In this document: one piece after another, positions 1-64,000 of the stretch
Layout: each line of letters opens with the position of its first letter
Position numbering within the stretch: the first letter of the stretch is position 1
Origin: Chryseobacterium vaccae
GTDB taxonomy: Bacteria; Bacteroidota; Bacteroidia; Flavobacteriales; Weeksellaceae
Direction of reading: 5' to 3'
Length of the DNA stretch: 64,000 nucleotides
Assembly: GCF_009602705.1 (NCBI RefSeq)
Contig: NZ_VSWH01000001.1
Coordinates: 3,596,001 to 3,660,000 of the forward strand
The notes under the pieces: model-generated
The model's input: only the letters and a program-made list of their open reading frames with translations
What the model was told of the DNA's origin: nothing
Databases searched by the model: none
Made by a program: the position numbers and the translations under genes

Positions 1-118
1 TCAGGCCTTTGAGTGCAGCTTCCAGCAATTGCTGGTTTCCCTGATCTGCATACGCTGTATTGATTCTGGCAAAAGGAATTCTGTTATATCCTACAATAGC
101 CACTTTTTTTGTTTCCAT
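1..118 (-). CDS. Acetyl-CoA C-acetyltransferase (thiolase), N-terminal fragment
   Basis: Only the first 39 codons lie inside the window; the gene runs off the left edge. The start is the ATG at 118-116. The opening residues METKKVAIVGYNRIPFAR match the N-terminus of FadI/AtoB-type thiolases, which make or cleave acetoacetyl-CoA or longer 3-ketoacyl-CoA in fatty-acid oxidation. It starts 11 bp after the stop of the TetR gene on the same strand, so the two are probably co-transcribed and the regulator may control this fatty-acid function. Family call from the N-terminus only; the catalytic cysteines are outside the window. Confidence 0.75.
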   Translation of the reverse strand, partial: METKKVAIVGYNRIPFARINTAYADQGNQQLLEAALKGL

Positions 119-129
119 AATCTCTGTTT

Positions 130-735
130 TTAAGATGAAAGGATGATGAGTTCGCAATCGATTATTTGGGTGATCCTGTCCAGTGCGAGGTTCAGGAATT
201 TTTCTTCATCAGTAGTTTTGGAAAGCAATATCCCGCCTTCAATGAGCATAATGAAAAGAGCTGCATATTCATCGGGATGAACATCAGGGTTGAGCTCTCC
301 GTTTTTCTGCCCCTGTTGAATGACTCCGGAAATCTTATGGGTCCAAATTTCAAAAGATTCTTTGACTTGGTTTTTCAATGCAGGAAAAGAATCATCCGCT
401 TCAGTGGCTGCATTCATAATTGGACAGCCTCCGTTGGAGAAAACTGAACGCCAGTTTTTTCTGTAAAAAGCTACGAATGCATAAAGCTTATCCACTGTTG
501 TTGGAAACTCGTCCCCGAAAGACCGGCTCATGATTTTGCTCAATTGGCTGGCATTGTATCGGTAAACTTCAATAGCCACTTCGTCTTTATTCTCAAAATT
601 TCCATAGATACTCCCTTTTGTAAGGCCTGTTGCCTCAGTAATGTCTGATAGTGAGGTAGACATATACCCTTTAGTATTGAATATAGATGCCGTTCTTTCA
701 ATAATAAACTGCCTGGTCTTTTCTGCCTTTGACAT
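130..735 (-). CDS. TetR/AcrR family transcriptional regulator
   Basis: 201-residue repressor-type protein. An N-terminal TetR helix-turn-helix is visible at about residues 8-55 (SLSDITEATGLTKGSIYGNF is the recognition region), followed by a helical ligand-binding domain with a tail resembling the TetR_C families of YcdC/AcrR-type proteins. Length is normal for the family. A perfect 9-bp inverted repeat just upstream (769-790) is probably its own operator, which suggests autoregulation. It precedes a thiolase gene by 11 bp, so control of fatty-acid metabolism is an inference from context. The ligand cannot be predicted. Confidence 0.9.
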   Translation of the reverse strand: MSKAEKTRQFIIERTASIFNTKGYMSTSLSDITEATGLTKGSIYGNFENKDEVAIEVYRYNASQLSKIMSRSFGDEFPTTVDKLYAFVAFYRKNWRSVFSNGGCPIMNAATEADDSFPALKNQVKESFEIWTHKISGVIQQGQKNGELNPDVHPDEYAALFIMLIEGGILLSKTTDEEKFLNLALDRITQIIDCELIILSS

Positions 736-768
736 TTTTATATCTTTTTTTTCAATACAAATATACGG

Positions 769-790
769 AAATATACCAATCGGTATATTT
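769..790. promoter_or_regulatory. Palindromic TetR operator candidate
   Basis: Perfect inverted repeat AAATATACC-AATC-GGTATATTT, 34 bp upstream of the TetR gene start. Size and symmetry fit a TetR dimer site, and it lies where it would block transcription of the regulator and the thiolase. Confidence 0.7.
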
Positions 791-964
791 TTCTCTTAAA
801 ATATTTCATCACCTGCAAATCAGTTTTATTATTATCAAAAAAATCAGCTCAATCAGCAAGAATAAAATAAACCATTAAAACCAGTCAGAAATAGGAACTG
901 CAAGGCATTTTCCTAATGTTTTCAAACTTACTTTTAATGGTTTAAAAAGAAATTGAATATAATC

Positions 965-1381
965 TTATGCTAAAGTCGCATTCAGAGTAATTTCAAAATT
1001 GAATGCAGCACTTACCGGGCATCCCTCTTCAGCGATTTTAGCGTACTTTTGGAACTCTTCTTCAGAAATTCCCGGAACTTTTGCTGTTAAAGTCAGTTCA
1101 GATTTTGTGATTTTTCCGATACTTGGGTCAAGAGTGATGACGGAAGTTGTTTTTAATTCTTCAGGATTGTAACCTGCCTGGGAAAGTTCCGCGCTTAGTT
1201 TCATGGTAAAGCATCCCGCGTGTGCTGCTGCCAGAAGTTCTTCAGGATTGGTTCCTACACCATCGGCAAAACGGCTGTTAAAAGAATACTGAGTTTCGTT
1301 TAAGGTGGTACTCTGAGTAGTTAAGTGTCCTTTTCCTTCTTTGATGGTACCGTTCCAAACGGCTGTTGCGTTACGTCTCAT
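965..1381 (-). CDS. osmC: OsmC family peroxiredoxin
   Basis: 138-residue OsmC/Ohr-type protein that reduces organic hydroperoxides in the cytoplasm. The two redox cysteines are visible: Cys57 in [10 protein letters not shown] and Cys121 in [10 protein letters not shown]. The start [11 protein letters not shown] is the usual OsmC N-terminus, and the [19 protein letters not shown] block favours OsmC over Ohr. It is a single gene with its own promoter: on the minus strand TTG (1459-1457), 20 nt, then TACCTTTG (1436-1429), a good Bacteroidota -33/-7 pair. An AraC gene lies 91 bp upstream on the same strand. Confidence 0.93.
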
Positions 1382-1428
1382 AATGTTTGGTTTTTATTAT
1401 TGATATTTTGTATTGTTTTTTGATATGA

Positions 1429-1459
1429 CAAAGGTATTGCAGTTTATAGCTGGATTCAA
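1429..1459 (-). promoter_or_regulatory. Bacteroidota-type promoter of osmC
   Basis: Minus-strand TTG at 1459-1457 and TACCTTTG at 1436-1429 with a 20-nt spacer match the -33 TTG / -7 TAnnTTTG consensus. The osmC start is 48 bp downstream. Confidence 0.6.
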
Positions 1460-1472
1460 TAGATAAAAAGAC

Positions 1473-2333
1473 TTAAATATTGTACTTTTTTCCTGAAGTG
1501 TAATTTTTTTTGAAATTGGAAGGAGTGCTTCCTGTTTTTTGAGTAAATAATCGGTTGAAATAGGCTGGATCTTCATATCCCAGATTATAGGCGATCTCCT
1601 TAACAGGTTTATCCGTATAAAATAATAACCTTTTGGCTTCCAGCAAAATTCTGTTAATGATAAACTGGTTGGGAGATTCGAGTCTAAGGCTTTTAAATTT
1701 GTGCGTTAAAGTTTTCGGAGCGATATGAAGCAGCTCGGCGTAATCTGATACATTATGTTTCTTCCTGAAATGAATTTCCAGATGTCTGCTGAAATCTCTG
1801 AAAACATCAAGTTCGGTACCTGAAATTTTTACAGTGTCATGATCAAGATTTTGTTGTTTCCATTTTCTGGTGGCACGGATGATAATCTGTTTTACATACG
1901 TTCGTATCATTTCTTCAGCCGAAGAATCTTTATATTCAAGCTCTTCTCTTATATGTTGAAACAGCTTTTTGAAATCTGTTGCTTCTTCAGGATCAATTTC
2001 AACAAATGGAATTTCAAATACATTATGGAATAAAAGCCCATCGCAGGCTACTTCTTTATCATGAATCTGGATACAGTAAAAATCACGATTATAATAGAGT
2101 AATAAAGCCTCTTCTTTTCCCTTTTCAATCTTCATATGCTGTCCGGTAAGAAAAAATAAAGAAGGTTTTGAAGTTTTGTAATGGCTGAAATCTACTGTTA
2201 GTTCATAGCCTTCAGGAATGAAAAGGATTTTAATGTCAGATATGAAAGCATTGCTTTGAACGGCTTCCAGATTTCTTTCCGAAAACACTTCAAGCCCCAG
2301 TTTTTTATAATGATCTTCAAAAATGAGCGGCAT
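1473..2333 (-). CDS. AraC family transcriptional regulator
   Basis: 286 residues. The C-terminal ~100 residues form a typical AraC double helix-turn-helix: the first helix pair is around DYAELLHIAPKTLTHKFK and the second ends in PVKEIAYNLGYEDPAYFNRL followed by TGSTPSNFKK. The N-terminal ~170 residues look like a cupin-type sensing domain but have no clear ligand signature. It is divergent from the next gene (2606), which is also AraC-type but belongs to a different subgroup. Its target is unknown; osmC follows on the same strand after 91 bp but has its own promoter. Confidence 0.9.
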   Translation of the reverse strand: MPLIFEDHYKKLGLEVFSERNLEAVQSNAFISDIKILFIPEGYELTVDFSHYKTSKPSLFFLTGQHMKIEKGKEEALLLYYNRDFYCIQIHDKEVACDGLLFHNVFEIPFVEIDPEEATDFKKLFQHIREELEYKDSSAEEMIRTYVKQIIIRATRKWKQQNLDHDTVKISGTELDVFRDFSRHLEIHFRKKHNVSDYAELLHIAPKTLTHKFKSLRLESPNQFIINRILLEAKRLLFYTDKPVKEIAYNLGYEDPAYFNRLFTQKTGSTPSNFKKNYTSGKKYNI

Positions 2334-2605
2334 AGAATTACTTTAGTTTAAAGATACGAAAAGAAATGAAGGCGACAGAAGGAAGCCGAAAGTTATTATT
2401 GTGTATAGATTTGTCTCCTGTTAAGCTAATATATTTCCACTTTTTTAAGGTGAATTAAGTCGTAAGGTTATCTGGCGGATACGCTATTTTCAAATTTTTA
2501 ACAAAAAACAGATAAAAAATAAAAATTATATATTAGTTGATTGTTTTTTTATCAATTTTGTAAAAGTACTGTATTTGATTTATAACTTAATTTTTTCACC
2601 CACTC

Positions 2606-3484
2606 ATGAGCAAGTTAGAAAATATATTGAGAGAAATAACACCGTTATCTCCCGAAGACAGTTTTCTTGTATTTGACCGTATCAAGGCATCGTTTGATTT
2701 TCCCTATCATTATCATCCGGAAGTAGAGATCAACTTTGTTTATAAAGGAAAAGGATACCGGCGGATGATTGGCGACCATACCGGGGAGATCGGCGATTAT
2801 GAACTGGTGCTGGTAGGCCCGAATCTGCCTCATTGCTGGGCCAATCACAAGTGTAAAAACAGAAAGACTCACGAGATTACCGTACAGTTCAATCAGGACT
2901 TTTTTAACCAGTCGATGATGGATAAAAATATTCTGAAGCCCATTAGTAATCTGATGAAAGATTCAATCAGGGGGATTTTGTTTTCACCGGAACTGGCGGA
3001 AAAACTGAAAGATTCTTTTCTTAATCTATCCAAAATGAGCAGTTTTGAATCTTTTATTGAAATTATGAAGATTCTGAATGAACTGGCCACTGCGGAAGAC
3101 AAAACATTGCTTTCATCGTACAGTATAGAACTGGAGACGTTTGCTGATAATGATAAAATGAAGATTGTTCATGATTTTGTCCATAAGAATTTTGAAAGTA
3201 AAATATCTCTGAATGATGCAGCATCACTGGTTAGTATGAGCAACGTTACCTTTAACAGATTTATTAAAAAAAGAACAGGAAAAACTTTTGTGAATTACCT
3301 GAATGAAATCAGGATCAGTTATGCTGCCCGATGGCTGATGGAAAAGAATCTTACGGTTTTTGAAACAGCTTTTGAAGCCGGATTCAACAATATTGCCAAT
3401 TTCAACAAGGTTTTTAAGTCCATAAAGAAAACAACACCCACTGAATTTAAAGAACAGTTTAAAGGAGTGAAAAAAATTGAATAG
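2606..3484 (+). CDS. AraC family regulator with N-terminal cupin, probable PUL regulator
   Basis: 292 residues. The N-terminal cupin carries FPYHYHPEVEINFVYKGKG, the His-rich sugar-sensing motif of AraC regulators of carbohydrate operons, and a Trp-rich PHCWANH segment. The C-terminal AraC DNA-binding domain is at about 190-288 (SLVSMSNVTFNRFIKKRTGK; FETAFEAGFNNIANFNKVFK; TPTEFKEQ). It lies directly upstream of the SusC/SusD glycan locus on the same strand, separated by its own terminator and about 400 bp, so control of that locus is a reasonable inference. No HTCS or ECF sigma/anti-sigma pair, the usual PUL regulators, is present nearby. Confidence 0.9.
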   Translation: MSKLENILREITPLSPEDSFLVFDRIKASFDFPYHYHPEVEINFVYKGKGYRRMIGDHTGEIGDYELVLVGPNLPHCWANHKCKNRKTHEITVQFNQDFFNQSMMDKNILKPISNLMKDSIRGILFSPELAEKLKDSFLNLSKMSSFESFIEIMKILNELATAEDKTLLSSYSIELETFADNDKMKIVHDFVHKNFESKISLNDAASLVSMSNVTFNRFIKKRTGKTFVNYLNEIRISYAARWLMEKNLTVFETAFEAGFNNIANFNKVFKSIKKTTPTEFKEQFKGVKKIE

Positions 3485-3521
3485 AAGTATAAAAAGTTAA
3501 AAATTATACTGTTAATTATCA

Positions 3522-3550
3522 AAATCCGGATCATTGTATCCGGATTTTTT
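3522..3550 (+). terminator. Rho-independent terminator after AraC gene
   Basis: Perfect 10-bp stem AAATCCGGAT / ATCCGGATTT with a 6-nt loop (CATTGT) followed by a T run. It separates the regulator from the PUL. Confidence 0.85.
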
Positions 3551-3900
3551 GCATTAAAATACCAAAATTTACTCCTTAATTGCTCTAAAACAGACTAAAA
3601 AGCATGCTGAATTTCATGATTTTATTTGGTCGTAATCTGTTGGTTTTTAGTTGGTATTGTACTGTTTTTAAATAGACCTGAAAAAATAATATCGTTTTAT
3701 GATAAAATAGTGTTATATCTGGCTGTTTACAAAATTTAGATTTGCTAATGTGAATTAAATCTTAATCAAACTTTAAATTATTTGAAGCTTTCAAAACATA
3801 ATGTTGCGAAAAAAATACAACGAATGTGTTTTAGGTTTTAAAATCCTATTTAAGGAAATGTAATTAATTCTCAAATAAATCTAAACTAATCCTAAACCTT
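3551..3900 (+). other. Upstream region of the N-glycan PUL
   Basis: 350 bp of AT-rich non-coding DNA between the AraC terminator and the SusC start. It should hold the PUL promoter and activator sites, but I could not pick a -7 box or an operator with confidence. Confidence 0.4.
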
Positions 3901-6798
3901 ATGAGAAAAACTGTTATACCGGTTTTATTAGCTATTTCTTTATCTGCTCATGCACAGGAAACGAAGAAGGCAGATACTGCTAAAACAACCAAAATAGAAG
4001 AAGTGGTTGTTACTTCTTTGGGGATAAAAAGGCAGGCGCGGTCTTTAACCTATTCGAGCCAGCAGATTGGCGGGGATGAGCTTACGGAGGTAAAAACGCC
4101 TAATCTTCTCAATTCCATCAACGGAAAAGTTTCCAACGTGCAAATCAATAAAACCAACGGTGGGGTCGGAGGATCTGTGAGGGTGGTGATGAGAGGGGAT
4201 AAATCCACAAGAAACAGCCAGCCGCTGTATGTGATTGATGGAATTCCTATTATCAATGGTGTTGGAGGTCCGAATGTAGATTTTTATGCTTCTATGCCGG
4301 ATGTAGGAGATATATTGAGTACTATAAATCCTGAAGATATAGAAAGTATTAACTTTTTGAAAGGGGCATCTGCTTCGGCTTTGTATGGGTCACAAGGAAG
4401 TAATGGAGCTGTATTGATTACGACAAAAAAAGGTAAAGCAGGAAGAAGCAATATAACCTATTCAACCAGTCTGACGATGGATAATGTATATGCTTTGCCT
4501 GAATTACAGAACAGCTATCTGCAAACGATACCTTATAATCCTTCCGCAGGGGCAACAGGATCTTTGCAAAGCTGGGGTGCAAAAGGAGAATCCAAAGATT
4601 ATACAAAAGATTTTTTCAGAACAGGAATGACCTGGATTAATAGTCTCAGTTTTCAATCAGGAAATGAAAAAAGTACCAACTTATTTTCCTTTGGTAATAC
4701 AACGAATAAAGGGGTAATTCCAACTTCTTCTTTTGATCAGTATAACCTTAATTTCAGAAATTCCAGTAAGTTTTTTGATGATAAACTCACCTTGGATGTC
4801 AATGTAATGGCCTCTATGCAGAACACAAAGAATAGGCTTACTCCAGGTTCTTATTTTTCACCTCTTACTAATCTTTATTGGTTGCCAAGAGGTATTAATT
4901 TTGATAATTTTAGTGGCGATAATTATACCTATTTTAATCAGGAAAGATATTTGCCGGCCCAAAATTGGTGGGCGGTTGCTCCTGATGGAAGCTTCAGCGT
5001 AGAATCCCAAAACCCATATTGGATATTAAATAGAAATGCTGTTACCACCAAGAATAAAAACTTCTATGGTTCAGCAGCGCTAAGTTATGCTATTAATCCA
5101 TGGCTGACAGCAAAAATCAGAGGAAACTACAGCTATTTTGATTCTGATACGCAGAGAAATGTTGCTGTTTTCTCATTACCGGTAATATTAGGAGGAAATA
5201 ATAATGGTAAAATTTACAAAAACCTGTATGATAACAGATCTACTTACGGAGATGTTTTATTAAGCGGAAACCCACATATCGGAGATAACTTTACTCTGGA
5301 TTTTACGGTGGGCGCAAGTATTAGTGATAAAAGAGCTTCTGTAACCAGTATAGAAAACAATCTATTGGTGGTACCTAATCAGTTTACCTTAAATAATCTG
5401 CAATGGACAGGGCAAAATGGAAATGGACAAAATTATACAATTACAGGTACAAGAAGACAGGATCAATCTGTTTTTGCAAGTGCTAATATTGGATTTAAGA
5501 ATAAGCTATATTTAGATTTGACTTTCAGAAATGACTGGTCATCTACTTTAGCCGGGTTAGGAAATGTTTCTTTCGACTATGAATCTGTAGGGGTGAATGC
5601 CATTCTATCGGATATCGTAAAACTTCCGGATTTATTTAGTTTCTGGAAAGTAAGAGGCTCCTATGCGATTGTAGGTAATGCTTTGGATCCTACATTTACC
5701 ATGCCGCAATTAATTTTTAATGCAGGAAATATCGTAGGAACATATAGCGCCTATCCAGTTGTTCGTGAGGGCTATGAATCACTTTTTCCAAGGCCTGAAG
5801 AAAATAAAACGTTTGAAGTAGGAACTGATATTCGGTTATTTAAAAACAGAGCGAGACTTGATTTTACGTATTATAATTCCAACAATTCTCATCAGTATCT
5901 TCAGGGTATTGAGGCTTCCTCAGACCTTTCTGTAACTTTTGGAGGAAAATTGGATATTAATGCTGGTAAAATACGAAACACAGGATTTGAATCTTCTCTG
6001 GCGGTAGATATTTTCAAAAGAGAAAAGTTTTCATGGACATCAATACTTAATATATCTGCCAACAGGAATAAAATTGTTGAACTTTTCCCTTCACAATATT
6101 TCAATGATTCCGATGAAAAACTTTTTACCCTGTTAGGAGGAGGATATAACAAATTGAAATTAGGTGGTTCTTTTGGTGATATTTATGGAAAAACTTTTAA
6201 ACGTGATGGGGAAGGAAGGATTATTGTAAGCGATCATGGAGTTCCTTTATTTGATACCGGGGCTGTAGACTATTTAGGTAATCCGAATCCTAAATTTATG
6301 CTTGGTCTCAATAATTCCTTCAGTATAGGAAAACTTAATATAGACTTTCTGATAGACGGAAGATTTGGCGGAAAGGTATTAGGGTATACTCAAATGATGA
6401 ATGACAGATACGGGGTAAGTAAAGTAACTGCAGATGCCCGTGATAATGGCGGGGTTACCATTAATAATGCAGTGACCGAAAATGGACAGGCCTATACAGG
6501 GAAAACAGATGCAAAAGAATACTACGAAGCAGTTTCTAATGTTGAGGAAGCTTATATGTATAGCGGAACCGCTATAAGATTACGTCAGGCTTCAATTTCA
6601 TATACATTTAATCTGAAGTCCGGATTTTTGCAGAATGCAACGGTCGGAGTAACAGGATCTAATCTTTTCTTTTTATACAAGAAGGCTCCTTTTGATCCGG
6701 AACAGGTGTCAGGCGTAAATCCGGGAGGTGTAGGAGTAGATATGTTTGGTATGCCGATAACCAGATCTCTAGGTGTTTCATTAAAAGCAACTTTCTAA
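3901..6798 (+). CDS. SusC/RagA family TonB-linked outer membrane transporter
   Basis: 965 residues. Signal peptide at 1-19 (ends SAHAQ), a TonB-box-like IEEVVVTSLGIKR at 32-44, then a plug domain (SVRVVMRGDKST, PLYVIDGIPI, LKGASASALYGSQGSNGAVL) and a beta-barrel ending in an aromatic C-terminus (SLKATF). It forms the outer-membrane pore that imports glycan bound by the SusD lipoprotein, whose gene follows after 11 bp. It lacks the ~80-residue carboxypeptidase-D-like domain that most SusC proteins have before the TonB box, as some flavobacterial SusC proteins do. Substrate, by context, is a mannose-rich N-glycan fragment. Confidence 0.95.
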   Translation: MRKTVIPVLLAISLSAHAQETKKADTAKTTKIEEVVVTSLGIKRQARSLTYSSQQIGGDELTEVKTPNLLNSINGKVSNVQINKTNGGVGGSVRVVMRGDKSTRNSQPLYVIDGIPIINGVGGPNVDFYASMPDVGDILSTINPEDIESINFLKGASASALYGSQGSNGAVLITTKKGKAGRSNITYSTSLTMDNVYALPELQNSYLQTIPYNPSAGATGSLQSWGAKGESKDYTKDFFRTGMTWINSLSFQSGNEKSTNLFSFGNTTNKGVIPTSSFDQYNLNFRNSSKFFDDKLTLDVNVMASMQNTKNRLTPGSYFSPLTNLYWLPRGINFDNFSGDNYTYFNQERYLPAQNWWAVAPDGSFSVESQNPYWILNRNAVTTKNKNFYGSAALSYAINPWLTAKIRGNYSYFDSDTQRNVAVFSLPVILGGNNNGKIYKNLYDNRSTYGDVLLSGNPHIGDNFTLDFTVGASISDKRASVTSIENNLLVVPNQFTLNNLQWTGQNGNGQNYTITGTRRQDQSVFASANIGFKNKLYLDLTFRNDWSSTLAGLGNVSFDYESVGVNAILSDIVKLPDLFSFWKVRGSYAIVGNALDPTFTMPQLIFNAGNIVGTYSAYPVVREGYESLFPRPEENKTFEVGTDIRLFKNRARLDFTYYNSNNSHQYLQGIEASSDLSVTFGGKLDINAGKIRNTGFESSLAVDIFKREKFSWTSILNISANRNKIVELFPSQYFNDSDEKLFTLLGGGYNKLKLGGSFGDIYGKTFKRDGEGRIIVSDHGVPLFDTGAVDYLGNPNPKFMLGLNNSFSIGKLNIDFLIDGRFGGKVLGYTQMMNDRYGVSKVTADARDNGGVTINNAVTENGQAYTGKTDAKEYYEAVSNVEEAYMYSGTAIRLRQASISYTFNLKSGFLQNATVGVTGSNLFFLYKKAPFDPEQVSGVNPGGVGVDMFGMPITRSLGVSLKATF

Positions 6799-6809
6799 TC
6801 TTTACAGCA

Positions 6810-8435
6810 ATGAAAAATAAAATAAAAACAATATTAATCGGAGGATTGGTAACCTCTTCAATTTTAAGCTGTACAAGCGATTTTGAAGATATTAATTCTC
6901 AGTATTCAGGTCTTGGAAGTGAGCAGTTAAATGCTGATTTTGTACAACTGGTAAATCCGCTAAAGCAGATGCAGAGAAATCTGGCACATCCTACAGATTG
7001 GGTTTATCAGCTGCAAACCAATTTAAATGCAGATATGTATAGTGGTCTTTTTAGTACTGCCACGGCATATAACGGAGGTAAAAATAATACCACTTATTTT
7101 ATAATGGACGGATGGAATGAAAGAATAATGATGACCCAGCTGGAAGATGTTTTCCAGCAGATTAAGAATTTTTCCACCGTTTCAGCAAAAAACTATGCAG
7201 GGATAGATTTCTCCCATTCATTGGCCGTTTTACAAATATTGAGAGTAATGGCCTCTCAAAAAGTTTCAGATGCACATGGCCCGGTAATATACAGTAAGTA
7301 TCTGACGCCAAACCCTAATGGAATTACCGATGTAGACAGCCAGCAGGAGGCCTATAATCATTTTATCCAGGATCTTACATCAGCAATTACTTCACTTCAG
7401 AAAAGCATCGGTACCGAAGATCAGTCAGTTCTTAAAAAAGGAGATGTTGTATTTGGTGGAAATGCCGCTTCCTGGGCCCGTCTCGCAAATTCATTGAAAT
7501 TGAGACTGGCCATGAGGATTAGCTATGCAGATCCGGTAAAGTCAAAACAATATGCTGAGGAAGCATTAAGCTCTTCAGCCGGTCTGATCGAAACTAATAG
7601 CCAGAATGCATTAGTAAGTTATGGTGGTGCTTCTCCTTTATATAATATCATTTATTCATGGGGAGACTGCAAAATTGGAGCCCCTTTAATGGCTTATATG
7701 AACGGATTTAATGACCCGCGGATTTCATCATATGCCAAACCGGCAGTTGATCCTACAGTAAACGGACAATACATTGGAGTAAGGCTTGGGGTTGATATGG
7801 GAGGAAGTAAAGACCGTTATGGTAACTTTTCCCAGCCAGCTGCCACCTCTGCCGCCGGAGATTATTTTTCAAATTCTGATGGCAAAAACAAAATTATGAC
7901 TGCCGCAGAAATCTGGTTCCTGAAAGCAGAAGCAGCCATCAGAGGCTATGCCGGAGCAGGAGATGCAGGAACCAATTATAATAAAGGAGTTGAAATGTCC
8001 TTTGCAGAATGGGGAAAAAGCTCTTCATATGCAACGTATATAGAAGATGCCGTTTCTGTGGAAGCTCCTTATATTGATACTAAAAATGCATCAAACAGTA
8101 TTCTGGCAGGAAGTCCAATGCTGAGCACCATTACCATCAAATGGAACAATGGAGATTCTTTTGAAAGAAAGCTTGAGAGAATCATAACCCAGAAATGGAT
8201 TGGCATTTATCCTGACGGACCCGAAGCGTGGGCAGAACAAAGAAGAACAGGCTATCCTGTGATTTTCAAAAATGTCCTGAATGACAGCCAGGGAACCATT
8301 AGCACCGATGCCATGATCAGAAGAGTTCCTATCCCAACCAAATATAGAAATAACACCCTGAATTATGCACAGGCTCTACAGTACCTTGGCGGTCCTGATA
8401 CAGGAGGAACAAAACTGTGGTGGGATAAAAAATAA
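6810..8435 (+). CDS. SusD/RagB family nutrient-binding outer membrane lipoprotein
   Basis: 541 residues. Lipoprotein signal with Cys21 (SSILSCTSD). The fold is of the SusD-like group 2 type, with a helical TPR scaffold and the conserved C-terminal stretch ERIITQKWIGIYPDGPEAW around 448-466 followed by EQRRTGYP. It captures glycan at the cell surface and caps the SusC barrel encoded immediately upstream. Substrate specificity cannot be read from sequence; the downstream enzymes point to mannose-rich N-glycans. Confidence 0.93.
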   Translation: MKNKIKTILIGGLVTSSILSCTSDFEDINSQYSGLGSEQLNADFVQLVNPLKQMQRNLAHPTDWVYQLQTNLNADMYSGLFSTATAYNGGKNNTTYFIMDGWNERIMMTQLEDVFQQIKNFSTVSAKNYAGIDFSHSLAVLQILRVMASQKVSDAHGPVIYSKYLTPNPNGITDVDSQQEAYNHFIQDLTSAITSLQKSIGTEDQSVLKKGDVVFGGNAASWARLANSLKLRLAMRISYADPVKSKQYAEEALSSSAGLIETNSQNALVSYGGASPLYNIIYSWGDCKIGAPLMAYMNGFNDPRISSYAKPAVDPTVNGQYIGVRLGVDMGGSKDRYGNFSQPAATSAAGDYFSNSDGKNKIMTAAEIWFLKAEAAIRGYAGAGDAGTNYNKGVEMSFAEWGKSSSYATYIEDAVSVEAPYIDTKNASNSILAGSPMLSTITIKWNNGDSFERKLERIITQKWIGIYPDGPEAWAEQRRTGYPVIFKNVLNDSQGTISTDAMIRRVPIPTKYRNNTLNYAQALQYLGGPDTGGTKLWWDKK

Positions 8436-8464
8436 TACTTTTCAGAATCAATTATAAAGAAAAC

Positions 8465-8600
8465 AGAAGGCCGTCTCGAAAAATAGATTTAATTTGGTTT
8501 TTTTTCATACCGGTATAGGAAAATCTTTAGCATATTCGTTTTTTAGATTATTCTTTTTTAGTTTCGTTGACGCCGGGATGATACTTTCGAGAGGCCTTCT
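8465..8600. repeat. 136-bp element with long closing inverted repeat
   Basis: AGAAGGCC-G-TCTCGAAA (8465-8481) pairs with TTTCGAGAGGCCTTCT (8585-8600), giving 16 bp with one bulged G and enclosing ~100 bp, followed by a T-rich tail (TTTCTTT). A 10-bp palindrome ATACCGGTAT sits inside at 8507-8516. It could be a structured RNA or attenuator between susD and the transporter gene, or a small MITE-like insertion. No second copy was seen in the window. Confidence 0.5.
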
Positions 8601-8624
8601 TTTCTTTAACATTTTAGTTTGAAT

Positions 8625-9926
8625 ATGGGAAAAAACAATTCTGAGACACGTTCAGTACAACCTATTTTCTGGATCTCAACATTATACTTTGCAATGGGAA
8701 TTCCCTTTGTAACCATTAATGCTGTTTCCGGAATTATGTATAAAGACATGGGTGTTTCAGATGCAAAGATTACCTTCTGGACGGGGCTTATTATGCTTTC
8801 GTGGACTTTAAAGCCTCTCTGGAGCCCCTTTCTGGAAATCTATAAAACAAAAAAATTCTTTGTCCTTTTTACTCAGGCAGCCATAGGAGTGCTTTTTGCC
8901 CTGATCGCATTAAGTCTTCCTCTTCATGATTTTTTCAGGTACAGCATTGCTCTTTTTGCAGTGGTTGCTTTCTGCGGAGCCACACACGACGTAGTAGCAG
9001 ACGGTACCTATATTACCTTTCTCTCTAATAAAGAACAGGCAAGATATATCGGCTGGCAGGGCGCATTCTATAATCTGGCCAAAATTATCAGCAGTGGTGC
9101 TTTGGTTTATTTTGCCGGAGTTCTGGAAAAAACAAAAGGAGTTACCCATGCTTGGATGATCATCATGGGGGTGTATGCTCTTATATTTTTCGCTTTAGCA
9201 GTTTATCATTATTGGGTATTGCCGAAAGAACAGAAAAATGAAGAGGACAAAAAAGATAAAAACGCAGGAAATATCCGTAAAGAACTGCTGGAAGTAATCA
9301 CATCCTTCTTTACCAAACGGAATATATTATGGTCGGTTATGTTTATCATCTTATACCGTTTTGCCGAAGGATTTGCCATTAAGATCGCGCCTTTATTTTT
9401 TAAGGCTCCGAGAACAGCAGGAGGATTAGGATTATCCACTTCAGATATCGGCCTTATTTATGGAACATACGGCTCTGCGGCATTTATTTTAGGATCCGTA
9501 CTGGCGGGATATTTCATTTCGGCAAGAGGACTTAAAAAATCCCTGATCTGGCTTTGTTGTGCATTTAATATACCGTTTGTAGTGTATGCATTGCTGGCGC
9601 ATTATCAGCCGGAAGATCTTTTTTCAGTAGGCTTGGCTGTAATAACGGAATATTTCGGTTACGGATTTGGTTTTGTAGGACTGATGCTGTACATGATGCA
9701 GCAGATTGCTCCCGGAAAACACAAGACGGCCCATTATGCATTTGCCACAGGAATTATGAATCTGGGAGTAATGATTCCCGGAATGTTCAGTGGAATGATC
9801 AGCGACTGGATAGGATATAAAATGTTTTTCATCTGGGTGCTTGTTGCCACCATACCGGCATTCATTGTAACATTGCTGGTTCCGTTCCCGTATCCTGAAA
9901 AACCCAAAGAAGAACCAATCAGTTAA
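8625..9926 (+). CDS. MFS transporter, glycan-oligosaccharide importer of the PUL
   Basis: About 433 residues with 12 predicted membrane segments; AmpG-like/MFS character (FAMGIPFVTINAVSG, LSWTLKPLWSPFLEIYKT, GATHDVVADGTYI). I chose the ATG at 8625 over an in-frame TTG two codons earlier. MFS genes beside GH130 genes are known in Bacteroides mannan and N-glycan loci, where the porter brings beta-mannosides across the inner membrane. Here it is followed at 35 bp by a GH130 gene, so import of Man-beta-1,4-GlcNAc or a related product is the likely role. A muropeptide substrate, as for true AmpG, is the alternative. Confidence 0.85.
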   Translation: MGKNNSETRSVQPIFWISTLYFAMGIPFVTINAVSGIMYKDMGVSDAKITFWTGLIMLSWTLKPLWSPFLEIYKTKKFFVLFTQAAIGVLFALIALSLPLHDFFRYSIALFAVVAFCGATHDVVADGTYITFLSNKEQARYIGWQGAFYNLAKIISSGALVYFAGVLEKTKGVTHAWMIIMGVYALIFFALAVYHYWVLPKEQKNEEDKKDKNAGNIRKELLEVITSFFTKRNILWSVMFIILYRFAEGFAIKIAPLFFKAPRTAGGLGLSTSDIGLIYGTYGSAAFILGSVLAGYFISARGLKKSLIWLCCAFNIPFVVYALLAHYQPEDLFSVGLAVITEYFGYGFGFVGLMLYMMQQIAPGKHKTAHYAFATGIMNLGVMIPGMFSGMISDWIGYKMFFIWVLVATIPAFIVTLLVPFPYPEKPKEEPIS

Positions 9927-9961
9927 TTAATAATCAAAAAATAAAAAAGTAACACTACTTT

Positions 9962-10933
9962 ATGACATCTCAATCAGTAATGATCCCTTGGCAGGACCGT
10001 CCGAAAGACTGCAGCGATATTATGTGGCGTTTTTCAGAAAACCCAATTATCAGCAGATATGCAATCCCTTCATCCAACAGCATTTTCAATAGTGCAGTTG
10101 TTCCTTTTGAAGACGGATTTGCAGGCGTTTTCCGGTGTGATAACAAAGCCGTACAGATGAATATCTTTGCCGGCTTCAGTAAAGATGCCATTCATTGGAA
10201 GATCAACCATGATCCCATTGAAATGAAAGCCGGGAATACCGAAATGATCGAATCCGATTACAAATATGATCCGCGCGTAACCTTTATTGAAGACCGTTAT
10301 TGGATTACCTGGTGCAACGGATACAATGGCCCTACCATCGGAATAGGATATACCTTCGATTTTAAAGAATTCTTCCAGTGCGAAAATGCCTTTCTGCCTT
10401 TCAACAGAAATGGGGTGCTTTTCCCTGAAAAAATCAACGGGAAATATGCCATGCTGAGCCGTCCGAGTGATAACGGACATACCCCGTTTGGAGATATTTA
10501 CATCAGCTACAGCCCGGATATGAAATACTGGGGCGAACACAGATGCGTAATGAAAGTTACCCCCTTTGAAGACAGTGCCTGGCAGTGTACCAAAATAGGA
10601 GCAGGACCGGTACCTATCAAAACCAGTGAAGGGTGGCTGCTTTTCTACCACGGAGTAATCAATACCTGCAGAGGCTTCAGATATTCTATGGGAGCTGCAT
10701 TGCTTGACCTGGAAGACCCCTCAAAAGTATTGTACAGAACCAAACCATACCTGTTGGCTCCGGCAGAAATGTATGAGCTTACGGGAGATATTCCTAATGT
10801 GATTTTCCCGTGTGCTGCATTAACTGAAGGAGATAAGGTAGCTGTGTATTATGGTGCTGCCGATACGGTAGTTGCTGTCGCATTTGGATATATTTCAGAA
10901 ATCATTGATTTTATGAAAAATAATTCAATATAA
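9962..10933 (+). CDS. GH130 family glycoside phosphorylase (beta-mannoside)
   Basis: 323 residues, no signal peptide, so cytoplasmic. GH130 signatures: GVFRCDN near 55-61, YDPRV at 102-106 with Asp103 as the expected catalytic acid, GAGPVPI and WLLFYHGV in the C-terminal half. GH130 enzymes of this length phosphorolyse beta-1,4-mannosides (Man-Glc, Man-GlcNAc, mannooligosaccharides) to mannose-1-phosphate. With an EndoH-like GH18 and alpha-mannosidases in the same locus, the N-glycan core disaccharide Man-beta-1,4-GlcNAc is the best guess; exact specificity is inference. A beta-1,2-mannosidase of GH130 is a less likely alternative. Confidence 0.88.
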
Positions 10934-11057
10934 TGGTCTGAAAACTTTAATAATATCGATAAAACCTATGCTTTTACCATACAGTATTGTTATTATGATT
11001 TTCATATTCCTAAATAAACTCTTATCTTAAAAAAAATTTGAGACCTTCCTTACCATT

Positions 11058-13292
11058 ATGAAAAAAGAACTGCTTATATTTTTAGTAACAATCCTGCTTT
11101 CACACAACGGAAATGCACAGCAGCGAAAGGATGATGTCCTTTCCTGGGTAGATCCGTTCATTGGGACAGGCGGCCATGGCCATACCTTTCCGGGAGCTAC
11201 AACGCCATTCGGAATGATACAGCTCAGTCCGGACCAAAATACCAAAAGTGGGGATTGGGACTGGTGTTCAGGATATCATTACAGCAGTAAGACCATCATG
11301 GGTTTCAGTCATAATCACCTTAGCGGAACCGGCTGGGCAGACCTTGGAGATATTCTTGTGATGCCTACGGTAGGACAGATCAAAATGCTTCCGGGATCGG
11401 AAGATAAACCAGAAACAGGATACCGTTCTACATTCAGCCATGAAAGAGAAGCTGCTTCGCCGGGATATTATTCCGTTATGCTGGACAGCTATGGAATTAA
11501 AGCAGAATTGACTGCCTCACCAAGAGTGGGATTCCATAAATATACCTTTCCTAAAAGTGAAGAATCCAATATTATTATTGATCCGGTTAACAAAATTTTC
11601 GGAAATGTGTATCATACCCTGGTAAGCATAGAAGGAAATAATAAGATTAAAGGATACAGCTACAGTACAGGCTGGGGAGGAAAAAGATTTGCCTATTTCG
11701 TGATGGAATTTTCAAAGCCTTTTAAATCCTATGGGGTGTATTCGGAAGGGAAGATCAGAAATAATGAAAAAATGGCTCTTGCCAAAGATGCCAAAGCGTT
11801 TGTGAGATTTTCTACGGAAAAAGATGAAGGTATTGAAGTGAAAGTTTCCCTGTCTCCGGTAAGCACAGAAGGAGCACAGGAAAACTTTGATTCCGAAGCC
11901 AGAAATGTTGACTTTGCAAAAGCCAAAGAAACAGCTCAGAAAACGTGGAGAGATCTTATCAGCAGATTTCAGGTGACAGGCGGAACAGATGATCAGAGGA
12001 AGATTTTCTATACAGGAGTTTATCATACGTTCATTGCTCCTAACCTTTATATGGATGTCAATGGTGATTACGTTGCCGCAGAAGAAAATATGAATACCAA
12101 ATGGTTTACCAACTACAGTACGTATTCTTATTGGGACGGTTTCAGAGCAACACATCCGCTGTTGACGATCATGGACCAGAAGCATACAAAAGAATTTGCC
12201 AATTCTCTCATCAGCAGATATACAGACCGTAAAGATCATATGCCGATCTGGGAATTATGCGGGTATGACAACTTTTGCATGTTAGGCTATCACAGTACTT
12301 CAGTGATCTGGGATGCCATTTCCAAAGGGATACCCGGTATTGATCACGAAAAAGCATTTGCTGCTATGAAAGATGCTTCTTTAACTGATAAGATGAGCAG
12401 TAGCGACGGTGGCGGTGGCCTGAATGACTATATCAAATTAGGATATTCACCTTCCGAGAACGGAGCTTCTGTTTCTGCAACTCTGGAATATGCTTATGAC
12501 GACTGGTGTATTCAGCAGTTAGCCGAAAAATTGGGAAAAAAAGAGGAAGCAGAAGTATACAGAAAACGATCAATGAATTTCCTGAATACCTTCAACAAAG
12601 AGAATAATCACTTCTGGCCAAGAAATAAAAAAGGAGAATTCTTACCTGATTTTGCCCTGAATGACTGGAAAAAACTTCAGCCGCACTGGGTTTCAGGAAA
12701 TATCTGGGCCTATGATTTCTTTGTGCCGCATCAGATTGATGAAATGATAAAGCTATATGGCGGAAAAAAAGGATTTGAAGAAAAATTGGACAAAACCTTT
12801 ACCGAAAAACTGAATATGCAGGGAGAACAGCATGTAGATATTTCAGGATTTATCGGATCTTTAGGGTTTGGAGACGAGCCGGGACATCATGTTCCTTATC
12901 TGTACAATTATGCAGGAACTCCTCATAAAGCCCAGAAAATGGTAAAATACATCCGTGATAATATGTATGCCGCAAAACCAGATGGAATTGTGAATAATGA
13001 AGACTGCGGGCAGATGTCAGCATGGTATATTTTCTCATCATTAGGATTCTATCCGGTAACGCCTGGGAAACCTGTATATGCCATAGGAGCCCCTCAATTC
13101 CCGAAAACATCTCTGCAGCTGGAAAATGGAAAAACCTTTACGGTTATTGCAGATAAAATTTCCGATAAAAATATCTACGTTCAGAAAATATTCCTGAACG
13201 GAAAAGAATACAAAAGCTGGGAATTGAATCACAGCGATATTATGAACGGAGGAGAGCTGAAATTTATCATGGGAAGCAAACCTGTACAATAA
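11058..13292 (+). CDS. GH92 family protein with altered catalytic-acid position
   Basis: 744 residues with a signal peptide (1-20). GH92 start motif DPFIGTGGHGHTFPGA (32-47), and GDEPGHHVPYLYNYAG and DCGQMSAWYIFSSLGF in the C-terminal (alpha/alpha)6 domain. GH92 enzymes are Ca2+-dependent exo-alpha-mannosidases. Compared with the second GH92 of this locus, the catalytic acid Glu (in TEGN) is replaced by Ser546 (HWVSGNIW), the His-Glu pair typical of alpha-1,2 enzymes is missing, and the first residue of the D-E-D pair is Asn647; the base Asp649 remains. It may act on a bond that needs no acid, such as a mannose-phosphate ester, or be weakly active. Confidence 0.92.
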   Translation: MKKELLIFLVTILLSHNGNAQQRKDDVLSWVDPFIGTGGHGHTFPGATTPFGMIQLSPDQNTKSGDWDWCSGYHYSSKTIMGFSHNHLSGTGWADLGDILVMPTVGQIKMLPGSEDKPETGYRSTFSHEREAASPGYYSVMLDSYGIKAELTASPRVGFHKYTFPKSEESNIIIDPVNKIFGNVYHTLVSIEGNNKIKGYSYSTGWGGKRFAYFVMEFSKPFKSYGVYSEGKIRNNEKMALAKDAKAFVRFSTEKDEGIEVKVSLSPVSTEGAQENFDSEARNVDFAKAKETAQKTWRDLISRFQVTGGTDDQRKIFYTGVYHTFIAPNLYMDVNGDYVAAEENMNTKWFTNYSTYSYWDGFRATHPLLTIMDQKHTKEFANSLISRYTDRKDHMPIWELCGYDNFCMLGYHSTSVIWDAISKGIPGIDHEKAFAAMKDASLTDKMSSSDGGGGLNDYIKLGYSPSENGASVSATLEYAYDDWCIQQLAEKLGKKEEAEVYRKRSMNFLNTFNKENNHFWPRNKKGEFLPDFALNDWKKLQPHWVSGNIWAYDFFVPHQIDEMIKLYGGKKGFEEKLDKTFTEKLNMQGEQHVDISGFIGSLGFGDEPGHHVPYLYNYAGTPHKAQKMVKYIRDNMYAAKPDGIVNNEDCGQMSAWYIFSSLGFYPVTPGKPVYAIGAPQFPKTSLQLENGKTFTVIADKISDKNIYVQKIFLNGKEYKSWELNHSDIMNGGELKFIMGSKPVQ

Positions 13293-13325
13293 ATCTAATA
13301 AATAATAAAGAAATAAAAAGTATCA

Positions 13326-14753
13326 ATGGAAAGGAGAAAGTTTATTAAGACAAGCGCACTGGCGGGAGCCGGACTGCTGTTTACCCAAAATGTTTTTGCT
13401 AAAAACCTGGTTACAGAAGATTTCCCTGTAGTCCGTGTACCTAAAGACAAGAGACATTTTACCAGTGAGTCCGTGGAAAATGCCATTGCTGCCTTCAAAA
13501 AGAACGTTAAAAATAAAGAATTAGTCTGGCTTTTTGAAAACTGTTTCCCCAATACATTAGATACAACAGTATTTTATAAAGAAATCAACGGTACACCGGA
13601 TACTTATGTGATTACCGGAGATATTGATGCTATGTGGCTCCGCGATAGTTCCGCCCAGGTTTTCCCTTATCTGCAGTTCTCTAAAAAAGATGAGAGGCTT
13701 CATAAGCTGATCTCGGGAGTAATCCATAAACAGACAGAGTTCATTCTTAAAGATCCTTATGCCAACGCATTCTATAACGACGATAAGAAAATAAGCAAGT
13801 GGAAAGAATACGACCACACGGATATGAAACCGGGAACCCATGAAAGAAAATGGGAAATAGACTCTCTGTGTTACCCGATTCGTCTGGCCTATCATTTCTG
13901 GAAAACAACAGGGGATACCCAACCTTTTGATGACAAATGGCTGAAAGGGATTAAACTTACCTTACAGACCTTTATTGAACAGCAGCGCAAAAAAGATCTC
14001 GGACCTTATAAATTCGAACGCACCACTGCATGGGCCACAGACGGAGTTCCAATGGGAGGCTATGGCTATCCCACAAATCCTGTAGGACTGATCAGTTCCA
14101 TGTTCCGTCCGAGTGATGATGCTACCATCTATGGATTTCTGATTCCATCGAATTTATTTGCTGTAGTAAGTCTTCGCCAGGCCGCGGAAATGGTTTCAAA
14201 AATTAAAAATGAAAAAACATTGGCTGCACAGCTGAACAGTCTTGCAGATGAGGTAGATGCAGCAGTCAAAAAATACGGTATTTATAACCACCCTGAATAT
14301 GGGAAAATATATGCTTTTGAAACCAACGGATTCGGAAGCTATAACCTGATGGATGATGCCAATTGCCCAAGCCTTTTAGGATTACCATATCTGGATGCTG
14401 TAAAAGCTGATGATCCGGTTTACCTTAATACCAGAAAATATGTATGGTCAAAAGACAACCCGTTCTTTTTCAAAGGAAGCCTGGCAGAAGGAATAGGAGG
14501 TCCGCATATTGGCCTTGATATGATCTGGCCAATGAGTATCATCATGAAAGCACTTACCACCAAAGATAAAAATGAGATCAGATGGTGTATACAAACGCTG
14601 CAGAAAACCCACGGAGGTACAGGCTTTATGCATGAATCCTTTCACAAGGACAACGACAAGAAATTTACCAGAGAATGGTTTGCCTGGGCAAACACATTGT
14701 TCGGAGAATTATTATGGAAAACATTTAACGAAAATCAGGATCTGCTGACTTAA
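13326..14753 (+). CDS. GH125 exo-alpha-1,6-mannosidase, Tat-type leader
   Basis: 475 residues. The N-terminus MERRKFIKTSALAGAGLLF has a twin-arginine pattern, so folded export to the periplasm is likely. GH125 motifs: GDIDAMWLRDSSA at 98-110 and RPSDDATIYGFLIPSN from 261, plus TREWFAWANTLFGELL near the C-terminus. GH125 enzymes remove non-reducing alpha-1,6-linked mannose, without metal and with inversion. In this locus it would trim the alpha-1,6 arm of high-mannose glycans. It starts 33 bp after the GH92 gene. Confidence 0.92.
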   Translation: MERRKFIKTSALAGAGLLFTQNVFAKNLVTEDFPVVRVPKDKRHFTSESVENAIAAFKKNVKNKELVWLFENCFPNTLDTTVFYKEINGTPDTYVITGDIDAMWLRDSSAQVFPYLQFSKKDERLHKLISGVIHKQTEFILKDPYANAFYNDDKKISKWKEYDHTDMKPGTHERKWEIDSLCYPIRLAYHFWKTTGDTQPFDDKWLKGIKLTLQTFIEQQRKKDLGPYKFERTTAWATDGVPMGGYGYPTNPVGLISSMFRPSDDATIYGFLIPSNLFAVVSLRQAAEMVSKIKNEKTLAAQLNSLADEVDAAVKKYGIYNHPEYGKIYAFETNGFGSYNLMDDANCPSLLGLPYLDAVKADDPVYLNTRKYVWSKDNPFFFKGSLAEGIGGPHIGLDMIWPMSIIMKALTTKDKNEIRWCIQTLQKTHGGTGFMHESFHKDNDKKFTREWFAWANTLFGELLWKTFNENQDLLT

Positions 14754-14873
14754 AATTTCAGATCCTTAAGGTTCCGTTTACTCTTTTTTGCGATATCCCT
14801 TCTGCAGAACTGGCATTTCTCTGATCAGTCTGCACAGGAAACTGCATATTTAAAAAAACAAAAAAATTATACT

Positions 14874-17285
14874 ATGAAAAAGAACTCCATTCTTGCCGCA
14901 CTGATGCTTATGGCTTGTCAGACAGGGGCTTTGCTCAAGGCGCAGCAACTTGATCCCGTAGGAATATGCTACGTGGAAGTAAACAACAGCAATATGCTGA
15001 ATGCCGGGTCCTATACCTTGCAAAACAGTGGTAAACAGCTTTTTGATGTTGCTATTATTTTTGCCGCAAACATCAATTATGATACTTCCAAAAGCAGAGC
15101 TTATATTTCCAGCAACAATAACGTTACCAAGGTCCTGAACGATGTCAATACCTATGTGAGACCATTACAGCAGAAAGGAATTAAAGTGCTGCTGGATATT
15201 TTAGGAAATCACCAGGGAGCCGGAATTTCTAATTTCCCGAACCGTGAAGCAGCCCGTGATTTTGCCAGACAGATTGCCCACACTGTATATACGTATGGTT
15301 TAGATGGAGTAGATTTAGATGATGAATATGCCGGATATGGAAACAACGGGACGGGACAACCCAACAACAGCTCATTTGTTATGTTGCTGCAGGAACTTAA
15401 AGCGGCAATGCCTGATAAGCTGATCACTTTTTATTACATAGGCCCGGCAACGACAAGACAAAGTTACAACGGCGATGCAGCCGGAAATTATATCAACTAC
15501 AGCTGGAATGCCTACTACGGAACGTACAATGCTCCTGTTGTACCTCCTCTTGATAAAACAAAAATTTCTGCTGCAGCAACATGGATACGTAATACCAATC
15601 CTGATTCTACAACAGCTTCTACACTGGCAACGCTGGCTACCAATACGAAAAATGACGGTTATGGCGTATTCATGTGGTATGATCTGGGAGCGACAGATGT
15701 AGCAAGTTACCTAAGCACAGGATCCAATATCCTTTACAATGAAAATACCCAGCTTACCGGACAGCTTTACTCATGGGCGCAGGGACAGTCATGTGACCCG
15801 CCTTTAGGGCTTGAAGCTGCCAACGTTACTGGAACTTCAGCTACTTTGAAATGGACCTCCAATGCTTCCCAAACCTATAATATTGACTATAAGCCAGCCA
15901 ATTCCACGACTTGGACGAGTGCCGGAAGCAATTATTCAGGCAGCAGTATTGTTATCAATAATCTGACCCTAAATACAGAATATGACTGGAGAATACAGTC
16001 CAACTGCTCTCCAACACTCACCAGTACATATCTGTTTGCCCCACGCTTTAATTCGGGAAACGGATGCGCAGTCCCGGCAGGAATTAAATCTGAGAGTTTT
16101 CTCGGGAATACCACTAAAATATCCTGGGATGCCGTAGGAACTGCAACTTCTTATAACCTTCAGTATAAAACAGCTGCGGCTTCAACCTGGATAGATGTTC
16201 CGAATATTTCAACCACAACGTACACACTTCAGAATCTTACGGAGAATACCAATTATGTCTGGAGAGTACAGGCCGTATGCGGGGCAGGAAATACCAGCGC
16301 TTATTCAGCGGATACAGCATTTAACAGCGGTTTCGCTCCGGTTCAGAGCCCGGGAGCTAGATCGATTTCTTTTAATGGAAGTACCCAATATCTTAATGCC
16401 GGACAGTTTAACTTAAGTGGAAATGCCCTGACAATTGAAGGCTGGGTAAAAGTAAATGCATTTAAAACTGGCTTCCCTTATATTTCGTCTGTAGCCGGAA
16501 TTGAGGTGGGAGATAATAATTCCGCAATCCTGCGATTCGGAGATGGAAATCTTGCCAATAATAAGCTGCAGTTTACTTTAAGTTTCGGATCATCTCAGGT
16601 AAAGCTGAGCAGCACTACGGCATTTGCCACCAATACATGGTATCACGTAGCAGCAGTATATGATGGCGCCTCTATGAAACTTTATGTTAATGGGATTGAG
16701 GATGCAAGTAATACCGTTTCCGGTAATTTTACAGCAAACGGGATCCTTTATCTGGGAAGAAACTATGACAACTCACGTACTCTAAACGGTTTTTTGGATG
16801 AATTCAGAGTTTGGAAAAAAGCATTGACAGCTCAGGAGATTTTAGATCATAAATGTAATGTAGCGGCAAATGCCATTGGTCTTGAAGCCAACTGGAAAAT
16901 GAATGAAGGAAGCGGAATCGGTGTTCTGGATGCAACAGCAAATACCCATTTTGCAACAATGATTAATATGACCAATACAAACTGGAGAACAGATGTAGCC
17001 TGTTCAGATCAGTTATCAGTAAAAGAAAGCAGATCAGAGAAAACAGACCGTTATTTATATCCGAATCCTGTTAAAAAAGGAAGTGATCTTCATTTTGCAG
17101 CGAACGACACCACAGCAGATGAGGTAACGCTTTACGATATGTCAGGAAAACTGATGGTCACACAGAAAATAGATAAAAATGGTACGGTCATCAATACGCA
17201 TAACCTGTCTGCAGGAACGTATATCTATAAAATAAGTTCATCTGATAAGAAGATTCTGACATCCGGAAAAGTGCTGGTGAAATAA
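14874..17285 (+). CDS. EndoH/EndoF-like GH18 endo-beta-N-acetylglucosaminidase, T9SS-secreted
   Basis: 803 residues: signal peptide (1-23), GH18 domain (~25-300), two fibronectin III domains (~307-392 and ~397-487), a LamG/concanavalin-like domain (~493-665) and a T9SS type A sorting domain (~727-803, YPNPVKKGSDL...GTYIYKI). The catalytic motif DGVDLDDE is at 144-151 (Asp149, Glu151), followed by YAGYGNNGTGQPNNSSF, very like EndoH and EndoF1. Such enzymes cut between the two GlcNAc residues of high-mannose or hybrid N-glycans. Cell-surface release of the glycan would be the first step of this locus. Confidence 0.94.
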   Translation: MKKNSILAALMLMACQTGALLKAQQLDPVGICYVEVNNSNMLNAGSYTLQNSGKQLFDVAIIFAANINYDTSKSRAYISSNNNVTKVLNDVNTYVRPLQQKGIKVLLDILGNHQGAGISNFPNREAARDFARQIAHTVYTYGLDGVDLDDEYAGYGNNGTGQPNNSSFVMLLQELKAAMPDKLITFYYIGPATTRQSYNGDAAGNYINYSWNAYYGTYNAPVVPPLDKTKISAAATWIRNTNPDSTTASTLATLATNTKNDGYGVFMWYDLGATDVASYLSTGSNILYNENTQLTGQLYSWAQGQSCDPPLGLEAANVTGTSATLKWTSNASQTYNIDYKPANSTTWTSAGSNYSGSSIVINNLTLNTEYDWRIQSNCSPTLTSTYLFAPRFNSGNGCAVPAGIKSESFLGNTTKISWDAVGTATSYNLQYKTAAASTWIDVPNISTTTYTLQNLTENTNYVWRVQAVCGAGNTSAYSADTAFNSGFAPVQSPGARSISFNGSTQYLNAGQFNLSGNALTIEGWVKVNAFKTGFPYISSVAGIEVGDNNSAILRFGDGNLANNKLQFTLSFGSSQVKLSSTTAFATNTWYHVAAVYDGASMKLYVNGIEDASNTVSGNFTANGILYLGRNYDNSRTLNGFLDEFRVWKKALTAQEILDHKCNVAANAIGLEANWKMNEGSGIGVLDATANTHFATMINMTNTNWRTDVACSDQLSVKESRSEKTDRYLYPNPVKKGSDLHFAANDTTADEVTLYDMSGKLMVTQKIDKNGTVINTHNLSAGTYIYKISSSDKKILTSGKVLVK

Positions 17286-17432
17286 AACCAGAAATAATAG
17301 AATACATAACAAAAAAATAAAAATTAGGGGATTTTTAACTGAGACTTAGAACGGACATCCATTAGTGCTTAACTTTGCTTTTGTTGTCCGTTTGGGTCAC
17401 AGGTTTTTTTGATTATAATAAAGTAAGATATA

Positions 17433-18290
17433 ATGCAGAATATAATAGGAATAGACATAGGCGGGTCCCATATTACGATGGCCCAGGTGGATCCAGCTAA
17501 GCGTGAAATCATTACGGGCACCTATATCAGGGAACATGTAGACTCTTTCGGTTCCAAGGAAGATATTTTTTCAGCCTGGGTTTCAGCCATTGAAAAGGGT
17601 ATGCAGGGACTTGTTAGAGAACATCTTTTAATAGGGATCGCAATGCCGGGACCTTTCGATTATGAAAGCGGAATTTCCCTGATGCAGCAGGGAAAATTTA
17701 TCGATATATATCAAGTCAATATTAAAGAAGAGCTGGCAAAAAGATTGGAGATTTCAGAGCAGCAGATCCATTTTGTGAATGATGCGGCAGCATTTATGGA
17801 AGGAGAAGTCTTTGGAGGCTGTGTGCAGGGATTCCGAAAAGTGTTCGGAGTAACTCTGGGTACAGGACTGGGAACAACCTTCTACAATGGTGAGTTTGCC
17901 ACTGATGAGGATCTCTGGGATTCGCCTTTCAGAGAGTCTATCTTTGAAGATTACCTGGCAACACGTTGGTTTGTGAAACGCTATGCAGAACTTACGGATG
18001 AACAGATCTCAGGAACAAAAGATTTATTGGATAAGCCTTTGGAAATACAGGCTCAGATATTTAATGAATATGCAGATACTTTCTCTGAATTTATTGTGCA
18101 GCATGTAAATCATTATAAACCGGAAGTTTTAGTTATAGGAGGAAATATAGCCAAAGCCTATCCTCATTTCGAAAAAAGATTTATAAAAAACTTAAAGGAG
18201 AATAATATTAACTTGCAGGTTAAAATCTCTGCCATCTTTGAAGATGCCGCTATTCTGGGAGCAGCCAGTTATGCAAAAAAGCTTATATAA
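17433..18290 (+). CDS. ROK family sugar kinase
   Basis: 285 residues, cytoplasmic. ATP-binding start IIGIDIGGSH (4-13), catalytic Asp in HFVNDAAAF, and LGTGLGTTFYNGEF. The zinc-binding cysteine motif of many ROK repressors and glucokinases is absent, and there is no DNA-binding domain, so it is a kinase. Within the locus it probably phosphorylates mannose or GlcNAc freed by the mannosidases and the phosphorylase, so that the downstream isomerase or GlcNAc-6-P pathway can use them. Which sugar is not decidable from sequence. Confidence 0.88.
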   Translation: MQNIIGIDIGGSHITMAQVDPAKREIITGTYIREHVDSFGSKEDIFSAWVSAIEKGMQGLVREHLLIGIAMPGPFDYESGISLMQQGKFIDIYQVNIKEELAKRLEISEQQIHFVNDAAAFMEGEVFGGCVQGFRKVFGVTLGTGLGTTFYNGEFATDEDLWDSPFRESIFEDYLATRWFVKRYAELTDEQISGTKDLLDKPLEIQAQIFNEYADTFSEFIVQHVNHYKPEVLVIGGNIAKAYPHFEKRFIKNLKENNINLQVKISAIFEDAAILGAASYAKKLI

Positions 18291-18311
18291 ATTAACAAAC
18301 GAAAAGATACA

Positions 18312-20582
18312 ATGAAGTTTATATTATCTGCCTGCTTACTTTTGTTACAGGCATTGGCCTTAGGTCAGAATATATCTCCTGCAGATTATGTAAATCCGTT
18401 GATGGGCACCCAATCCAAACCATCCTTATCCAATGGAAATACCTATCCGGCGATCGGGCTTCCCTGGGGAATGAACCTCTGGACACCGCAAACTGGAAAA
18501 ATGGGAGACGGATGGGCATATACCTACGATGCTGATAAAATCAACGGTTTTAAACAGACGCATCAGCCTTCTCCATGGATGAATGATTATGGAGCATTTG
18601 CCATCATGCCGGGTGTAGGTAAGCCAAAGTTTAAAGAAGAAGAACGCGCAAGTTGGTTCAGTCATAAAGCAGAGACCGCAAAACCTTATCATTACAGTGT
18701 TTATCTGGCAGATATCAATGTGACTACAGAACTCACCCCAACAGAAAGGGCCGCGTTTTTTAAATTTGATTTTCCGAAAACAGACAGCGCTTATGTTGTT
18801 ATTGATGCCTTAAATAAAGGATCTTATATCAAAATCATCCCAAAAGAAAGAAAAATTCTGGGCTATACCACCAAATATGCCAGAGGAAAATATGAAAATT
18901 TTAAAAATTATTTTGTCGTTCAGTTCGATAAAGATTTTGATCTGACAACGCTTTGGAAAGATAATGCCTTGGTAAACGGGCAACTGGAAATTACAAGTGA
19001 ACATACAGGAGCCATCGTAGGTTTTAAGCTTAAAAATAAAGAAAGTGTTTATGCGAAAATAGCTTCTTCATTCATCAGTTTTGAACAGGCAGAACTCAAT
19101 CTGAAAAGAGAGATCGGAGGCAGAAATTTTGAACAGGTAAAAACAGATGCCAGAAATATATGGAATAAAACACTGGGAAAAATTGAAGTAAAAGGAGGAA
19201 CCGATCAGCAGATGCGGACATTCTATTCTTCTATGTACAGAACACTGTTTTTTCCACAAAAACTATATGAAATCGATGCCAATAATAAAATAAAACACTG
19301 GAGTCCTTACAACAGCAAAATTCTGGATGGAAGAATGTTTGCCGGAACCGGATTCTGGGATACCTTCCGTGCTTTATATCCATTCCTGAACCTGGTATAT
19401 CCGGGCATCAATGCAGAAATGCAGGAAGGATTAGCTAATGCTTACAAAGAAGGAGGTTTTCTGCCTGAATGGAGCAGCCCGGGATATTCTGACATTATGG
19501 TGGGAAATAATTCTGCATCAGTAGTGGCAGATGCTTATATAAAAGGCATTCGGGGTTATGATATTGAAGCCCTCTGGCAGGCCGTTAAACATGGAGCCAA
19601 TAACGAAGGTCCTATTGATGCAGTCGGACGTAGAGGAGTTCAATATTACAATACGCTGGGTTATGTTCCTTATGATGTAAAGATCAATGAAAATGCGGCC
19701 AGGACTTTAGAATATGCTTACGATGATTTTGCAATTTACCAGCTGGGAAAAGCTTTAGGAAAGCCAGCTTCAGAAATTGATATTTACAAAAAGAGAGCAT
19801 ACAATTATAAAAATCTTTTCGACCCTGAAACCGGATTGATGAGAGGTAAAAATAAAGATGGAAATTTTCAGGCTCCGTTCAACCCGTTCAAATGGGGGGA
19901 TGCCTTTACAGAAGGAAACAGCTGGCATTATACATGGTCGGTTTTCCAGGATATTGAAGGGCTTTCTAAACTGATGGGCGGTAAAAAGAAATTTGAAGCC
20001 AAACTGGATGAAGTATTTTCTCTTCCTCCGATTTTTGATGACAGTTATTACGGAAGCGTTATTCATGAAATCCGGGAAATGCAGATCATGAATATGGGAC
20101 AATATGCCCACGGAAACCAGCCGATTCAGCATATGATTTATCTGTACAATTATGCCGGAGCACCTTATAAAACACAATATTGGACAAGACAGGTGTTGGA
20201 CAAACTGTATCAGGCAGCTCCAGATGGATACTGCGGAGATGAAGATAACGGACAGACTTCTGCATGGTATGTATTTTCGGCTTTAGGATTTTATCCTGTA
20301 ACTCCTGCTACAGATCAGTATGTCTTAGGAGCACCTTTATTTAAGGAAGCCATAATTCATCTGGAAAACGGAAAGAAAATTGAAATAAAAGCATCGGAGA
20401 ATAATACGGAGAATTTCTATGTGAAATCTTTGAAAGTCAATGCTCAGCCATATTCCAGAAATTGGTTAAGCCACAAAGAACTGCTAAAAGGAGCAGTTTT
20501 GGATTTTCAGATGGATAATAAGCCGAATAAAGAAAGAGGCTCACAGGAAAAAGATTTTCCTTACTCAATGTCTACAGAATAA
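18312..20582 (+). CDS. GH92 exo-alpha-mannosidase, probable alpha-1,2 type
   Basis: 756 residues with a signal peptide (1-18). All expected GH92 residues can be placed: catalytic acid Glu534 (FTEGNSW), His585-Glu586, Asp643 and Asp645 (GDEDNGQ). Their spacing (52 residues from acid to Glu, 59 to the base) equals that of the characterised Bacteroides enzyme BT3990 (E533, H584-E585, D642/D644), in which the His-Glu pair marks alpha-1,2-mannosidases. It would remove outer alpha-1,2 mannoses of high-mannose glycans in the periplasm or at the surface. It starts 21 bp after the ROK gene. Confidence 0.93.
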   Translation: MKFILSACLLLLQALALGQNISPADYVNPLMGTQSKPSLSNGNTYPAIGLPWGMNLWTPQTGKMGDGWAYTYDADKINGFKQTHQPSPWMNDYGAFAIMPGVGKPKFKEEERASWFSHKAETAKPYHYSVYLADINVTTELTPTERAAFFKFDFPKTDSAYVVIDALNKGSYIKIIPKERKILGYTTKYARGKYENFKNYFVVQFDKDFDLTTLWKDNALVNGQLEITSEHTGAIVGFKLKNKESVYAKIASSFISFEQAELNLKREIGGRNFEQVKTDARNIWNKTLGKIEVKGGTDQQMRTFYSSMYRTLFFPQKLYEIDANNKIKHWSPYNSKILDGRMFAGTGFWDTFRALYPFLNLVYPGINAEMQEGLANAYKEGGFLPEWSSPGYSDIMVGNNSASVVADAYIKGIRGYDIEALWQAVKHGANNEGPIDAVGRRGVQYYNTLGYVPYDVKINENAARTLEYAYDDFAIYQLGKALGKPASEIDIYKKRAYNYKNLFDPETGLMRGKNKDGNFQAPFNPFKWGDAFTEGNSWHYTWSVFQDIEGLSKLMGGKKKFEAKLDEVFSLPPIFDDSYYGSVIHEIREMQIMNMGQYAHGNQPIQHMIYLYNYAGAPYKTQYWTRQVLDKLYQAAPDGYCGDEDNGQTSAWYVFSALGFYPVTPATDQYVLGAPLFKEAIIHLENGKKIEIKASENNTENFYVKSLKVNAQPYSRNWLSHKELLKGAVLDFQMDNKPNKERGSQEKDFPYSMSTE

Positions 20583-20631
20583 TGAAACAATACTTATTTT
20601 TGGAAATAATTTTAAAAGCAATACAAAAAGT

Positions 20632-21129
20632 ATGAGTGTAGTGAAAAAAGAAGTATTCGATAAAATAGAAAAAATGCTTGGTGCACAGGGTTTTAATCTT
20701 GTGGCAAAAGATGATACAAGGCCTTGGGGCGGATTCTTTGTGATTGATGAAAATCAGGCACAGGATTTTGCCAACCGTTATTTTGATGGAATTGATGTTA
20801 ACAATCTGAAAATAAGCGGAAAATTAAGCCCTAAAATCCTTATCGTAGCCCCACAGGCACGATTGAGCTGGCAGTATCATCATCGCAGAGCTGAAATCTG
20901 GCAGGTTGTAGAAGGCACGGTAGGAATTAAAAGAAGCACTACAGATGTAGAAGGCGAGCTGAAAGAATACCACCCGAAAGAACAGGTAAAGCTGCAACAG
21001 GGTGAAAGACACCGTCTGATTGGCTTAGATGGTTGGGGAGTAGTTGCTGAAATCTGGCAGCATACGGATGTATCCAATCCTTCAGATGAAGACGATATCG
21101 TAAGAGTGCAGGACGACTTCGGAAGATAA
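20632..21129 (+). CDS. Cupin protein, probable mannose-6-phosphate isomerase
   Basis: 165 residues, a single cupin domain of the phosphomannose isomerase type: RPWGGFF, WQYHHRRAEIWQVVEGTVGI (metal-binding His-His and Glu) and GERHRLIGLDGWGVVAEIWQH. Small cupins of this kind are often found in Bacteroidota mannose loci and are taken to convert mannose-6-phosphate to fructose-6-phosphate. As last gene of the PUL, before a terminator, it would link mannose release to glycolysis. Direct isomerase activity is inferred from family and context. Confidence 0.85.
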   Translation: MSVVKKEVFDKIEKMLGAQGFNLVAKDDTRPWGGFFVIDENQAQDFANRYFDGIDVNNLKISGKLSPKILIVAPQARLSWQYHHRRAEIWQVVEGTVGIKRSTTDVEGELKEYHPKEQVKLQQGERHRLIGLDGWGVVAEIWQHTDVSNPSDEDDIVRVQDDFGR

Positions 21130-21149
21130 TTGAAATCAATACAAAATAA

Positions 21150-21180
21150 AAATCCCATTGACAATTCAATGGGATTTTTT
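21150..21180 (+). terminator. Rho-independent terminator at the end of the PUL
   Basis: 12-bp perfect stem AAATCCCATTGA / TCAATGGGATTT, loop CAAT, then T run. It marks the 3' end of the 3.9-21.1 kb gene series. Confidence 0.9.
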
Positions 21181-21181
21181 A

Positions 21182-21362
21182 TTAATAACTCCTACCAGTA
21201 TGGTTTGCATAAATGCAGAATCAGATGCCTACACCTGTAGCTTTAAAGATTTCGGGAGCATAGTACATGATCGCATTGATTCCAGTGATCTGTGAAAATA
21301 CAGCGAGCAGAATAGCAATAATCAGAACCCGTTTTAATCGGGATCCCTTTAAATCTGAAAAA
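21182..21362 (-). pseudogene. Remnant of a sugar porter (XylE/MFS sugar:H+ symporter)
   Basis: About 60 codons on the minus strand still read as a sugar porter: RLKRVLIIAILLAVFSQITG, then NAIMYYAPEIFKATGVG, a hallmark of the XylE/GLUT family helix 7 region. After that a one-base shift is needed to continue as SDSAFMQTILVGVIN. Both ends of the gene are missing. It abuts the PUL terminator, so a sugar transporter gene probably once lay here and was deleted. It fills most of the 390-bp gap. Confidence 0.8.
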
Positions 21363-21520
21363 GAAAAAAAGTTTCATCTTTCAATGATCATCTTTCTCTG
21401 TGGCTGGTCAAAACAAAAAACCTTATAAACGTTTTATGGTCTATAAGGTCTTTATTTATTTTGATTATATATATTTCTGTTTTAAAAATGGTAGACTGAG
21501 ATTAACCCCGGGTCCGTCAT

Positions 21521-24220
21521 TTAAAACGTTACATCCAGCCCCACGTAGAAGTTAGCCTTCATAATCGGGGCATAAACCATTCCACCATCAAAATAGTTTC
21601 CGAAAGGATTTCTGAAATCAACAATGGCGTTCTTTTGATAATAGGATGTTAAATTTTCTCCACCAACATAGGCTCTGATCTTTTTGTTGAAATTCCTTGA
21701 GATCTGTGCATTCAATACCGCATAGGAATCAGAATATACAGGAAGCTGGAATTCCGCAGGATTGCTGGAGGTATCAGGAAGTCTTTGTTTTCCTACCCAG
21801 TTCAGCGTAGTATCAAAGCTCCAGAACCCGCCTTTATCATTTTTATTGGTAGCATAAGCAAGGTTAACGAAACCTCTGTGCTTGGCCATGAAAGGAATCT
21901 CTCTTCTTCCATCGATATAATCAGCCTGTACATCATAATATTTATAAGCAAGTCTTACGTCGAAATTTCTGAAAGGAGTAAAATCCCACTGAGTCTGGAA
22001 AGAGTTGGCGAAAGATTTTCCCTCTAAATTGTAAAAAGTAAGCTGCTGAGGAGATCTGTCTAAATCCACAAGCACCTGATCCTGGAAATCTGTTCTGAAA
22101 AAATCGGCAATTACAGTAGATTTTCGTCCAAATAACTTGAATTCCTGTTGTAAGCTGGCTCCGTAATTCCATGCAATTTCCGGTTTTAAACCATAAATAT
22201 TCCCATTGTTCGGAAGAATCTGAATACTTCTGTTTGATGCAAAATACTGTTGATTTTCAGCAAAAACATTAGCTGTTCTGAATCCTCTCCCCGCAGAAAG
22301 TCTTAAGATGGTCTGTGGAGTAAAGTCATATTTAAAATTAACCCTCGGAGTAAACTGAGTGCCCGCAAGATTATGGAAATCTACTCTGGAACCCGCTACC
22401 AATGTATATTTTAAACCGGTTAAAGTATACTCGGCAAAGATACCGGGAACAATTTCATTTCTTCTCAGATCATTCGTTAAATACGTTTCTTTATAACCAT
22501 CATATAAAAAGCTTGCTCCGGCTTTATACTTATGATTGGTATTTTCGATGATGCTTTCAAAAATCAGATTGGAATAATAGGTCTGCTGCTGCCCATTATA
22601 ATTTCTAAGACCAAAAAAACTGTCCTGCTGATGGAATACATACTGGTTCATCCAGCCTAAACTTTGATAGGGCTTTCCTTTGAATACATAACCCGTTTTA
22701 TTCCATACCTGAAATCTTGAAATATCAATTCCCACACCATAAGCAGATTGCTTATCCTGCGTCAGCTTTTTATCAAATCCGGTTTGTCCGGCAGTTCTTT
22801 CATCCCGGATAAAATTAATTCCGAAATGTGATCCGAATCCGGATTTCTCAAGATCGTTGAAATTAAGAAGATATGCTGCGTTGATCTGTGTTCCTTTCGG
22901 TCTGTCCAGGAAACCATCATCATTCATATCCGTATCTCCGAAAGTTCCGTTTCCATGAAGCAGGAATGTTTGTGACCATTTGTCGTTGATAGGGGATACG
23001 CTGGTAATATTAGCTTCTGCTCTTCCGTTGAAATCCGAGAATAGATTCAGGGAAGTTTCCGGCTCCTTCGCATTTTTCAGAAGTTCAGTATTAATCTGTC
23101 CGGTGATGCTTTCATAACCATTGGTAACGGTACTTCCTCCTTTTGTCAGCTGAATACTTTCAATCCATCTTCCGGGAATAAAATTCAATCCATAAGCAGA
23201 TGCCAGACCTCTGATCTCCGGCAGAAGTTCTTTGGTAAGGCTGGTGTATTTTTGGTCCAGACCCAGCATTTTCAACTGTTTTGTTCCTGTAACGGCATTG
23301 CTGAAAGAAACATCTACTGTTGCATTGGTTTCAAAACTTTCAGACAGATTACAGCAGGCGGCTTTTAAAAGTTCTTTTTTATCAATATTAAAAACCAGTC
23401 CGACTTCTTTTTTACTTAAAGCTGTTGCTGCTTTAGAACCTGTCACAACAACCCCGTCAATACTTTTTTCATGTTGGGAGTGGTCTTCTTTAGATGCCGT
23501 TGTCGTATGTTCTTTATGATCTTCATGTTTTGTGGTTTCCTCTTCATAGTGAACTTTTGGATTCGCTTCCCCGAAGGTAAACTCCCTGTCATACAGACAG
23601 CATCCCGGGAGACCATTGTAAACGGTATCAGATGCTTTGAATTTTTCGTTATCATGGCCTGCATCAGCAATTGCTTTTAAAATTTTATCTGATGAGGTTT
23701 TTGCAGGATCAAAATTCAACATGACAATCTGCTTTTCTGCATTCCATTCTGCGGTATCTGCACCGGCTCCTTTTGCGGCCTTTTCAATTCTGGCTTTACA
23801 TGAACCACAGTTTCCTCTTACGTAGAACTCGTTGTCTTTTTTAGCACCGGACTGGTGGTCATGTTGATGAGCTTCGGTTGGTGAGGGCTGAAGATCTCTT
23901 TCGTAATGGCAGCATCCCGGAAGCTTTTCATAGGTTTCGTTGGATGATTTAAATTTTTCGTTGTCATGGCCTGCCTCAGCTACTTTTTTGAGGATGTCAT
24001 CAGCAGAAGCTTTATCCGTTTCAATAGTTAAGGTTTGCAGATCAATAGAATAAACTGCCGTTTTAGCGCCTGCTTTTTTAGCTGCTGATTCTATTCGTGA
24101 TTTGCACATCTCACAGTTCCCTTTTACTTTGAACTGGTTTTTGGTAAGGTTTTGCGCTGATATAAAGTGTACAGACAGGATCAATAGTCCAAGTATCAAC
24201 CTGGAAATATATAATTTCAT
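21521..24220 (-). CDS. TonB-dependent receptor with two N-terminal HMA metal-binding domains
   Basis: 899 residues. Signal peptide (1-22); HMA-like domain 1 with CxxC at Cys36/Cys39 (GNCEMCKSRIE); HMA-like domain 2 with Cys138/Cys141 (GNCGSCKARIE). Each is followed by GHDNEKFK and a Cys-Cys motif (LPGCCHY, CC103-104; LPGCCLY, CC207-208). A His-rich linker (~219-250) leads to the plug (from ~254, DGVVVTGSKAAT) and a 22-strand-type barrel. The metal-binding modules suggest capture or sensing of Cu+ or a similar soft metal before or during TonB-driven uptake. It is last in a three-gene operon with a Cys-rich protein and a His/Cys repeat lipoprotein. Copper is inferred, not proven. Confidence 0.92.
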   Translation of the reverse strand: MKLYISRLILGLLILSVHFISAQNLTKNQFKVKGNCEMCKSRIESAAKKAGAKTAVYSIDLQTLTIETDKASADDILKKVAEAGHDNEKFKSSNETYEKLPGCCHYERDLQPSPTEAHQHDHQSGAKKDNEFYVRGNCGSCKARIEKAAKGAGADTAEWNAEKQIVMLNFDPAKTSSDKILKAIADAGHDNEKFKASDTVYNGLPGCCLYDREFTFGEANPKVHYEEETTKHEDHKEHTTTASKEDHSQHEKSIDGVVVTGSKAATALSKKEVGLVFNIDKKELLKAACCNLSESFETNATVDVSFSNAVTGTKQLKMLGLDQKYTSLTKELLPEIRGLASAYGLNFIPGRWIESIQLTKGGSTVTNGYESITGQINTELLKNAKEPETSLNLFSDFNGRAEANITSVSPINDKWSQTFLLHGNGTFGDTDMNDDGFLDRPKGTQINAAYLLNFNDLEKSGFGSHFGINFIRDERTAGQTGFDKKLTQDKQSAYGVGIDISRFQVWNKTGYVFKGKPYQSLGWMNQYVFHQQDSFFGLRNYNGQQQTYYSNLIFESIIENTNHKYKAGASFLYDGYKETYLTNDLRRNEIVPGIFAEYTLTGLKYTLVAGSRVDFHNLAGTQFTPRVNFKYDFTPQTILRLSAGRGFRTANVFAENQQYFASNRSIQILPNNGNIYGLKPEIAWNYGASLQQEFKLFGRKSTVIADFFRTDFQDQVLVDLDRSPQQLTFYNLEGKSFANSFQTQWDFTPFRNFDVRLAYKYYDVQADYIDGRREIPFMAKHRGFVNLAYATNKNDKGGFWSFDTTLNWVGKQRLPDTSSNPAEFQLPVYSDSYAVLNAQISRNFNKKIRAYVGGENLTSYYQKNAIVDFRNPFGNYFDGGMVYAPIMKANFYVGLDVTF

Positions 24221-24287
24221 TTTGTTTAAAGTTTAGATTAATTAAAAAACGGTTCATTAAAGATGTAATGAACACTCCGTAAAATAA

Positions 24288-24647
24288 TTAACCTATTTTA
24301 GGCGGTTGCCAGATTTCCTTTAAACGGTCTGATAAATAAGGGTCTGAATACTGAAACTGCGGATTTTTATTCTTTTTATAATAAGAAAGTTCAAAGCGCA
24401 GATTTTTTGAAAAAGGGGTTTCTATAAAGGTATAGCATGCAACGCATGAGGAACAGCAGTCATCATTGCATGACGATTTTGTTTTGCTGTCATGGCTTTC
24501 TTTTGAAGAATGATTTTTACAGCAGTCGCTCTTCTCAGACTTTGCTTTGCAGCAGATTTCCTGCATAGATTGGGCATAGAAGCTGTCCTTGGGAACTAAA
24601 AAAATTCCCAGACAAAAAACAACTGCAAGAATGTGAAACAGCTTCAT
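24288..24647 (-). CDS. Small exported Cys-rich protein (HYC_CC_PP-like)
   Basis: 119 residues from the ATG at 24647; a longer upstream start would overlap the preceding gene. A hydrophobic signal (MKLFHILAVVFCLGIFLVP) is followed by nine cysteines in CC, CC, C, CC, C, C pattern within residues ~30-70, and the C-terminus is WQPPKIG. Flavobacterial proteins of this pattern are usually encoded next to TonB receptors. Position between the repeat lipoprotein and the HMA-TonB receptor suggests a role in periplasmic or surface metal binding; function is not established. Confidence 0.75.
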   Translation of the reverse strand: MKLFHILAVVFCLGIFLVPKDSFYAQSMQEICCKAKSEKSDCCKNHSSKESHDSKTKSSCNDDCCSSCVACYTFIETPFSKNLRFELSYYKKNKNPQFQYSDPYLSDRLKEIWQPPKIG

Positions 24648-24666
24648 GATTGCAAAAATACGAAAT

Positions 24667-25296
24667 TTATGGTAAAGGATCACCAACTTTTACCGCGCAG
24701 TTGTGCCATGGCTCTCCGTGAGCCGGGTTTGCTTTAGGTTTTTCTCCTGTCGGTTGTGGAGCGGGTACCGGAGCCGGTGTGTTCTGTGCTATATTTTGAA
24801 CGGGCTGTGGAGCCGGAGCAGGCTTGCTGTTAAGAGGCTGTCCTACAGGGATATCACATCGATGTCCGGGTTGTCCGTGTGGAGGATTCATTCCCGGAGC
24901 GGTTTTTACCTGCTTTCCGTTATTATCAATCATTACTTTTCCCGGAGAGAGAGAGTTGGGATCAATGTTGATACTGTTACTGCTGTTTGCCGTTACAGTA
25001 TTAGCAGCTGGCGTTGGTGCCGGACTGCTGCTGAGTGGCTGCCCTACAGGAATATCACATCGGTGTCCGGGCTGTCCGTGTGGAGGGTTCATTCCCGGAG
25101 CAGTGGCCATGGGAGCCGGATTGGTATTGGACTGGATTCCTGCCTGATCCATCAGGGAAGCTTTAGGAGAATTTACGGCCATACTTGGCGGTGGTTGTAC
25201 CCCTGCTTCTTCTTTCAAATAAGTGGCTTTATCATCTTTCTTACACGAAACGGCAAGTACGGAAATAGCGATAACGCTTAAAAATATATTTTTCAT
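24667..25296 (-). CDS. Proline-rich lipoprotein with PPHGQPGHRCDIPVG repeats
   Basis: 209 residues from the ATG at 25296; an in-frame TTG lies two codons earlier. Lipoprotein signal with LAVSCKK. Two near-identical modules APGMNPPHGQPGHRCDIPVG lie about 67 residues apart, and a third, diverged one ends the protein (NPAHGEPWHNCAVKVGDPL), joined by Pro/Ala/Asn-rich linkers. Each module offers two His and one Cys, a plausible metal site. First gene of the operon with the Cys-rich protein and the HMA-TonB receptor. No enzyme fold seen; function unknown. Confidence 0.8.
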   Translation of the reverse strand: MKNIFLSVIAISVLAVSCKKDDKATYLKEEAGVQPPPSMAVNSPKASLMDQAGIQSNTNPAPMATAPGMNPPHGQPGHRCDIPVGQPLSSSPAPTPAANTVTANSSNSINIDPNSLSPGKVMIDNNGKQVKTAPGMNPPHGQPGHRCDIPVGQPLNSKPAPAPQPVQNIAQNTPAPVPAPQPTGEKPKANPAHGEPWHNCAVKVGDPLP

Positions 25297-25374
25297 ATCC
25301 AATCGTATGAAACAAAATTAGCAAAACATTTTCAATTGTTTTGCTAATTTTTTATTTATAATCCGTTTTTAGGT

Positions 25375-26061
25375 TTAATTTTTAACTAAAAGCCTAAATC
25401 CTTCTCCGTGTACATTGATAATTTCCAATCCTTCATCATCTTTTAGCAGCTTACGAAGCTTGGCAATATATACGTCCATACTTCTCGCTGTAAAGTAATT
25501 TTCCTTCTTCCAGATCTTTCTCAGAGCAAGGTCTCTCGGCATGAAATCATTTCTGTGGATGCAAAGAAGTTTAAGCAGCTCATTCTCTTTTGGAGAAAGC
25601 TTGTATTCTTTGTCACCTACTTTAAGCTGTCTCAACATAGAGTCGAAGAAAATATTACTGATCTTGAATTGCTCCTGCTCTTCATTTTCCAAAGTAGAGC
25701 TTCTTTGAAGAATCGCTTTGATTTTATATAAAAGAAGTTCCGTATCGAATGGCTTGGTAATATAATCATCGGCACCCAGCTGATATCCTTTAAGAATATC
25801 TTCTCTCATATTTCTTGCCGTAAGGAAAATGATAGGGGTATTTTTATCGATTTTTTTTACGTCTTCTGCTAATGAAAACCCGTCTTTTTTAGGCATCATC
25901 ACATCAAAAATACAGATGTCAAACTCATTCTCTGTAAATTCCTTCAATCCCTGTTCACCATCTGTTGCTAAGGTTACCTCAAAGTTATTGATCGTTAAAT
26001 AATCTTTCAGCACAGCCCCGAAACTCTGATCGTCTTCTACTAATAATATTCTGTTGCTCAT
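25375..26061 (-). CDS. OmpR/PhoB-type response regulator
   Basis: 228 residues. Receiver domain at 1-120 with acidic pocket ED at 9-11, phospho-acceptor Asp53 (CIFDVMMPKKDG) and Lys103 (ITKPFD). C-terminal winged helix (~130-228; KLSPKENELLKLL, SMDVYIAKLRKLL, NVHGEGFRL). It starts 83 bp after the histidine kinase gene on the same strand and forms the pair with it. This orphan-looking system is common in Flavobacteriia; the stimulus is unknown. Confidence 0.94.
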   Translation of the reverse strand: MSNRILLVEDDQSFGAVLKDYLTINNFEVTLATDGEQGLKEFTENEFDICIFDVMMPKKDGFSLAEDVKKIDKNTPIIFLTARNMREDILKGYQLGADDYITKPFDTELLLYKIKAILQRSSTLENEEQEQFKISNIFFDSMLRQLKVGDKEYKLSPKENELLKLLCIHRNDFMPRDLALRKIWKKENYFTARSMDVYIAKLRKLLKDDEGLEIINVHGEGFRLLVKN

Positions 26062-26144
26062 AATTTTAATAATTAAAAATTAATAAATAAGAATGAACGT
26101 TCTCACTCTATCTTCGTATATTTTGTTATCTGATTTTATCTATA

Positions 26145-27692
26145 TCAGCTCATTGGCAGCTTAATCACAAACGTACTTCCTTTCCCTTTGTGAGAGTCTA
26201 CTATGATCTGTCCTTTATGCAGTTCTACAATTTTCTTTACATAAGAAAGTCCCAATCCTTGACCTTTTACATTGTGAATGTTTCCGGTTTCTTCCCTGAA
26301 GAATTTTTCAAAGATCTTCGTTTTATTCTGGGTTTCCATTCCCATTCCCTTATCGGAAATTTCTATCACATACCAATGTCCTTCATTTCTTGTTTTTACA
26401 TGAATTTCCGGGGCTTCCGGGGAATATTTATTGGCATTATCCAGTAAATTGACCAACATGTTTGAAATGTGGAATTCATCAATTTTAAAAGTGAAGTTTG
26501 ATGCATTGAATTCCTGAGTAAGCGATCCGTTTCTCTGTCCTACAATAAGGTTGAAAGACTCCGTAGTTCTTTTGATGAGTTCCCTTACATTGGTCTCTTT
26601 TAGGAATAGCTCTACTTCATTTCTTTCAAGCTTTGACATATTCAGGACATTTTCTACCTGTTTTTTCATCCTAAGATTCTCCTGCTTAATCAACTCCGAA
26701 TAATATTTTACCTTGTCCGGGTTAGTCGCAATCTTGTCATTGGCCAAAGAGTCTGTAGCTACTGAAATAGTGGCCAGCGGAGTTTTAAACTCATGTGACA
26801 TGTTGTTGATGAAGTCTGTTTTTACTTCTGCCAGCTTTTTCTGCCTCATCATATAGTTGATGGAAATAATGTAAATTCCCAGAATGGTAAGTAACGAAAG
26901 GAAGGTTCCCAAAAGCATTGGCCAGTTGTTCATGGCCAGGGAATATTCTTTTTTAGGGAAAACCAAAGCCAGGGAATACAAAGTCGTGTTTTTATTATCC
27001 GTAAAAAGGGGATAGCTGTAAGTATTGTTATCCTTTTTTTCTTTAAAGGCCTTGTTTACAATGCTGGTAAGTTTATTACTCTTATCAATAACTCCATAAC
27101 CGAATTTTGCAGTAATTCCTTTCATTCTTAGTTCCTTGGCAATAACGGAGTCCAGAATGGTAGGGTCAACTCTTTTGGTAATGGGAAGATTGGTGCCGAC
27201 AATTCTTACGAAATTTTTAATGGAATAATCACCGCTTTCTAAATCATTGTTGATCTCGGTGGTAAGAAGTTCACGGTTGGCTGTATCTCTTTTAACCTTG
27301 TAAGCAGCCTCATCAGTATACAAGGTGGTTAAATTAACAGAGTCTCCTTTTTTAGAAATCGGAAGCTGTGTTTTAGAGATGATATTTTTGGAGTAGATGA
27401 TCTGTCGTTGAGTTCCGGAATCCTGTACCTGTTGAATGGTTGTTAATGAGGGCTGGTCCTTACTGGCCAGAATATCATTTCTGAAGTTATTGTTGTCTTT
27501 ATTTAAATATTTATCTACTTCAATCTCTTCAATATTTTTTGAAGTATTTTCTAAAGCAGCATACACTTTATTGGAGAATTCCTGTTCCAGTGCACCGTAA
27601 TAACCTTTCAGCCAATAAAATTGGAGCGTAACAAAGACAATCAGTGAGATTGTCATAAACACCGAAATTATTGGGATGAATTTATTATTCAT
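26145..27692 (-). CDS. Sensor histidine kinase (HisKA/HATPase_c)
   Basis: 515 residues. TM1 at ~7-28, a periplasmic sensor region of ~220 residues without a known domain, TM2 at ~257-280, then HisKA with His300 (NNMSHEFKTPLATI) and HATPase_c with N box (LVNLLDNANKYSPEAP), ISDKGMGM and GQGLGLSYVKKI. No HAMP domain between TM2 and HisKA. Inner-membrane partner of the response regulator downstream. Signal not predictable. Confidence 0.94.
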   Translation of the reverse strand: MNNKFIPIISVFMTISLIVFVTLQFYWLKGYYGALEQEFSNKVYAALENTSKNIEEIEVDKYLNKDNNNFRNDILASKDQPSLTTIQQVQDSGTQRQIIYSKNIISKTQLPISKKGDSVNLTTLYTDEAAYKVKRDTANRELLTTEINNDLESGDYSIKNFVRIVGTNLPITKRVDPTILDSVIAKELRMKGITAKFGYGVIDKSNKLTSIVNKAFKEKKDNNTYSYPLFTDNKNTTLYSLALVFPKKEYSLAMNNWPMLLGTFLSLLTILGIYIISINYMMRQKKLAEVKTDFINNMSHEFKTPLATISVATDSLANDKIATNPDKVKYYSELIKQENLRMKKQVENVLNMSKLERNEVELFLKETNVRELIKRTTESFNLIVGQRNGSLTQEFNASNFTFKIDEFHISNMLVNLLDNANKYSPEAPEIHVKTRNEGHWYVIEISDKGMGMETQNKTKIFEKFFREETGNIHNVKGQGLGLSYVKKIVELHKGQIIVDSHKGKGSTFVIKLPMS

Positions 27693-28161
27693 TTACAGTT
27701 TTTTATATGTTTGGAAAAAATGAATGTTAAAATTAATTATTTTAAGACTTCATAAACAAAAAACGAGCCAAAAAATTGTGTTATTTCTCTTAAAAGTGTG
27801 TTTTTTAACGTTTATTTATGAATTTAAGAGTACTAATGCATTCAATAGATTAAGAGCTGTAAGTAATTAATTCCCTTTCAGCAGAATGTTTAAGTAGGCA
27901 TTTAAATCCTTGTTATCAATTAGTTTAACATAGTAAAGAATATTTACAGATTTAATATTCATAGAAAAAAGAAGTTGCTTTAAAGGATAGGGAGAAAATT
28001 CAATGTTTTAAAAAAATTAACGAAAAAAATTAAATATTTTTGTTGAAAATGTCAACTTTGAAATGAAAATATATTACTTTCTTAGGCTTGGTTGTCTTTA
28101 CTTGCCATATGAAAAGTATTCTCCATCTATAAAATAGTAACTTTATCAAAAATAATTACTT
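27693..28161. other. 469-bp spacer with no recognisable gene
   Basis: AT-rich DNA between the divergent kinase and SRPBCC genes. I read both strands and saw only very short ORFs, no terminator hairpin and no gene remnant. It must contain two divergent promoters. Confidence 0.5.
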
Positions 28162-28647
28162 ATGGAATCGAATATCATGTTCAACAAAGATTTTGAAGCG
28201 AAAACAGTGTATGTCATGAAAATTTACAATGCAGACGTTTCGAAAGTGTGGGATTATTTTACACAATCCGGATTATTAGATCAGTGGTGGGGCCCAAAAC
28301 CGTGGAAATGTGAAACTATAAAGCAGGATTTCAGAGAAGGTGGAATCTGGCTATATGCGATGGTTGGTCCAAATGGCGAAAGAGGTTATTCGCAGTCAAA
28401 ATATGGTGAAATTATGGAGCATAGAAGCTTTGACTGGATGAGTGCTTTCTGTGATGAAAACGGGAATATCAATAATGATTCTCCACAGTCCAACTGGCTG
28501 ATTGGTTTTACGGGAGTGGAAGAAGGAACAAAAGTGACCATTAATGTTCATTACCAGTCTCAGGATGTCATGAATAAAATGCTGGAAATGGGATTTGAAG
28601 AAGGCTTCAAAATGGGGCTTACCCAATTGGAAGAAATTTTAGGATAA
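28162..28647 (+). CDS. SRPBCC (AHSA1-like) domain protein
   Basis: 161 residues, cytoplasmic, one START/AHSA1-type domain. Motifs: IYNADVSKVWDYFTQSGLLD, QWWGPKPWKCE, DFREGGIWLYAMVGP and the C-terminal helix GFEEGFKMGLTQLEEIL. These domains form a hydrophobic cavity and bind small ligands or, in the Hsp90 co-chaperone, another protein. Single-gene unit ending in a strong terminator. Specific function unknown. Confidence 0.88.
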   Translation: MESNIMFNKDFEAKTVYVMKIYNADVSKVWDYFTQSGLLDQWWGPKPWKCETIKQDFREGGIWLYAMVGPNGERGYSQSKYGEIMEHRSFDWMSAFCDENGNINNDSPQSNWLIGFTGVEEGTKVTINVHYQSQDVMNKMLEMGFEEGFKMGLTQLEEILG

Positions 28648-28701
28648 GGAGATATGGCTAAGCTGTAGTAGATGTAAGAATACTTAGTTTTATAACGAAT
28701 T

Positions 28702-28737
28702 AAAAAAATCAGCCTCAGGAATGAGGCTGATTTTTTT
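28702..28737. terminator. Bidirectional terminator
   Basis: 16-bp perfect stem (AAAAAAATCAGCCTCA with its complement), loop GGAA. A-run and T-run flank both sides, so it can stop both the SRPBCC gene and the convergent gene at 28774-29115. Confidence 0.9.
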
Positions 28738-28773
28738 ATCTGGTCAAGCGGATTTTTTATGAACGTCCGCATT

Positions 28774-29115
28774 TTATATCAGATTTTCTTCCTGAAAATA
28801 TTGAATAATCGCCTTTTTCATAAGAAGGGTCTGTTCATTCGGTCTTAATTCCGGAAGTTCTTCCAGCTGCTCAAAATGAGGCCATCCGTCTTCATAATGA
28901 GTGAATTTATAATAACCGAAGGGTTCCAGCAATCTGCACACCGCAATGTGTATCAGATTCACTTTATCGTCTTTCGTGTATTTTTGCTGACCGCTTCCCA
29001 GCTCCTGAAGTCCAATCAGAAACAAAAGTGTTTCAATCGGCGGATTTTTTTCAGTCTGGAAATGGTCTTCAAAAAACTGTTCTATTTTTTTCCAGTATTC
29101 GGATTCGTTGATCAT
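28774..29115 (-). CDS. Conserved hypothetical protein
   Basis: 113 residues, no signal peptide or membrane segment, mostly helical. Features: a Trp/Phe-rich start (EYWKKIEQFFEDHF), IETLLFLIGLQELG, and DGWPHFEQLEELPELRPNEQ near the C-terminus. It reads like a conserved flavobacterial protein of unknown function; codon use and composition agree with the neighbours. It converges with the SRPBCC gene on a shared terminator. Confidence 0.75.
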   Translation of the reverse strand: MINESEYWKKIEQFFEDHFQTEKNPPIETLLFLIGLQELGSGQQKYTKDDKVNLIHIAVCRLLEPFGYYKFTHYEDGWPHFEQLEELPELRPNEQTLLMKKAIIQYFQEENLI

Positions 29116-29176
29116 AACTTTATAAATGGTAAATAATGATTGATAAATGATAAAGTTACTGCTTTAGCATTTTTCT

Positions 29177-29520
29177 TTACGAAGAAGTTACTTTTAGTAT
29201 TTCTTCAGTTTTTGTTTTTATATCTGTTAAAATTTCTTTTTCAGCAAATTCCAGTTCTTCCAACATTTCAAGCCAAAATAAAGTTTCATCAGTTTCCTCT
29301 ATTACAACGGAAATTTTGAAAATCTTTCAGCTTTTGATCTTGCCCCTGCACATTGCTCTATAATTGGCAGTCATTAAAGTTGAAGATCGGAATATTTGCT
29401 TTCTGATCACTTAAAAAGTTTCACTGAAGGTAGTTTTGATAATTCCTTAATGATTGTGATGGCCGGCTGCTTTGTTTTGGAAGCAAAAATTGTGTTATAA
29501 TCCGGACTATCTATCCACTT
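29177..29520 (-). pseudogene. Degenerate four-helix-bundle (23S rRNA-IVP-like) protein
   Basis: On the minus strand the C-terminal 42 codons are intact (IEETDETLFWLEMLEELEFA...VTSS, stop at 29179-29177). Upstream, LMTANYRAMCRGKIKS and KQPAITIIKELSKLP can be read only by crossing a stop and frameshifts. These are the conserved blocks of the four-helix-bundle proteins found in rRNA intervening sequences and as free genes. No intact start. It fills the gap before oligopeptidase B. Confidence 0.8.
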
Positions 29521-29525
29521 ATCAT

Positions 29526-31571
29526 TTATGAATGATCATTTATTTTCAACAGGAACGCATATTCCAGAGCATCTTCTTTCAGTGATTCAAATCTTCCGCT
29601 TGCTCCGCCGTGGCCTGAGCTCATGTCAGTTTTAAATAACAAAAGATTATGGTCTGTTTTCAGCTCTCTTAACTTTGCTGTCCATTTTGCAGGCTCCCAA
29701 TACTGAACCTGGGAATCGTGAAGACCAGTTGTGATCAGCATATGAGGATAATCTTTAGCTTCCACATTATCATAAGGAGAATAGTCTTTCATATAGTGAT
29801 AATATTCCTTGTCATTTGGATTTCCCCATTCATCATATTCCCCGGTTGTTAAAGGAATAGTTTCGTCAAGCATTGTGGTTACCACATCTACAAAAGGGAC
29901 CTGAGCTACAATTCCGTGGAAAAGTTCCGGTTCATAATTAACAACGGCACCTACCAGGAGACCTCCGGCACTTCCACCCATAGCATACAGATGTCCGGAT
30001 GAAGTGTAGTTTTCTTTGATCAGATGTTTCCCCGCGTCAATAAAATCGAAGAATGTGTTTTTCTTGAAGAGCATTTTTCCGTCTTCATACCACTCTCTTC
30101 CCAGATATTCTCCACCGCGGATGTGGGCAATGGCGTAAATAAATCCTCTGTCCAGAATAGATAGCCTTACATTGGAGAAGCTTGCGTCTACAGTATGTCC
30201 ATAACTTCCATAGCCATATAAAAGCAATGGTGTATCTGCTGATTTTTTAGTGTCTTTATGATAAACCAATGAAATAGGAACTTTAGTTTCCCCGTCTCTG
30301 GATTCTGCCCATATTCTTTCTGAAATATAATTTTCAGGAAGGAATTGTCCTCCGAGAACTTCCTGCTGCTTCAGAAGTATCGTAGTTTTTTCCTTCATGT
30401 TGTATTCATAGGTAGAACTTGGCTGTGTAAGGGATGTATAGCCATAACGAAGCACTTCAGTATCAAATTCCATGTTGATGCCGATGTACGTGGTGTATGT
30501 AGGATCAAAGAAAGGAAGATAATGGGATTCCTGGGTTCTTTCATCAATAATTTTGATCTGCAGAAGTCCCTGCTCTCTTTCTTCAAGAACGAGATAGTCT
30601 TTGAAGATCTCAAAACCTTCCAATAAAACTTCGGCGCGGTGAGGGATTACATCTACCCAGTTTTCCATACTACAATTATCAATTTTCGTTTTTACAATCT
30701 TGAAATTGATAGCATCGTCTGCATTGGTAATGATGTAAAACTCATCTTTGTAATGTTCTACGGAATATTCAAGGTCATCTATTCTTGGCTGAATGATAGT
30801 CCATTCTGCAAAGACATTATCCGAAGGGATGAATCTATGCTCATCGGAAATCGTGCTTGAACTTGCAATGAAAATATATTCCAGCGACTTGGTTTTGAAA
30901 ACATTGACATCAAAGGTATCATCCTCCTCATGAAAAATAAGAATATCTTCTGAAGCATCAGTTCCAAGCTTATGCCTGTATACCTGGAATGCACGCAGGC
31001 TGTCATCTTTTCTGATGTAGAAAACATGCTCGTTATCATTCGCCCATACAGCTTTACCTGTAGTATTCAGAATCTGGTCAGAAAAAATCTCTCCTGTAAC
31101 CAGATTTTTGAAATTGATGGTGTAAATTCTCCGGCTTACATTGTCTGTTGAAAAAGAAGCCAGCTCATTATTCGGAGAAACGGCTACACTTCCTACCTCA
31201 AAATAATTCTCCCCTTCAGCAAGGATATTGACGTCTACTACAATTTCTTCCGGGTTGTCCAGTGTTTTATGTTTTCTGCAGAAGATAGGGTATTCTTTTC
31301 CTTCTTCATAACGTACGATGTACCAGTATCCGTTGAAGAAATAAGGAAGAGATTCATCATCTTTCTTGTAACGGGCTTTCATTTCTTCGAAAAGCTCTTC
31401 CTGAAGAGCCTCCGTATCTTTCATGATGAATTCTTCGTAAGCGTTTTCTTCTTCCAGATATTGGATTACTTCGGGATTTTCCCTTTCGTTAAGCCAGAAG
31501 TAATTGTCAATTCTTCTGTCGCCGTGTATTTCAAGTATTTTTTCTATTTTTTTTGCTTGTGGAGCCTTCAT
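29526..31571 (-). CDS. ptrB: Oligopeptidase B (S9 prolyl oligopeptidase family)
   Basis: 681 residues, no signal peptide. N-terminal beta-propeller (to ~400) and C-terminal alpha/beta hydrolase with catalytic Ser534 (GGSAGG), Asp619 (HDSQV) and His654 (SSGHGG). RGGEYLGREWYEDGK is typical of oligopeptidase B, which cleaves short peptides after Arg or Lys. Length is usual for the family. Its start is about 150 bp downstream of the T9SS remnant on the same strand. Confidence 0.94.
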   Translation of the reverse strand: MKAPQAKKIEKILEIHGDRRIDNYFWLNERENPEVIQYLEEENAYEEFIMKDTEALQEELFEEMKARYKKDDESLPYFFNGYWYIVRYEEGKEYPIFCRKHKTLDNPEEIVVDVNILAEGENYFEVGSVAVSPNNELASFSTDNVSRRIYTINFKNLVTGEIFSDQILNTTGKAVWANDNEHVFYIRKDDSLRAFQVYRHKLGTDASEDILIFHEEDDTFDVNVFKTKSLEYIFIASSSTISDEHRFIPSDNVFAEWTIIQPRIDDLEYSVEHYKDEFYIITNADDAINFKIVKTKIDNCSMENWVDVIPHRAEVLLEGFEIFKDYLVLEEREQGLLQIKIIDERTQESHYLPFFDPTYTTYIGINMEFDTEVLRYGYTSLTQPSSTYEYNMKEKTTILLKQQEVLGGQFLPENYISERIWAESRDGETKVPISLVYHKDTKKSADTPLLLYGYGSYGHTVDASFSNVRLSILDRGFIYAIAHIRGGEYLGREWYEDGKMLFKKNTFFDFIDAGKHLIKENYTSSGHLYAMGGSAGGLLVGAVVNYEPELFHGIVAQVPFVDVVTTMLDETIPLTTGEYDEWGNPNDKEYYHYMKDYSPYDNVEAKDYPHMLITTGLHDSQVQYWEPAKWTAKLRELKTDHNLLLFKTDMSSGHGGASGRFESLKEDALEYAFLLKINDHS

Positions 31572-31674
31572 CCGGATTTTTTAATTTTTTAAGGTGCGGA
31601 TTATCATCTGTAGGATATTTTCTTTTTAAAAGTACAGAGATTTTATGCAGTATTAAATTTTGTTCAAATATAAG

Positions 31675-31702
31675 AAAGGCTATCAAATTTTTGATAGCCT
31701 TT
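31675..31702 (-). terminator. Hairpin, possible terminator on the minus strand
   Basis: 12-bp stem AAAGGCTATCAA / TTGATAGCCTTT with a 4-nt loop, just after the stop of the T9SS remnant. The downstream tract TTTCTTATATTT on the minus strand is only moderately U-rich, so efficiency is uncertain. Confidence 0.55.
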
Positions 31703-31724
31703 ATAGTGAATGTTATCTGCATGA

Positions 31725-31985
31725 TTATTTTTTTATTGCTTTAATCGTTTTTACCGTTCCGTCTGTCATTTTTAAATGGATTAAATATAAGCCTTCTTTT
31801 AGATCATCCAGATTAAGAAAAGAAGATGGTTTTTCAATTGTTTTCATCAGCCTGCCGGAAATATCCATAGCAGACACTGATTTTGCGTCCGATATGTCGG
31901 AAATGGTCAGAATGTCTCTGAAAGGGTAAGGAGATACCTGAGATTTTTTAGTACTCTTAAAAAAGAATATTATTGCTTTTGTGTT
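31725..31985 (-). pseudogene. Orphan T9SS type A sorting domain (remnant of a secreted protein)
   Basis: The minus strand encodes ~75 codons of a T9SS C-terminal domain: SQVSPYPFRDILTISD, then DISGRLMKTIEK, LNLDDLKEGLYLIHLK and a basic end KTIKAIKK at 31725. The frame is closed upstream by a stop near 31990, with no start codon or cargo domain. It looks like the tail of a secreted protein whose body was deleted. The adjacent tandem duplication marks the breakpoint side. Confidence 0.75.
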
Positions 31986-31998
31986 GGAATAATTACGT

Positions 31999-32114
31999 TA
32001 AAATGATCTGTTGTTAAATTATTTTATTGGAACTTAAAAGGAATAGGCGTGTAAAATGATCTGTTGTTAAATTATTTTATTGGAACTTAAAAGGAATAGG
32101 CGTGTAAAATGATC
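31999..32114. repeat. Perfect 53-bp tandem duplication
   Basis: Two identical 53-bp units (31999-32051 and 32052-32104) plus 10 bp of a third (32105-32114). Lack of any mismatch suggests a recent slippage or duplication event. Non-coding. Confidence 0.95.
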
Positions 32115-32237
32115 ATGAAAGTAGTAATTCAGTTATTTTTAAATATTTATAAAAGGATTTTAATGAACTGGGTAATTATATTTTTATAGGGTAAATTTTA
32201 TATACTGCTTGAATTGATTAAAAAGTGTCAAACAAAA

Positions 32238-32266
32238 AGCCGTCTTTCCTGTATGAAAAGACGGCT
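32238..32266 (-). terminator. Rho-independent terminator after hemD
   Basis: 10-bp stem AGCCGTCTTT / AAAGACGGCT with 9-nt loop; on the minus strand it is followed by TTTTTGTTT, 24 bp after the hemD stop. Confidence 0.85.
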
Positions 32267-32289
32267 GCATTTATTTTCTGTATGAAAGA

Positions 32290-33033
32290 CTATTTATGAA
32301 GAGCCTTAATATACTTTTCCAGAGCCATGGTCATAGATGGAGTTTCCTTTGTAGGAGCCATCAGATCTACCTTTAATCCTGCTTCTTCAGCAGCAGCCAG
32401 TGTAGTGTTTCCGAAAACACCAATCTTTGTTTCTTCCTGCTTAAAGTCTGGGAAGTTCTGCTGCAGAGATTTGATTCCCTGAGGGCTGAAAAAGATCAGC
32501 ATGTCATAATCCTCAATGGTAATATCCGTAAGATCGCTGCATACCGTTCTGTACATGATCGCTCTTGTCCAGTCTACATTGGCAGTATCCAGTGTTTTTA
32601 CAATATCCGGGCTCAGCACGTCTGAAGACGGCAGAAGGTATTTTTCAGATGGGAATTTTTTGAAAAGAGGAAGCAGGTCCGAGAAATTCTTTTCTCCGAA
32701 ACTGATCTTTCTTTTTCTGTATACAATATGTTTCTGCAGATAATTGGCAATAGCTTCAGACTGACAGATGTATCTCATCGTGTCAGGAACTGAAAAGCGA
32801 AGCTCTTCAGCCAGTCTGAAGTAGTGGTCTATCGCATTTTTACTGGTAAAAATAATACCGGTATACTGCGTCAGATCTATCTTCTGCGTTCTGAGTTCTT
32901 TGTTGTCAACTCCTTCGACGTGGATGAAAGGGCGGAAATCAATCTTTATCTTTTCCTTCTTCGCTATATCCAGATATGGAGAGGACTCACTTGGCGCTGG
33001 TTGAGAAACCAATATAGACTTTATTCTCATCAT
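32290..33033 (-). CDS. hemD: Uroporphyrinogen-III synthase
   Basis: 247 residues, cytoplasmic. HemD fold signs: SILVSQPAP at the start, DLTQYTGIIFTSKNAIDHYF, ILPSSD-like LLPSSDVLSPDIVKTL, AIMYRTVCSDL, DMLIFFSPQGIKSLQ and IGVFGNTTLAAAEEAGL. It closes hydroxymethylbilane to uroporphyrinogen III in haem synthesis. HemD is poorly conserved, but this set and the pairing with DUF4271 (9-bp gap upstream) are characteristic of Flavobacteriia. Confidence 0.88.
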   Translation of the reverse strand: MMRIKSILVSQPAPSESSPYLDIAKKEKIKIDFRPFIHVEGVDNKELRTQKIDLTQYTGIIFTSKNAIDHYFRLAEELRFSVPDTMRYICQSEAIANYLQKHIVYRKRKISFGEKNFSDLLPLFKKFPSEKYLLPSSDVLSPDIVKTLDTANVDWTRAIMYRTVCSDLTDITIEDYDMLIFFSPQGIKSLQQNFPDFKQEETKIGVFGNTTLAAAEEAGLKVDLMAPTKETPSMTMALEKYIKALHK

Positions 33034-33042
33034 TGACTTTTA

Positions 33043-33711
33043 TTAAAAAAATAACAACTTCCAAAGCAACAATAAAGGTGCAATTTGGAGGGTGCAAATA
33101 TACAAAAATTTATAATACCATTTTTGAGGAAGAATATTGTTTTTGTGAAACAAATAGAAGAAAACCTTGAAAATGAATACAAAAGCAAAGAATGAAAAAT
33201 AATATAAAAACATTTTATTTCTGTCTACGGGGAAATAATAGTGGGTTACACAAAGAATTATTAATAAAAATGACAGAATAAAATAAAATTTGGTGGAGGT
33301 GAAATAAAAAACAGACCATTTTTTGCCATCACCTATACTTTGATAAAATAAAAAACCTAATGCCGATTTTGTCAGATAAAAAATAACAACTGCCAAAAAG
33401 GTATACCCGAATTTATTAAGCTGATATCCAAAAAGCTGAAGATCGGCGATGTATTTCGGAACAATAGGAATATATTGGGAGATGAGAACAGAAAGAGTAA
33501 GCGCCATTACGCAGGATGTAATCATCCAGCTCGGCAGGTTATTGCTCGCATCAAAATATTTCTGCAACAGGAAGTCTTTCAGGCTGGCATCTCTTTCTAT
33601 AATATTCATCATGAAGACATATAAAAATATACATCCCAGCAGGATAAAAATTACCCAATCATTGTTCTCAGGTATTCTTACGTGGTTTATAAAGTTTTGT
33701 GATAACGGCAA
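33043..33711 (-). CDS. DUF4271 integral membrane protein
   Basis: About 222 residues with six to seven predicted membrane segments (WVIFILLGCIFLYVFMM; SWMITSCVMALTLSVLI; TFLAVVIFYLTKSALGFLFY; FYFILSFLLIILCV and more). The frame is open up to 33804, but that start would run across the promoter and first codons of the divergent glycosyltransferase. I prefer the TTG at 33711 (PLSQNFINHVRIPENNDW); the start is uncertain. It is co-transcribed with hemD. Function unknown. Confidence 0.8.
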   Translation of the reverse strand: MPLSQNFINHVRIPENNDWVIFILLGCIFLYVFMMNIIERDASLKDFLLQKYFDASNNLPSWMITSCVMALTLSVLISQYIPIVPKYIADLQLFGYQLNKFGYTFLAVVIFYLTKSALGFLFYQSIGDGKKWSVFYFTSTKFYFILSFLLIILCVTHYYFPVDRNKMFLYYFSFFAFVFIFKVFFYLFHKNNILPQKWYYKFLYICTLQIAPLLLLWKLLFF

Positions 33712-33770
33712 AGGAATATTTTTTGCAAAATTATAGATTATTTTGTATAAAATAAAAAGGTTAAATAAAC

Positions 33771-33778
33771 TATCTTTG
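33771..33778 (+). promoter_or_regulatory. -7 box of the DPM synthase gene
   Basis: TATCTTTG matches TAnnTTTG and ends 9 bp before the ATG at 33788, implying a very short leader. No clear -33 box. Confidence 0.5.
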
Positions 33779-33787
33779 CAAACTGAA

Positions 33788-34504
33788 ATGAAAAAACTAG
33801 TCATTATCCCGACCTATAACGAAAAGGAAAATATTGAAAATATTATTTCCGCAGTTTTTGCATTGGAAGATGACTTTCATATTCTGGTTGTAGATGATTC
33901 CTCTCCGGATGGAACAGCTGAAGTGGTAAAAGATCTTCAGAAAAGATATCCCCACTATCTTCATCTCTCTGTGAGACATGTAAAAGATGGTTTGGGAAAA
34001 GCCTATATCCACGGATTTAAATGGGCTATTGAAAATAGGTATGACTACATTTTTGAAATGGATGCCGATTTTTCACATAATCCCAATGACCTGCCAAAGC
34101 TTTTTGAAGCCTGTCTTCAGGCAGATATGGCCATCGGTTCACGCTATTCAAAAGGAGTAAATGTGGTCAACTGGCCTATGGGAAGAGTTCTTCTTTCTTA
34201 TTTTGCCTCCAAATATGTACGGTTTATTCTAGGACTTCCGATTCATGATACAACAGCCGGTTTTGTCTGCTTCTCAAGAAAAGTACTGGAAGAGATAGGA
34301 CTTGATAATGTAAAGCTGAAAGGATATGGATTCCAGATTGAAATGAAATTCAGAGCCTTCAAAAAAGGGTTTAAAATTGTAGAAGTTCCTATTATATTTA
34401 CCAACAGAATTTTAGGCGAAAGCAAAATGAACGGAGGAATTATTCATGAAGCTGTTTTCGGTGTTTTAAATTTAAAATGGAAATCAATAATCAACCGGTT
34501 ATGA
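33788..34504 (+). CDS. Polyprenol monophosphomannose synthase (GT2)
   Basis: 238 residues from the ATG at 33788, giving MKKLVIIPTYNEKENI, the standard N-terminus; an upstream in-frame start has no homologous residues. GT-A motifs: DDSSPDGT, EMDADFSHNP (DxD-type metal site), GSRYSKGVNVVNWP and KGYGFQIEMKF. It lacks the C-terminal membrane domain of some bacterial homologues. It transfers mannose from GDP-mannose to a polyprenyl phosphate carrier. Its stop overlaps the next start (ATGA). Confidence 0.9.
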   Translation: MKKLVIIPTYNEKENIENIISAVFALEDDFHILVVDDSSPDGTAEVVKDLQKRYPHYLHLSVRHVKDGLGKAYIHGFKWAIENRYDYIFEMDADFSHNPNDLPKLFEACLQADMAIGSRYSKGVNVVNWPMGRVLLSYFASKYVRFILGLPIHDTTAGFVCFSRKVLEEIGLDNVKLKGYGFQIEMKFRAFKKGFKIVEVPIIFTNRILGESKMNGGIIHEAVFGVLNLKWKSIINRL

Positions 34505-34869
34505 AAAAACTGATCTTCATTTTTGTAATAATGTGCATGTTTTCATGCGGCGACTATATCGATAAGCCTAAAAACCTTCTCGATAAAGAGGTTATGGCTG
34601 AAATTCTGGCCGATCTGGCTCTTAATGATCAGGCCATTAATATGTATCCGAACAAAAATTTAGAAGCAGGAACAAGATTTGTATTGAAAACCCATAATGT
34701 AAAATCTGAAGACTTTGTAGAAAGCTTCAAATATTATGTTGTTAAAGATCAAATGAAGGGAATTGCAGAAGAATCCCAGCTTATATTGTTGAAAAAAGAT
34801 CCCAAAGCGGAAAAATATATAAAGGATAAAATGAAGAACAAGGGAGAATTGCCGGTTCTCAACAGATAA
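34501..34869 (+). CDS. DUF4296 lipoprotein
   Basis: 122 residues starting at the ATG that overlaps the previous stop by 4 bp (translational coupling). Lipoprotein signal FVIMCMFSCGDY; then the DUF4296 core KNLLDKEVMAEILADLALND and a lysine-rich C-terminus. The gene is conserved between DPM synthase and tgt in Flavobacteriia. Function unknown. Confidence 0.85.
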   Translation: MKKLIFIFVIMCMFSCGDYIDKPKNLLDKEVMAEILADLALNDQAINMYPNKNLEAGTRFVLKTHNVKSEDFVESFKYYVVKDQMKGIAEESQLILLKKDPKAEKYIKDKMKNKGELPVLNR

Positions 34870-34940
34870 TCATAATGAAGAAATGTGTTTCATCCGCAGA
34901 AACACCAACCGTTTACAACGGTTAAGCAAAAAATATACAG

Positions 34941-36071
34941 ATGAAATTTTTTAATATAGAAAAAACCTCTGAAGGAAAAGCAAGAGCAGGAGAAATTACC
35001 ACAGATCACGGGAAGATACAAACTCCCATTTTCATGCCTGTGGGAACGGTTGCCAGTGTAAAAACAGTTCATCAGAGAGAATTAAAAGAAGACATTAAAG
35101 CCCAGATTATTCTGGGAAATACCTATCATCTATACCTTCGTCCCGGAATGGAGATCATGCAGCAGGCAGGAGGGCTTCATCAGTTTATGAATTGGGATCT
35201 GCCGATTCTTACTGATTCAGGAGGCTTTCAGGTGTTTTCACTTTCCAAAAGCAGGAAAATGTCTGAAGAAGGGGTGAAATTCAAATCCCATATCGATGGA
35301 AGCTATCACATGTTTACTCCGGAAAAGTCTATGGAAATCCAGAGACAGATTGGAGCCGATATTTTCATGGCTTTTGACGAATGTACACCTTATCCGTGTG
35401 AATACAATCAGGCTAAAACATCAATGGAGCTTACCCACAGATGGCTAAAGAGATGTATTGACTGGACGGAAGAGAATAAAGAATTATACGGACACAAGCA
35501 GAGACTTTTCCCAATCGTTCAGGGATCTACCTATTCCGATCTTAGAAAAATATCCGCAGAAGTAATTTCAGAGGCCGGAGCAGAAGGAAATGCAATAGGT
35601 GGACTTTCCGTAGGTGAACCTGAAGAAGAAATGTACAGAATCACTGACGAGGTGACGGACATTCTTCCGAAAGAAAAACCAAGATATCTTATGGGAGTAG
35701 GAACTCCATGGAATATATTAGAGTCTATCGGTTTGGGAATCGATATGATGGATTGTGTTATGCCAACAAGAAACGCAAGAAACGCAATGCTGTTTACATG
35801 GCAGGGTGTGATGAATATGAAAAACGAAAAATGGAAAGCTGATTTTTCGCCTCTGGATGAATTCGGAACAAGCTTCGTAGACCAGGAATATTCAAAAGCT
35901 TATCTTCGTCATCTGTTTGTATCCAAAGAATATCTTGCAAAACAAATTGCATCCATCCATAACCTTGCATTTTATCTTGATCTGGTAAAAGTAGCCAGAG
36001 AACATATCATGGCAGGAGATTTCTATGAATGGAAAAATTCTATAGTTCCGGTATTGAGACAAAGGCTTTAA
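34941..36071 (+). CDS. tgt: Queuine tRNA-ribosyltransferase
   Basis: 376 residues. It exchanges guanine 34 for preQ1 in tRNAs with GUN anticodons. Motifs: TPIFMPVGTVASVKTV, ILTDSGGFQVFSLS (catalytic-site Asp), GGLSVGEP, and MMDCVMPTRNARNAM (second catalytic Asp). The C-terminal zinc-site cysteines of the E. coli enzyme (CxCxxC) are absent: that position reads FGTSFVDQEYSKAYLRHLF. This seems to be a lineage feature rather than damage. Confidence 0.95.
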   Translation: MKFFNIEKTSEGKARAGEITTDHGKIQTPIFMPVGTVASVKTVHQRELKEDIKAQIILGNTYHLYLRPGMEIMQQAGGLHQFMNWDLPILTDSGGFQVFSLSKSRKMSEEGVKFKSHIDGSYHMFTPEKSMEIQRQIGADIFMAFDECTPYPCEYNQAKTSMELTHRWLKRCIDWTEENKELYGHKQRLFPIVQGSTYSDLRKISAEVISEAGAEGNAIGGLSVGEPEEEMYRITDEVTDILPKEKPRYLMGVGTPWNILESIGLGIDMMDCVMPTRNARNAMLFTWQGVMNMKNEKWKADFSPLDEFGTSFVDQEYSKAYLRHLFVSKEYLAKQIASIHNLAFYLDLVKVAREHIMAGDFYEWKNSIVPVLRQRL

Positions 36072-36085
36072 AATAAAGAAAGAAC

Positions 36086-37198
36086 ATGATCAAAATTATA
36101 GACAGATACATCATCAAAAAATATCTTGGAACATTCAGTTTCATGCTGATCCTGCTGTCTATAGTTGTATTGGTTATTGATGTCCAGCAAAAGATTCCAA
36201 GGATAGAAAATGCTAAAGCCATTGATCCGAAGCTGGATTTGGTGTACTTTCTTATTCACTTTTACCCGTTCTGGATTCTCAATCTTGTTGTAACATTCCT
36301 CTCCATTCTGGTATTTATTTCTGTTATTTATTTCACCTCCAGAATGGCAAATAATACCGAAATTGTTGCGGTAATAAGCAGTGGAGCAAGTTTTCACAGG
36401 TTTGCAAAACCTTATTTATATACTTCAATTCTGATTGCTGTACTATCCCTTACGGTAAATCACCTCGTTCTTCCGTGGGCCAATATTAAGAAAAACAGAT
36501 TGGAGGCCTACACCTATAATGCGGCCAATAAAGAAAAAATTCTTGGGACAGCCCCTGCATCTGCACAGCTTAGTAAAACAGAATACATCTTCGTTAATTC
36601 CTGGAATAAAATGGAAAACAGAGGGTCAGGTTTCGTTTACCAGAAATTTGATAAAAACAGAAAGCTGATGTATGAAGTGAAAGCTTCCGAAGTTACCTGG
36701 GATAAAAGTAAAAAACAATTCGTCCTTTCAAGTTACTTAGAAAAGACCATTAATAAAGATGATACAGAGAAACTGAATAGTGGTTTTGATCTTAGAAAAA
36801 ATTACGGGCATACTCCGGAAGAACTTTTCCCGAATGAACTTCTCGGACAGAATAAAACCACACCTGAACTCGTTAAGTTTATTGATCGTGAAAAAGCGAA
36901 AGGAAACAGCAACCTGAATTCTTATCTCAATGAGTTTCATCAAAGAACATCCATGCCGGTTTCCATTATTATTCTTACATTTCTGGCTCTTTCGCTGGCT
37001 TCCCAGAAAAAAAGAGGAGGTCTTGGCGTAAACCTTGCCATAGGGATTTCCCTTGCATTTGTTTTTGTTTTCTCTTTTGAAGCATTGAAAGTCGTCTCTG
37101 AGAACAAAAGCTTATCTCCTGCTGTAGCCATGTGGCTGCCGAATATGGTATTTCTTCCGCTTACCTTGTATTTATACCTTAAAAGGGCTAATCAGTAA
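36086..37198 (+). CDS. LptF/LptG family permease
   Basis: 370 residues, YjgP/YjgQ family. Three membrane segments near the N-terminus (FSFMLILLSIVVLVIDV; FWILNLVVTFLSILVFISVIYF; TSILIAVLSLTVNHLVL), a periplasmic beta-jellyroll domain, and three more at the C-terminus (SIIILTFLALSLAS; LAIGISLAFVFVFSFEA; LPNMVFLPLTLYL). It is part of the LptBFG complex that extracts lipopolysaccharide from the inner membrane. 14 bp after tgt, so likely same operon. Confidence 0.9.
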   Translation: MIKIIDRYIIKKYLGTFSFMLILLSIVVLVIDVQQKIPRIENAKAIDPKLDLVYFLIHFYPFWILNLVVTFLSILVFISVIYFTSRMANNTEIVAVISSGASFHRFAKPYLYTSILIAVLSLTVNHLVLPWANIKKNRLEAYTYNAANKEKILGTAPASAQLSKTEYIFVNSWNKMENRGSGFVYQKFDKNRKLMYEVKASEVTWDKSKKQFVLSSYLEKTINKDDTEKLNSGFDLRKNYGHTPEELFPNELLGQNKTTPELVKFIDREKAKGNSNLNSYLNEFHQRTSMPVSIIILTFLALSLASQKKRGGLGVNLAIGISLAFVFVFSFEALKVVSENKSLSPAVAMWLPNMVFLPLTLYLYLKRANQ

Positions 37199-37200
37199 GA

Positions 37201-37917
37201 TCAGTAAAGGAGTTTTACTTCTTTATGGTAGAACTTCCTCATCCCATCATTTTCCAGCTCTATCCAGAGTTCTCCTTTTTCGTCTGCATGACGGATGATG
37301 CCATTTTGTCGCTCTTTTTCAATTTCAAAAACAGAAATTTCGTCCTTTCGGAATAAATGTTGGTTAAAAAGGCTTAAAATTTCCTGTTCAGAAGGAATGC
37401 TTTTCAATCTTTCAATCATAAAATCATGAAGCTGGGATGTGAAATCTTCAAGGTTAAAAACCTTCCCTGTAAGCGATAGAATAGAGCCTGCATGGGATAT
37501 CTCTTCAAAATTCTCCTGAAGAATATTAAACCCGGCCCCAATGATGAAATAATTATTTTGATTAATTTTCTTCTTTTCAATCAGAATCCCTGTAATTTTT
37601 TTACTTTTAAGGATCATATCATTCGGCCATTTTATCTTTACAAGGTTATCAGTCAAATTGGCAAGGAAATCCCGGATAATGATTGCGGTATAATAATTGA
37701 ACAGAAAATCAGAGAGTAAAAAGTTTTGAGTCTTCACTGCCAGCGTATAAGCGAGATTCTTTCCGGCAAGTGAAGCCCATGTATTTCCGTACTGTCCGCG
37801 ACCTTTGGTTTGGTTGAAGGTATGCACTCCTATAAAATCTGAATTTTCGTAAAGTAAAAACTTAGAAACTTCGTCATTAGTAGAAGAGCAGTCTTTTAAG
37901 TAGAATAGTTGGGTCAT
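37201..37917 (-). CDS. birA: Biotin--[acetyl-CoA-carboxylase] ligase
   Basis: 238 residues, catalytic domain only: no N-terminal DNA-binding domain, so not a repressor. Signatures: CSSTNDEVSKFL, TKGRGQYGNTWAS (biotinyl-AMP binding loop, GRGQ form) and VKIKWPNDMILKSKKITGIL. It attaches biotin to carboxylase carrier domains. Convergent with the LptF gene with a 2-bp gap, divergent from rsfS. Confidence 0.93.
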   Translation of the reverse strand: MTQLFYLKDCSSTNDEVSKFLLYENSDFIGVHTFNQTKGRGQYGNTWASLAGKNLAYTLAVKTQNFLLSDFLFNYYTAIIIRDFLANLTDNLVKIKWPNDMILKSKKITGILIEKKKINQNNYFIIGAGFNILQENFEEISHAGSILSLTGKVFNLEDFTSQLHDFMIERLKSIPSEQEILSLFNQHLFRKDEISVFEIEKERQNGIIRHADEKGELWIELENDGMRKFYHKEVKLLY

Positions 37918-37976
37918 TTAAGAAAACTTTAAGACTTTCAGGGCCTAAAAGTAAGGCTAAAGTAAAGAAAAAACAA

Positions 37977-37984
37977 TAAATTTG
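37977..37984 (+). promoter_or_regulatory. -7 box upstream of rsfS
   Basis: TAAATTTG fits TAnnTTTG, 20 bp before the rsfS start. It probably drives the rsfS-ftsH group. Confidence 0.5.
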
Positions 37985-38004
37985 CAGATTATAGTATTTT
38001 TTTA

Positions 38005-38373
38005 ATGAATAAAACAGCAGAAAAGCAAGAATTATTAGATAAAATCGTTGAAGCTATCCAGGATGTAAAGGGAGAAGATATCATGATCTTCGATCTATCC
38101 AAGATTGAAAACTCAGTAGCAGAAACGTTTGTAATATGTAGTGGAAACTCAAATACGCAGGTAGCCGCACTTGCAGGCAGCGTAGAGAAAAAAGTAAGAA
38201 ACGAACTTAAAGACAGACCATGGCATGTAGAAGGTACAGAAAATGCGATGTGGGTGTTGGTTGATTACGTCACCGTAGTGGTGCATATTTTCCAGAAAGA
38301 AGTACGTGAGTACTACGATATTGAAGAACTTTGGGGAGATGCAGCCATTACAAAAATTGAAAGTAAGTATTAA
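38005..38373 (+). CDS. rsfS: Ribosome silencing factor RsfS
   Basis: 122 residues. Motifs: IVEAIQDVKGEDIMIFDLS, ETFVICSGNSNTQVAAL, RPWHVEGTENAMWVLVDY, VVVHIFQKEVREYYDIEELWGDA. It binds ribosomal protein L14 and blocks subunit joining in slow growth. 16 bp upstream of ftsH, as in other Flavobacteriia. Confidence 0.95.
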   Translation: MNKTAEKQELLDKIVEAIQDVKGEDIMIFDLSKIENSVAETFVICSGNSNTQVAALAGSVEKKVRNELKDRPWHVEGTENAMWVLVDYVTVVVHIFQKEVREYYDIEELWGDAAITKIESKY

Positions 38374-38389
38374 ATTTTAAAAAGTATAA

Positions 38390-40408
38390 ATGAACAATAA
38401 AGGATTCAACTGGTTTTTTCCAATTGTGATCATAGGTCTTTTGTTATTCTTTGGTTCCAATTTTTTAGGGGGCGAGAGTGCAAAATCTATTGATGAAGAC
38501 GGATTCTTCAGAGAGATGCAGGCAGGAAAGGTCCAGAATATTATTATATACAAGGACACAGAAAAAGCTGATGTTTTTCTTACCAAGGAAGCAAAAGCGG
38601 CAATGGTAAAAAAATCTGCCAATCAGAATAATCCCCTTTCTGCGTTCGATATGGCTCCCAAAGCAGATTATTCTGTAAAATATGGAGATCTTCAACTTTT
38701 CCTTCAGAAATTTGAGCAGGTAAAAGGAACTAATTCCGCAATCAAAACAACCAAAGATTACGGAGCAGGTAAAAATCCATTTATGGATATCCTGGTATCT
38801 GCCTTGATCTGGATTGCCATTTTAGGATTATTTTATTTCCTTCTTTTCAGAAAGATGGGTGGAGGCGGAGGTCCTGGAGGACAGATCTTCTCTATCGGAA
38901 AATCTAAGGCGAAGCTTTTTGATGAAAAAGAAAGAATTCAGGTAACATTTAAAGATGTTGCAGGTCTTGAAGGTGCTAAAGAAGAGGTACAGGAGGTTGT
39001 AGACTTCCTTAAAAATTCTGAAAAATATACCAAACTGGGAGGTAAAATTCCTAAGGGAGTTCTTCTGGTAGGGCCTCCGGGAACAGGTAAAACCCTATTG
39101 GCAAAAGCTGTTGCGGGAGAAGCCAAAGTTCCGTTCTTCTCACTTTCAGGTTCCGATTTTGTGGAAATGTTTGTAGGAGTAGGAGCTTCCAGAGTAAGAG
39201 ACCTTTTTGCCCAGGCGAAAGCAAAATCTCCGGCTATCATCTTTATTGATGAGATTGATGCCATTGGACGTGCCAGAGGGAAAAATAACTTCTCAGGCGG
39301 AAATGATGAAAGAGAAAATACCCTGAACCAGCTTCTTACGGAAATGGATGGTTTCGGAACAGATGTGAACGTTATTGTAATGGCAGCCACCAACAGAGCT
39401 GATATCCTTGATAAAGCTTTGATGAGAGCAGGACGTTTTGACCGTTCTATTTATGTAGACCTTCCTGAACTTCACGAAAGAAGACAGATCTTTGATGTGC
39501 ATTTGAAGAAAATTAAGCTTGACGATAATGTTGACAGAGATTTCTTAGCAAAACAAACTCCTGGATTCAGTGGAGCAGATATTGCCAATGTATGTAATGA
39601 AGCGGCATTAATTGCAGCAAGAAATAGCCATACCTCAGTAACAAAACAGGATTTCCTGGACGCTGTAGACAGAATCATCGGTGGTCTTGAAAAGAAAAAT
39701 ATGGCCATAAAGCCATCAGAGAAAAGAAGAGTAGCTTTCCATGAGGCAGGACACGCAACAGTGAGCTGGCTTGTAGAACATGCAGCACCACTTTTAAAAG
39801 TGACTATTGTTCCAAGAGGACAGTCTTTGGGGGCAGCATGGTATCTTCCGGAAGAAAGACAGCTGACAACCACCCAGCAAATGCTTGATGAAATGTGTGC
39901 TACACTGGGAGGAAGAGCCGCTGAGCAGGTGATTTTCAATAATATCTCTACCGGAGCCTTATCTGATCTTGAAAAAGTAACAAAACGTGCTCAGGCGATG
40001 GTTACCATCTACGGTTTGAGTGAAAATATCGGAAATATCTCATATTACGATAGTTCAGGCCAGTCTGAATACAGTTTTGGAAAACCTTATTCGGAAGAAA
40101 CCGCTACGAAAATTGATGCAGAGATCAAAGCAATTATTGAAGATCAATATGAAAGAGCAATAACAATTCTTACCGAAAATAAAGATAAGCTGGATGCTTT
40201 AGCGAATAAGCTTTTAGAGAAAGAAGTGATCTTCCGCGAAGATCTGGAAGAAATATTCGGAAAAAGAGCATGGGATCCTGAATTAACAGAGAAGCCTGTG
40301 ACGAATACCATTCCTGAAAAAGAAAAGGAAGAGGCTGAAATACCTCAGATCAAAGAAAAAGAAGAAGAAAGCGAAATTCAGGCTCCCGAGAGTCCGACGC
40401 AACTCTAA
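38390..40408 (+). CDS. ftsH: ATP-dependent zinc metalloprotease FtsH
   Basis: 672 residues. TM1 at ~8-26, periplasmic segment, TM2 at ~132-153, AAA domain with Walker A GPPGTGKT (228-235), Walker B IIFIDEID (~283-290) and SRH NRADILDKALMRAGRFDR; protease site HEAGH (451-455). A Glu/Lys-rich tail of ~50 residues ends the protein. Membrane-anchored quality-control protease. A terminator follows. Confidence 0.97.
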   Translation: MNNKGFNWFFPIVIIGLLLFFGSNFLGGESAKSIDEDGFFREMQAGKVQNIIIYKDTEKADVFLTKEAKAAMVKKSANQNNPLSAFDMAPKADYSVKYGDLQLFLQKFEQVKGTNSAIKTTKDYGAGKNPFMDILVSALIWIAILGLFYFLLFRKMGGGGGPGGQIFSIGKSKAKLFDEKERIQVTFKDVAGLEGAKEEVQEVVDFLKNSEKYTKLGGKIPKGVLLVGPPGTGKTLLAKAVAGEAKVPFFSLSGSDFVEMFVGVGASRVRDLFAQAKAKSPAIIFIDEIDAIGRARGKNNFSGGNDERENTLNQLLTEMDGFGTDVNVIVMAATNRADILDKALMRAGRFDRSIYVDLPELHERRQIFDVHLKKIKLDDNVDRDFLAKQTPGFSGADIANVCNEAALIAARNSHTSVTKQDFLDAVDRIIGGLEKKNMAIKPSEKRRVAFHEAGHATVSWLVEHAAPLLKVTIVPRGQSLGAAWYLPEERQLTTTQQMLDEMCATLGGRAAEQVIFNNISTGALSDLEKVTKRAQAMVTIYGLSENIGNISYYDSSGQSEYSFGKPYSEETATKIDAEIKAIIEDQYERAITILTENKDKLDALANKLLEKEVIFREDLEEIFGKRAWDPELTEKPVTNTIPEKEKEEAEIPQIKEKEEESEIQAPESPTQL

Positions 40409-40430
40409 AACTTCTGAAAAATAAACAATG

Positions 40431-40466
40431 AAAAACCTGACAACCTTAAAATTGTCAGGTTTTTTC
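40431..40466 (+). terminator. Rho-independent terminator after ftsH
   Basis: 13-bp stem AAAAACCTGACAA / TTGTCAGGTTTTT with 8-nt loop and T run, 22 bp after the ftsH stop. Confidence 0.9.
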
Positions 40467-40508
40467 ATATTTAAAGAGACATTTTTAGAATCTATTGTAA
40501 TTTATTTC

Positions 40509-40516
40509 TATTTTTG
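40509..40516 (+). promoter_or_regulatory. -7 box upstream of the LUD gene
   Basis: TATTTTTG fits TAnnTTTG, 27 bp before the TTG start at 40544. With the terminator just upstream it indicates a new transcript for LUD-cdsA-psd. Confidence 0.5.
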
Positions 40517-40543
40517 TATAAAGTTGACTAAAAATAGATTAAG

Positions 40544-41122
40544 TTGAATTTATTCAAGAGGATTGTAAGCAAACTGACCAACCAGCCTGAGGAAGAGGAC
40601 CTACAGAGCCTGGAGAAGCTAGGGGATTCGCTGAAAAATGCGGATCTTGACTATAAGTTTGCGCAATTATTTACGCATTCGGGGGGATTTTTTAATTATT
40701 GTGCAGATGAAGCGGAAGCTCTACAGACTTTAAATCAAATTATCAAGATAGAAGGTATCAGCAGTACTTTCTGCTGGGACAAAGAACTGCAGAGTTTTTT
40801 AAACGTTATAAAGACGCCGTACAGTTCAGAACTGGAGCATTCCAATAATGCTGCATTCATCACCTGTGAGTACCTTATTGCCTATGACGGAAGGATTATG
40901 CTTTCCCACAACAATATCCTTCATTACCATTCTTCAAGACTGCCCAATAAAATCATTATCATGGCCAATGTATCACAGATTGTGAACAACCTGAATGATG
41001 CGATGGGAAAAATAAAAAGAAACGGTAATATTAAGAACCTGACTTCCATTAGCGGAAGCCAGTCGAAATTAGACTCTTCCAATACCAATACGAAACTTTT
41101 TTTATTGCTGCTTGAAGATTAA
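40544..41122 (+). CDS. LUD domain protein (LutC/YkgG-like)
   Basis: 192 residues beginning at a TTG codon; no ATG in frame gives the conserved MNLFKRIVSKL start. The central part (SGGFFNYCADEAEALQTLNQ; AAFITCEYLIAYDGRIMLSHN; KIIIMANVSQIVNNLNDAM) matches the LUD/LutC fold. LutC takes part in lactate oxidation elsewhere, but no lutA or lutB is nearby. In Flavobacteriia this gene sits between ftsH and cdsA. Role unknown. Confidence 0.82.
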   Translation: MNLFKRIVSKLTNQPEEEDLQSLEKLGDSLKNADLDYKFAQLFTHSGGFFNYCADEAEALQTLNQIIKIEGISSTFCWDKELQSFLNVIKTPYSSELEHSNNAAFITCEYLIAYDGRIMLSHNNILHYHSSRLPNKIIIMANVSQIVNNLNDAMGKIKRNGNIKNLTSISGSQSKLDSSNTNTKLFLLLLED

Positions 41123-41146
41123 GCATCAACTTATAAACTCTACATT

Positions 41147-42019
41147 TTGGACAAAAACCTTATTCAAAGAACCCTCTCCGGACTTGTTTACGTAGCTGTG
41201 ATCATCCTGTGTACAACTCCGTTGGGCGCACAGCTCATCAACAGTATTTCTCCGGGGCTTATCAAACAGGAATATCTGTATCACGGATTAATCACTCTTT
41301 TGCTGGTCGTAGGTTCCTGGGAATGTGTCAAAATCATGAAATTCGGAAAAGGTTATGAAAAATGGATTGTATTTCCGTTGGTCATTTTTATTTTCTATGT
41401 ATTTTCCAAAAGATATTTTCACCACGATTTCTTTTTCGATTTCAGGTTGAGCGAAATTCTGGCTCTACTGCTGATTGCCATTGCGGTGGTGACTTTATTC
41501 AAATATCCTAACGAATTGTATTATGACAGTGGGAAGCTGATCTTTACTGTGATCTATGTGGCGCTTCCGTTCAGCTTTGCATTAGGGCTTCCTAAATATT
41601 CAAGTTATAATGAAACCTTTTCACTGGAAGTGATCTTTTTGTTCATTCTGATCTGGAGTAGTGATACCTTTGCTTATTTGGTAGGAAAGTTTTTCGGAAA
41701 ACATAAAATGGCGCCTAAAATTTCGCCTAAAAAAACCTGGGAAGGATATGGAGGCGGAGTAGTGCTTACGTTGGTTTTATCCTACTTTATAGAACATTAC
41801 CAGCCTGAACTCAGAGGGAACTGGATGATCGTAGGATTTCTGGTGGCTGCTTTTGCTCCATTAGGAGATCTGGTAGAAAGTCAGCTGAAAAGAAATTTCG
41901 GCGTAAAAGACAGTGGGAACATCATTCCGGGGCATGGAGGAGTATTAGACAGGCTGGATAGTTTTATTATCTGCGTTCCTGTCGTATATTTGTACTTTAT
42001 TTTAGAAAAATTTATTTAA
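41147..42019 (+). CDS. cdsA: Phosphatidate cytidylyltransferase
   Basis: 290 residues, about eight membrane segments, TTG start at 41147. The CDP-diacylglycerol synthase signature is clear: SDTFAYLVGKFFGKHKM, ISPKKTWEGYGGG, GDLVESQLKRNFGVKDSGN and IIPGHGGVLDRLDS. It makes CDP-diacylglycerol for phospholipid synthesis and precedes psd by 4 bp. Confidence 0.95.
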   Translation: MDKNLIQRTLSGLVYVAVIILCTTPLGAQLINSISPGLIKQEYLYHGLITLLLVVGSWECVKIMKFGKGYEKWIVFPLVIFIFYVFSKRYFHHDFFFDFRLSEILALLLIAIAVVTLFKYPNELYYDSGKLIFTVIYVALPFSFALGLPKYSSYNETFSLEVIFLFILIWSSDTFAYLVGKFFGKHKMAPKISPKKTWEGYGGGVVLTLVLSYFIEHYQPELRGNWMIVGFLVAAFAPLGDLVESQLKRNFGVKDSGNIIPGHGGVLDRLDSFIICVPVVYLYFILEKFI

Positions 42020-42023
42020 TCTC

Positions 42024-42677
42024 ATGAAATTACACAGAGAATCGAAAGGAACGATCACCGTAGCTACCATCGTTTTTATTATACTGGGGGCGCTGGCAAT
42101 CTATTTTTTAAAGATGTGGTCGCTGCTGATCATTTTACCATTGCTGGTTATTTATAGCCTGGTGTTTTGGTTTTTCAGAGTTCCGGACCGTGATATTTTA
42201 GAGCATAGAGAAAACGTAATAGCACCGGTAGACGGAAAAGTGGTGATGATCAAAGAAGTGGAGGAAAATGAATTCCTGCAGGGAAAAGCCATTCAGGTCT
42301 CCATCTTTATGTCTCCGCTGAACGTACATATTTGCCGTTATCCGGTTTCAGGAAAGGTGATCTATAAAAAGTATCATCCGGGAAAATATCTTGTAGCATG
42401 GCATGAGAAGTCTTCTACAGAAAATGAAAGAACAACCATAGCGGTAGAGACTCCAACAAATCATAAAGTAGTATTCAGACAGATTGCAGGATATGTGGCA
42501 AGAAGAATTGTTTTCTACTGTAATGAAGGCGATCAGGCAAAAGCCGGACATGAGTTCGGTTTCATTAAATTCGGATCAAGAATGGACGTATTCCTGCCGT
42601 TGGATACTGAGATCATCTGTAAGATCGGAGATATTACAAAAGGCGGTCTGGATGTGATCGCAAGAATGAAAGATTAA
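42024..42677 (+). CDS. psd: Phosphatidylserine decarboxylase
   Basis: 217 residues, the short archaetidylserine-type form. Two N-terminal membrane segments (~14-50), VIAPVDGKVVMIKEV, FMSPLNVHICRYPVSG, and the self-processing site FGSRMDVFLP (Gly-Ser cleavage giving the pyruvoyl group). It converts phosphatidylserine to phosphatidylethanolamine, following cdsA in the same operon. Confidence 0.94.
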   Translation: MKLHRESKGTITVATIVFIILGALAIYFLKMWSLLIILPLLVIYSLVFWFFRVPDRDILEHRENVIAPVDGKVVMIKEVEENEFLQGKAIQVSIFMSPLNVHICRYPVSGKVIYKKYHPGKYLVAWHEKSSTENERTTIAVETPTNHKVVFRQIAGYVARRIVFYCNEGDQAKAGHEFGFIKFGSRMDVFLPLDTEIICKIGDITKGGLDVIARMKD

Positions 42678-42700
42678 GAGTTATCATTCATCATAAAAGC

Positions 42701-42732
42701 AAAAGACTGTTCGTATTGAACGGTCTTTTTTG
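42701..42732 (+). terminator. Rho-independent terminator after psd
   Basis: 12-bp stem AAAAGACTGTTC / GAACGGTCTTTT (one G-T pair), 5-nt loop, then T run. Confidence 0.88.
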
Positions 42733-42742
42733 TTTGTGGTTA

Positions 42743-42774
42743 TGAGTTTTAATACGCGCGAGTAGAATTGAGTG
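42743..42774 (+). promoter_or_regulatory. Shared 32-bp promoter element, copy 1
   Basis: Reads TGAGTTTTAATACGCG then CGAGTAGAATTGAGTG. The other two copies carry TACGCA-N10-TGCGTA at this place; here the dyad is degenerate (TACGCG...TTGAGTG). TAATTTTG, a -7 box, starts 54 bp after the start of the dyad (42807-42814). The downstream gene is the membrane HTH regulator at 43145, with a leader of about 330 nt. Confidence 0.7.
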
Positions 42775-42806
42775 CTTAGAGTGACTCTCTGTTTTTTTTG
42801 GATGTA

Positions 42807-43144
42807 TAATTTTGTTGAACCATAAAAAACACAAATCTGCATATGTTTATTTTTTACATATTTTAATGTAATCGTGAGCTTTATATTCATTATAAGGTTC
42901 TAATTGATATATTTTTTTTATTCTAATGATTATTGTGAATTAAAAAAATATTTATATTTATCTAATCGTCATTAAGCGTGACAATTAAACACAACCACCA
43001 GTCACTTTTCTTGTTAAAATCAATATTTCAGGTATTTTTTTCTCTCCTGCAGTTTCATATGTTTTTTAACGAGTATTGATATGTGCTTAAGTAGCTATTG
43101 GTATTAATAGCTGCATAGCGTTTAAAAAAACAAAAACAAAAAAG
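42807..43144 (+). other. Promoter and long AT-rich leader of the membrane regulator
   Basis: Begins with the -7 box TAATTTTG (42807-42814). The rest is very AT-rich with no ORF longer than a few codons and no gene remnant. A second, nearer promoter for 43145 cannot be excluded. Confidence 0.45.
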
Positions 43145-44137
43145 ATGATATATGAATTTTTCGTTAAGGTGATCCATGGTCAACCTGAAAAAAATAATGC
43201 AGATTTTGAAAGCAATTATGCGAGCCTTATTAACAGGTACCTTTTGTTTTTATTCTTGTTATTCTTTTTTTATTCCGTTTTCATTATCCTTTTTTTTGGA
43301 GATATTTTGACGTCTACATTTCTCACGATAATCACTTTATTCTGGCTTTTTTTATTGTCTTTGAAAGGTAAAACAAAAAGATTTAAGAGAATTTTTAAAG
43401 GTGTTGTGTTTTCTATTTTTATTCTGTTGATATTTATTGTCAGTTTTTTTTACATATACACCTTTAAAAATGCCGGTGTAGAATACTTTTATTTTTCTTT
43501 ATTATTTGCATTGCCCTTTTTTCTCAATTACAGAGAAGATAATTATTTGGTGCTTATTGTTACTGCAATAATCAGTATCAACTTTATCAGCTGCCTTTAT
43601 TTCGATTTCAATTTTCTTCCTAAGAGTAATTTTTTTCGGGAAGGGGATTTCAAAACGGTCAGACTCCTCAATATTTTGTTTTCCATTGCTACCTTTTTTA
43701 TGGATATTGTTTTTATCAAGCAGAAAGATGATCTGATATACGGTCTAATCAAAGATACCCGCATGAAAGATTCTACCATTGAAGATCTGCTGAAGGAAAA
43801 TAAGGAACTGCTGAAACAGCAAATGCTTCTTAATGATCTTACAGAAGAAGATATACAGGAGATTTTTAGCCTTGCGGAAAATAATTCGCCCCTGTTTTAT
43901 GATAAATTTCAGATATTCTTCCCTCATTTTATTCCGGCAGTTCTGGAGTTGAATCCCGGTCTCATTTATTCTGAATTATATTTCTGTGCATTGATGAAAC
44001 TTGATTTTGATACCAAAAAAATAGCCCAATGTACCAACACCAGCATCCGGGCCGTTGAGAGCAGAAAATACAGGATCAGAAAAAAATTGAATATTCCCTC
44101 TGAAATCAACATAAACAGCTTTATTTTAAAGATCTGA
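43145..44137 (+). CDS. Membrane-bound LuxR-type HTH regulator
   Basis: 330 residues. Six predicted membrane segments in residues ~30-205 (very Phe/Leu-rich), a short coiled-coil (~208-245, KDTRMKDSTIEDLLKENKEL) and a C-terminal LuxR/GerE-like helix-turn-helix (YFCALMKLDFDTKKIAQ, then NTSIRAVESRKYRIRKKLNI). It could sense a membrane or small-molecule signal and control genes directly. Same strand as, and directly upstream of, the HTH pair and the secreted protein that share its promoter element. No known name; function inferred from architecture. Confidence 0.8.
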   Translation: MIYEFFVKVIHGQPEKNNADFESNYASLINRYLLFLFLLFFFYSVFIILFFGDILTSTFLTIITLFWLFLLSLKGKTKRFKRIFKGVVFSIFILLIFIVSFFYIYTFKNAGVEYFYFSLLFALPFFLNYREDNYLVLIVTAIISINFISCLYFDFNFLPKSNFFREGDFKTVRLLNILFSIATFFMDIVFIKQKDDLIYGLIKDTRMKDSTIEDLLKENKELLKQQMLLNDLTEEDIQEIFSLAENNSPLFYDKFQIFFPHFIPAVLELNPGLIYSELYFCALMKLDFDTKKIAQCTNTSIRAVESRKYRIRKKLNIPSEININSFILKI

Positions 44138-44148
44138 GGTTCTGTTTG

Positions 44149-44180
44149 TGATTTTTATTACGCACAAGTAGAATTGCGTA
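44149..44180 (+). promoter_or_regulatory. Shared 32-bp promoter element, copy 2
   Basis: Contains TACGCACAAGTAGAATTGCG plus TA (44159-44180), a dyad with arms TACGCA and TGCGTA 10 nt apart, preceded by TGATTTTTAT. The -7 box TACTTTTG (44214-44221) starts exactly 55 bp after the dyad start. Confidence 0.8.
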
Positions 44181-44213
44181 CCGGCATACGTCGTGTCATC
44201 ACAGGATAGAAGG

Positions 44214-44221
44214 TACTTTTG
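44214..44221 (+). promoter_or_regulatory. -7 box of the HTH pair
   Basis: TACTTTTG matches TAnnTTTG; ATG of the first HTH gene is at 44240. No -33 TTG at the usual distance, as expected for an activator-dependent promoter. Confidence 0.6.
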
Positions 44222-44239
44222 TGTGTAAGAAATAAAAAC

Positions 44240-44650
44240 ATGAATTTGAAAATTATTCATATAGGGACTTTGGTGAAATCGAAAGTCGAAGAACTCTCTA
44301 TACCCCTCGGTAGAATTGCAAAATTTATGCATTGTAATGAAGAACAGGTAGAGGATATGTATCTGCAGAATAGTATGGATACCGAAGTGCTGTTAAGATG
44401 GAGTAAGCTTCTTGAATTTGATTTTTTCAGAATATACTCAGGGCATCTGATTCTCTATGCGCCCCCTACAATGACAGACCGTACCATTAAAGTAGAAAAA
44501 TCTACTATGGTATTCAGAAAAAGTATCTATACACAGGAAGTAAAGAGTTTTATACTGGATAAAATAAAATCCGGACAGATGAGTACGGTCGAAGTCGTTT
44601 CAAAATATAAGATTCCTAAAACCACTCTTTACAAATGGATCAAAAAATGA
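44240..44650 (+). CDS. Small DNA-binding protein with HTH domains
   Basis: 136 residues from the ATG at 44240; an earlier in-frame TTG lies inside the promoter. N-terminal half resembles a Cro/XRE-like helix-turn-helix (SIPLGRIAKFMHCNEEQVEDMY, then LLRWSKLLEFDFFRIYSGHL). The C-terminal part (STVEVVSKYKIPKTTLYKWI) is a second HTH like those of transposase orfA proteins. No transposase catalytic part, IS ends or target duplication are present, so I call it a regulator. It overlaps the next gene by 4 bp. Confidence 0.75.
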   Translation: MNLKIIHIGTLVKSKVEELSIPLGRIAKFMHCNEEQVEDMYLQNSMDTEVLLRWSKLLEFDFFRIYSGHLILYAPPTMTDRTIKVEKSTMVFRKSIYTQEVKSFILDKIKSGQMSTVEVVSKYKIPKTTLYKWIKK

Positions 44651-44976
44651 GTATGCAGCATCCGGATTACCAATGCATCTACACAGATATTATCTCTGAA
44701 AAATTTCCTGAAAAATTTTCAGATCCGCTTATTCAGAAGAAACTTCAGTCGCTTTTCACCACAATAGATATTTTACAGCTTGATCAATTAATTTTCGGAG
44801 ACATGGAATATACATCCGAATTAGAAAACCAACGATTGAAATCGTATGATAAAAATTCTGTGTTGAAAATTCTTGAATATCAGAAGAAAAATAAACTGAC
44901 GAATGCCCAGACCGCAGCCCATTTTAAAATGAGCAGAAATACCCTTGCCAAGTGGAAGTCTTTATTTCAGGTATAA
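44647..44976 (+). CDS. Small HTH protein, translationally coupled
   Basis: 109 residues starting at the ATG in the ATGA overlap with the preceding stop. N-terminal part is helical without known domain (IISEKFPEKFSDPLIQKKLQ); the C-terminus (VLKILEYQKKNKLTNAQTAAHFKMSRNTLAKWKSLF) is a homeodomain-like HTH resembling orfA of IS3-type elements. It probably works with the preceding protein as a pair. No recognised family name. Confidence 0.7.
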   Translation: MSMQHPDYQCIYTDIISEKFPEKFSDPLIQKKLQSLFTTIDILQLDQLIFGDMEYTSELENQRLKSYDKNSVLKILEYQKKNKLTNAQTAAHFKMSRNTLAKWKSLFQV

Positions 44977-45047
44977 TATATAAATGATACCCACGATTTT
45001 AAAAAAGGAATGATGAGTGGGCAAAATCATATTCTGCTGAGAAAATG

Positions 45048-45079
45048 TGAGTTTTATTACGCACGCGTAGTATTGCGTA
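45048..45079 (+). promoter_or_regulatory. Shared 32-bp promoter element, copy 3
   Basis: Contains TACGCACGCGTAGTATTGCG plus TA (45058-45079) preceded by TGAGTTTTAT. Arms TACGCA and TGCGTA are 10 nt apart as in copy 2. The -7 box TACTTTTG (45113-45120) starts 55 bp after the dyad start, the same distance as in copy 2. Confidence 0.8.
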
Positions 45080-45112
45080 GCTATCTTTTAAGCTAAAAGG
45101 CTGAAAGGAATA

Positions 45113-45120
45113 TACTTTTG
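45113..45120 (+). promoter_or_regulatory. -7 box of the secreted-protein gene
   Basis: TACTTTTG, identical to the -7 box of the HTH pair; leader of about 55 nt to the ATG at 45179. Confidence 0.6.
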
Positions 45121-45178
45121 CGGAGGATCATACCGATCACTTTAAAGAACGCAATATTAACCAACAATTAAAAAAACG

Positions 45179-46975
45179 ATGAAAACAAAATTTACAAAAC
45201 CCAAATTAGGAGTACTGCTTTTAGTGCTACTCTTAACTTTTGGAAAACTGTATTCACAAACCAATGGGGCTGTAGGGATCAATACTGTACTGCCTAATGA
45301 AAATTCTGTACTGGATGTTGTTTCAACAGCTAATAATAAAGGGATACTTATTCCACGCCTTACAGAAGCCCAGAGAAATGCAATAATCATTAATAAAGCA
45401 GCTGATGACGGTCTTACCATCTATAATACTACGGAAGACTGCTTTAATTACTGGAGCCTGGCAGATGATGAATGGAAAAGTGTATGCGGGCAGCTTGGAA
45501 AAGCAGTGTTTACAGTTGACTGCGCCAATACCAAAGCCATGGGAACTTATGTGAAAGGTCGTGAGTTAACCCCTTCAAACTATCTGAGCATTTTTGTGAA
45601 TGTGACCAAACCAGGGAATTATACCATCTCGGGAACGACTTCCAACGGATATAATTTCTATGGAACGGGTGTTTTTCTTAATACGGGAACACAAACGATC
45701 CAGATCGCAGGACAGGGAACCCCTCTGAATATTCAGACAGATACTGTATCATTGACAGCCAATGGTACCGATATAACCTGTACTCCTCCTGTTTCTGTTA
45801 ATGTGCTCAGTCCTGCAGGAAGCTATACCATGAGCTGTGGAAGTGCAACGGTAAATGGAGTTTATAAAGTTGGAACCGCTCTTACTGCCTCCAATACAAT
45901 TACACTACCAGTTAATGTTTCCTCATTAGGAAGCTATACCATTACAACCAATACCGTAGATGGAATTTCTTTCAGAGGTTCAGGAACATTTACTGCGACA
46001 GGGAACCAGAATGTTACCTTAAGCGGAACGGGTACACCCTCTTCCACAGCCGTAAAAAAGATAACGATCACTTCTGACAGTCAGGGAGGAGTTTCTACCA
46101 CCTGCAGTGTGAATGTTATAGTGGTGATTCCTGCAAAAAAACTGCTTACAATAGGACTTGGAACAACGTATGGATATAATCTTAGCAATAGCGGAAGACC
46201 TTCCAATACATTAATTACAACCAATACTAATTATGGAACACTTCCTGCAAGTACCGTAAAATATGAAGGATGGTCTCAGATTATTGATGGAAGCAATTCT
46301 CCAAGTGCTGCCCAATTGAATACCTGGCTATTAGGCTCTGCTCCCGTTGATATCGTGGTAATAGGGTACAGCTATGGAATGAATGCTGCTGAAGCTTCCA
46401 TTTTCCTGCAATATCTGCAAAAAGGAGGTGTTGTTCTTTCATTCTGTGAAGATAATTCAGGGAATCAGAATTTCTTTAGAACAATCTTTAACGATCCGAG
46501 TATTTCTCAATCTACAACAGGAGGTTCCGGAGACGGAAGAACGTATACTTTACCCATTACTTCCGATGATATAACTAATGGTCCTTTCGGAGATATCCGG
46601 GGCAAGCTTTGGGGAGATGATGCTACAGATGTTGTATATTTTACAGGATTGCCATCAGGAGAAATAAGTGTTTACTCCAATGCGACTAATGCCAATAACA
46701 ACACAGGTACAGTTGCGGGTGCTGTCACAGCATTTAAACATAAAAGTTTCAACCTGATATGGGTTGGAGAAGGAGGATTTAATTCTCAAAGCGGAAATAC
46801 GGGTGATTTAAACTCAAGTACAATATGTCCGTTTATTTTAGATGTAAATAAAAAACCAACACCTAAAACAACTTATGGGACAGCAGGAACATTAATTTAT
46901 AATTCTACTTTTACAGCCAATGCTTTTGCATGGGCACTTAAACAGGCAGAATTCAGTGGAATTAATACAAAATGA
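45179..46975 (+). CDS. Large secreted protein with Ig-like repeats and a GATase-like C-terminal domain
   Basis: 598 residues. Signal peptide (1-27, ends KLYSQ). GAVGINTVLPNENSVLDV at 30-47 is the start module seen in many flavobacterial surface proteins. Two related ~100-residue Ig-like units follow (~105-315; both have GxYxxGxxLTxSN and GTGTP/GQGTP signals). The C-terminal ~280 residues (VDIVVIGYSYGMNAAEASIF, LQYLQKGGVVLSFCEDN) resemble a glutamine-amidotransferase-like Rossmann fold. No T9SS sorting domain or lipobox, so its final place is unclear. It has its own copy of the shared promoter element and a strong terminator. Function unknown. Confidence 0.8.
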   Translation: MKTKFTKPKLGVLLLVLLLTFGKLYSQTNGAVGINTVLPNENSVLDVVSTANNKGILIPRLTEAQRNAIIINKAADDGLTIYNTTEDCFNYWSLADDEWKSVCGQLGKAVFTVDCANTKAMGTYVKGRELTPSNYLSIFVNVTKPGNYTISGTTSNGYNFYGTGVFLNTGTQTIQIAGQGTPLNIQTDTVSLTANGTDITCTPPVSVNVLSPAGSYTMSCGSATVNGVYKVGTALTASNTITLPVNVSSLGSYTITTNTVDGISFRGSGTFTATGNQNVTLSGTGTPSSTAVKKITITSDSQGGVSTTCSVNVIVVIPAKKLLTIGLGTTYGYNLSNSGRPSNTLITTNTNYGTLPASTVKYEGWSQIIDGSNSPSAAQLNTWLLGSAPVDIVVIGYSYGMNAAEASIFLQYLQKGGVVLSFCEDNSGNQNFFRTIFNDPSISQSTTGGSGDGRTYTLPITSDDITNGPFGDIRGKLWGDDATDVVYFTGLPSGEISVYSNATNANNNTGTVAGAVTAFKHKSFNLIWVGEGGFNSQSGNTGDLNSSTICPFILDVNKKPTPKTTYGTAGTLIYNSTFTANAFAWALKQAEFSGINTK

Positions 46976-46996
46976 TGAAAAAAGTTTTTAAAGATG

Positions 46997-47029
46997 ACTG
47001 CGGTATGGGAAACCATACCGCAGTTTTTA
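46997..47029 (+). terminator. Terminator after the secreted-protein gene
   Basis: 12-bp perfect GC-rich stem ACTGCGGTATGG with GAAA tetraloop, then TTTTATTTT. It overlaps the end of the convergent DUF1801 gene. Confidence 0.92.
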
Positions 47030-47374
47030 TTTTATGTATTTCTTAACTTCTTCCGTAAGGCTTATAATAAGCTCCACAGGCAGATCCTTTTCCATATCAA
47101 TAAGAAGTATTTTGAACTTTTTGCGGTCTTCCTGAAGCAGTTCAGGATGATCAAGCCGGTCCCCGTGATAAAAGCTTACATAATGTTTCTTATGCTTTTT
47201 ACTGTAATAGAGATAGCACAGCATTTTCTTTTTATACTTGAAGAATGGAAGTCCGAAACTTAACGTTTCTGTAATGTTTTCGGGATCAGATTCAAGGATC
47301 TTTTTACGTAAAAACAAAAGAGTACTTCTTTCAGGCTCATCGATTCTGTAGAAGTACTCTTGTATAGGATTCAT
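47027..47374 (-). CDS. DUF1801 (YdhG-like) protein
   Basis: 115 residues, cytoplasmic. DUF1801 pattern: MNPIQEYFYRIDEPERSTLL, ETLSFGLPFFKYKKKMLCYL, YYSKKHKKHYVSFYHGDRLD. Fold is related to the iron-chaperone-like YdhG/YjhX group; biochemical role is unclear. It converges with the preceding gene, stop inside its terminator. Confidence 0.88.
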   Translation of the reverse strand: MNPIQEYFYRIDEPERSTLLFLRKKILESDPENITETLSFGLPFFKYKKKMLCYLYYSKKHKKHYVSFYHGDRLDHPELLQEDRKKFKILLIDMEKDLPVELIISLTEEVKKYIK

Positions 47375-47401
47375 TTGAATGAAATTTAATTCAATAAACG
47401 A

Positions 47402-49234
47402 TTAGTCGAAATTCTGAAGTTCCACCAGTTTGTGGTACATTCCTTTTTTAGCGATCAGTTCATGGTGGGTTCCTTGTTCTACAATATCCCCTTTTTCCAT
47501 AACGACGATCCAGTCTGCCTTCTGAATAGTGGAAAGCCTGTGGGCAATCACCAGAGAAGTTCTGTTTTCCATCATTTTCTCAAGGGCATCCTGTACAAAT
47601 CTTTCAGATTCTGTATCCAGGGCTGAAGTAGCTTCGTCAAGGATCATCACCGGAGGGTTTTTCAATACAGCTCTGGCGATGGAAACTCTTTGCTTCTGTC
47701 CTCCGGAAAGTTTTCCTCCATCGTCCCCAATATTGGATTCATAACCTTCAGGAAGCTGAGTGATGAATGAATCAGCGTTAGCTATTTTGGCTGCCGCAAT
47801 GACTTCTTCTCTTGTGGCTTCAGGTTTACCCATTAAGATGTTATTGTAAACCGTATCATTAAATAAAACAGATTCCTGGGTTACCATTCCTAAGAGCTGG
47901 CGGTATTCATTCAGTTTTAAATGTTTGATATTGGTTCCGTCAACTAGGATTTCACCTTCACTCACATCATAGAACCTTGCCAGAAGGTTGGCAATCGTTG
48001 TCTTTCCGCTTCCGCTTTGTCCTACAAGAGCAATGGTTTTTCCTTTAGGGATAATAAGTGAAAAGTTTTTAAGAATCACATTGTCTTTATCATAATAGAA
48101 ACCAATGTTTCTGAACTCAATTTGATTGTTAAGCGTAGAGATCGATACCGGTTCTGCAATTTCTTCTACTTTCAGATCATAATCAAGAACTTCCGCTACT
48201 CTGTCTAAACTTGCCATTCCTCCCTGAATAGAAGAGATCGCACTAGATAATTTTTTAGCAGGATCAAGGATCTGGAAGAACATCCCGATGAAAACAAGGA
48301 AAGCCTGAGGCTGCATTGTCTGCTCTTCAAGGATCTGAGTTCCGGCATACCAGGTAATGATAAGAATGGTTATTGAACCAAGAAATTCGCTCATAGGAGA
48401 GGCTAATTCCCGTCTTCGGCTCATATCAATGGCAAAATTCTGCCAGTTGGTTGTTGTCTGATTAAATCTGTTCTTTAGGATTTTATCCGCATTGAAGATC
48501 TTGATTACTTTGGAAGATTTTAATGTCTCGTCTACCAGTGAAAAAAGATTTCCTAATTCAGCCTGTGCCTGATAAGCCTGTTTCTTCAAGCTTTTTCCCG
48601 TCCACGAAATAAGAAGACCCATGACAGGAAAAACAACTAATGAGAATAAGGTAAGCTGTGGAGATAATATAAATAAGGCGATCAGTGAAGAGATGATCAT
48701 GAACGGAGCATTGATAAGATCAACCAATACCCCCATAATTCCGCCTTCTACACCTCCAATGTCATTGGAAATTCTGGACATCATATCTCCTTTTCTTTGT
48801 TCCGTAAAGAAAGAAACAGGAAGCTGAAGAAACTTATTATACATGGCACTTCTTAAATCACGGGTAATACCCACTCGGTAATTAACTAATAGGAAAGCAC
48901 CAATATATCTGAAAATATTTCTCAATAAAAATGAACACGCAGTTATTGCACAAAGAACAGCCAATACCTGAACAGCGCCATGCTGATCAATTTCTGCCTG
49001 CACAAAATAATAGGCCTTATTTTTTAAAAATTCAAAATAATCACCAACTTCTCCGGACCATACAGGAGGTTTATCCTGCTTCTCAATAGTCCCAAACATT
49101 AATCCTAAAATAGGAAGCATTGTTCCTACAGATAAAATGTTGAGCAATGAGTAAAGGATATTGAAAAACATACTCCCGAAAAGGTATTTTCGGTGGGGTT
49201 TTGCGAAATGTAGTATTCTTTGTAATGGTTTCAT
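47402..49234 (-). CDS. MsbA-like ABC exporter (ABC_membrane + ATPase)
   Basis: 610 residues. Six membrane helices in the first ~330 residues, then an ATPase domain with Walker A GQSGSGKTT, ABC signature LSGGQKQRVSIARAVL, Walker B VMILDEATSAL and the switch His (VIAHRLST). Full-transporter half-size, working as homodimer. Flavobacterial MsbA-type proteins flip lipid A or export lipids and drugs; which applies here cannot be told. Starts 27 bp upstream of the DUF1801 gene on the same strand. Confidence 0.92.
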   Translation of the reverse strand: MKPLQRILHFAKPHRKYLFGSMFFNILYSLLNILSVGTMLPILGLMFGTIEKQDKPPVWSGEVGDYFEFLKNKAYYFVQAEIDQHGAVQVLAVLCAITACSFLLRNIFRYIGAFLLVNYRVGITRDLRSAMYNKFLQLPVSFFTEQRKGDMMSRISNDIGGVEGGIMGVLVDLINAPFMIISSLIALFILSPQLTLFSLVVFPVMGLLISWTGKSLKKQAYQAQAELGNLFSLVDETLKSSKVIKIFNADKILKNRFNQTTTNWQNFAIDMSRRRELASPMSEFLGSITILIITWYAGTQILEEQTMQPQAFLVFIGMFFQILDPAKKLSSAISSIQGGMASLDRVAEVLDYDLKVEEIAEPVSISTLNNQIEFRNIGFYYDKDNVILKNFSLIIPKGKTIALVGQSGSGKTTIANLLARFYDVSEGEILVDGTNIKHLKLNEYRQLLGMVTQESVLFNDTVYNNILMGKPEATREEVIAAAKIANADSFITQLPEGYESNIGDDGGKLSGGQKQRVSIARAVLKNPPVMILDEATSALDTESERFVQDALEKMMENRTSLVIAHRLSTIQKADWIVVMEKGDIVEQGTHHELIAKKGMYHKLVELQNFD

Positions 49235-49419
49235 TCAATGAAAAATTGGATAGCAAAATTACGTAAAATTAAAGGAACAGACGTTCTAAATCCTTTTTTT
49301 ACTTTATTTAATAGGTGTCTATTAATTTGATTTTGTTACAATTCTTATCAGAAGTCTGATATACAGTGAATTTTATTACTATTTCAGATTGAAGGTGAAT
49401 GAAAGGGCTTATAATAAAT

Positions 49420-49440
49420 AAACCGCCATTCCGGCGGTTT
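49420..49440 (-). terminator. Rho-independent terminator of the M28 peptidase gene
   Basis: 8-bp GC-rich stem AAACCGCC / GGCGGTTT, 5-nt loop; on the minus strand it lies 8 bp after the peptidase stop and is followed by ATTTATTAT. Confidence 0.7.
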
Positions 49441-49447
49441 TATTCTG

Positions 49448-50368
49448 TTAAAATTTTACTTTGTCATTATATTTCGGAGCAAAATTGGCTGGTTTTAATT
49501 TTTCAAGCGTTTTCCCGAAATTGTTGATAATATTTGTTAAATTGTCGAAATCTACAACACTTACATCATCACTTTCGTTATGGTAGTGGTGGGCTTTTGT
49601 CATATCTACAGTAGAGAATGAATGGGCAATAATTTTCTTTTTAACAAAACTTACATTGTCTGATCTGTAAAACAATTGTTGTGAAGCATAAGGATCCGGA
49701 TTGATTTTCATTCCGTTCGCTGCATTTTTATTCACCAACTCATCAAGGTCAGAAAACTCATCACCCGTCATAAACAGGGCATTTTTCCCCCATTGAGATT
49801 CTGTAGCCACCATTTCAAAATTGAAAAGCGCGGTCATATTATTGTAGATTTTATCAAGATTGGCATCCATTGAGATCGCTTTGGAGCCCAGCATTCCTTT
49901 TTCTTCCCCATTGAATGCAATGAAAACCATTGAGAAATCCGGCTTTTTATTTTTGAAATAATCAGCAATACCCGCTAGAGTAGTGATTCCGCTGGCGTCG
50001 TCATCAGCACCGTTATAAATATTGTCTCCGGTTTTATCGCTGGTTCCTATGTGATCAAAGTGACCTGAAAATCCTAAATATTTATCTGTTTTTCCTTTTT
50101 TGATTCCACATACATTATAAGCTTTCTTTCCTTTGTACTCAAATGGGATCAGATAAGAATTGCCCGTACAGTATTCAAGATTGTTTTCTTTAAAGAGCGA
50201 TGCGATGTATTCGGCCGCTTTATCATTTTCCGGAGTCCAGATTTCACGGCCTTTCATTTCGTCTGAAGCCAGCGTTGAAAGGATGGTCTGTACTCTTTCT
50301 TTGGAAACTTCCTGAGCGGAAATACCAATTGAGAATATAGATAAAGCAAGAAGGGTTAATTTTTTCAT
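49448..50368 (-). CDS. Secreted M28 family metallopeptidase
   Basis: 306 residues with a signal peptide (1-18, ends GISAQ). Zinc-site residues: His103 and/or His106 (GHFDHIG), Asp122-124 (GADDDASG), Glu155-156 (NGEEKGMLGS), and a late His (TKAHHYHNESDD). Members are aminopeptidases or glutaminyl cyclase-like enzymes; with an intact Zn2 set an exported aminopeptidase is most likely. No T9SS tail. Confidence 0.92.
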   Translation of the reverse strand: MKKLTLLALSIFSIGISAQEVSKERVQTILSTLASDEMKGREIWTPENDKAAEYIASLFKENNLEYCTGNSYLIPFEYKGKKAYNVCGIKKGKTDKYLGFSGHFDHIGTSDKTGDNIYNGADDDASGITTLAGIADYFKNKKPDFSMVFIAFNGEEKGMLGSKAISMDANLDKIYNNMTALFNFEMVATESQWGKNALFMTGDEFSDLDELVNKNAANGMKINPDPYASQQLFYRSDNVSFVKKKIIAHSFSTVDMTKAHHYHNESDDVSVVDFDNLTNIINNFGKTLEKLKPANFAPKYNDKVKF

Positions 50369-50436
50369 GTTAATTACTATTTGGAATGATCTGTCGTATT
50401 TTTAACGGAAATGTTGCATCAAGTTATATAAAATTA

Positions 50437-50446
50437 TTAATATATA
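50437..50446. repeat. Left copy of a 10-bp direct repeat around the IS982 pair
   Basis: TTAATATATA here and at 52427-52436. The right copy touches the terminal repeat of the right IS; the left copy is 11 bp from the terminal repeat of the left IS, separated by CCCGTTATATA. It may be a target duplication. The sequence is low in complexity, so chance is possible. Confidence 0.45.
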
Positions 50447-50457
50447 CCCGTTATATA

Positions 50458-50998
50458 CCCGTTGTGCGTTTTAAATTATGCTTGACTTTAGATTGTTGAT
50501 TTTTTTGTTTAATAGTTTTTATTAATAAATTGAACAATTGTAAGAGCTGTAATCTTTGCTAAAACTCTTGTTTTGAATCCTTCAAATGTTTTTGCATAAT
50601 TCCTTCTTATCATAAATTGGTCACATAGCTGAGAGAATAATGGTTCAATTCTTTTTCTGTGCTTTTTAAACAAGCAAAACTGTGGTTTGTAGTCTTTTTG
50701 GTTGATTCTTTTCAGAGTTTCCAAGGTAATATTAGCATAATTAAACAAATCTACCTGTGCCTCTGATGAGAGATACCCTTTATCACCAAGCAAGATACAA
50801 TCAGACAACCGTTCTTTAATGTCCTTCAAAAAGTGAATATCATGAATAGATGCCGGACTTAGGTCTATACTTTAAAAAACACCGTTCACAGAACAAACCG
50901 CGTGAAGTTGTAGCCATAAAAAGACATTTGCTGTGATGCGCAAAAATCTCTGTTTGGATAACAATACTGTTCATCTTTACATATTTTAGAGCGTGCGT
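50458..50998 (-). mobile_element. IS982-family element, 5'-truncated copy
   Basis: Left terminal repeat CCCGTTGTGC at 50458-50467, then ~480 bp matching the transposase region of the copy at 51865-52428. Similarity stops at about 50997, inside the transposase gene, so the 5' part and the right terminal repeat are lost. Confidence 0.8.
50509..50998 (-). pseudogene. IS982-type transposase, C-terminal fragment
   Basis: Minus strand. The C-terminal part is open (ERLSDCILLGDKGYLSSEAQ, KKHRKRIEPLFSQLCDQFMI, stop at 50511-50509), typical of the IS982 DDE domain. Upstream, KICKDEQYCYPNRDFCASQQ can be read to ~50998 only with a frameshift near 50900. No start codon. Inactive. Confidence 0.85.
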
Positions 50999-51078
50999 TT
51001 AAAAATAATTCCTATTTTTACAATTAATTTTTAACCAAAAATGGTCAATCTATTTTGGAATATGACACAAAAATAGAA

Positions 51079-51669
51079 ATGAAAATAAAAAAAATATTAT
51101 TTAGCATATTAACTGCTCTTGTTTTAATGATATCAATATTCCTTTATATGAATAAGGATAAATTTGTCTATGTAGGTTCAGTAGATATTATTGAAGTCGA
51201 TTGCAGCAAAAAAAATCAAATCTTGAGCGAAGTTTTAGAAAGTGACCAAAAGATTAGAAAATCAAACGAACTCATCAAATACGCTAAAGAAGACCATAGG
51301 AATCAAGAATTAGTGATTAGCATTATTGAAAAGTGTGGTATGCCAACATTAAAGGAGGTAGGTCAAAAACAAATGGATGCAATCTGGTTAGGACTGCAAC
51401 ATAGTACTAAAGAAATCAGAAAAAAGTATTTTCCACAAATAGAGAAAGCGGTTGAAAATGGAGACTTATCTAAACAACAATATGCATTGATGAAAGATAG
51501 GATTTTAATGGACGAAGGAAACCCCCAAATATATGGTTCACAAATCGAAAATGGTAAATTGTATAAATTAGAAAATCCTGAAACTGTGAACGAAAGAAGA
51601 AAAAAAATGGGAATGGAACCAATAGAGGATTATTTAAAGAATTTCAATATTCAGTTCAATCCGAATTAA
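51079..51669 (+). CDS. DUF6624 protein with N-terminal membrane anchor
   Basis: 196 residues from the ATG at 51079. Signal/anchor at ~7-25 (ILFSILTALVLMISIFLYM). The C-terminal region fits DUF6624: EKCGMPTLKEVGQKQMDAIW, LQHSTKEIRKKYFPQIEKA, QYALMKDRI, NPQIYGSQI and ERRKKMGMEPIEDYL. Lies between two decayed IS982 copies and reads opposite to them; base composition (high A) is more extreme than its neighbours, consistent with acquisition. Function unknown. Confidence 0.82.
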   Translation: MKIKKILFSILTALVLMISIFLYMNKDKFVYVGSVDIIEVDCSKKNQILSEVLESDQKIRKSNELIKYAKEDHRNQELVISIIEKCGMPTLKEVGQKQMDAIWLGLQHSTKEIRKKYFPQIEKAVENGDLSKQQYALMKDRILMDEGNPQIYGSQIENGKLYKLENPETVNERRKKMGMEPIEDYLKNFNIQFNPN

Positions 51670-51864
51670 CAACACAACATGTAATCACGTAGACGAATCC
51701 GGTCATAATTAAATGGAGTGTGTCTCTCACATAAATTTTATTAAAAAAAACATCAACCTAGAGCAGGATAATAAAAAAATTGTAAATATCCAATGGATAA
51801 TTTAAATAGAGAATATGAGTCATTTATTATCAAAAAACAGTTGTCCTTAAAAATTATTAAAAAT
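51670..51864. other. Spacer between DUF6624 gene and right IS copy
   Basis: 195 bp, AT-rich, without gene or hairpin that I can support. Confidence 0.4.
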
Positions 51865-52428
51865 AACCCGTTGTGCGTTTTAAATTATGCTTGACTTTAG
51901 ATTATTGATTTTTTTGTTTAAATAGTTTTTATTAATAAATTGAACAATTGTAAGAGCTGTAATCTTTGCTAAAACTCTTGTTTTGAATCCTTCAAATGTT
52001 TTTGCATAATTCCTTCTTATTACTTTGAAAAACACGGTTCAAAGAACAAACCGAATGAAGTTTGTAGCCATAAAAAGACATTTGCTGTGATGCGCAAAAA
52101 CCTCTGTTTGGATAACAATACTGTTTATCTTTACATATTTTAGAGCGTGCGCTTCTGGAGATTTTACAGATTTCCAAAGGCATACTGTCGACAATACCCA
52201 TATATTCGGCAGTCAAGACGAGGCTTACAACCTCTAAATCCTTCATTTTGGGAATACGTCTCTGGTAAGATAAAAGTGTTTCATCTGAAATTTCCCGTAA
52301 AACCTCCAAAATTCTTTCGTAATTTGCAATTAAGTTGTTCATTGTAAATGTTTTGTGGTAAAAACAATTTACTGATTTTCAATCGAATGAACAACTTATT
52401 TCTTTGTATTCATAATGCACAACGGGTT
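51865..52428 (-). mobile_element. IS982-family element, copy with both ends and an internal deletion
   Basis: 564 bp bounded by perfect 12-bp inverted repeats AACCCGTTGTGC (51865-51876) and GCACAACGGGTT (52417-52428). The middle of the transposase gene is missing, so the element is short for the family (~1 kb). It could be mobilised only in trans. Confidence 0.88.
51880..52342 (-). pseudogene. IS982-type transposase with internal deletion
   Basis: The N-terminal ~105 residues are intact from ATG 52342 (NNLIANYERILEVLREISDE, PKMKDLEVVSLVLTAEYMGI, ICKDKQYCYPNRGFC). At about 52023 the reading jumps to the C-terminal segment (RRNYAKTFEGFKTRVLAKIT) in a different frame. The DDE core is therefore missing. 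Confidence 0.85.
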
Positions 52429-52436
52429 AATATATA
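52427..52436. repeat. Right copy of the 10-bp direct repeat
   Basis: TTAATATATA overlapping the last 2 bp of the right terminal repeat; partner at 50437-50446. Confidence 0.45.
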
Positions 52437-52489
52437 TGATAAGAGATCAAAAAGATTGGAGGTTTAAAGTTTAAATTGAAAATGCCCAA

Positions 52490-52518
52490 ATAAAAAAACA
52501 GCTCCTTTCGGAACTGTT
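52490..52518 (-). terminator. Rho-independent terminator of the DUF4293 gene
   Basis: On the minus strand AACAGTTCC-GAAA-GGAGCTGTT forms a 9-bp stem with one G-U pair and GAAA loop, followed by TTTTTTATTT. Confidence 0.82.
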
Positions 52519-52542
52519 CTCACTCAAAAAATCGTTGTAAGG

Positions 52543-52932
52543 CTATCGAAGTCGGTCTACAGATTTTACGAGCCTCTCATCTCTTCGGATGTAAGTGTTT
52601 GCAATAAGCAGACAGATCACCGCGATCAATGGGAAAACTGGCTCAATACCCTTCTCAGGAAACTGAATTCCTCCGGATAAGTTGAGTAACCAATACGCCA
52701 ATACGCCAATCAACAAAACGTTTATAATGATGCTGGTGGTATTCAGCAAAATTTGTCTTTTTCTGTTTTTGAAACTGAAAATACTCAATGCTCCTGCTAA
52801 AACAAGCACGATGCAGCTTATATCAATCACCGGAATACTGCCGAAAACAGCAACATCCTGTCCTGAAATAAAAAGGAAAACAGCAGCTAAAACTGCTAAT
52901 AACGTCCATATGGTCTGTATTCTCTGTAGCAT
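52543..52932 (-). CDS. DUF4293 membrane protein
   Basis: 129 residues, four predicted membrane helices (WTLLAVLAAVFLFI; IDISCIVLVLAGALSIFSF; ILLNTTSIIINVLLIGVLAYW; VFPLIAVICLLIANTYI) and the conserved start MLQRIQTIWTLLA and end IRRDERLVKSVDRLR. Divergent from rho, an arrangement conserved in Flavobacteriia. Function unknown. Confidence 0.9.
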   Translation of the reverse strand: MLQRIQTIWTLLAVLAAVFLFISGQDVAVFGSIPVIDISCIVLVLAGALSIFSFKNRKRQILLNTTSIIINVLLIGVLAYWLLNLSGGIQFPEKGIEPVFPLIAVICLLIANTYIRRDERLVKSVDRLR

Positions 52933-53076
52933 TGAATCTCAAATTCCAGGCAAAAATAATATAAATTTTGCACAATTCAAAAATAAGTGTAGATTTGCAT
53001 TATACAATGTACTTGAAAACAAAAGTCACCGGACTTACTTTTCTTACTCACAATTAATTACATTTTTACATTAAAT

Positions 53077-54888
53077 ATGTTTAACATAGAAACGTTAAGG
53101 TCAAAATCCGTAACGGAACTGACTAAAATCTTAAAAGATTTGGGCGTTAAAGTTGCAAGAAACAGCAATGAAAATGATAAGATCTTTGCTATTCTTGACT
53201 TTCAGGCTTCTAATCCCAAAGTCTCAAAAGATTATTTCAACGCCACAGAAACCAGTGTGACCACTGAAGAAGCCCCAGCAGAGAAACCTGCAAAAGCCCC
53301 AGCGAAAAAAGCGGCCCCAAGAAAAACTGCGGCCAAGCCCAAAGCAGAAGCAAAAGCTCCGTCAGAAAAAGCACCTAAAGCTGAAGAAAAACCAGAAGAA
53401 ACAGTACCGGTAGTTCAGGAAGTAAAACCGGAAGAACCAAAAGCTGAAACGCCAGCAGTTCCTGAAGAAACACCAGCACAGGCAGCAGCCAAAAAGAAAA
53501 GAAAAAGGGTTACCACCAATACAGGTAATACAGAAGCTGCCCCACAGGAAAAGCCTGAAGCTCCAAAAAACACAGAACCCAAAGAATCTGCTCCGTCAGA
53601 AGAAAGGCCTAACAACCCTCAGTCTCAGGCCAGACCTCAAAACCAAAGAGGACACAATCATCCGCAAAACAGCGGAAATCAGCATAAAAATCAGAACCAG
53701 AACCAGAATCAAAATCAGCACAGGCATGCTGAGAAAGCTGAAGAGCATACCGAACATAAGAAAGAGTTTAGTTTCGACGGTATGGTAAGCATTGAAGGGG
53801 TTTTAGAAATCCTTCCCGATAACTACGGGTTCCTGCGTTCATCAGATTTTAGCTATATCTCTTCTCCTGATGATGTGTATGTTTCTACTGCACAGATCAG
53901 AAATTATGGTTTGAAAACCGGAGATACGGTTAAAGGAATTGTAAGACTTCCAAAAGAAGGTGAAAAATATTTTTCATTATTAAAACCTACAGAAGTTAAC
54001 GGCCGTGATCTTGCTTTCATCAAAGACCGTGTCGCTTTTGAATATTTAACTCCGCTTTTCCCTGAAGAGAAATTCAATCTTGCCGGGAACAATTCAACAA
54101 TGTCAACAAGAATTGTTGATTTGTTTGCCCCAATCGGAAAAGGACAGAGAGCGATGATCGTTGCCCAGCCTAAAACGGGTAAGACCATGCTTCTTAAAGA
54201 TATTGCGAACTCTATCGCTTCCAATCACCCTGAAGTATATATGATGGTTCTTCTGATTGACGAACGTCCTGAAGAAGTTACCGATATGGAAAGAAGTGTA
54301 AATGCAGAAGTTATCGCTTCTACCTTTGATGAAGCTGCAGAAAAGCACGTAAAAGTAGCTAACCTTGTTTTAGCAAAAGCCCAAAGAATGGTAGAATGCG
54401 GACATGATGTAGTAATCTTACTGGATTCTATTACCAGACTGGCAAGAGCTTATAATACCGTGACACCTGCATCAGGAAAAGTTCTTTCCGGAGGTGTTGA
54501 TGCGAATGCCCTTCACAAGCCAAAAAGATTTTTTGGTGCTGCCAGAAAAATTGAAGGCGGAGGTTCATTAACGATTATTGCAACGGCTCTTATCGATACC
54601 GGTTCTAAAATGGATGAAGTGATCTTCGAAGAATTCAAAGGAACAGGTAACATGGAGCTTCAGCTAGACAGAAAAATTGCCAACAGAAGAATCTATCCTG
54701 CAATTGATCTTGTCTCCTCCAGCACGCGTAGGGATGATCTTCTTCTTGATGAAGTAACTTCCCAAAGAATGTGGATTCTGAGAAAGTACCTTTCTGAAAT
54801 GAATCCTGTGGAAGCTATGGAATTTGTGAATAAAAACATCAAAGGAACATTGAACAACGAAGAGTTCCTGATGTCTATGAATAAATAA
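53077..54888 (+). CDS. rho: Transcription termination factor Rho with a large disordered insert
   Basis: 603 residues against ~420 in E. coli. Rho_N (1-~50), then a ~170-residue low-complexity insert (~58-230): first Ala/Pro/Lys/Glu-rich, then Asn/Gln/His-rich with QNQN repeats. It is followed by the RNA-binding OB fold (~235-305), Walker [16 protein letters not shown] (356-370), and the Q- and R-loop region ([20 protein letters not shown]). Hexameric RNA helicase that ends transcription. Such inserts are common in Bacteroidota Rho and may affect RNA binding or phase separation; that last point is inference. Confidence 0.96.
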
Positions 54889-54908
54889 GTTAATTTAATT
54901 GTTGTTAA

Positions 54909-54950
54909 AGAAAAGCACGGAGATCATATGTCTCCGTGCTTTTCTATTTT
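54909..54950. terminator. Strong terminator after rho
   Basis: 15-bp perfect stem AGAAAAGCACGGAGA / TCTCCGTGCTTTTCT, 7-nt loop, T-rich tail. It overlaps the original stop of the broken gene on the other strand. Confidence 0.92.
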
Positions 54951-55950
54951 TTATTGGGATTTAAAATTCCTGTTTCTAAAATAAGTTCATTCGTTTTAGG
55001 ATTAAATTTATCCGTTGATAATACAGGCATTTTTCCTTTGATCTAATCCTGGTCAGGATGATGGGTATTATTATGAAGGGTTTTCAATTTTTCAATACGA
55101 GCCGGCTTTCCATTGATTAATATATTTTTCTGGATAACCTTGATGTAAGGAATATCTTTGTAATACAGATGGTCTTCAGAGCCTTTAAAACGGGGCTTAG
55201 AGGCAAAATCAATAATGAATCTGTATTGCTCCAGAAATGAAATTATATTTTTATTCATTTTAATTTTCTTTCCGGGAAATGCCAGAGAGCCTATTGTGAT
55301 CATTTTGTGGGATTTTAAATCTTCTGCAGTCATAGTAAGCCATGTGTGTTCATATTCTCCCCAGGTGAAATAAGAGTCTTTTTCATTGATATTTTGTGGA
55401 AAAGCCTTTCCCGGGATATAGCCATCTTTTTTGATCGTAATGCGGTAGGTTCCCTTGTTCCAGTTAATTGGGTTTCTTACGCTGATGAAGTCTCCTTCTC
55501 CGTCAGAGCTGATGAAATAACCGTCAGTTTTTAAAGCATTTCTATCTCGTTCATACCATCTGGAGAAAATTCCGTTGAAAGGAATATAATTATCCTGCTT
55601 TCCTGTTTTTGAGCCGATACCATCTCCTTTTGACTGGATACCGCAGTAGATTGGAATGTTGTTAAATTCCAGATTGAAAGGTGCTATATAAAAATAATAA
55701 TCCTTTGGAACTTCATTGCCAATTTCCAGATCAATGGAAATGGATTCAAAATCTTCAATATCCTCTTTTAAGGTGTAAAAGGAATTAGTGTAGTGAAGGG
55801 AGGAAGAAGAATGCTGTCAGGATAAACATTTTGAGATTTCATCGTTTTTTCCGTTTTCTGATTCAGGTCGCTGTCTTCATATTTCTTTTTTAAGTCTTCC
55901 TTAGTTTGTGCGGTAAGAGATAAGAATACACAAAGTAGCAGAGAAATCAT
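54944..55950 (-). pseudogene. Broken secreted-protein gene (DUF3472-like), one frameshift and one nonsense codon
   Basis: Minus strand. The start ATG 55950 gives a signal peptide (MISLLLCVFLSLTAQ) and reads to DSILLPPFTT; a shift near 55780-55800 then continues as SFYTLKEDIEDFESISIDLE through DYYFYIAPFNLEFNNIPIYC, FNGIFSRWYERDRNALKTDG and FISVRNPINWNKGTYRITIK. An in-frame TAG at 55045-55043 is followed by 33 more sensible codons (KGKMPVLSTDKFNPKTNELI) to a TAG at 54946-54944. The intact gene would encode ~335 residues. YFYIAPF, GIQSKGDG and IFSRW recall DUF3472; that family call is weak. Confidence 0.8.
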
Positions 55951-56130
55951 GATTTTTACTTTTATCAAATACAATTTATGGGGTAAATGTAGAAATAGTT
56001 GGGTATAAATTAAAATTTAATTCATTCTAAATCAATATATCAATGTTAAAGATTTATTAAAGTAATCCCCAGTTTTTGATTATAGCTTAAATAATGGCTA
56101 AATTTGGATATAACATTAAAAATAAAAATT

Positions 56131-56727
56131 ATGTCATTTGAATTACCAAAATTAGGATATGCTTATGATGCATTGGAACCTACTATTGATGCAAAAACAA
56201 TGGAGATCCACTATACAAAACATCACCAGGCATATATCGACAATTTAAATAAAGCTATTGAAGGAACTGATCTTGCAGACAAAACAATTGAAGAGATCTG
56301 TAAAACAGGAACTGATAAGCCTGCAGTAAGAAATAATGGAGGAGGACACTTCAACCACTCTTTATTCTGGGAAATTCTTACGCCGGGCGGAAGCAAAGAG
56401 CCTGTAGGAAATGTAAAAGCAGCTATCGAAAACTACGGAGGTCTTGATAAATTCAAAACTGACTTCTCTGATGCGGCTAAAACAAGATTCGGTTCAGGAT
56501 GGGCTTGGTTAGTTAAGAATGCTGATGGTTCCGTATCAGTATCTTCTACTCCAAACCAGGATAACCCATTAATGCCTGTTGCAGATGTAAAAGGAACTCC
56601 GGTTCTTGGATTAGACGTTTGGGAGCATGCTTATTACCTGAACTACCAGAACAGAAGGCCTGATTATGTTTCTGCTTTCTTTGATGTAGTAAACTGGGAT
56701 AAAGTAGAGGAATTATTCAACAAATAA
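56131..56727 (+). CDS. sodB: Superoxide dismutase (Fe/Mn family)
   Basis: 198 residues from the ATG giving [17 protein letters not shown]; nine extra in-frame codons upstream lack homology. Metal-ligand regions: [15 protein letters not shown] (first His), [12 protein letters not shown] (second His) and [19 protein letters not shown] (Asp and His). Cytoplasmic, converts superoxide to peroxide and oxygen. I cannot tell iron from manganese use from the sequence, so sodB/sodA naming is provisional. Confidence 0.95.
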
Positions 56728-56747
56728 TTTTTAGCTATTATAAAAAT

Positions 56748-56780
56748 AAAAGGTTCAGAAGCAATTCTGAACCTTTTTTT
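56748..56780 (+). terminator. Rho-independent terminator after SOD
   Basis: 13-bp stem AAAAGGTTCAGAA with GCAA tetraloop and T run, 21 bp after the SOD stop. Confidence 0.92.
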
Positions 56781-56818
56781 ATGGTTGATCATTTGAATAA
56801 AAATGGTTAGCAAATAGA

Positions 56819-57238
56819 TCACCGGGTTACATCACTTCCGGAAAGACCATTCATTTTCAGTTTGTACCGCCAGTTGACATAAGCAAATACCTGATAGAGT
56901 TTATACTCAAATTTTATCCCATACTTCTCTTTGGGATCATAATCAATTCCGGATTGTATGATATTCCTATATTTCCCGGAATTGTAGTAAGAATTCCATT
57001 CTGTAACCAGAAATGTATTTTTTGTTTTCAGATAAGATTCAGAATACTGACTAATCGGTTTGGCTACTGCATTTACAAAGTAGTCAAACTGAGAATCCAT
57101 TACGGTAAGTTCCCATTCACCATCTTCATTTTTAGACGGTTTCATTTCAGATTTCTCTTCATTCTTCTTGGGGCTGTCCTGGGAAAAACAGCTTAGAGGA
57201 AGACATGAAAACAGGAGAATGATAAGTATGTTTTTCAT
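56819..57238 (-). CDS. Small secreted protein (DUF6146-like)
   Basis: 139 residues from the ATG at 57238; upstream in-frame starts would run into the preceding terminator. Signal peptide MKNILIILLFSCLPLSCFSQ, possibly a lipobox (LPLSC), then a charged stretch and a conserved core: WELTVMDSQFDYFVNAVAKP, SYLKTKNTFLVTEWNSYYNS, YDPKEKYGIKFEYKLYQVFA, ending VNWRYKL. Matches the pattern of flavobacterial DUF6146 proteins. Function unknown. Confidence 0.8.
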   Translation of the reverse strand: MKNILIILLFSCLPLSCFSQDSPKKNEEKSEMKPSKNEDGEWELTVMDSQFDYFVNAVAKPISQYSESYLKTKNTFLVTEWNSYYNSGKYRNIIQSGIDYDPKEKYGIKFEYKLYQVFAYVNWRYKLKMNGLSGSDVTR

Positions 57239-57256
57239 AATCATGAATTTACATAA

Positions 57257-57280
57257 AAAAAGCACTCAAAAATGAGTGCC
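57257..57280 (-). terminator. Terminator of the nuclease/phosphatase gene
   Basis: Minus strand GCACTCA-TTTT-TGAGTGC followed by TTTTTTTATG, just after the stop at 57291. Confidence 0.8.
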
Positions 57281-57290
57281 GTTTTATTTT

Positions 57291-58478
57291 TTATGGTTCT
57301 TTCTGCAGAACAACAAAAGCCGGGAAGTGGTCGCTGTATCCGCCGGTGAACTGATCACCGTTCCAGGACCTGAAAGGATAGCCTTTATAATTACCTTCTT
57401 TGTTCACCAAATAAGCAGGAGCAAAGATTTCTGCTTTGTAAACAGAATATTCTTTCGTTACCTGATCAGCAATCACATTTTTAGAAACGATGATCTGGTC
57501 AAACAGGTTCGGAGCATCCTGATATGCTAAAGAAGCAATCCCTTTTTTGTATAGAGGATACATTAAGTTAAGATACGGTGTCGTTTCGCTTAGATCTTTA
57601 GGGCTGGCCACTGCTTTTAAGTGGTTTTTTAAACTCGCACTTACAGGATCATCATTGAAGTCACCCATTGCGAAGAGTTTAGTAGAAGGATCTGCTGCTC
57701 TTACGCTGTCCATCTGCTGCTTAAGTAAAGCGGCAGCGGCATTTCTTTTCGGAAGTGAAACTGCTTCACCTCCTCTTCTGGAAGGCCAGTGGTTCATGAA
57801 GAAAGCTACTTTTTCATTATCAAGGAATCCGGTTACCACCAGAATATCTCTGGTATATTCTCTTTTTCCCTTCTCATCAAAGATCTTTAATTCTTTCTTT
57901 AAAGAGTTGCTTACTGTAAATCTTCTTTTCTGATAAATCAGGGCAACATCAATGCCTCTGTAGTCATAAGAATTGTAATGAACAATTCCGTAATCATATT
58001 TTGCCAGGGCAGGCTGCTTGATAAGATCTTCAATTACCTGTCTGTTTTCTACCTCAATAAGTCCTACCACAGCAGGAGCTGTTTTGGTATATTGGGCACC
58101 CATTTCAGAAATTACTTTAGCTTCGTTGGCTAGTTTTGCCTTATAGATTTTAGTGTTGTAGTTCTTAGCACTGCTTGGAGTAAACTCTTCTGAACCGCTT
58201 TGGTATCGTACGGCTTTTTTACCCTTTAAAGCATCATCGCTCCACGGCCCGTCATGTTTTTCAGCTTCTAAAAACTTGATAGAGTCAAGTGGGATGCTTC
58301 TGTGAAAAGCAGGATTGCGGATGTCTTTAGTACCATCAATATAATCTGCTGAACGTATAGTATCCCAAAGGTTTTCTACATTCAAAAAGCCAACAGCAGC
58401 CACTTTCCTAAGTTTCCCCTGTTGTGCAAAAGCCATTATTGAAAAAACGATGGCCATAAAACTCATAAATCTCTTCAT
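57291..58478 (-). CDS. Secreted endonuclease/exonuclease/phosphatase family protein
   Basis: 395 residues, signal peptide (1-18, ends MAFAQ). EEP-fold motifs: GFLNVENLWDT (Asn), VGLIEVENRQVI (metal Glu), YRGIDVALIY, MNHWPSRRGG (His), AMGDFNDDP (Asp, Asn) and a final SDHFP (catalytic Asp-His). Acts on nucleic acids or phosphodiesters outside the inner membrane. It is divergent from a TonB receptor plus DUF5689 lipoprotein pair, a gene group that recurs in Flavobacteriia and suggests scavenging of nucleic acid or phosphate. Confidence 0.9.
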   Translation of the reverse strand: MKRFMSFMAIVFSIMAFAQQGKLRKVAAVGFLNVENLWDTIRSADYIDGTKDIRNPAFHRSIPLDSIKFLEAEKHDGPWSDDALKGKKAVRYQSGSEEFTPSSAKNYNTKIYKAKLANEAKVISEMGAQYTKTAPAVVGLIEVENRQVIEDLIKQPALAKYDYGIVHYNSYDYRGIDVALIYQKRRFTVSNSLKKELKIFDEKGKREYTRDILVVTGFLDNEKVAFFMNHWPSRRGGEAVSLPKRNAAAALLKQQMDSVRAADPSTKLFAMGDFNDDPVSASLKNHLKAVASPKDLSETTPYLNLMYPLYKKGIASLAYQDAPNLFDQIIVSKNVIADQVTKEYSVYKAEIFAPAYLVNKEGNYKGYPFRSWNGDQFTGGYSDHFPAFVVLQKEP

Positions 58479-58654
58479 CCTCTAGAGTATTAAAATTATT
58501 TAAACGACAAATTTACCTTTTTTTAATTCATCCCATTTTAAATATTTGTAAATTTAAAACAGTATAAATATAATTCTTTTATATAATGATTCATAAAAGT
58601 GTGCAATGTTAAGAAAAAATAATGTTAAAAAAGTTTTAAATTCTAAATTTTGAT

Positions 58655-58662
58655 TAAATTTG
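58655..58662 (+). promoter_or_regulatory. -7 box of the TonB receptor/DUF5689 operon
   Basis: TAAATTTG matches TAnnTTTG; leader of about 60 nt to the start at 58726. Confidence 0.5.
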
Positions 58663-58725
58663 TGCCCCCAAGTTTTAAACTGTTGAAAATTAAGAAGAAA
58701 AGTATTAAAAAAAATAAATATACTC

Positions 58726-61593
58726 ATGATTAAAAAACTATCATTAGTCTCTTTATTTACTTTACTTCCTGCTTCCTACTATTTTGCGCAGACCACTGTG
58801 TTTGCGTATCTTAAGGATGTGGAAGGAAAGCCTGTTGAAAAGGCTGAAGTAGATCTTAAAGGGAGTGAGAATGATGTAACGGCTGATAAAATTGGATACT
58901 TCCAGTTTGTAGACCTTCAGCCGGGCCATTACCAAATTGTGATTGCGAAACCAAACTTCGAGACGAAAGTAATGGAGTTTGATGTAGCAGCAGACGAGAA
59001 AAGAAAGGATTTAGGGGCTATTACCCTATATTCTGCTCTTACAAGCGCAGATCAAGGTCTGGCTATCATTGAGGGTGATGACGATGATGACGGAACCAGC
59101 GGTCAGGCTTCTACAGTAGGATTGTTGCAGTCTTCTCAGGACATCTTCAGCAGAATTGCTGCTTTTGATCTAGGATTTTACTGGTTCCGTCCGAGAGGAA
59201 TCGACGGAAGAACCGGAGAGTCAATGCTGAATGGAGTTTCCATGTTGAAATCTGATAACGGAAATGTTGATTTCGGAAATTGGGGTGGTCTTAATGAAAT
59301 TACAAGATATCCTGAGATTTCAGCTAACCATTCTCCGTCTGAATACGCTTTTGGTGGTAATAGCTCTGTGGTTTACAAAAACACAAAAGCTAGTGAGTAT
59401 AGAAAAGGATTTCAGTTTACACAATCTTTAACCAACAGAAATTACAGAAACAGAACTTCTTTACGTTATTCCTCAGGAATGAACAAAAACGGATGGGCAT
59501 TCACTGTAATGGGGGCAAGAAGATGGGCTGAAGAAGGGATCCAGGAAGGAACTTTCTATGATGCCTACGGAACTTATTTAGGAATTGAGAAAAAGTTTAA
59601 TGACAAGCATTCAATGACATTCAACTTTATCGGAGCTCCTTACAGAAGATCTACTGCAAGCCCTAGTACCCAGGAAGTTTATGATTACAGAGGTGTACAT
59701 TATAGTTCGTATTGGGGATACCAGGATGGAGAACAGAGAAGTGAAAGAGTAAGAAAAGGTTTCCAGCCTATCTTCCAAATTCAGGATTTCTGGAAAATTA
59801 ATAAAAAATCTTCACTTTGGACTTCCGTTTCTTACCAGTTCGGAAAAGATAAAGGTTCCCGTTTAGACTGGCAGAATGTACAAAACCCTTCTCCGACTTA
59901 TTACAGAAACCTTCCAAGTTATTATGATTCTTTAAATCCTGATGCTTCAGTGGTAAATGCTGATGGAACAATGACGACAGCGCAGGATGCTTACAGAACA
60001 TCATTGGCGGCATGGCAGTCAGGAGATCCGAGAGTTACACAGCTGGATTGGGATAAGCTTTACAGAAGAAATATGTCTCAGGCTCCAGGTACTTATTACG
60101 GGCAGACAGGTAAAAGAGCTTTATATTATTTAGTAAATGATGTAAGCGATGATAAAATCTGGAATGCAGCCACTCACTTTGTGCATAACTTTACCGATAC
60201 TACTAAATTCTTATTGAACGTATCTTATCAAAACTATTATTCTGAGCAATACAGAGAGGTAAATGATCTTCTGGGTGCAGATTTTGTACTGAACAGAGAT
60301 CCATTTGCAGCGACAAACCAGCCAGGAAAATCAGGTTTATTTAATGATGGTGAAGAAAATGTAACCAAGAGAGTAGGAGATAAAATGGGGTATGATTATA
60401 TTTTCAGAAGACAGGAAGTAAAAGTAAACCCTGGAGTAAAATTCTCAACCGGAAAATTTGATGTATTTGTTTCTGCTATGGCAGGATATTCAACTTCCAA
60501 CAGAGAAGGCTTATTCAAACATTATCTATACAAAGACTCATTCGGAAAAGGTGGTGATTACAACTACTGGAATTATGGTCTTAAAGGACAGCTTATCTAT
60601 AAGCTAAACGGAAGAAACTTCTTGGTTTATAACGGAGCTTATTATTCTCAGGCTCCTTATTTAGAAGACTTATTTGTAAACCCAAGAGTTAACGGATCTG
60701 TTGCTCCTGGAGTGAAAAATATGGTAGTCAATGCTAATGACCTTAGTTATGTTATTGCTACACCTTTCTTAAAAATGAGATTTACAGGTTTCTTAGTGGA
60801 TACCGATAACGAAACTACAGTTCAGAGATTCTTTGCAGATGGTATTCCATTAGCAAGCGTTGATGCTGACGGTAACCAAACCAATGTTCAGAGTGCATTC
60901 GTTTCTCAGATCATGACTGATGTGAAGAAAAGAAATATGGGCTTGGAATTAGGAGTTGATGTGAAGGTATTGCCTACATTATCCTTACAAGGTCTGGCAA
61001 GTATCGGACAATATACGTATCAGAATGATCCTACCACTTATTTTGCTTCAGATGCTGTAGGTGCTTTTGCCAACGGACTTCCTTATACAAGTATGGGAAA
61101 AGCTTATATTAAGTCTTACCGTCAGGGAGGAACACCTCAACAGGCATTCTCTCTAGGTTTCCGTTACAATAACCCGAAATACTGGTGGGTAGGTGCTAAC
61201 TGGAACTATTTTGATGAAAATTATCTTGATCCGGCTGCATTAGTAAGAACAGAATCATTTGTTCAGAATGATAATTCTTCTACACCAATTTACGGCTTAA
61301 CAGAATCAGAGTTAAGAAGAGTTTTACGACCGAACAAACTCCCTTCTTCTTTCTTCCTGAATGCTAATGCCGGTAAATCCTGGATGATTGGTAAATATTA
61401 TGTATTACTTTCCGGAACAATAAATAACATTCTGGACAACAGAAAGTATATTACAGGAGGATTCGAGCAGACAAGAAATGCAAAATATACTAGTTTTGCT
61501 CAGGATTTTGACAGAGAGTTTACTTTGTTTGCACCAAAATACTGGTATACTCAAGGAAGATCATATTTCGTGAATTTACAGTTTAGATTTTAA
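58726..61593 (+). CDS. TonB-dependent receptor with carboxypeptidase-like regulatory domain
   Basis: 955 residues. Signal peptide (1-22, ends YYFAQ), carboxypeptidase-D regulatory-like domain (~24-105, TVFAYLKDVEGKPVEKAEVD, LQPGHYQIVIAKPNF), an Asp/Glu-rich link (EGDDDDDG, 116-123), then plug and barrel ending SYFVNLQFRF. There is no SusD partner; a DUF5689 lipoprotein follows after 38 bp. Outer-membrane importer; substrate inferred from context to be a product of the neighbouring nuclease/phosphatase. Confidence 0.93.
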   Translation: MIKKLSLVSLFTLLPASYYFAQTTVFAYLKDVEGKPVEKAEVDLKGSENDVTADKIGYFQFVDLQPGHYQIVIAKPNFETKVMEFDVAADEKRKDLGAITLYSALTSADQGLAIIEGDDDDDGTSGQASTVGLLQSSQDIFSRIAAFDLGFYWFRPRGIDGRTGESMLNGVSMLKSDNGNVDFGNWGGLNEITRYPEISANHSPSEYAFGGNSSVVYKNTKASEYRKGFQFTQSLTNRNYRNRTSLRYSSGMNKNGWAFTVMGARRWAEEGIQEGTFYDAYGTYLGIEKKFNDKHSMTFNFIGAPYRRSTASPSTQEVYDYRGVHYSSYWGYQDGEQRSERVRKGFQPIFQIQDFWKINKKSSLWTSVSYQFGKDKGSRLDWQNVQNPSPTYYRNLPSYYDSLNPDASVVNADGTMTTAQDAYRTSLAAWQSGDPRVTQLDWDKLYRRNMSQAPGTYYGQTGKRALYYLVNDVSDDKIWNAATHFVHNFTDTTKFLLNVSYQNYYSEQYREVNDLLGADFVLNRDPFAATNQPGKSGLFNDGEENVTKRVGDKMGYDYIFRRQEVKVNPGVKFSTGKFDVFVSAMAGYSTSNREGLFKHYLYKDSFGKGGDYNYWNYGLKGQLIYKLNGRNFLVYNGAYYSQAPYLEDLFVNPRVNGSVAPGVKNMVVNANDLSYVIATPFLKMRFTGFLVDTDNETTVQRFFADGIPLASVDADGNQTNVQSAFVSQIMTDVKKRNMGLELGVDVKVLPTLSLQGLASIGQYTYQNDPTTYFASDAVGAFANGLPYTSMGKAYIKSYRQGGTPQQAFSLGFRYNNPKYWWVGANWNYFDENYLDPAALVRTESFVQNDNSSTPIYGLTESELRRVLRPNKLPSSFFLNANAGKSWMIGKYYVLLSGTINNILDNRKYITGGFEQTRNAKYTSFAQDFDREFTLFAPKYWYTQGRSYFVNLQFRF

Positions 61594-61631
61594 TCAGGCT
61601 ATTTAACTACTTTAATTTAAAAATTATCAAA

Positions 61632-63032
61632 ATGAACATAAAGAAATACTTAAGTTCGGTAACAGGAATTGCAGTTGCAGCAATGGCTATTACCTCTTGT
61701 GTACAAAAAGATGAGTGGGATACCCCTCCAATTCAGTGTGAGAACAAATTTGCAGCACCAAACATTTCGCTTGCAGATTTTAAAGCTCAGGCACCTGCTA
61801 CCGGGTTTAAACTCATTGAAACTGATCAGATCTTTGACGGTTATGTGATTTCTTCTGATGAAAGTGGAAACTTCTATAAAACCATTTCTTTCCAGGATAA
61901 ACCGGAAAACCCAACTGCTGGTCTTCAGATTGAAGTTGACAGATCCAGCAACTATGCTGATTTCCCTGTAGGAGCACATATCAGAATTAATGCTAAAGGT
62001 TTAAGATTAGGACTTGACAGAGGAACAGTTAAAATTGGTTCTGTAGACCCTACTTATCCTATCGGAAGAGTTCCTTCTATCTTATTAGGCAGATATATGT
62101 CAGGAGTTTGTGGTGGAAACGGGCTTGAGGTTGTTAATATCAAGCCTTTAGAATTAGCCAGCCTTAATGCTGCTAAGAGTGATCAATACATCAATACATT
62201 GGTTAAAGTTTCTAATGCTCAGTTCTCTATCAATGATGTATACCCTGTTAACAAAGCATATATTGATTATGTTGGAGGTGCTGGTGTAGATACAGACCGT
62301 GGACTGGAAGATGGTGCAGGAGGTTCTGTTACACTGAGAAACTCAGGATTCTTCTCTGAAGGAGCTACTTTATTGCCAACAGGAAACGGAGATATCACTT
62401 TCGTAGTAAGCAAATATATTTCTACATGGCAGATGCTCATAAGAAATACTAAAGATGTTAATTTCAAGGGGAGCAGAATTGATGCAACGCCGCCTAAAGG
62501 AGGAACTGCAATTGCTTATTCAGGGGCATTTCTTGAAAACTTTGAAAGCTACCCAACTACTCCTACCAACCTTGAGGTATACCCTAAATATGTAAATGAT
62601 CCTCTGTTAGGAAACAGATATTGGCAGTTGAAAACGTTCGGCGGTAACAAATATATTCAGTTAGGAGCGAATTCAGGTACCGGAAATTATGTAACTTATT
62701 TTGCTGTTCCAGTTGACTTTACAGCAGCTAACCAATTTAAATTTGACGTTAACGTTGGATTCTGGAATGGGAATGCTTTAAAAGTATACTATACAACTAA
62801 CTATACGCCGCTTGGAGATATTACGGCCGCAACAAAAGTAGATATTACGTCTGCCTTTACAATTCCACAAACACCTGCTGGTCCTAACGGTGGTTATGGT
62901 ACATTAACCCCTGCAGGAACATACGATATTCCTGCTTCATTAACAGGTAACGGATTTATTTTATTTGAATATACCGGAAGTACTGGTGGTGTTACTACAA
63001 CGATTCAGTTAGATAATATTCAGGCTCTATAA
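61632..63032 (+). CDS. DUF5689 lipoprotein
   Basis: 466 residues. Lipoprotein signal with AMAITSCVQKDEW. DUF5689 core (~40-280: DQIFDGYVISSDESGNFYKT, GRVPSILLGRY, TLVKVSNAQF, QMLIRNTKDVNFKG), an OB-like nucleic-acid-binding fold, followed by a C-terminal jelly-roll-like domain (~295-466; FLENFESYPTTPTNLEVYPK ...). Surface partner of the TonB receptor upstream. The OB-like fold fits binding of nucleic acid, but this is inference. Confidence 0.88.
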   Translation: MNIKKYLSSVTGIAVAAMAITSCVQKDEWDTPPIQCENKFAAPNISLADFKAQAPATGFKLIETDQIFDGYVISSDESGNFYKTISFQDKPENPTAGLQIEVDRSSNYADFPVGAHIRINAKGLRLGLDRGTVKIGSVDPTYPIGRVPSILLGRYMSGVCGGNGLEVVNIKPLELASLNAAKSDQYINTLVKVSNAQFSINDVYPVNKAYIDYVGGAGVDTDRGLEDGAGGSVTLRNSGFFSEGATLLPTGNGDITFVVSKYISTWQMLIRNTKDVNFKGSRIDATPPKGGTAIAYSGAFLENFESYPTTPTNLEVYPKYVNDPLLGNRYWQLKTFGGNKYIQLGANSGTGNYVTYFAVPVDFTAANQFKFDVNVGFWNGNALKVYYTTNYTPLGDITAATKVDITSAFTIPQTPAGPNGGYGTLTPAGTYDIPASLTGNGFILFEYTGSTGGVTTTIQLDNIQAL

Positions 63033-63058
63033 TCAATAGATAAGAATATTTTAAATAC

Positions 63059-63088
63059 AAAGACCGTCTTGAAAAAGGCGGTCTTTTT
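63059..63088 (+). terminator. Terminator after the DUF5689 gene
   Basis: 12-bp stem AAAGACCGTCTT / AAGGCGGTCTTT (one G-T pair), short loop, T run. Confidence 0.88.
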
Positions 63089-63121
63089 GTTTTTACCCCA
63101 TCAGATAATTTACAAAAAAAT

Positions 63122-63156
63122 ACGACAAGTTTTGTCGTTTCATAGAAATATATTTG
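63122..63156 (+). promoter_or_regulatory. Palindrome plus -7 box upstream of the last gene
   Basis: ACGACAA-GTT-TTGTCGT (63122-63138) is a perfect 7-bp dyad, followed 10 bp later by TATATTTG (63149-63156), which fits TAnnTTTG. A repressor or activator site at a promoter is likely. A second -7 candidate, TAATTTTG, lies at 63253-63260, nearer the start at 63287. Confidence 0.5.
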
Positions 63157-63286
63157 CAAAACAAGCATTTATGATTGTATAAAAAACACCACTAAGTGAT
63201 AAAATTTATAATAATTCTTTTTAATAGGGATTTAATATATGCTAATAAATGTTAATTTTGTAAACATGTAATAAAATAAAAACAAA

Positions 63287-64000
63287 ATGAGAAAACTCTA
63301 CATGAGTGCATTAGCGATATGCACAACCCTGAGTATATCAGCTCAGGAAATTCTTTGGCAGAAAGACATCAAGTCTTCCACTCAGGATTTTCTTAGCCAG
63401 ATTACCACTACCATCGATCAGCAGTATCTGATTACCGGAAGTTCTATCCAGACAAAAAACCAACAGCAAGCTGCTGGCAGTCAAAAGCAAAACAACGGTT
63501 ACGATTTCCATTTGGTTAAACTGAACCAACAGGGAGAAGAGGTCTGGGAAAAATACCTTTCAGGGCAAAATCACGACTATCTTTCCGCTTCTGTTTCTAC
63601 TCAGGAAGGAGGATTTCTTATCGCAGGAACCTCTTATTCCGGAAAAGGACTGGACAAAAAAGAAGAATCCAAAGGCGGATCAGATATCTGGCTGGTAAGA
63701 CTGAATGAATTCGGGGATGAATTATGGCAGAAAACTTTAGGAACTGCTTCCGATGAAGAAGCCAGAGCAGTTGTTCAGACTACTGACTTAGGATTCTTTG
63801 TAGCAGGGAATATTCAAAACTCTTCCAAAGGTTACGGCTCTAAAGATGCCTGGATCATCAGACTGGATAAAAATGGGAAAGAACTTTCTCAGTTGATCTT
63901 AGGCGGAAAAGGACTGGATGAAGTGGAGAAAATGATCCCAACCCGTGATGGCGGCGTATTGTTAGGGATTTATTCAAGAAGTGATAAGACAAATATGAGT
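63287..64000 (+). CDS. Secreted repeat protein, N-terminal part
   Basis: 238 codons, open to the window edge. Signal peptide (1-19, ends SISAQ). At least three ~55-residue blade-like units: FHLVKLNQQGEEVWEKYLSG, DIWLVRLNEFGDELWQKTLG and DAWIIRLDKNGKELSQLILG, each followed by a glycine-rich GGFLIAGTS / LGFFVAGN / GGVLLGIY strand. This is a beta-propeller-like pattern. In Chryseobacterium such proteins usually end in a T9SS sorting domain and may precede Rhs-type genes; neither can be seen here. Confidence 0.82.
   Translation, partial: MRKLYMSALAICTTLSISAQEILWQKDIKSSTQDFLSQITTTIDQQYLITGSSIQTKNQQQAAGSQKQNNGYDFHLVKLNQQGEEVWEKYLSGQNHDYLSASVSTQEGGFLIAGTSYSGKGLDKKEESKGGSDIWLVRLNEFGDELWQKTLGTASDEEARAVVQTTDLGFFVAGNIQNSSKGYGSKDAWIIRLDKNGKELSQLILGGKGLDEVEKMIPTRDGGVLLGIYSRSDKTNMS

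Follow-up and report, generated by a model that had tools for sequence, protein, structure and literature searches.

A 32-bp promoter element at fixed distance from the -7 box, probable operator of a membrane-embedded LuxR-type regulator in Chryseobacterium

A 32-bp element that occurs three times at one locus of Chryseobacterium vaccae is probably the operator of REG1, a membrane-embedded LuxR-type regulator encoded at the same locus, and would form with the -7 boxes that follow it a dedicated, self-activating class-I promoter system, in which binding, activation and start sites are read from sequence. A small regulon that includes its own regulators had been proposed for this element, and the comparative analysis agrees: three promoters lie at one locus, and the arrangement is kept in about 70 species.

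Results

Three element copies and their boxes at the locus

The window, the whole stretch of 64,000 nucleotides that was analysed, carries the gene order ftsH-cdsA-psd, hairpin, copy 1, REG1, copy 2, HTH2, HTH3, copy 3 and ADH, after which come a small gene and then an ABC transporter, on the opposite strand. The names ftsH, cdsA, ABC and M28 were given by the look of the sequences, and psd alone by Pfam. ADH is our label for a protein that is probably secreted, as judged from its N-terminus. No Rfam match was obtained in the window at the gathering score. The features are as follows.

42701..42729, + strand: terminator-like hairpin, after psd and just upstream of copy 1
42743..42774, + strand: element copy 1 (TGAGTTTTAA-TACGCGCGAGTAGAATTGAGTG), upstream of the 43145 gene (REG1); model E 1.6e-10, copy in training set
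42807..42814, + strand: copy 1 box TAATTTTG (-7 box), 54 bp after the copy 1 TAC
43145..44137, + strand: REG1, membrane-embedded LuxR-type regulator and proposed binder; six membrane helices are predicted, besides a long helix and an HTH at the C-terminus (264-330)
44149..44180, + strand: element copy 2 (TGATTTTTAT-TACGCACAAGTAGAATTGCGTA), between the 43145 and 44240 genes; model E 5.5e-9, copy in training set
44214..44221, + strand: copy 2 box TACTTTTG (-7 box), 55 bp after the copy 2 TAC
44240..44650, + strand: HTH2, small protein with a C-terminal transposase-like HTH, scoring below the Pfam cut-off; its own genome has 13 copies of the family
44635..44976, + strand: HTH3, partner small HTH protein; ORF from 44635, with an ATG at 44647 also possible
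45048..45079, + strand: element copy 3 (TGAGTTTTAT-TACGCACGCGTAGTATTGCGTA), upstream of the secreted-protein gene ADH; model E 1.0e-13, copy in training set
45113..45120, + strand: copy 3 box TACTTTTG (-7 box), 55 bp after the copy 3 TAC
45179..46975, + strand: ADH, probable secreted protein of 598 aa with predicted Ig-like domains and a ThuA-like C-terminal domain

The flank and core that the sequence-only reading had described in three places were found there when coordinates were checked: a TGAGTTTTA-like flank starts at 42743, 44149 and 45048, and a TACGCR-type core at 42753, 44159 and 45058. The spacing claimed for the boxes, 54, 55 and 55 bp from TAC, was likewise borne out at 42807, 44214 and 45113. 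A repeat search of the window gave one three-copy family of 40 nt, whose other two members are 80% and 70% identical to copy 1; distances between the copies are 899, 1406 and 2305 bp. With the box-to-start distance taken from the accessible part of PMC9723704, a start site would be expected near 42819 for the copy 1 promoter.

Anatomy of the element

The 32-bp unit spans positions -10 to +22, with the T of TAC as +1. Its near-invariant columns are TAC (1-3), GT (10-11), TT (16-17), GT (20-21) and TTT (-6 to -4), and of 148 distinct copies at least 144 agree in each of columns 1-3 and 10-11. Four half-sites can be recognised, namely TGAGT at -10, TACKCR at +1 (inverted), YGMGTA at +7 and TGCGTA at +17; the central two abut, and the outer two lie about one helical turn away on each side. 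The TACGCA-N10-TGCGTA dyad noticed earlier consists of the inverted half-site and the outer right half-site; the conserved unit differs from it, being the adjacent 12-bp palindrome TACKCR/YGMGTA together with two outer half-sites. We take the inner palindrome to be the core because, at the ADH-side sites of a second genus (g23), the outer right arm is degenerate and the CACTC/GAGTG arms are intact, these sites being all matches in the four genomes to a pattern that required intact arms. An abutting central pair flanked by outer half-sites suggests a dimer of dimers.

Specificity in the own genome

Exact matches to the bare dyad in the window were the two intact copies and no others, copy 1 having 3 mismatches. 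When up to 3 mismatches were allowed, 18 matches were found in the window against 11.4 expected, a count reached by 5 of 100 shuffles, and the simple N10 dyad was rejected as the operator on account of this lack of specificity. A short pattern with 3 mismatches gave five matches in the own genome, as many as its mirrored control (5), so that copy 1 would not stand out on pattern alone. A sequence model of element plus box (76 positions) was built from 69 copies including the three in the window. In the whole 5.1-Mb genome this model found exactly three sites, with E values of at most 5.5e-9 that are partly so by construction, since the three copies are among the 69 training sequences; the next best match had an E value of 1.33. 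The whole-genome search proposed with the original observation thus places the element at this locus alone. One candidate elsewhere in the genome, C1:1932325 (2 mismatches), was rejected together with its twin in G026, which has the same 22 letters: there is no box at 54/55, and C1:1932325 was not among the six own-genome model matches with E up to 10.

Conservation across Chryseobacterium

Independent support for the element comes, at the level of sequence, from its conservation in relatives. A model search of 173 genomes of the genus, the other search that had been proposed, found the element in 70 of the 70 genomes with a REG1 orthologue (above 320 bits; window included), these being related genomes and not 70 independent observations, with model and weight matrix trained on copies from the same loci. 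Among the 103 genomes without a REG1 orthologue there were three model matches, a decayed remnant in G054 and marginal matches in G087 (E 0.009) and G161 (E 0.006). Individual places in this search were listed to about E 1e-6. For 24 REG1-bearing genomes, matches were listed to E 1, and the sole place outside the locus with E below 0.01 was upstream of a REG1 paralogue in G097; one within-locus match, in G146, was the palindrome on the opposite strand.

The relatives were sampled as 79 stretches, of which 69 have a REG1 orthologue in the same neighbourhood. Four of these REG1 loci (L059, L061, L144 and L145) have no small gene, and the L144 stretch also has no psd. Of the other 10 stretches, seven are loci of REG1 paralogues (L119-L125), L072 and L074 are chance matches, and L073 is a remnant of the locus.

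The short pattern with 2 mismatches had matches in 64 of the 173 genomes. Its match in G162 (L072) lies inside a large ORF and was rejected, and none of the pattern-matching genomes G007, G019, G083 and G084 had a model match at E 0.01. The type TACGCA-N4-GTAAAATTACGTA recurs among the pattern matches.

Fixed geometry and the case for activation

A weight matrix covering -12 to +24 was prepared from 88 distinct seed copies with the box left out, and it yielded 166 copies in the 71 stretches scanned; L111, whose copy carries an insertion, gave no match. The gene next to the copy was ADH in 64, REG1 in 50, HTH2 in 46 and none in 6. Two matches, in L038 and L052, were antisense to the gene, and both overlap a forward copy.

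TAnnTTTG starts at +54 in 80 of the 166 copies, at +55 in 45 and at +56 in 2, compared with a mean of 0.07 at other offsets from 24 to 109. With the shorter TAnnTTT, the box stands at 54 or 55 bp in 159 of the 166. By class, TAnnTTTG was present within 48-60 in 48 of 50 REG1 copies, 12 of 46 HTH2 copies, 62 of 64 ADH copies and 5 of 6 others, the HTH2-class box being mostly TAnnTTTA. Measured from the element, the gene start varies in distance with a standard deviation of 20-134 bp by class, and the box with one of 0.5 (133 copies); these statistics drop 33 copies, namely 24 whose mechanical gene start lay within 40 bp, 6 that no gene follows and 3 that lack a box. Promoters of the same genome share 75% of positions in the element versus 35% in the spacer (124 pairs). 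Since the element is alike and the spacer unlike while the box distance is fixed, we attribute the similarity to constraint and not to recent duplication. The accessible part of PMC9723704 places TAnnTTTG of flavobacterial sigma-A promoters at -12 to -5, from which the centre of the central palindrome would fall at -60.5 or -61.5.

The promoters had been proposed to be activator-dependent. At the usual distance of the -33 element, 18-22 bp ahead of the box, a TTG was found in 1 of 47 REG1-class and 2 of 45 HTH2-class promoters, a rarity in two of the three classes that is expected of activator-dependent promoters and supports the proposal, activation itself being deduced. In 24 of 45 HTH2-class promoters a TTG stands at 16 bp, closer to the box than usual but perhaps used. 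ADH-class promoters have one at 18-22 bp in 26 of 59, and those that do may not need an activator.

We envisage that a signal sensed by the REG1 membrane domain would activate the protein, and that a dimer, or dimer of dimers, would then bind TACKCR/YGMGTA and the outer half-sites from the inner membrane. So placed, REG1 would occupy about -77 to -45, upstream of the core promoter, and could recruit RNA polymerase as a class-I activator at promoters in which the -7 box is present and the -33 box is weak or lacking. In this self-amplifying single-locus circuit, REG1 would switch on its own gene together with HTH2, HTH3 and the gene of the secreted protein.

REG1 might instead bind and repress, its copies looping the DNA or blocking RNA polymerase in negative autoregulation. 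Repressive autoregulation is widespread, loops could form between three copies at a single locus, and the normally spaced TTG in many secreted-protein promoters is compatible with such a role. The rarity of that TTG in the regulator promoters speaks against it, however, and a fixed position 54/55 bp before the box, apparently upstream of the core promoter, fits activation; we consider repression unlikely.

REG1 as the candidate binder

Against the Pfam GerE family (PF00196), REG1 scored 12.6 bits, below the gathering score of 23.5, and at E of 0.01 or less GerE was matched by 6 of 39 REG1-family members (best E 6.2e-4). The C-terminal HTH has the four helices of a GerE-type fold, as judged from a model whose pTM is 0.51. 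The REG1 family profile had no match at E 0.01 among PDB chains, and Foldseek returned none for REG1 below E 0.25. No receiver domain was matched in Pfam, and the N-terminus consists of hydrophobic helices. The NCBI name of REG1 is 'Two component regulator three Y domain-containing protein'; no such domain was found in domain searches.

Three binders had been named in the sequence-only reading, the proteins at 43145, 44240 and 44647. The evidence singles out the first, REG1, as the constant partner of the element and hence its best candidate binder, and not the other two, given that HTH2 and HTH3 are both absent at 14 of the 69 REG1 loci, which keep the element. Binding by HTH2 and/or HTH3 in place of REG1 would be in keeping with their DNA-binding-like C-termini, with the presence of HTH2 at 55 of the 69 REG1 loci of relatives, and with a copy that has HTH2 as its next gene in 46 of the 71 stretches. 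Beyond those 14 loci, however, the 12 further copies of HTH2 in the own genome, 11 of which have an adjoining HTH3 copy, have no site of the same architecture with a box, and the variant element of the four g23 loci adjoins a pair of REG1 homologues, HTH2 giving no match there. We regard binding by these small proteins as quite unlikely. Among relatives of REG1 itself, a paralogue at 44-46% identity (L119, G125) has no recognisable element, and several relatives at about 30% have no clear adjacent site of the same architecture.

Changed letters at the same spacing

At the REG1 paralogues of G017, G096 and G097 the element reads CACTCG/TACTCG-TGAGTA...TGAGTG, and the box follows at 54, 54 and 55 bp. 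In g23, inferred to be Elizabethkingia, CACTCRYGAGTG is common to a REG1 pair and an ADH-like gene; each of the four genomes has exactly two occurrences, both at the locus, and the boxes stand at 55 and 54. One REG1 database match came from Elizabethkingia ursingii. The recognition helix reads KSVES/KSIES in the variant regulators (paralogues and g23) versus RAVES/RAIES in the Chryseobacterium orthologues, L050 being truncated before the helix. In the tree, one g23 regulator falls in the paralogue clade and the other in the REG1 clade; helix and half-site may have switched in only one or two independent events, a number made uncertain by long branches.

Relatives of REG1 at about 30% identity (L197, L200, L201, L202 and L205) have TACTCG/CACTCG-like sites at exactly 55 bp, which are suggestive, having been picked by eye among 22 upstream regions with the boxes already known. 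No clear site was seen at L119, L123-L125, L194-L196, L198, L199, L203, L204 or L206, and a regular expression did not find the architecture in the TPR-LuxR relatives L207-L209. A site in G033 (E 0.28) has a related look, with a box at 59 by hand count, and is a lead.

Cargo, gene loss and remnants

ADH is the cargo of the system. Its gene is absent from six of the 69 REG1 loci, and in L045 and L046 it is replaced, behind the same element, by another protein with no BLAST match to ADH. ADH-side copies have weight-matrix scores of 43-59 in 56 of 64 and of 25-41 in the others; the copies left without a gene look decayed in sequence (L114-L116, scores 31, 25 and 19), and the L073 remnant has lost the box at 54/55. 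That the element is a dispersed repeat, a recombination site or an RNA hairpin and not an operator is very improbable: segments between copies are indeed missing in L044 and L055 (HTH2/HTH3) and in L073 (all four genes), but the junctions in L073 and L044, judged by eye, are not between element copies, the low scores of gene-less copies count against a repeat, palindrome positions 4 and 9 are non-complementary (G/A or T/C) in 102 of the 139 distinct copies, on which ground an RNA stem was rejected, and a repeat unrelated to promoters, a possibility raised at the outset, is contradicted by the absence of any other model site in the own genome and the fixed distance to the -7 box.

Discussion

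To our knowledge, few operators are known in flavobacteria. The element shares with LuxR-type (GerE) operators the inverted half-sites TAC...GTA. Sites of NarL/FixJ proteins, such as NarL in E. coli, are arranged as 7-2-7, whereas here the half-sites abut (6-0-6) and two further half-sites lie one helical turn (10 bp) out; in contrast to NarL/FixJ operators, the position of the element is fixed within about 1 bp in some 70 species. Unlike NarL-type response regulators, REG1 has no receiver domain and has six predicted membrane helices. The class I activator site of CRP at lac is centred at -61.5, and the palindrome centre deduced here is similar, although the protein family differs.

The TAnnTTTG box common to all three promoters is that of flavobacterial sigma-A promoters (PMC9723704), from which the regulator promoters differ in that a normally spaced -33 TTG is rare; an upstream element at fixed distance is not among the motifs named in the accessible part of that paper. 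The BT3442 family (NF053779) is matched in its C-terminal part by 77 residues at the C-terminus of REG1, with E 1.6e-6 and 27.1 bits, against a cut-off of 940. This family is a TPR protein adjoining a MACPF gene cluster, with TPR motifs where REG1 has its membrane domain. BT_3442 of Bacteroides thetaiotaomicron heads a putative operon with surface-type proteins, and no operator is mentioned in the accessible part of the source (PMC2954219). In the open-licence PMC literature (titles and abstract openings, among the matches listed, with most subscription literature outside this scope), we recognised no description of the operator or of REG1; PMC10812688, so far as its accessible part tells, concerns a PadR regulator and is unrelated.

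The locus suggests that a secreted protein is kept under a private, self-amplifying inner-membrane switch, with the cargo exchanged in two species and the switch staying in place. We offer tentatively, as a generalisation with somewhat less than an even chance of being right, that it exemplifies a swappable module for the expression of surface proteins in Weeksellaceae-type bacteria, in which each membrane-anchored six-helix LuxR-type regulator would own a private four-half-site operator 54/55 bp before the -7 box, present solely at the gene of that regulator and at one or two genes for secreted proteins, the letters changing with the recognition helix and the geometry frozen. If so, these regulators would constitute a readable protein-DNA specificity code, and a membrane-tethered activator could impose single-base-pair geometry on Bacteroidota promoters. 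With a probable operator, a likely partner, an exact geometry and second-genus variants in hand, both the binding code and a class-I distance rule for Bacteroidota become directly testable.

A further lead is the likeness of the six-helix domain of REG1, at Z scores that helical bundles reach without kinship, to the membrane anchors of adenylyl cyclases (Rv1625c/Cya and human AC9), from which REG1 differs in having no cyclase domain.

Loss and exchange of genes behind the element

In L045 (6706–7494) and L046 (7777–8592), read with psd, the gene upstream of the first element copy, on the + strand, a protein of 262–271 amino acids takes the place of ADH, the probable secreted protein encoded behind copy 3. 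The element ahead of these replacement genes is the same as that ahead of ADH. BLAST detected no similarity of the replacement proteins to ADH, and their NH2-terminal stretch looks like that of ADH (VGIGITEP, LTVPRLT). The ADH gene has been lost by natural deletion in L114–L116 (G074, G063 and G062), where the orphan elements have low scores. A natural deletion in L073 (G054) has removed all four genes, and the single element remaining there lacks a box at 54/55.

REG1 and its leader

Residues 22–230 of REG1, the membrane-embedded LuxR-type regulator proposed to bind the element, comprise a predicted six-helix membrane part and a long helix that, as modeled, superpose on the adenylyl-cyclase membrane anchors of Rv1625c and AC9. 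The inferred REG1 leader (window 42819–43144) is about 325 nt, long for such a gene, and yielded no Rfam match; leaders in relatives span roughly 165–940 nt.

Other families and sites

A search of the own genome (G000) revealed 13 copies of the family of HTH2, a small HTH protein, including window 44240–44976. The 12 further copies show 47–54% identity to window HTH2, and a copy of its neighbor HTH3 adjoins 11 of them. No operator common to the 13 places was seen. Large ORFs adjoin several copies, and three of the loci contain weak ADH matches.

A site resembling the element, TACTCTTGAGAAGTATCTGAGTA, lies at L209 4320–4392 (minus strand; G033), with a box at 59 (counted by hand), ahead of a large gene and next to TPR-LuxR-like regulators; it may point to a broader class of operators.

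ORF fragments at window 50509–50829 and 51880–52342 have a common COOH-terminal peptide, RRNYAKTFEGFKTRVLAKITALTIVQFINKNY; transposase-like in appearance, they are probably remnants of one insertion-sequence type.
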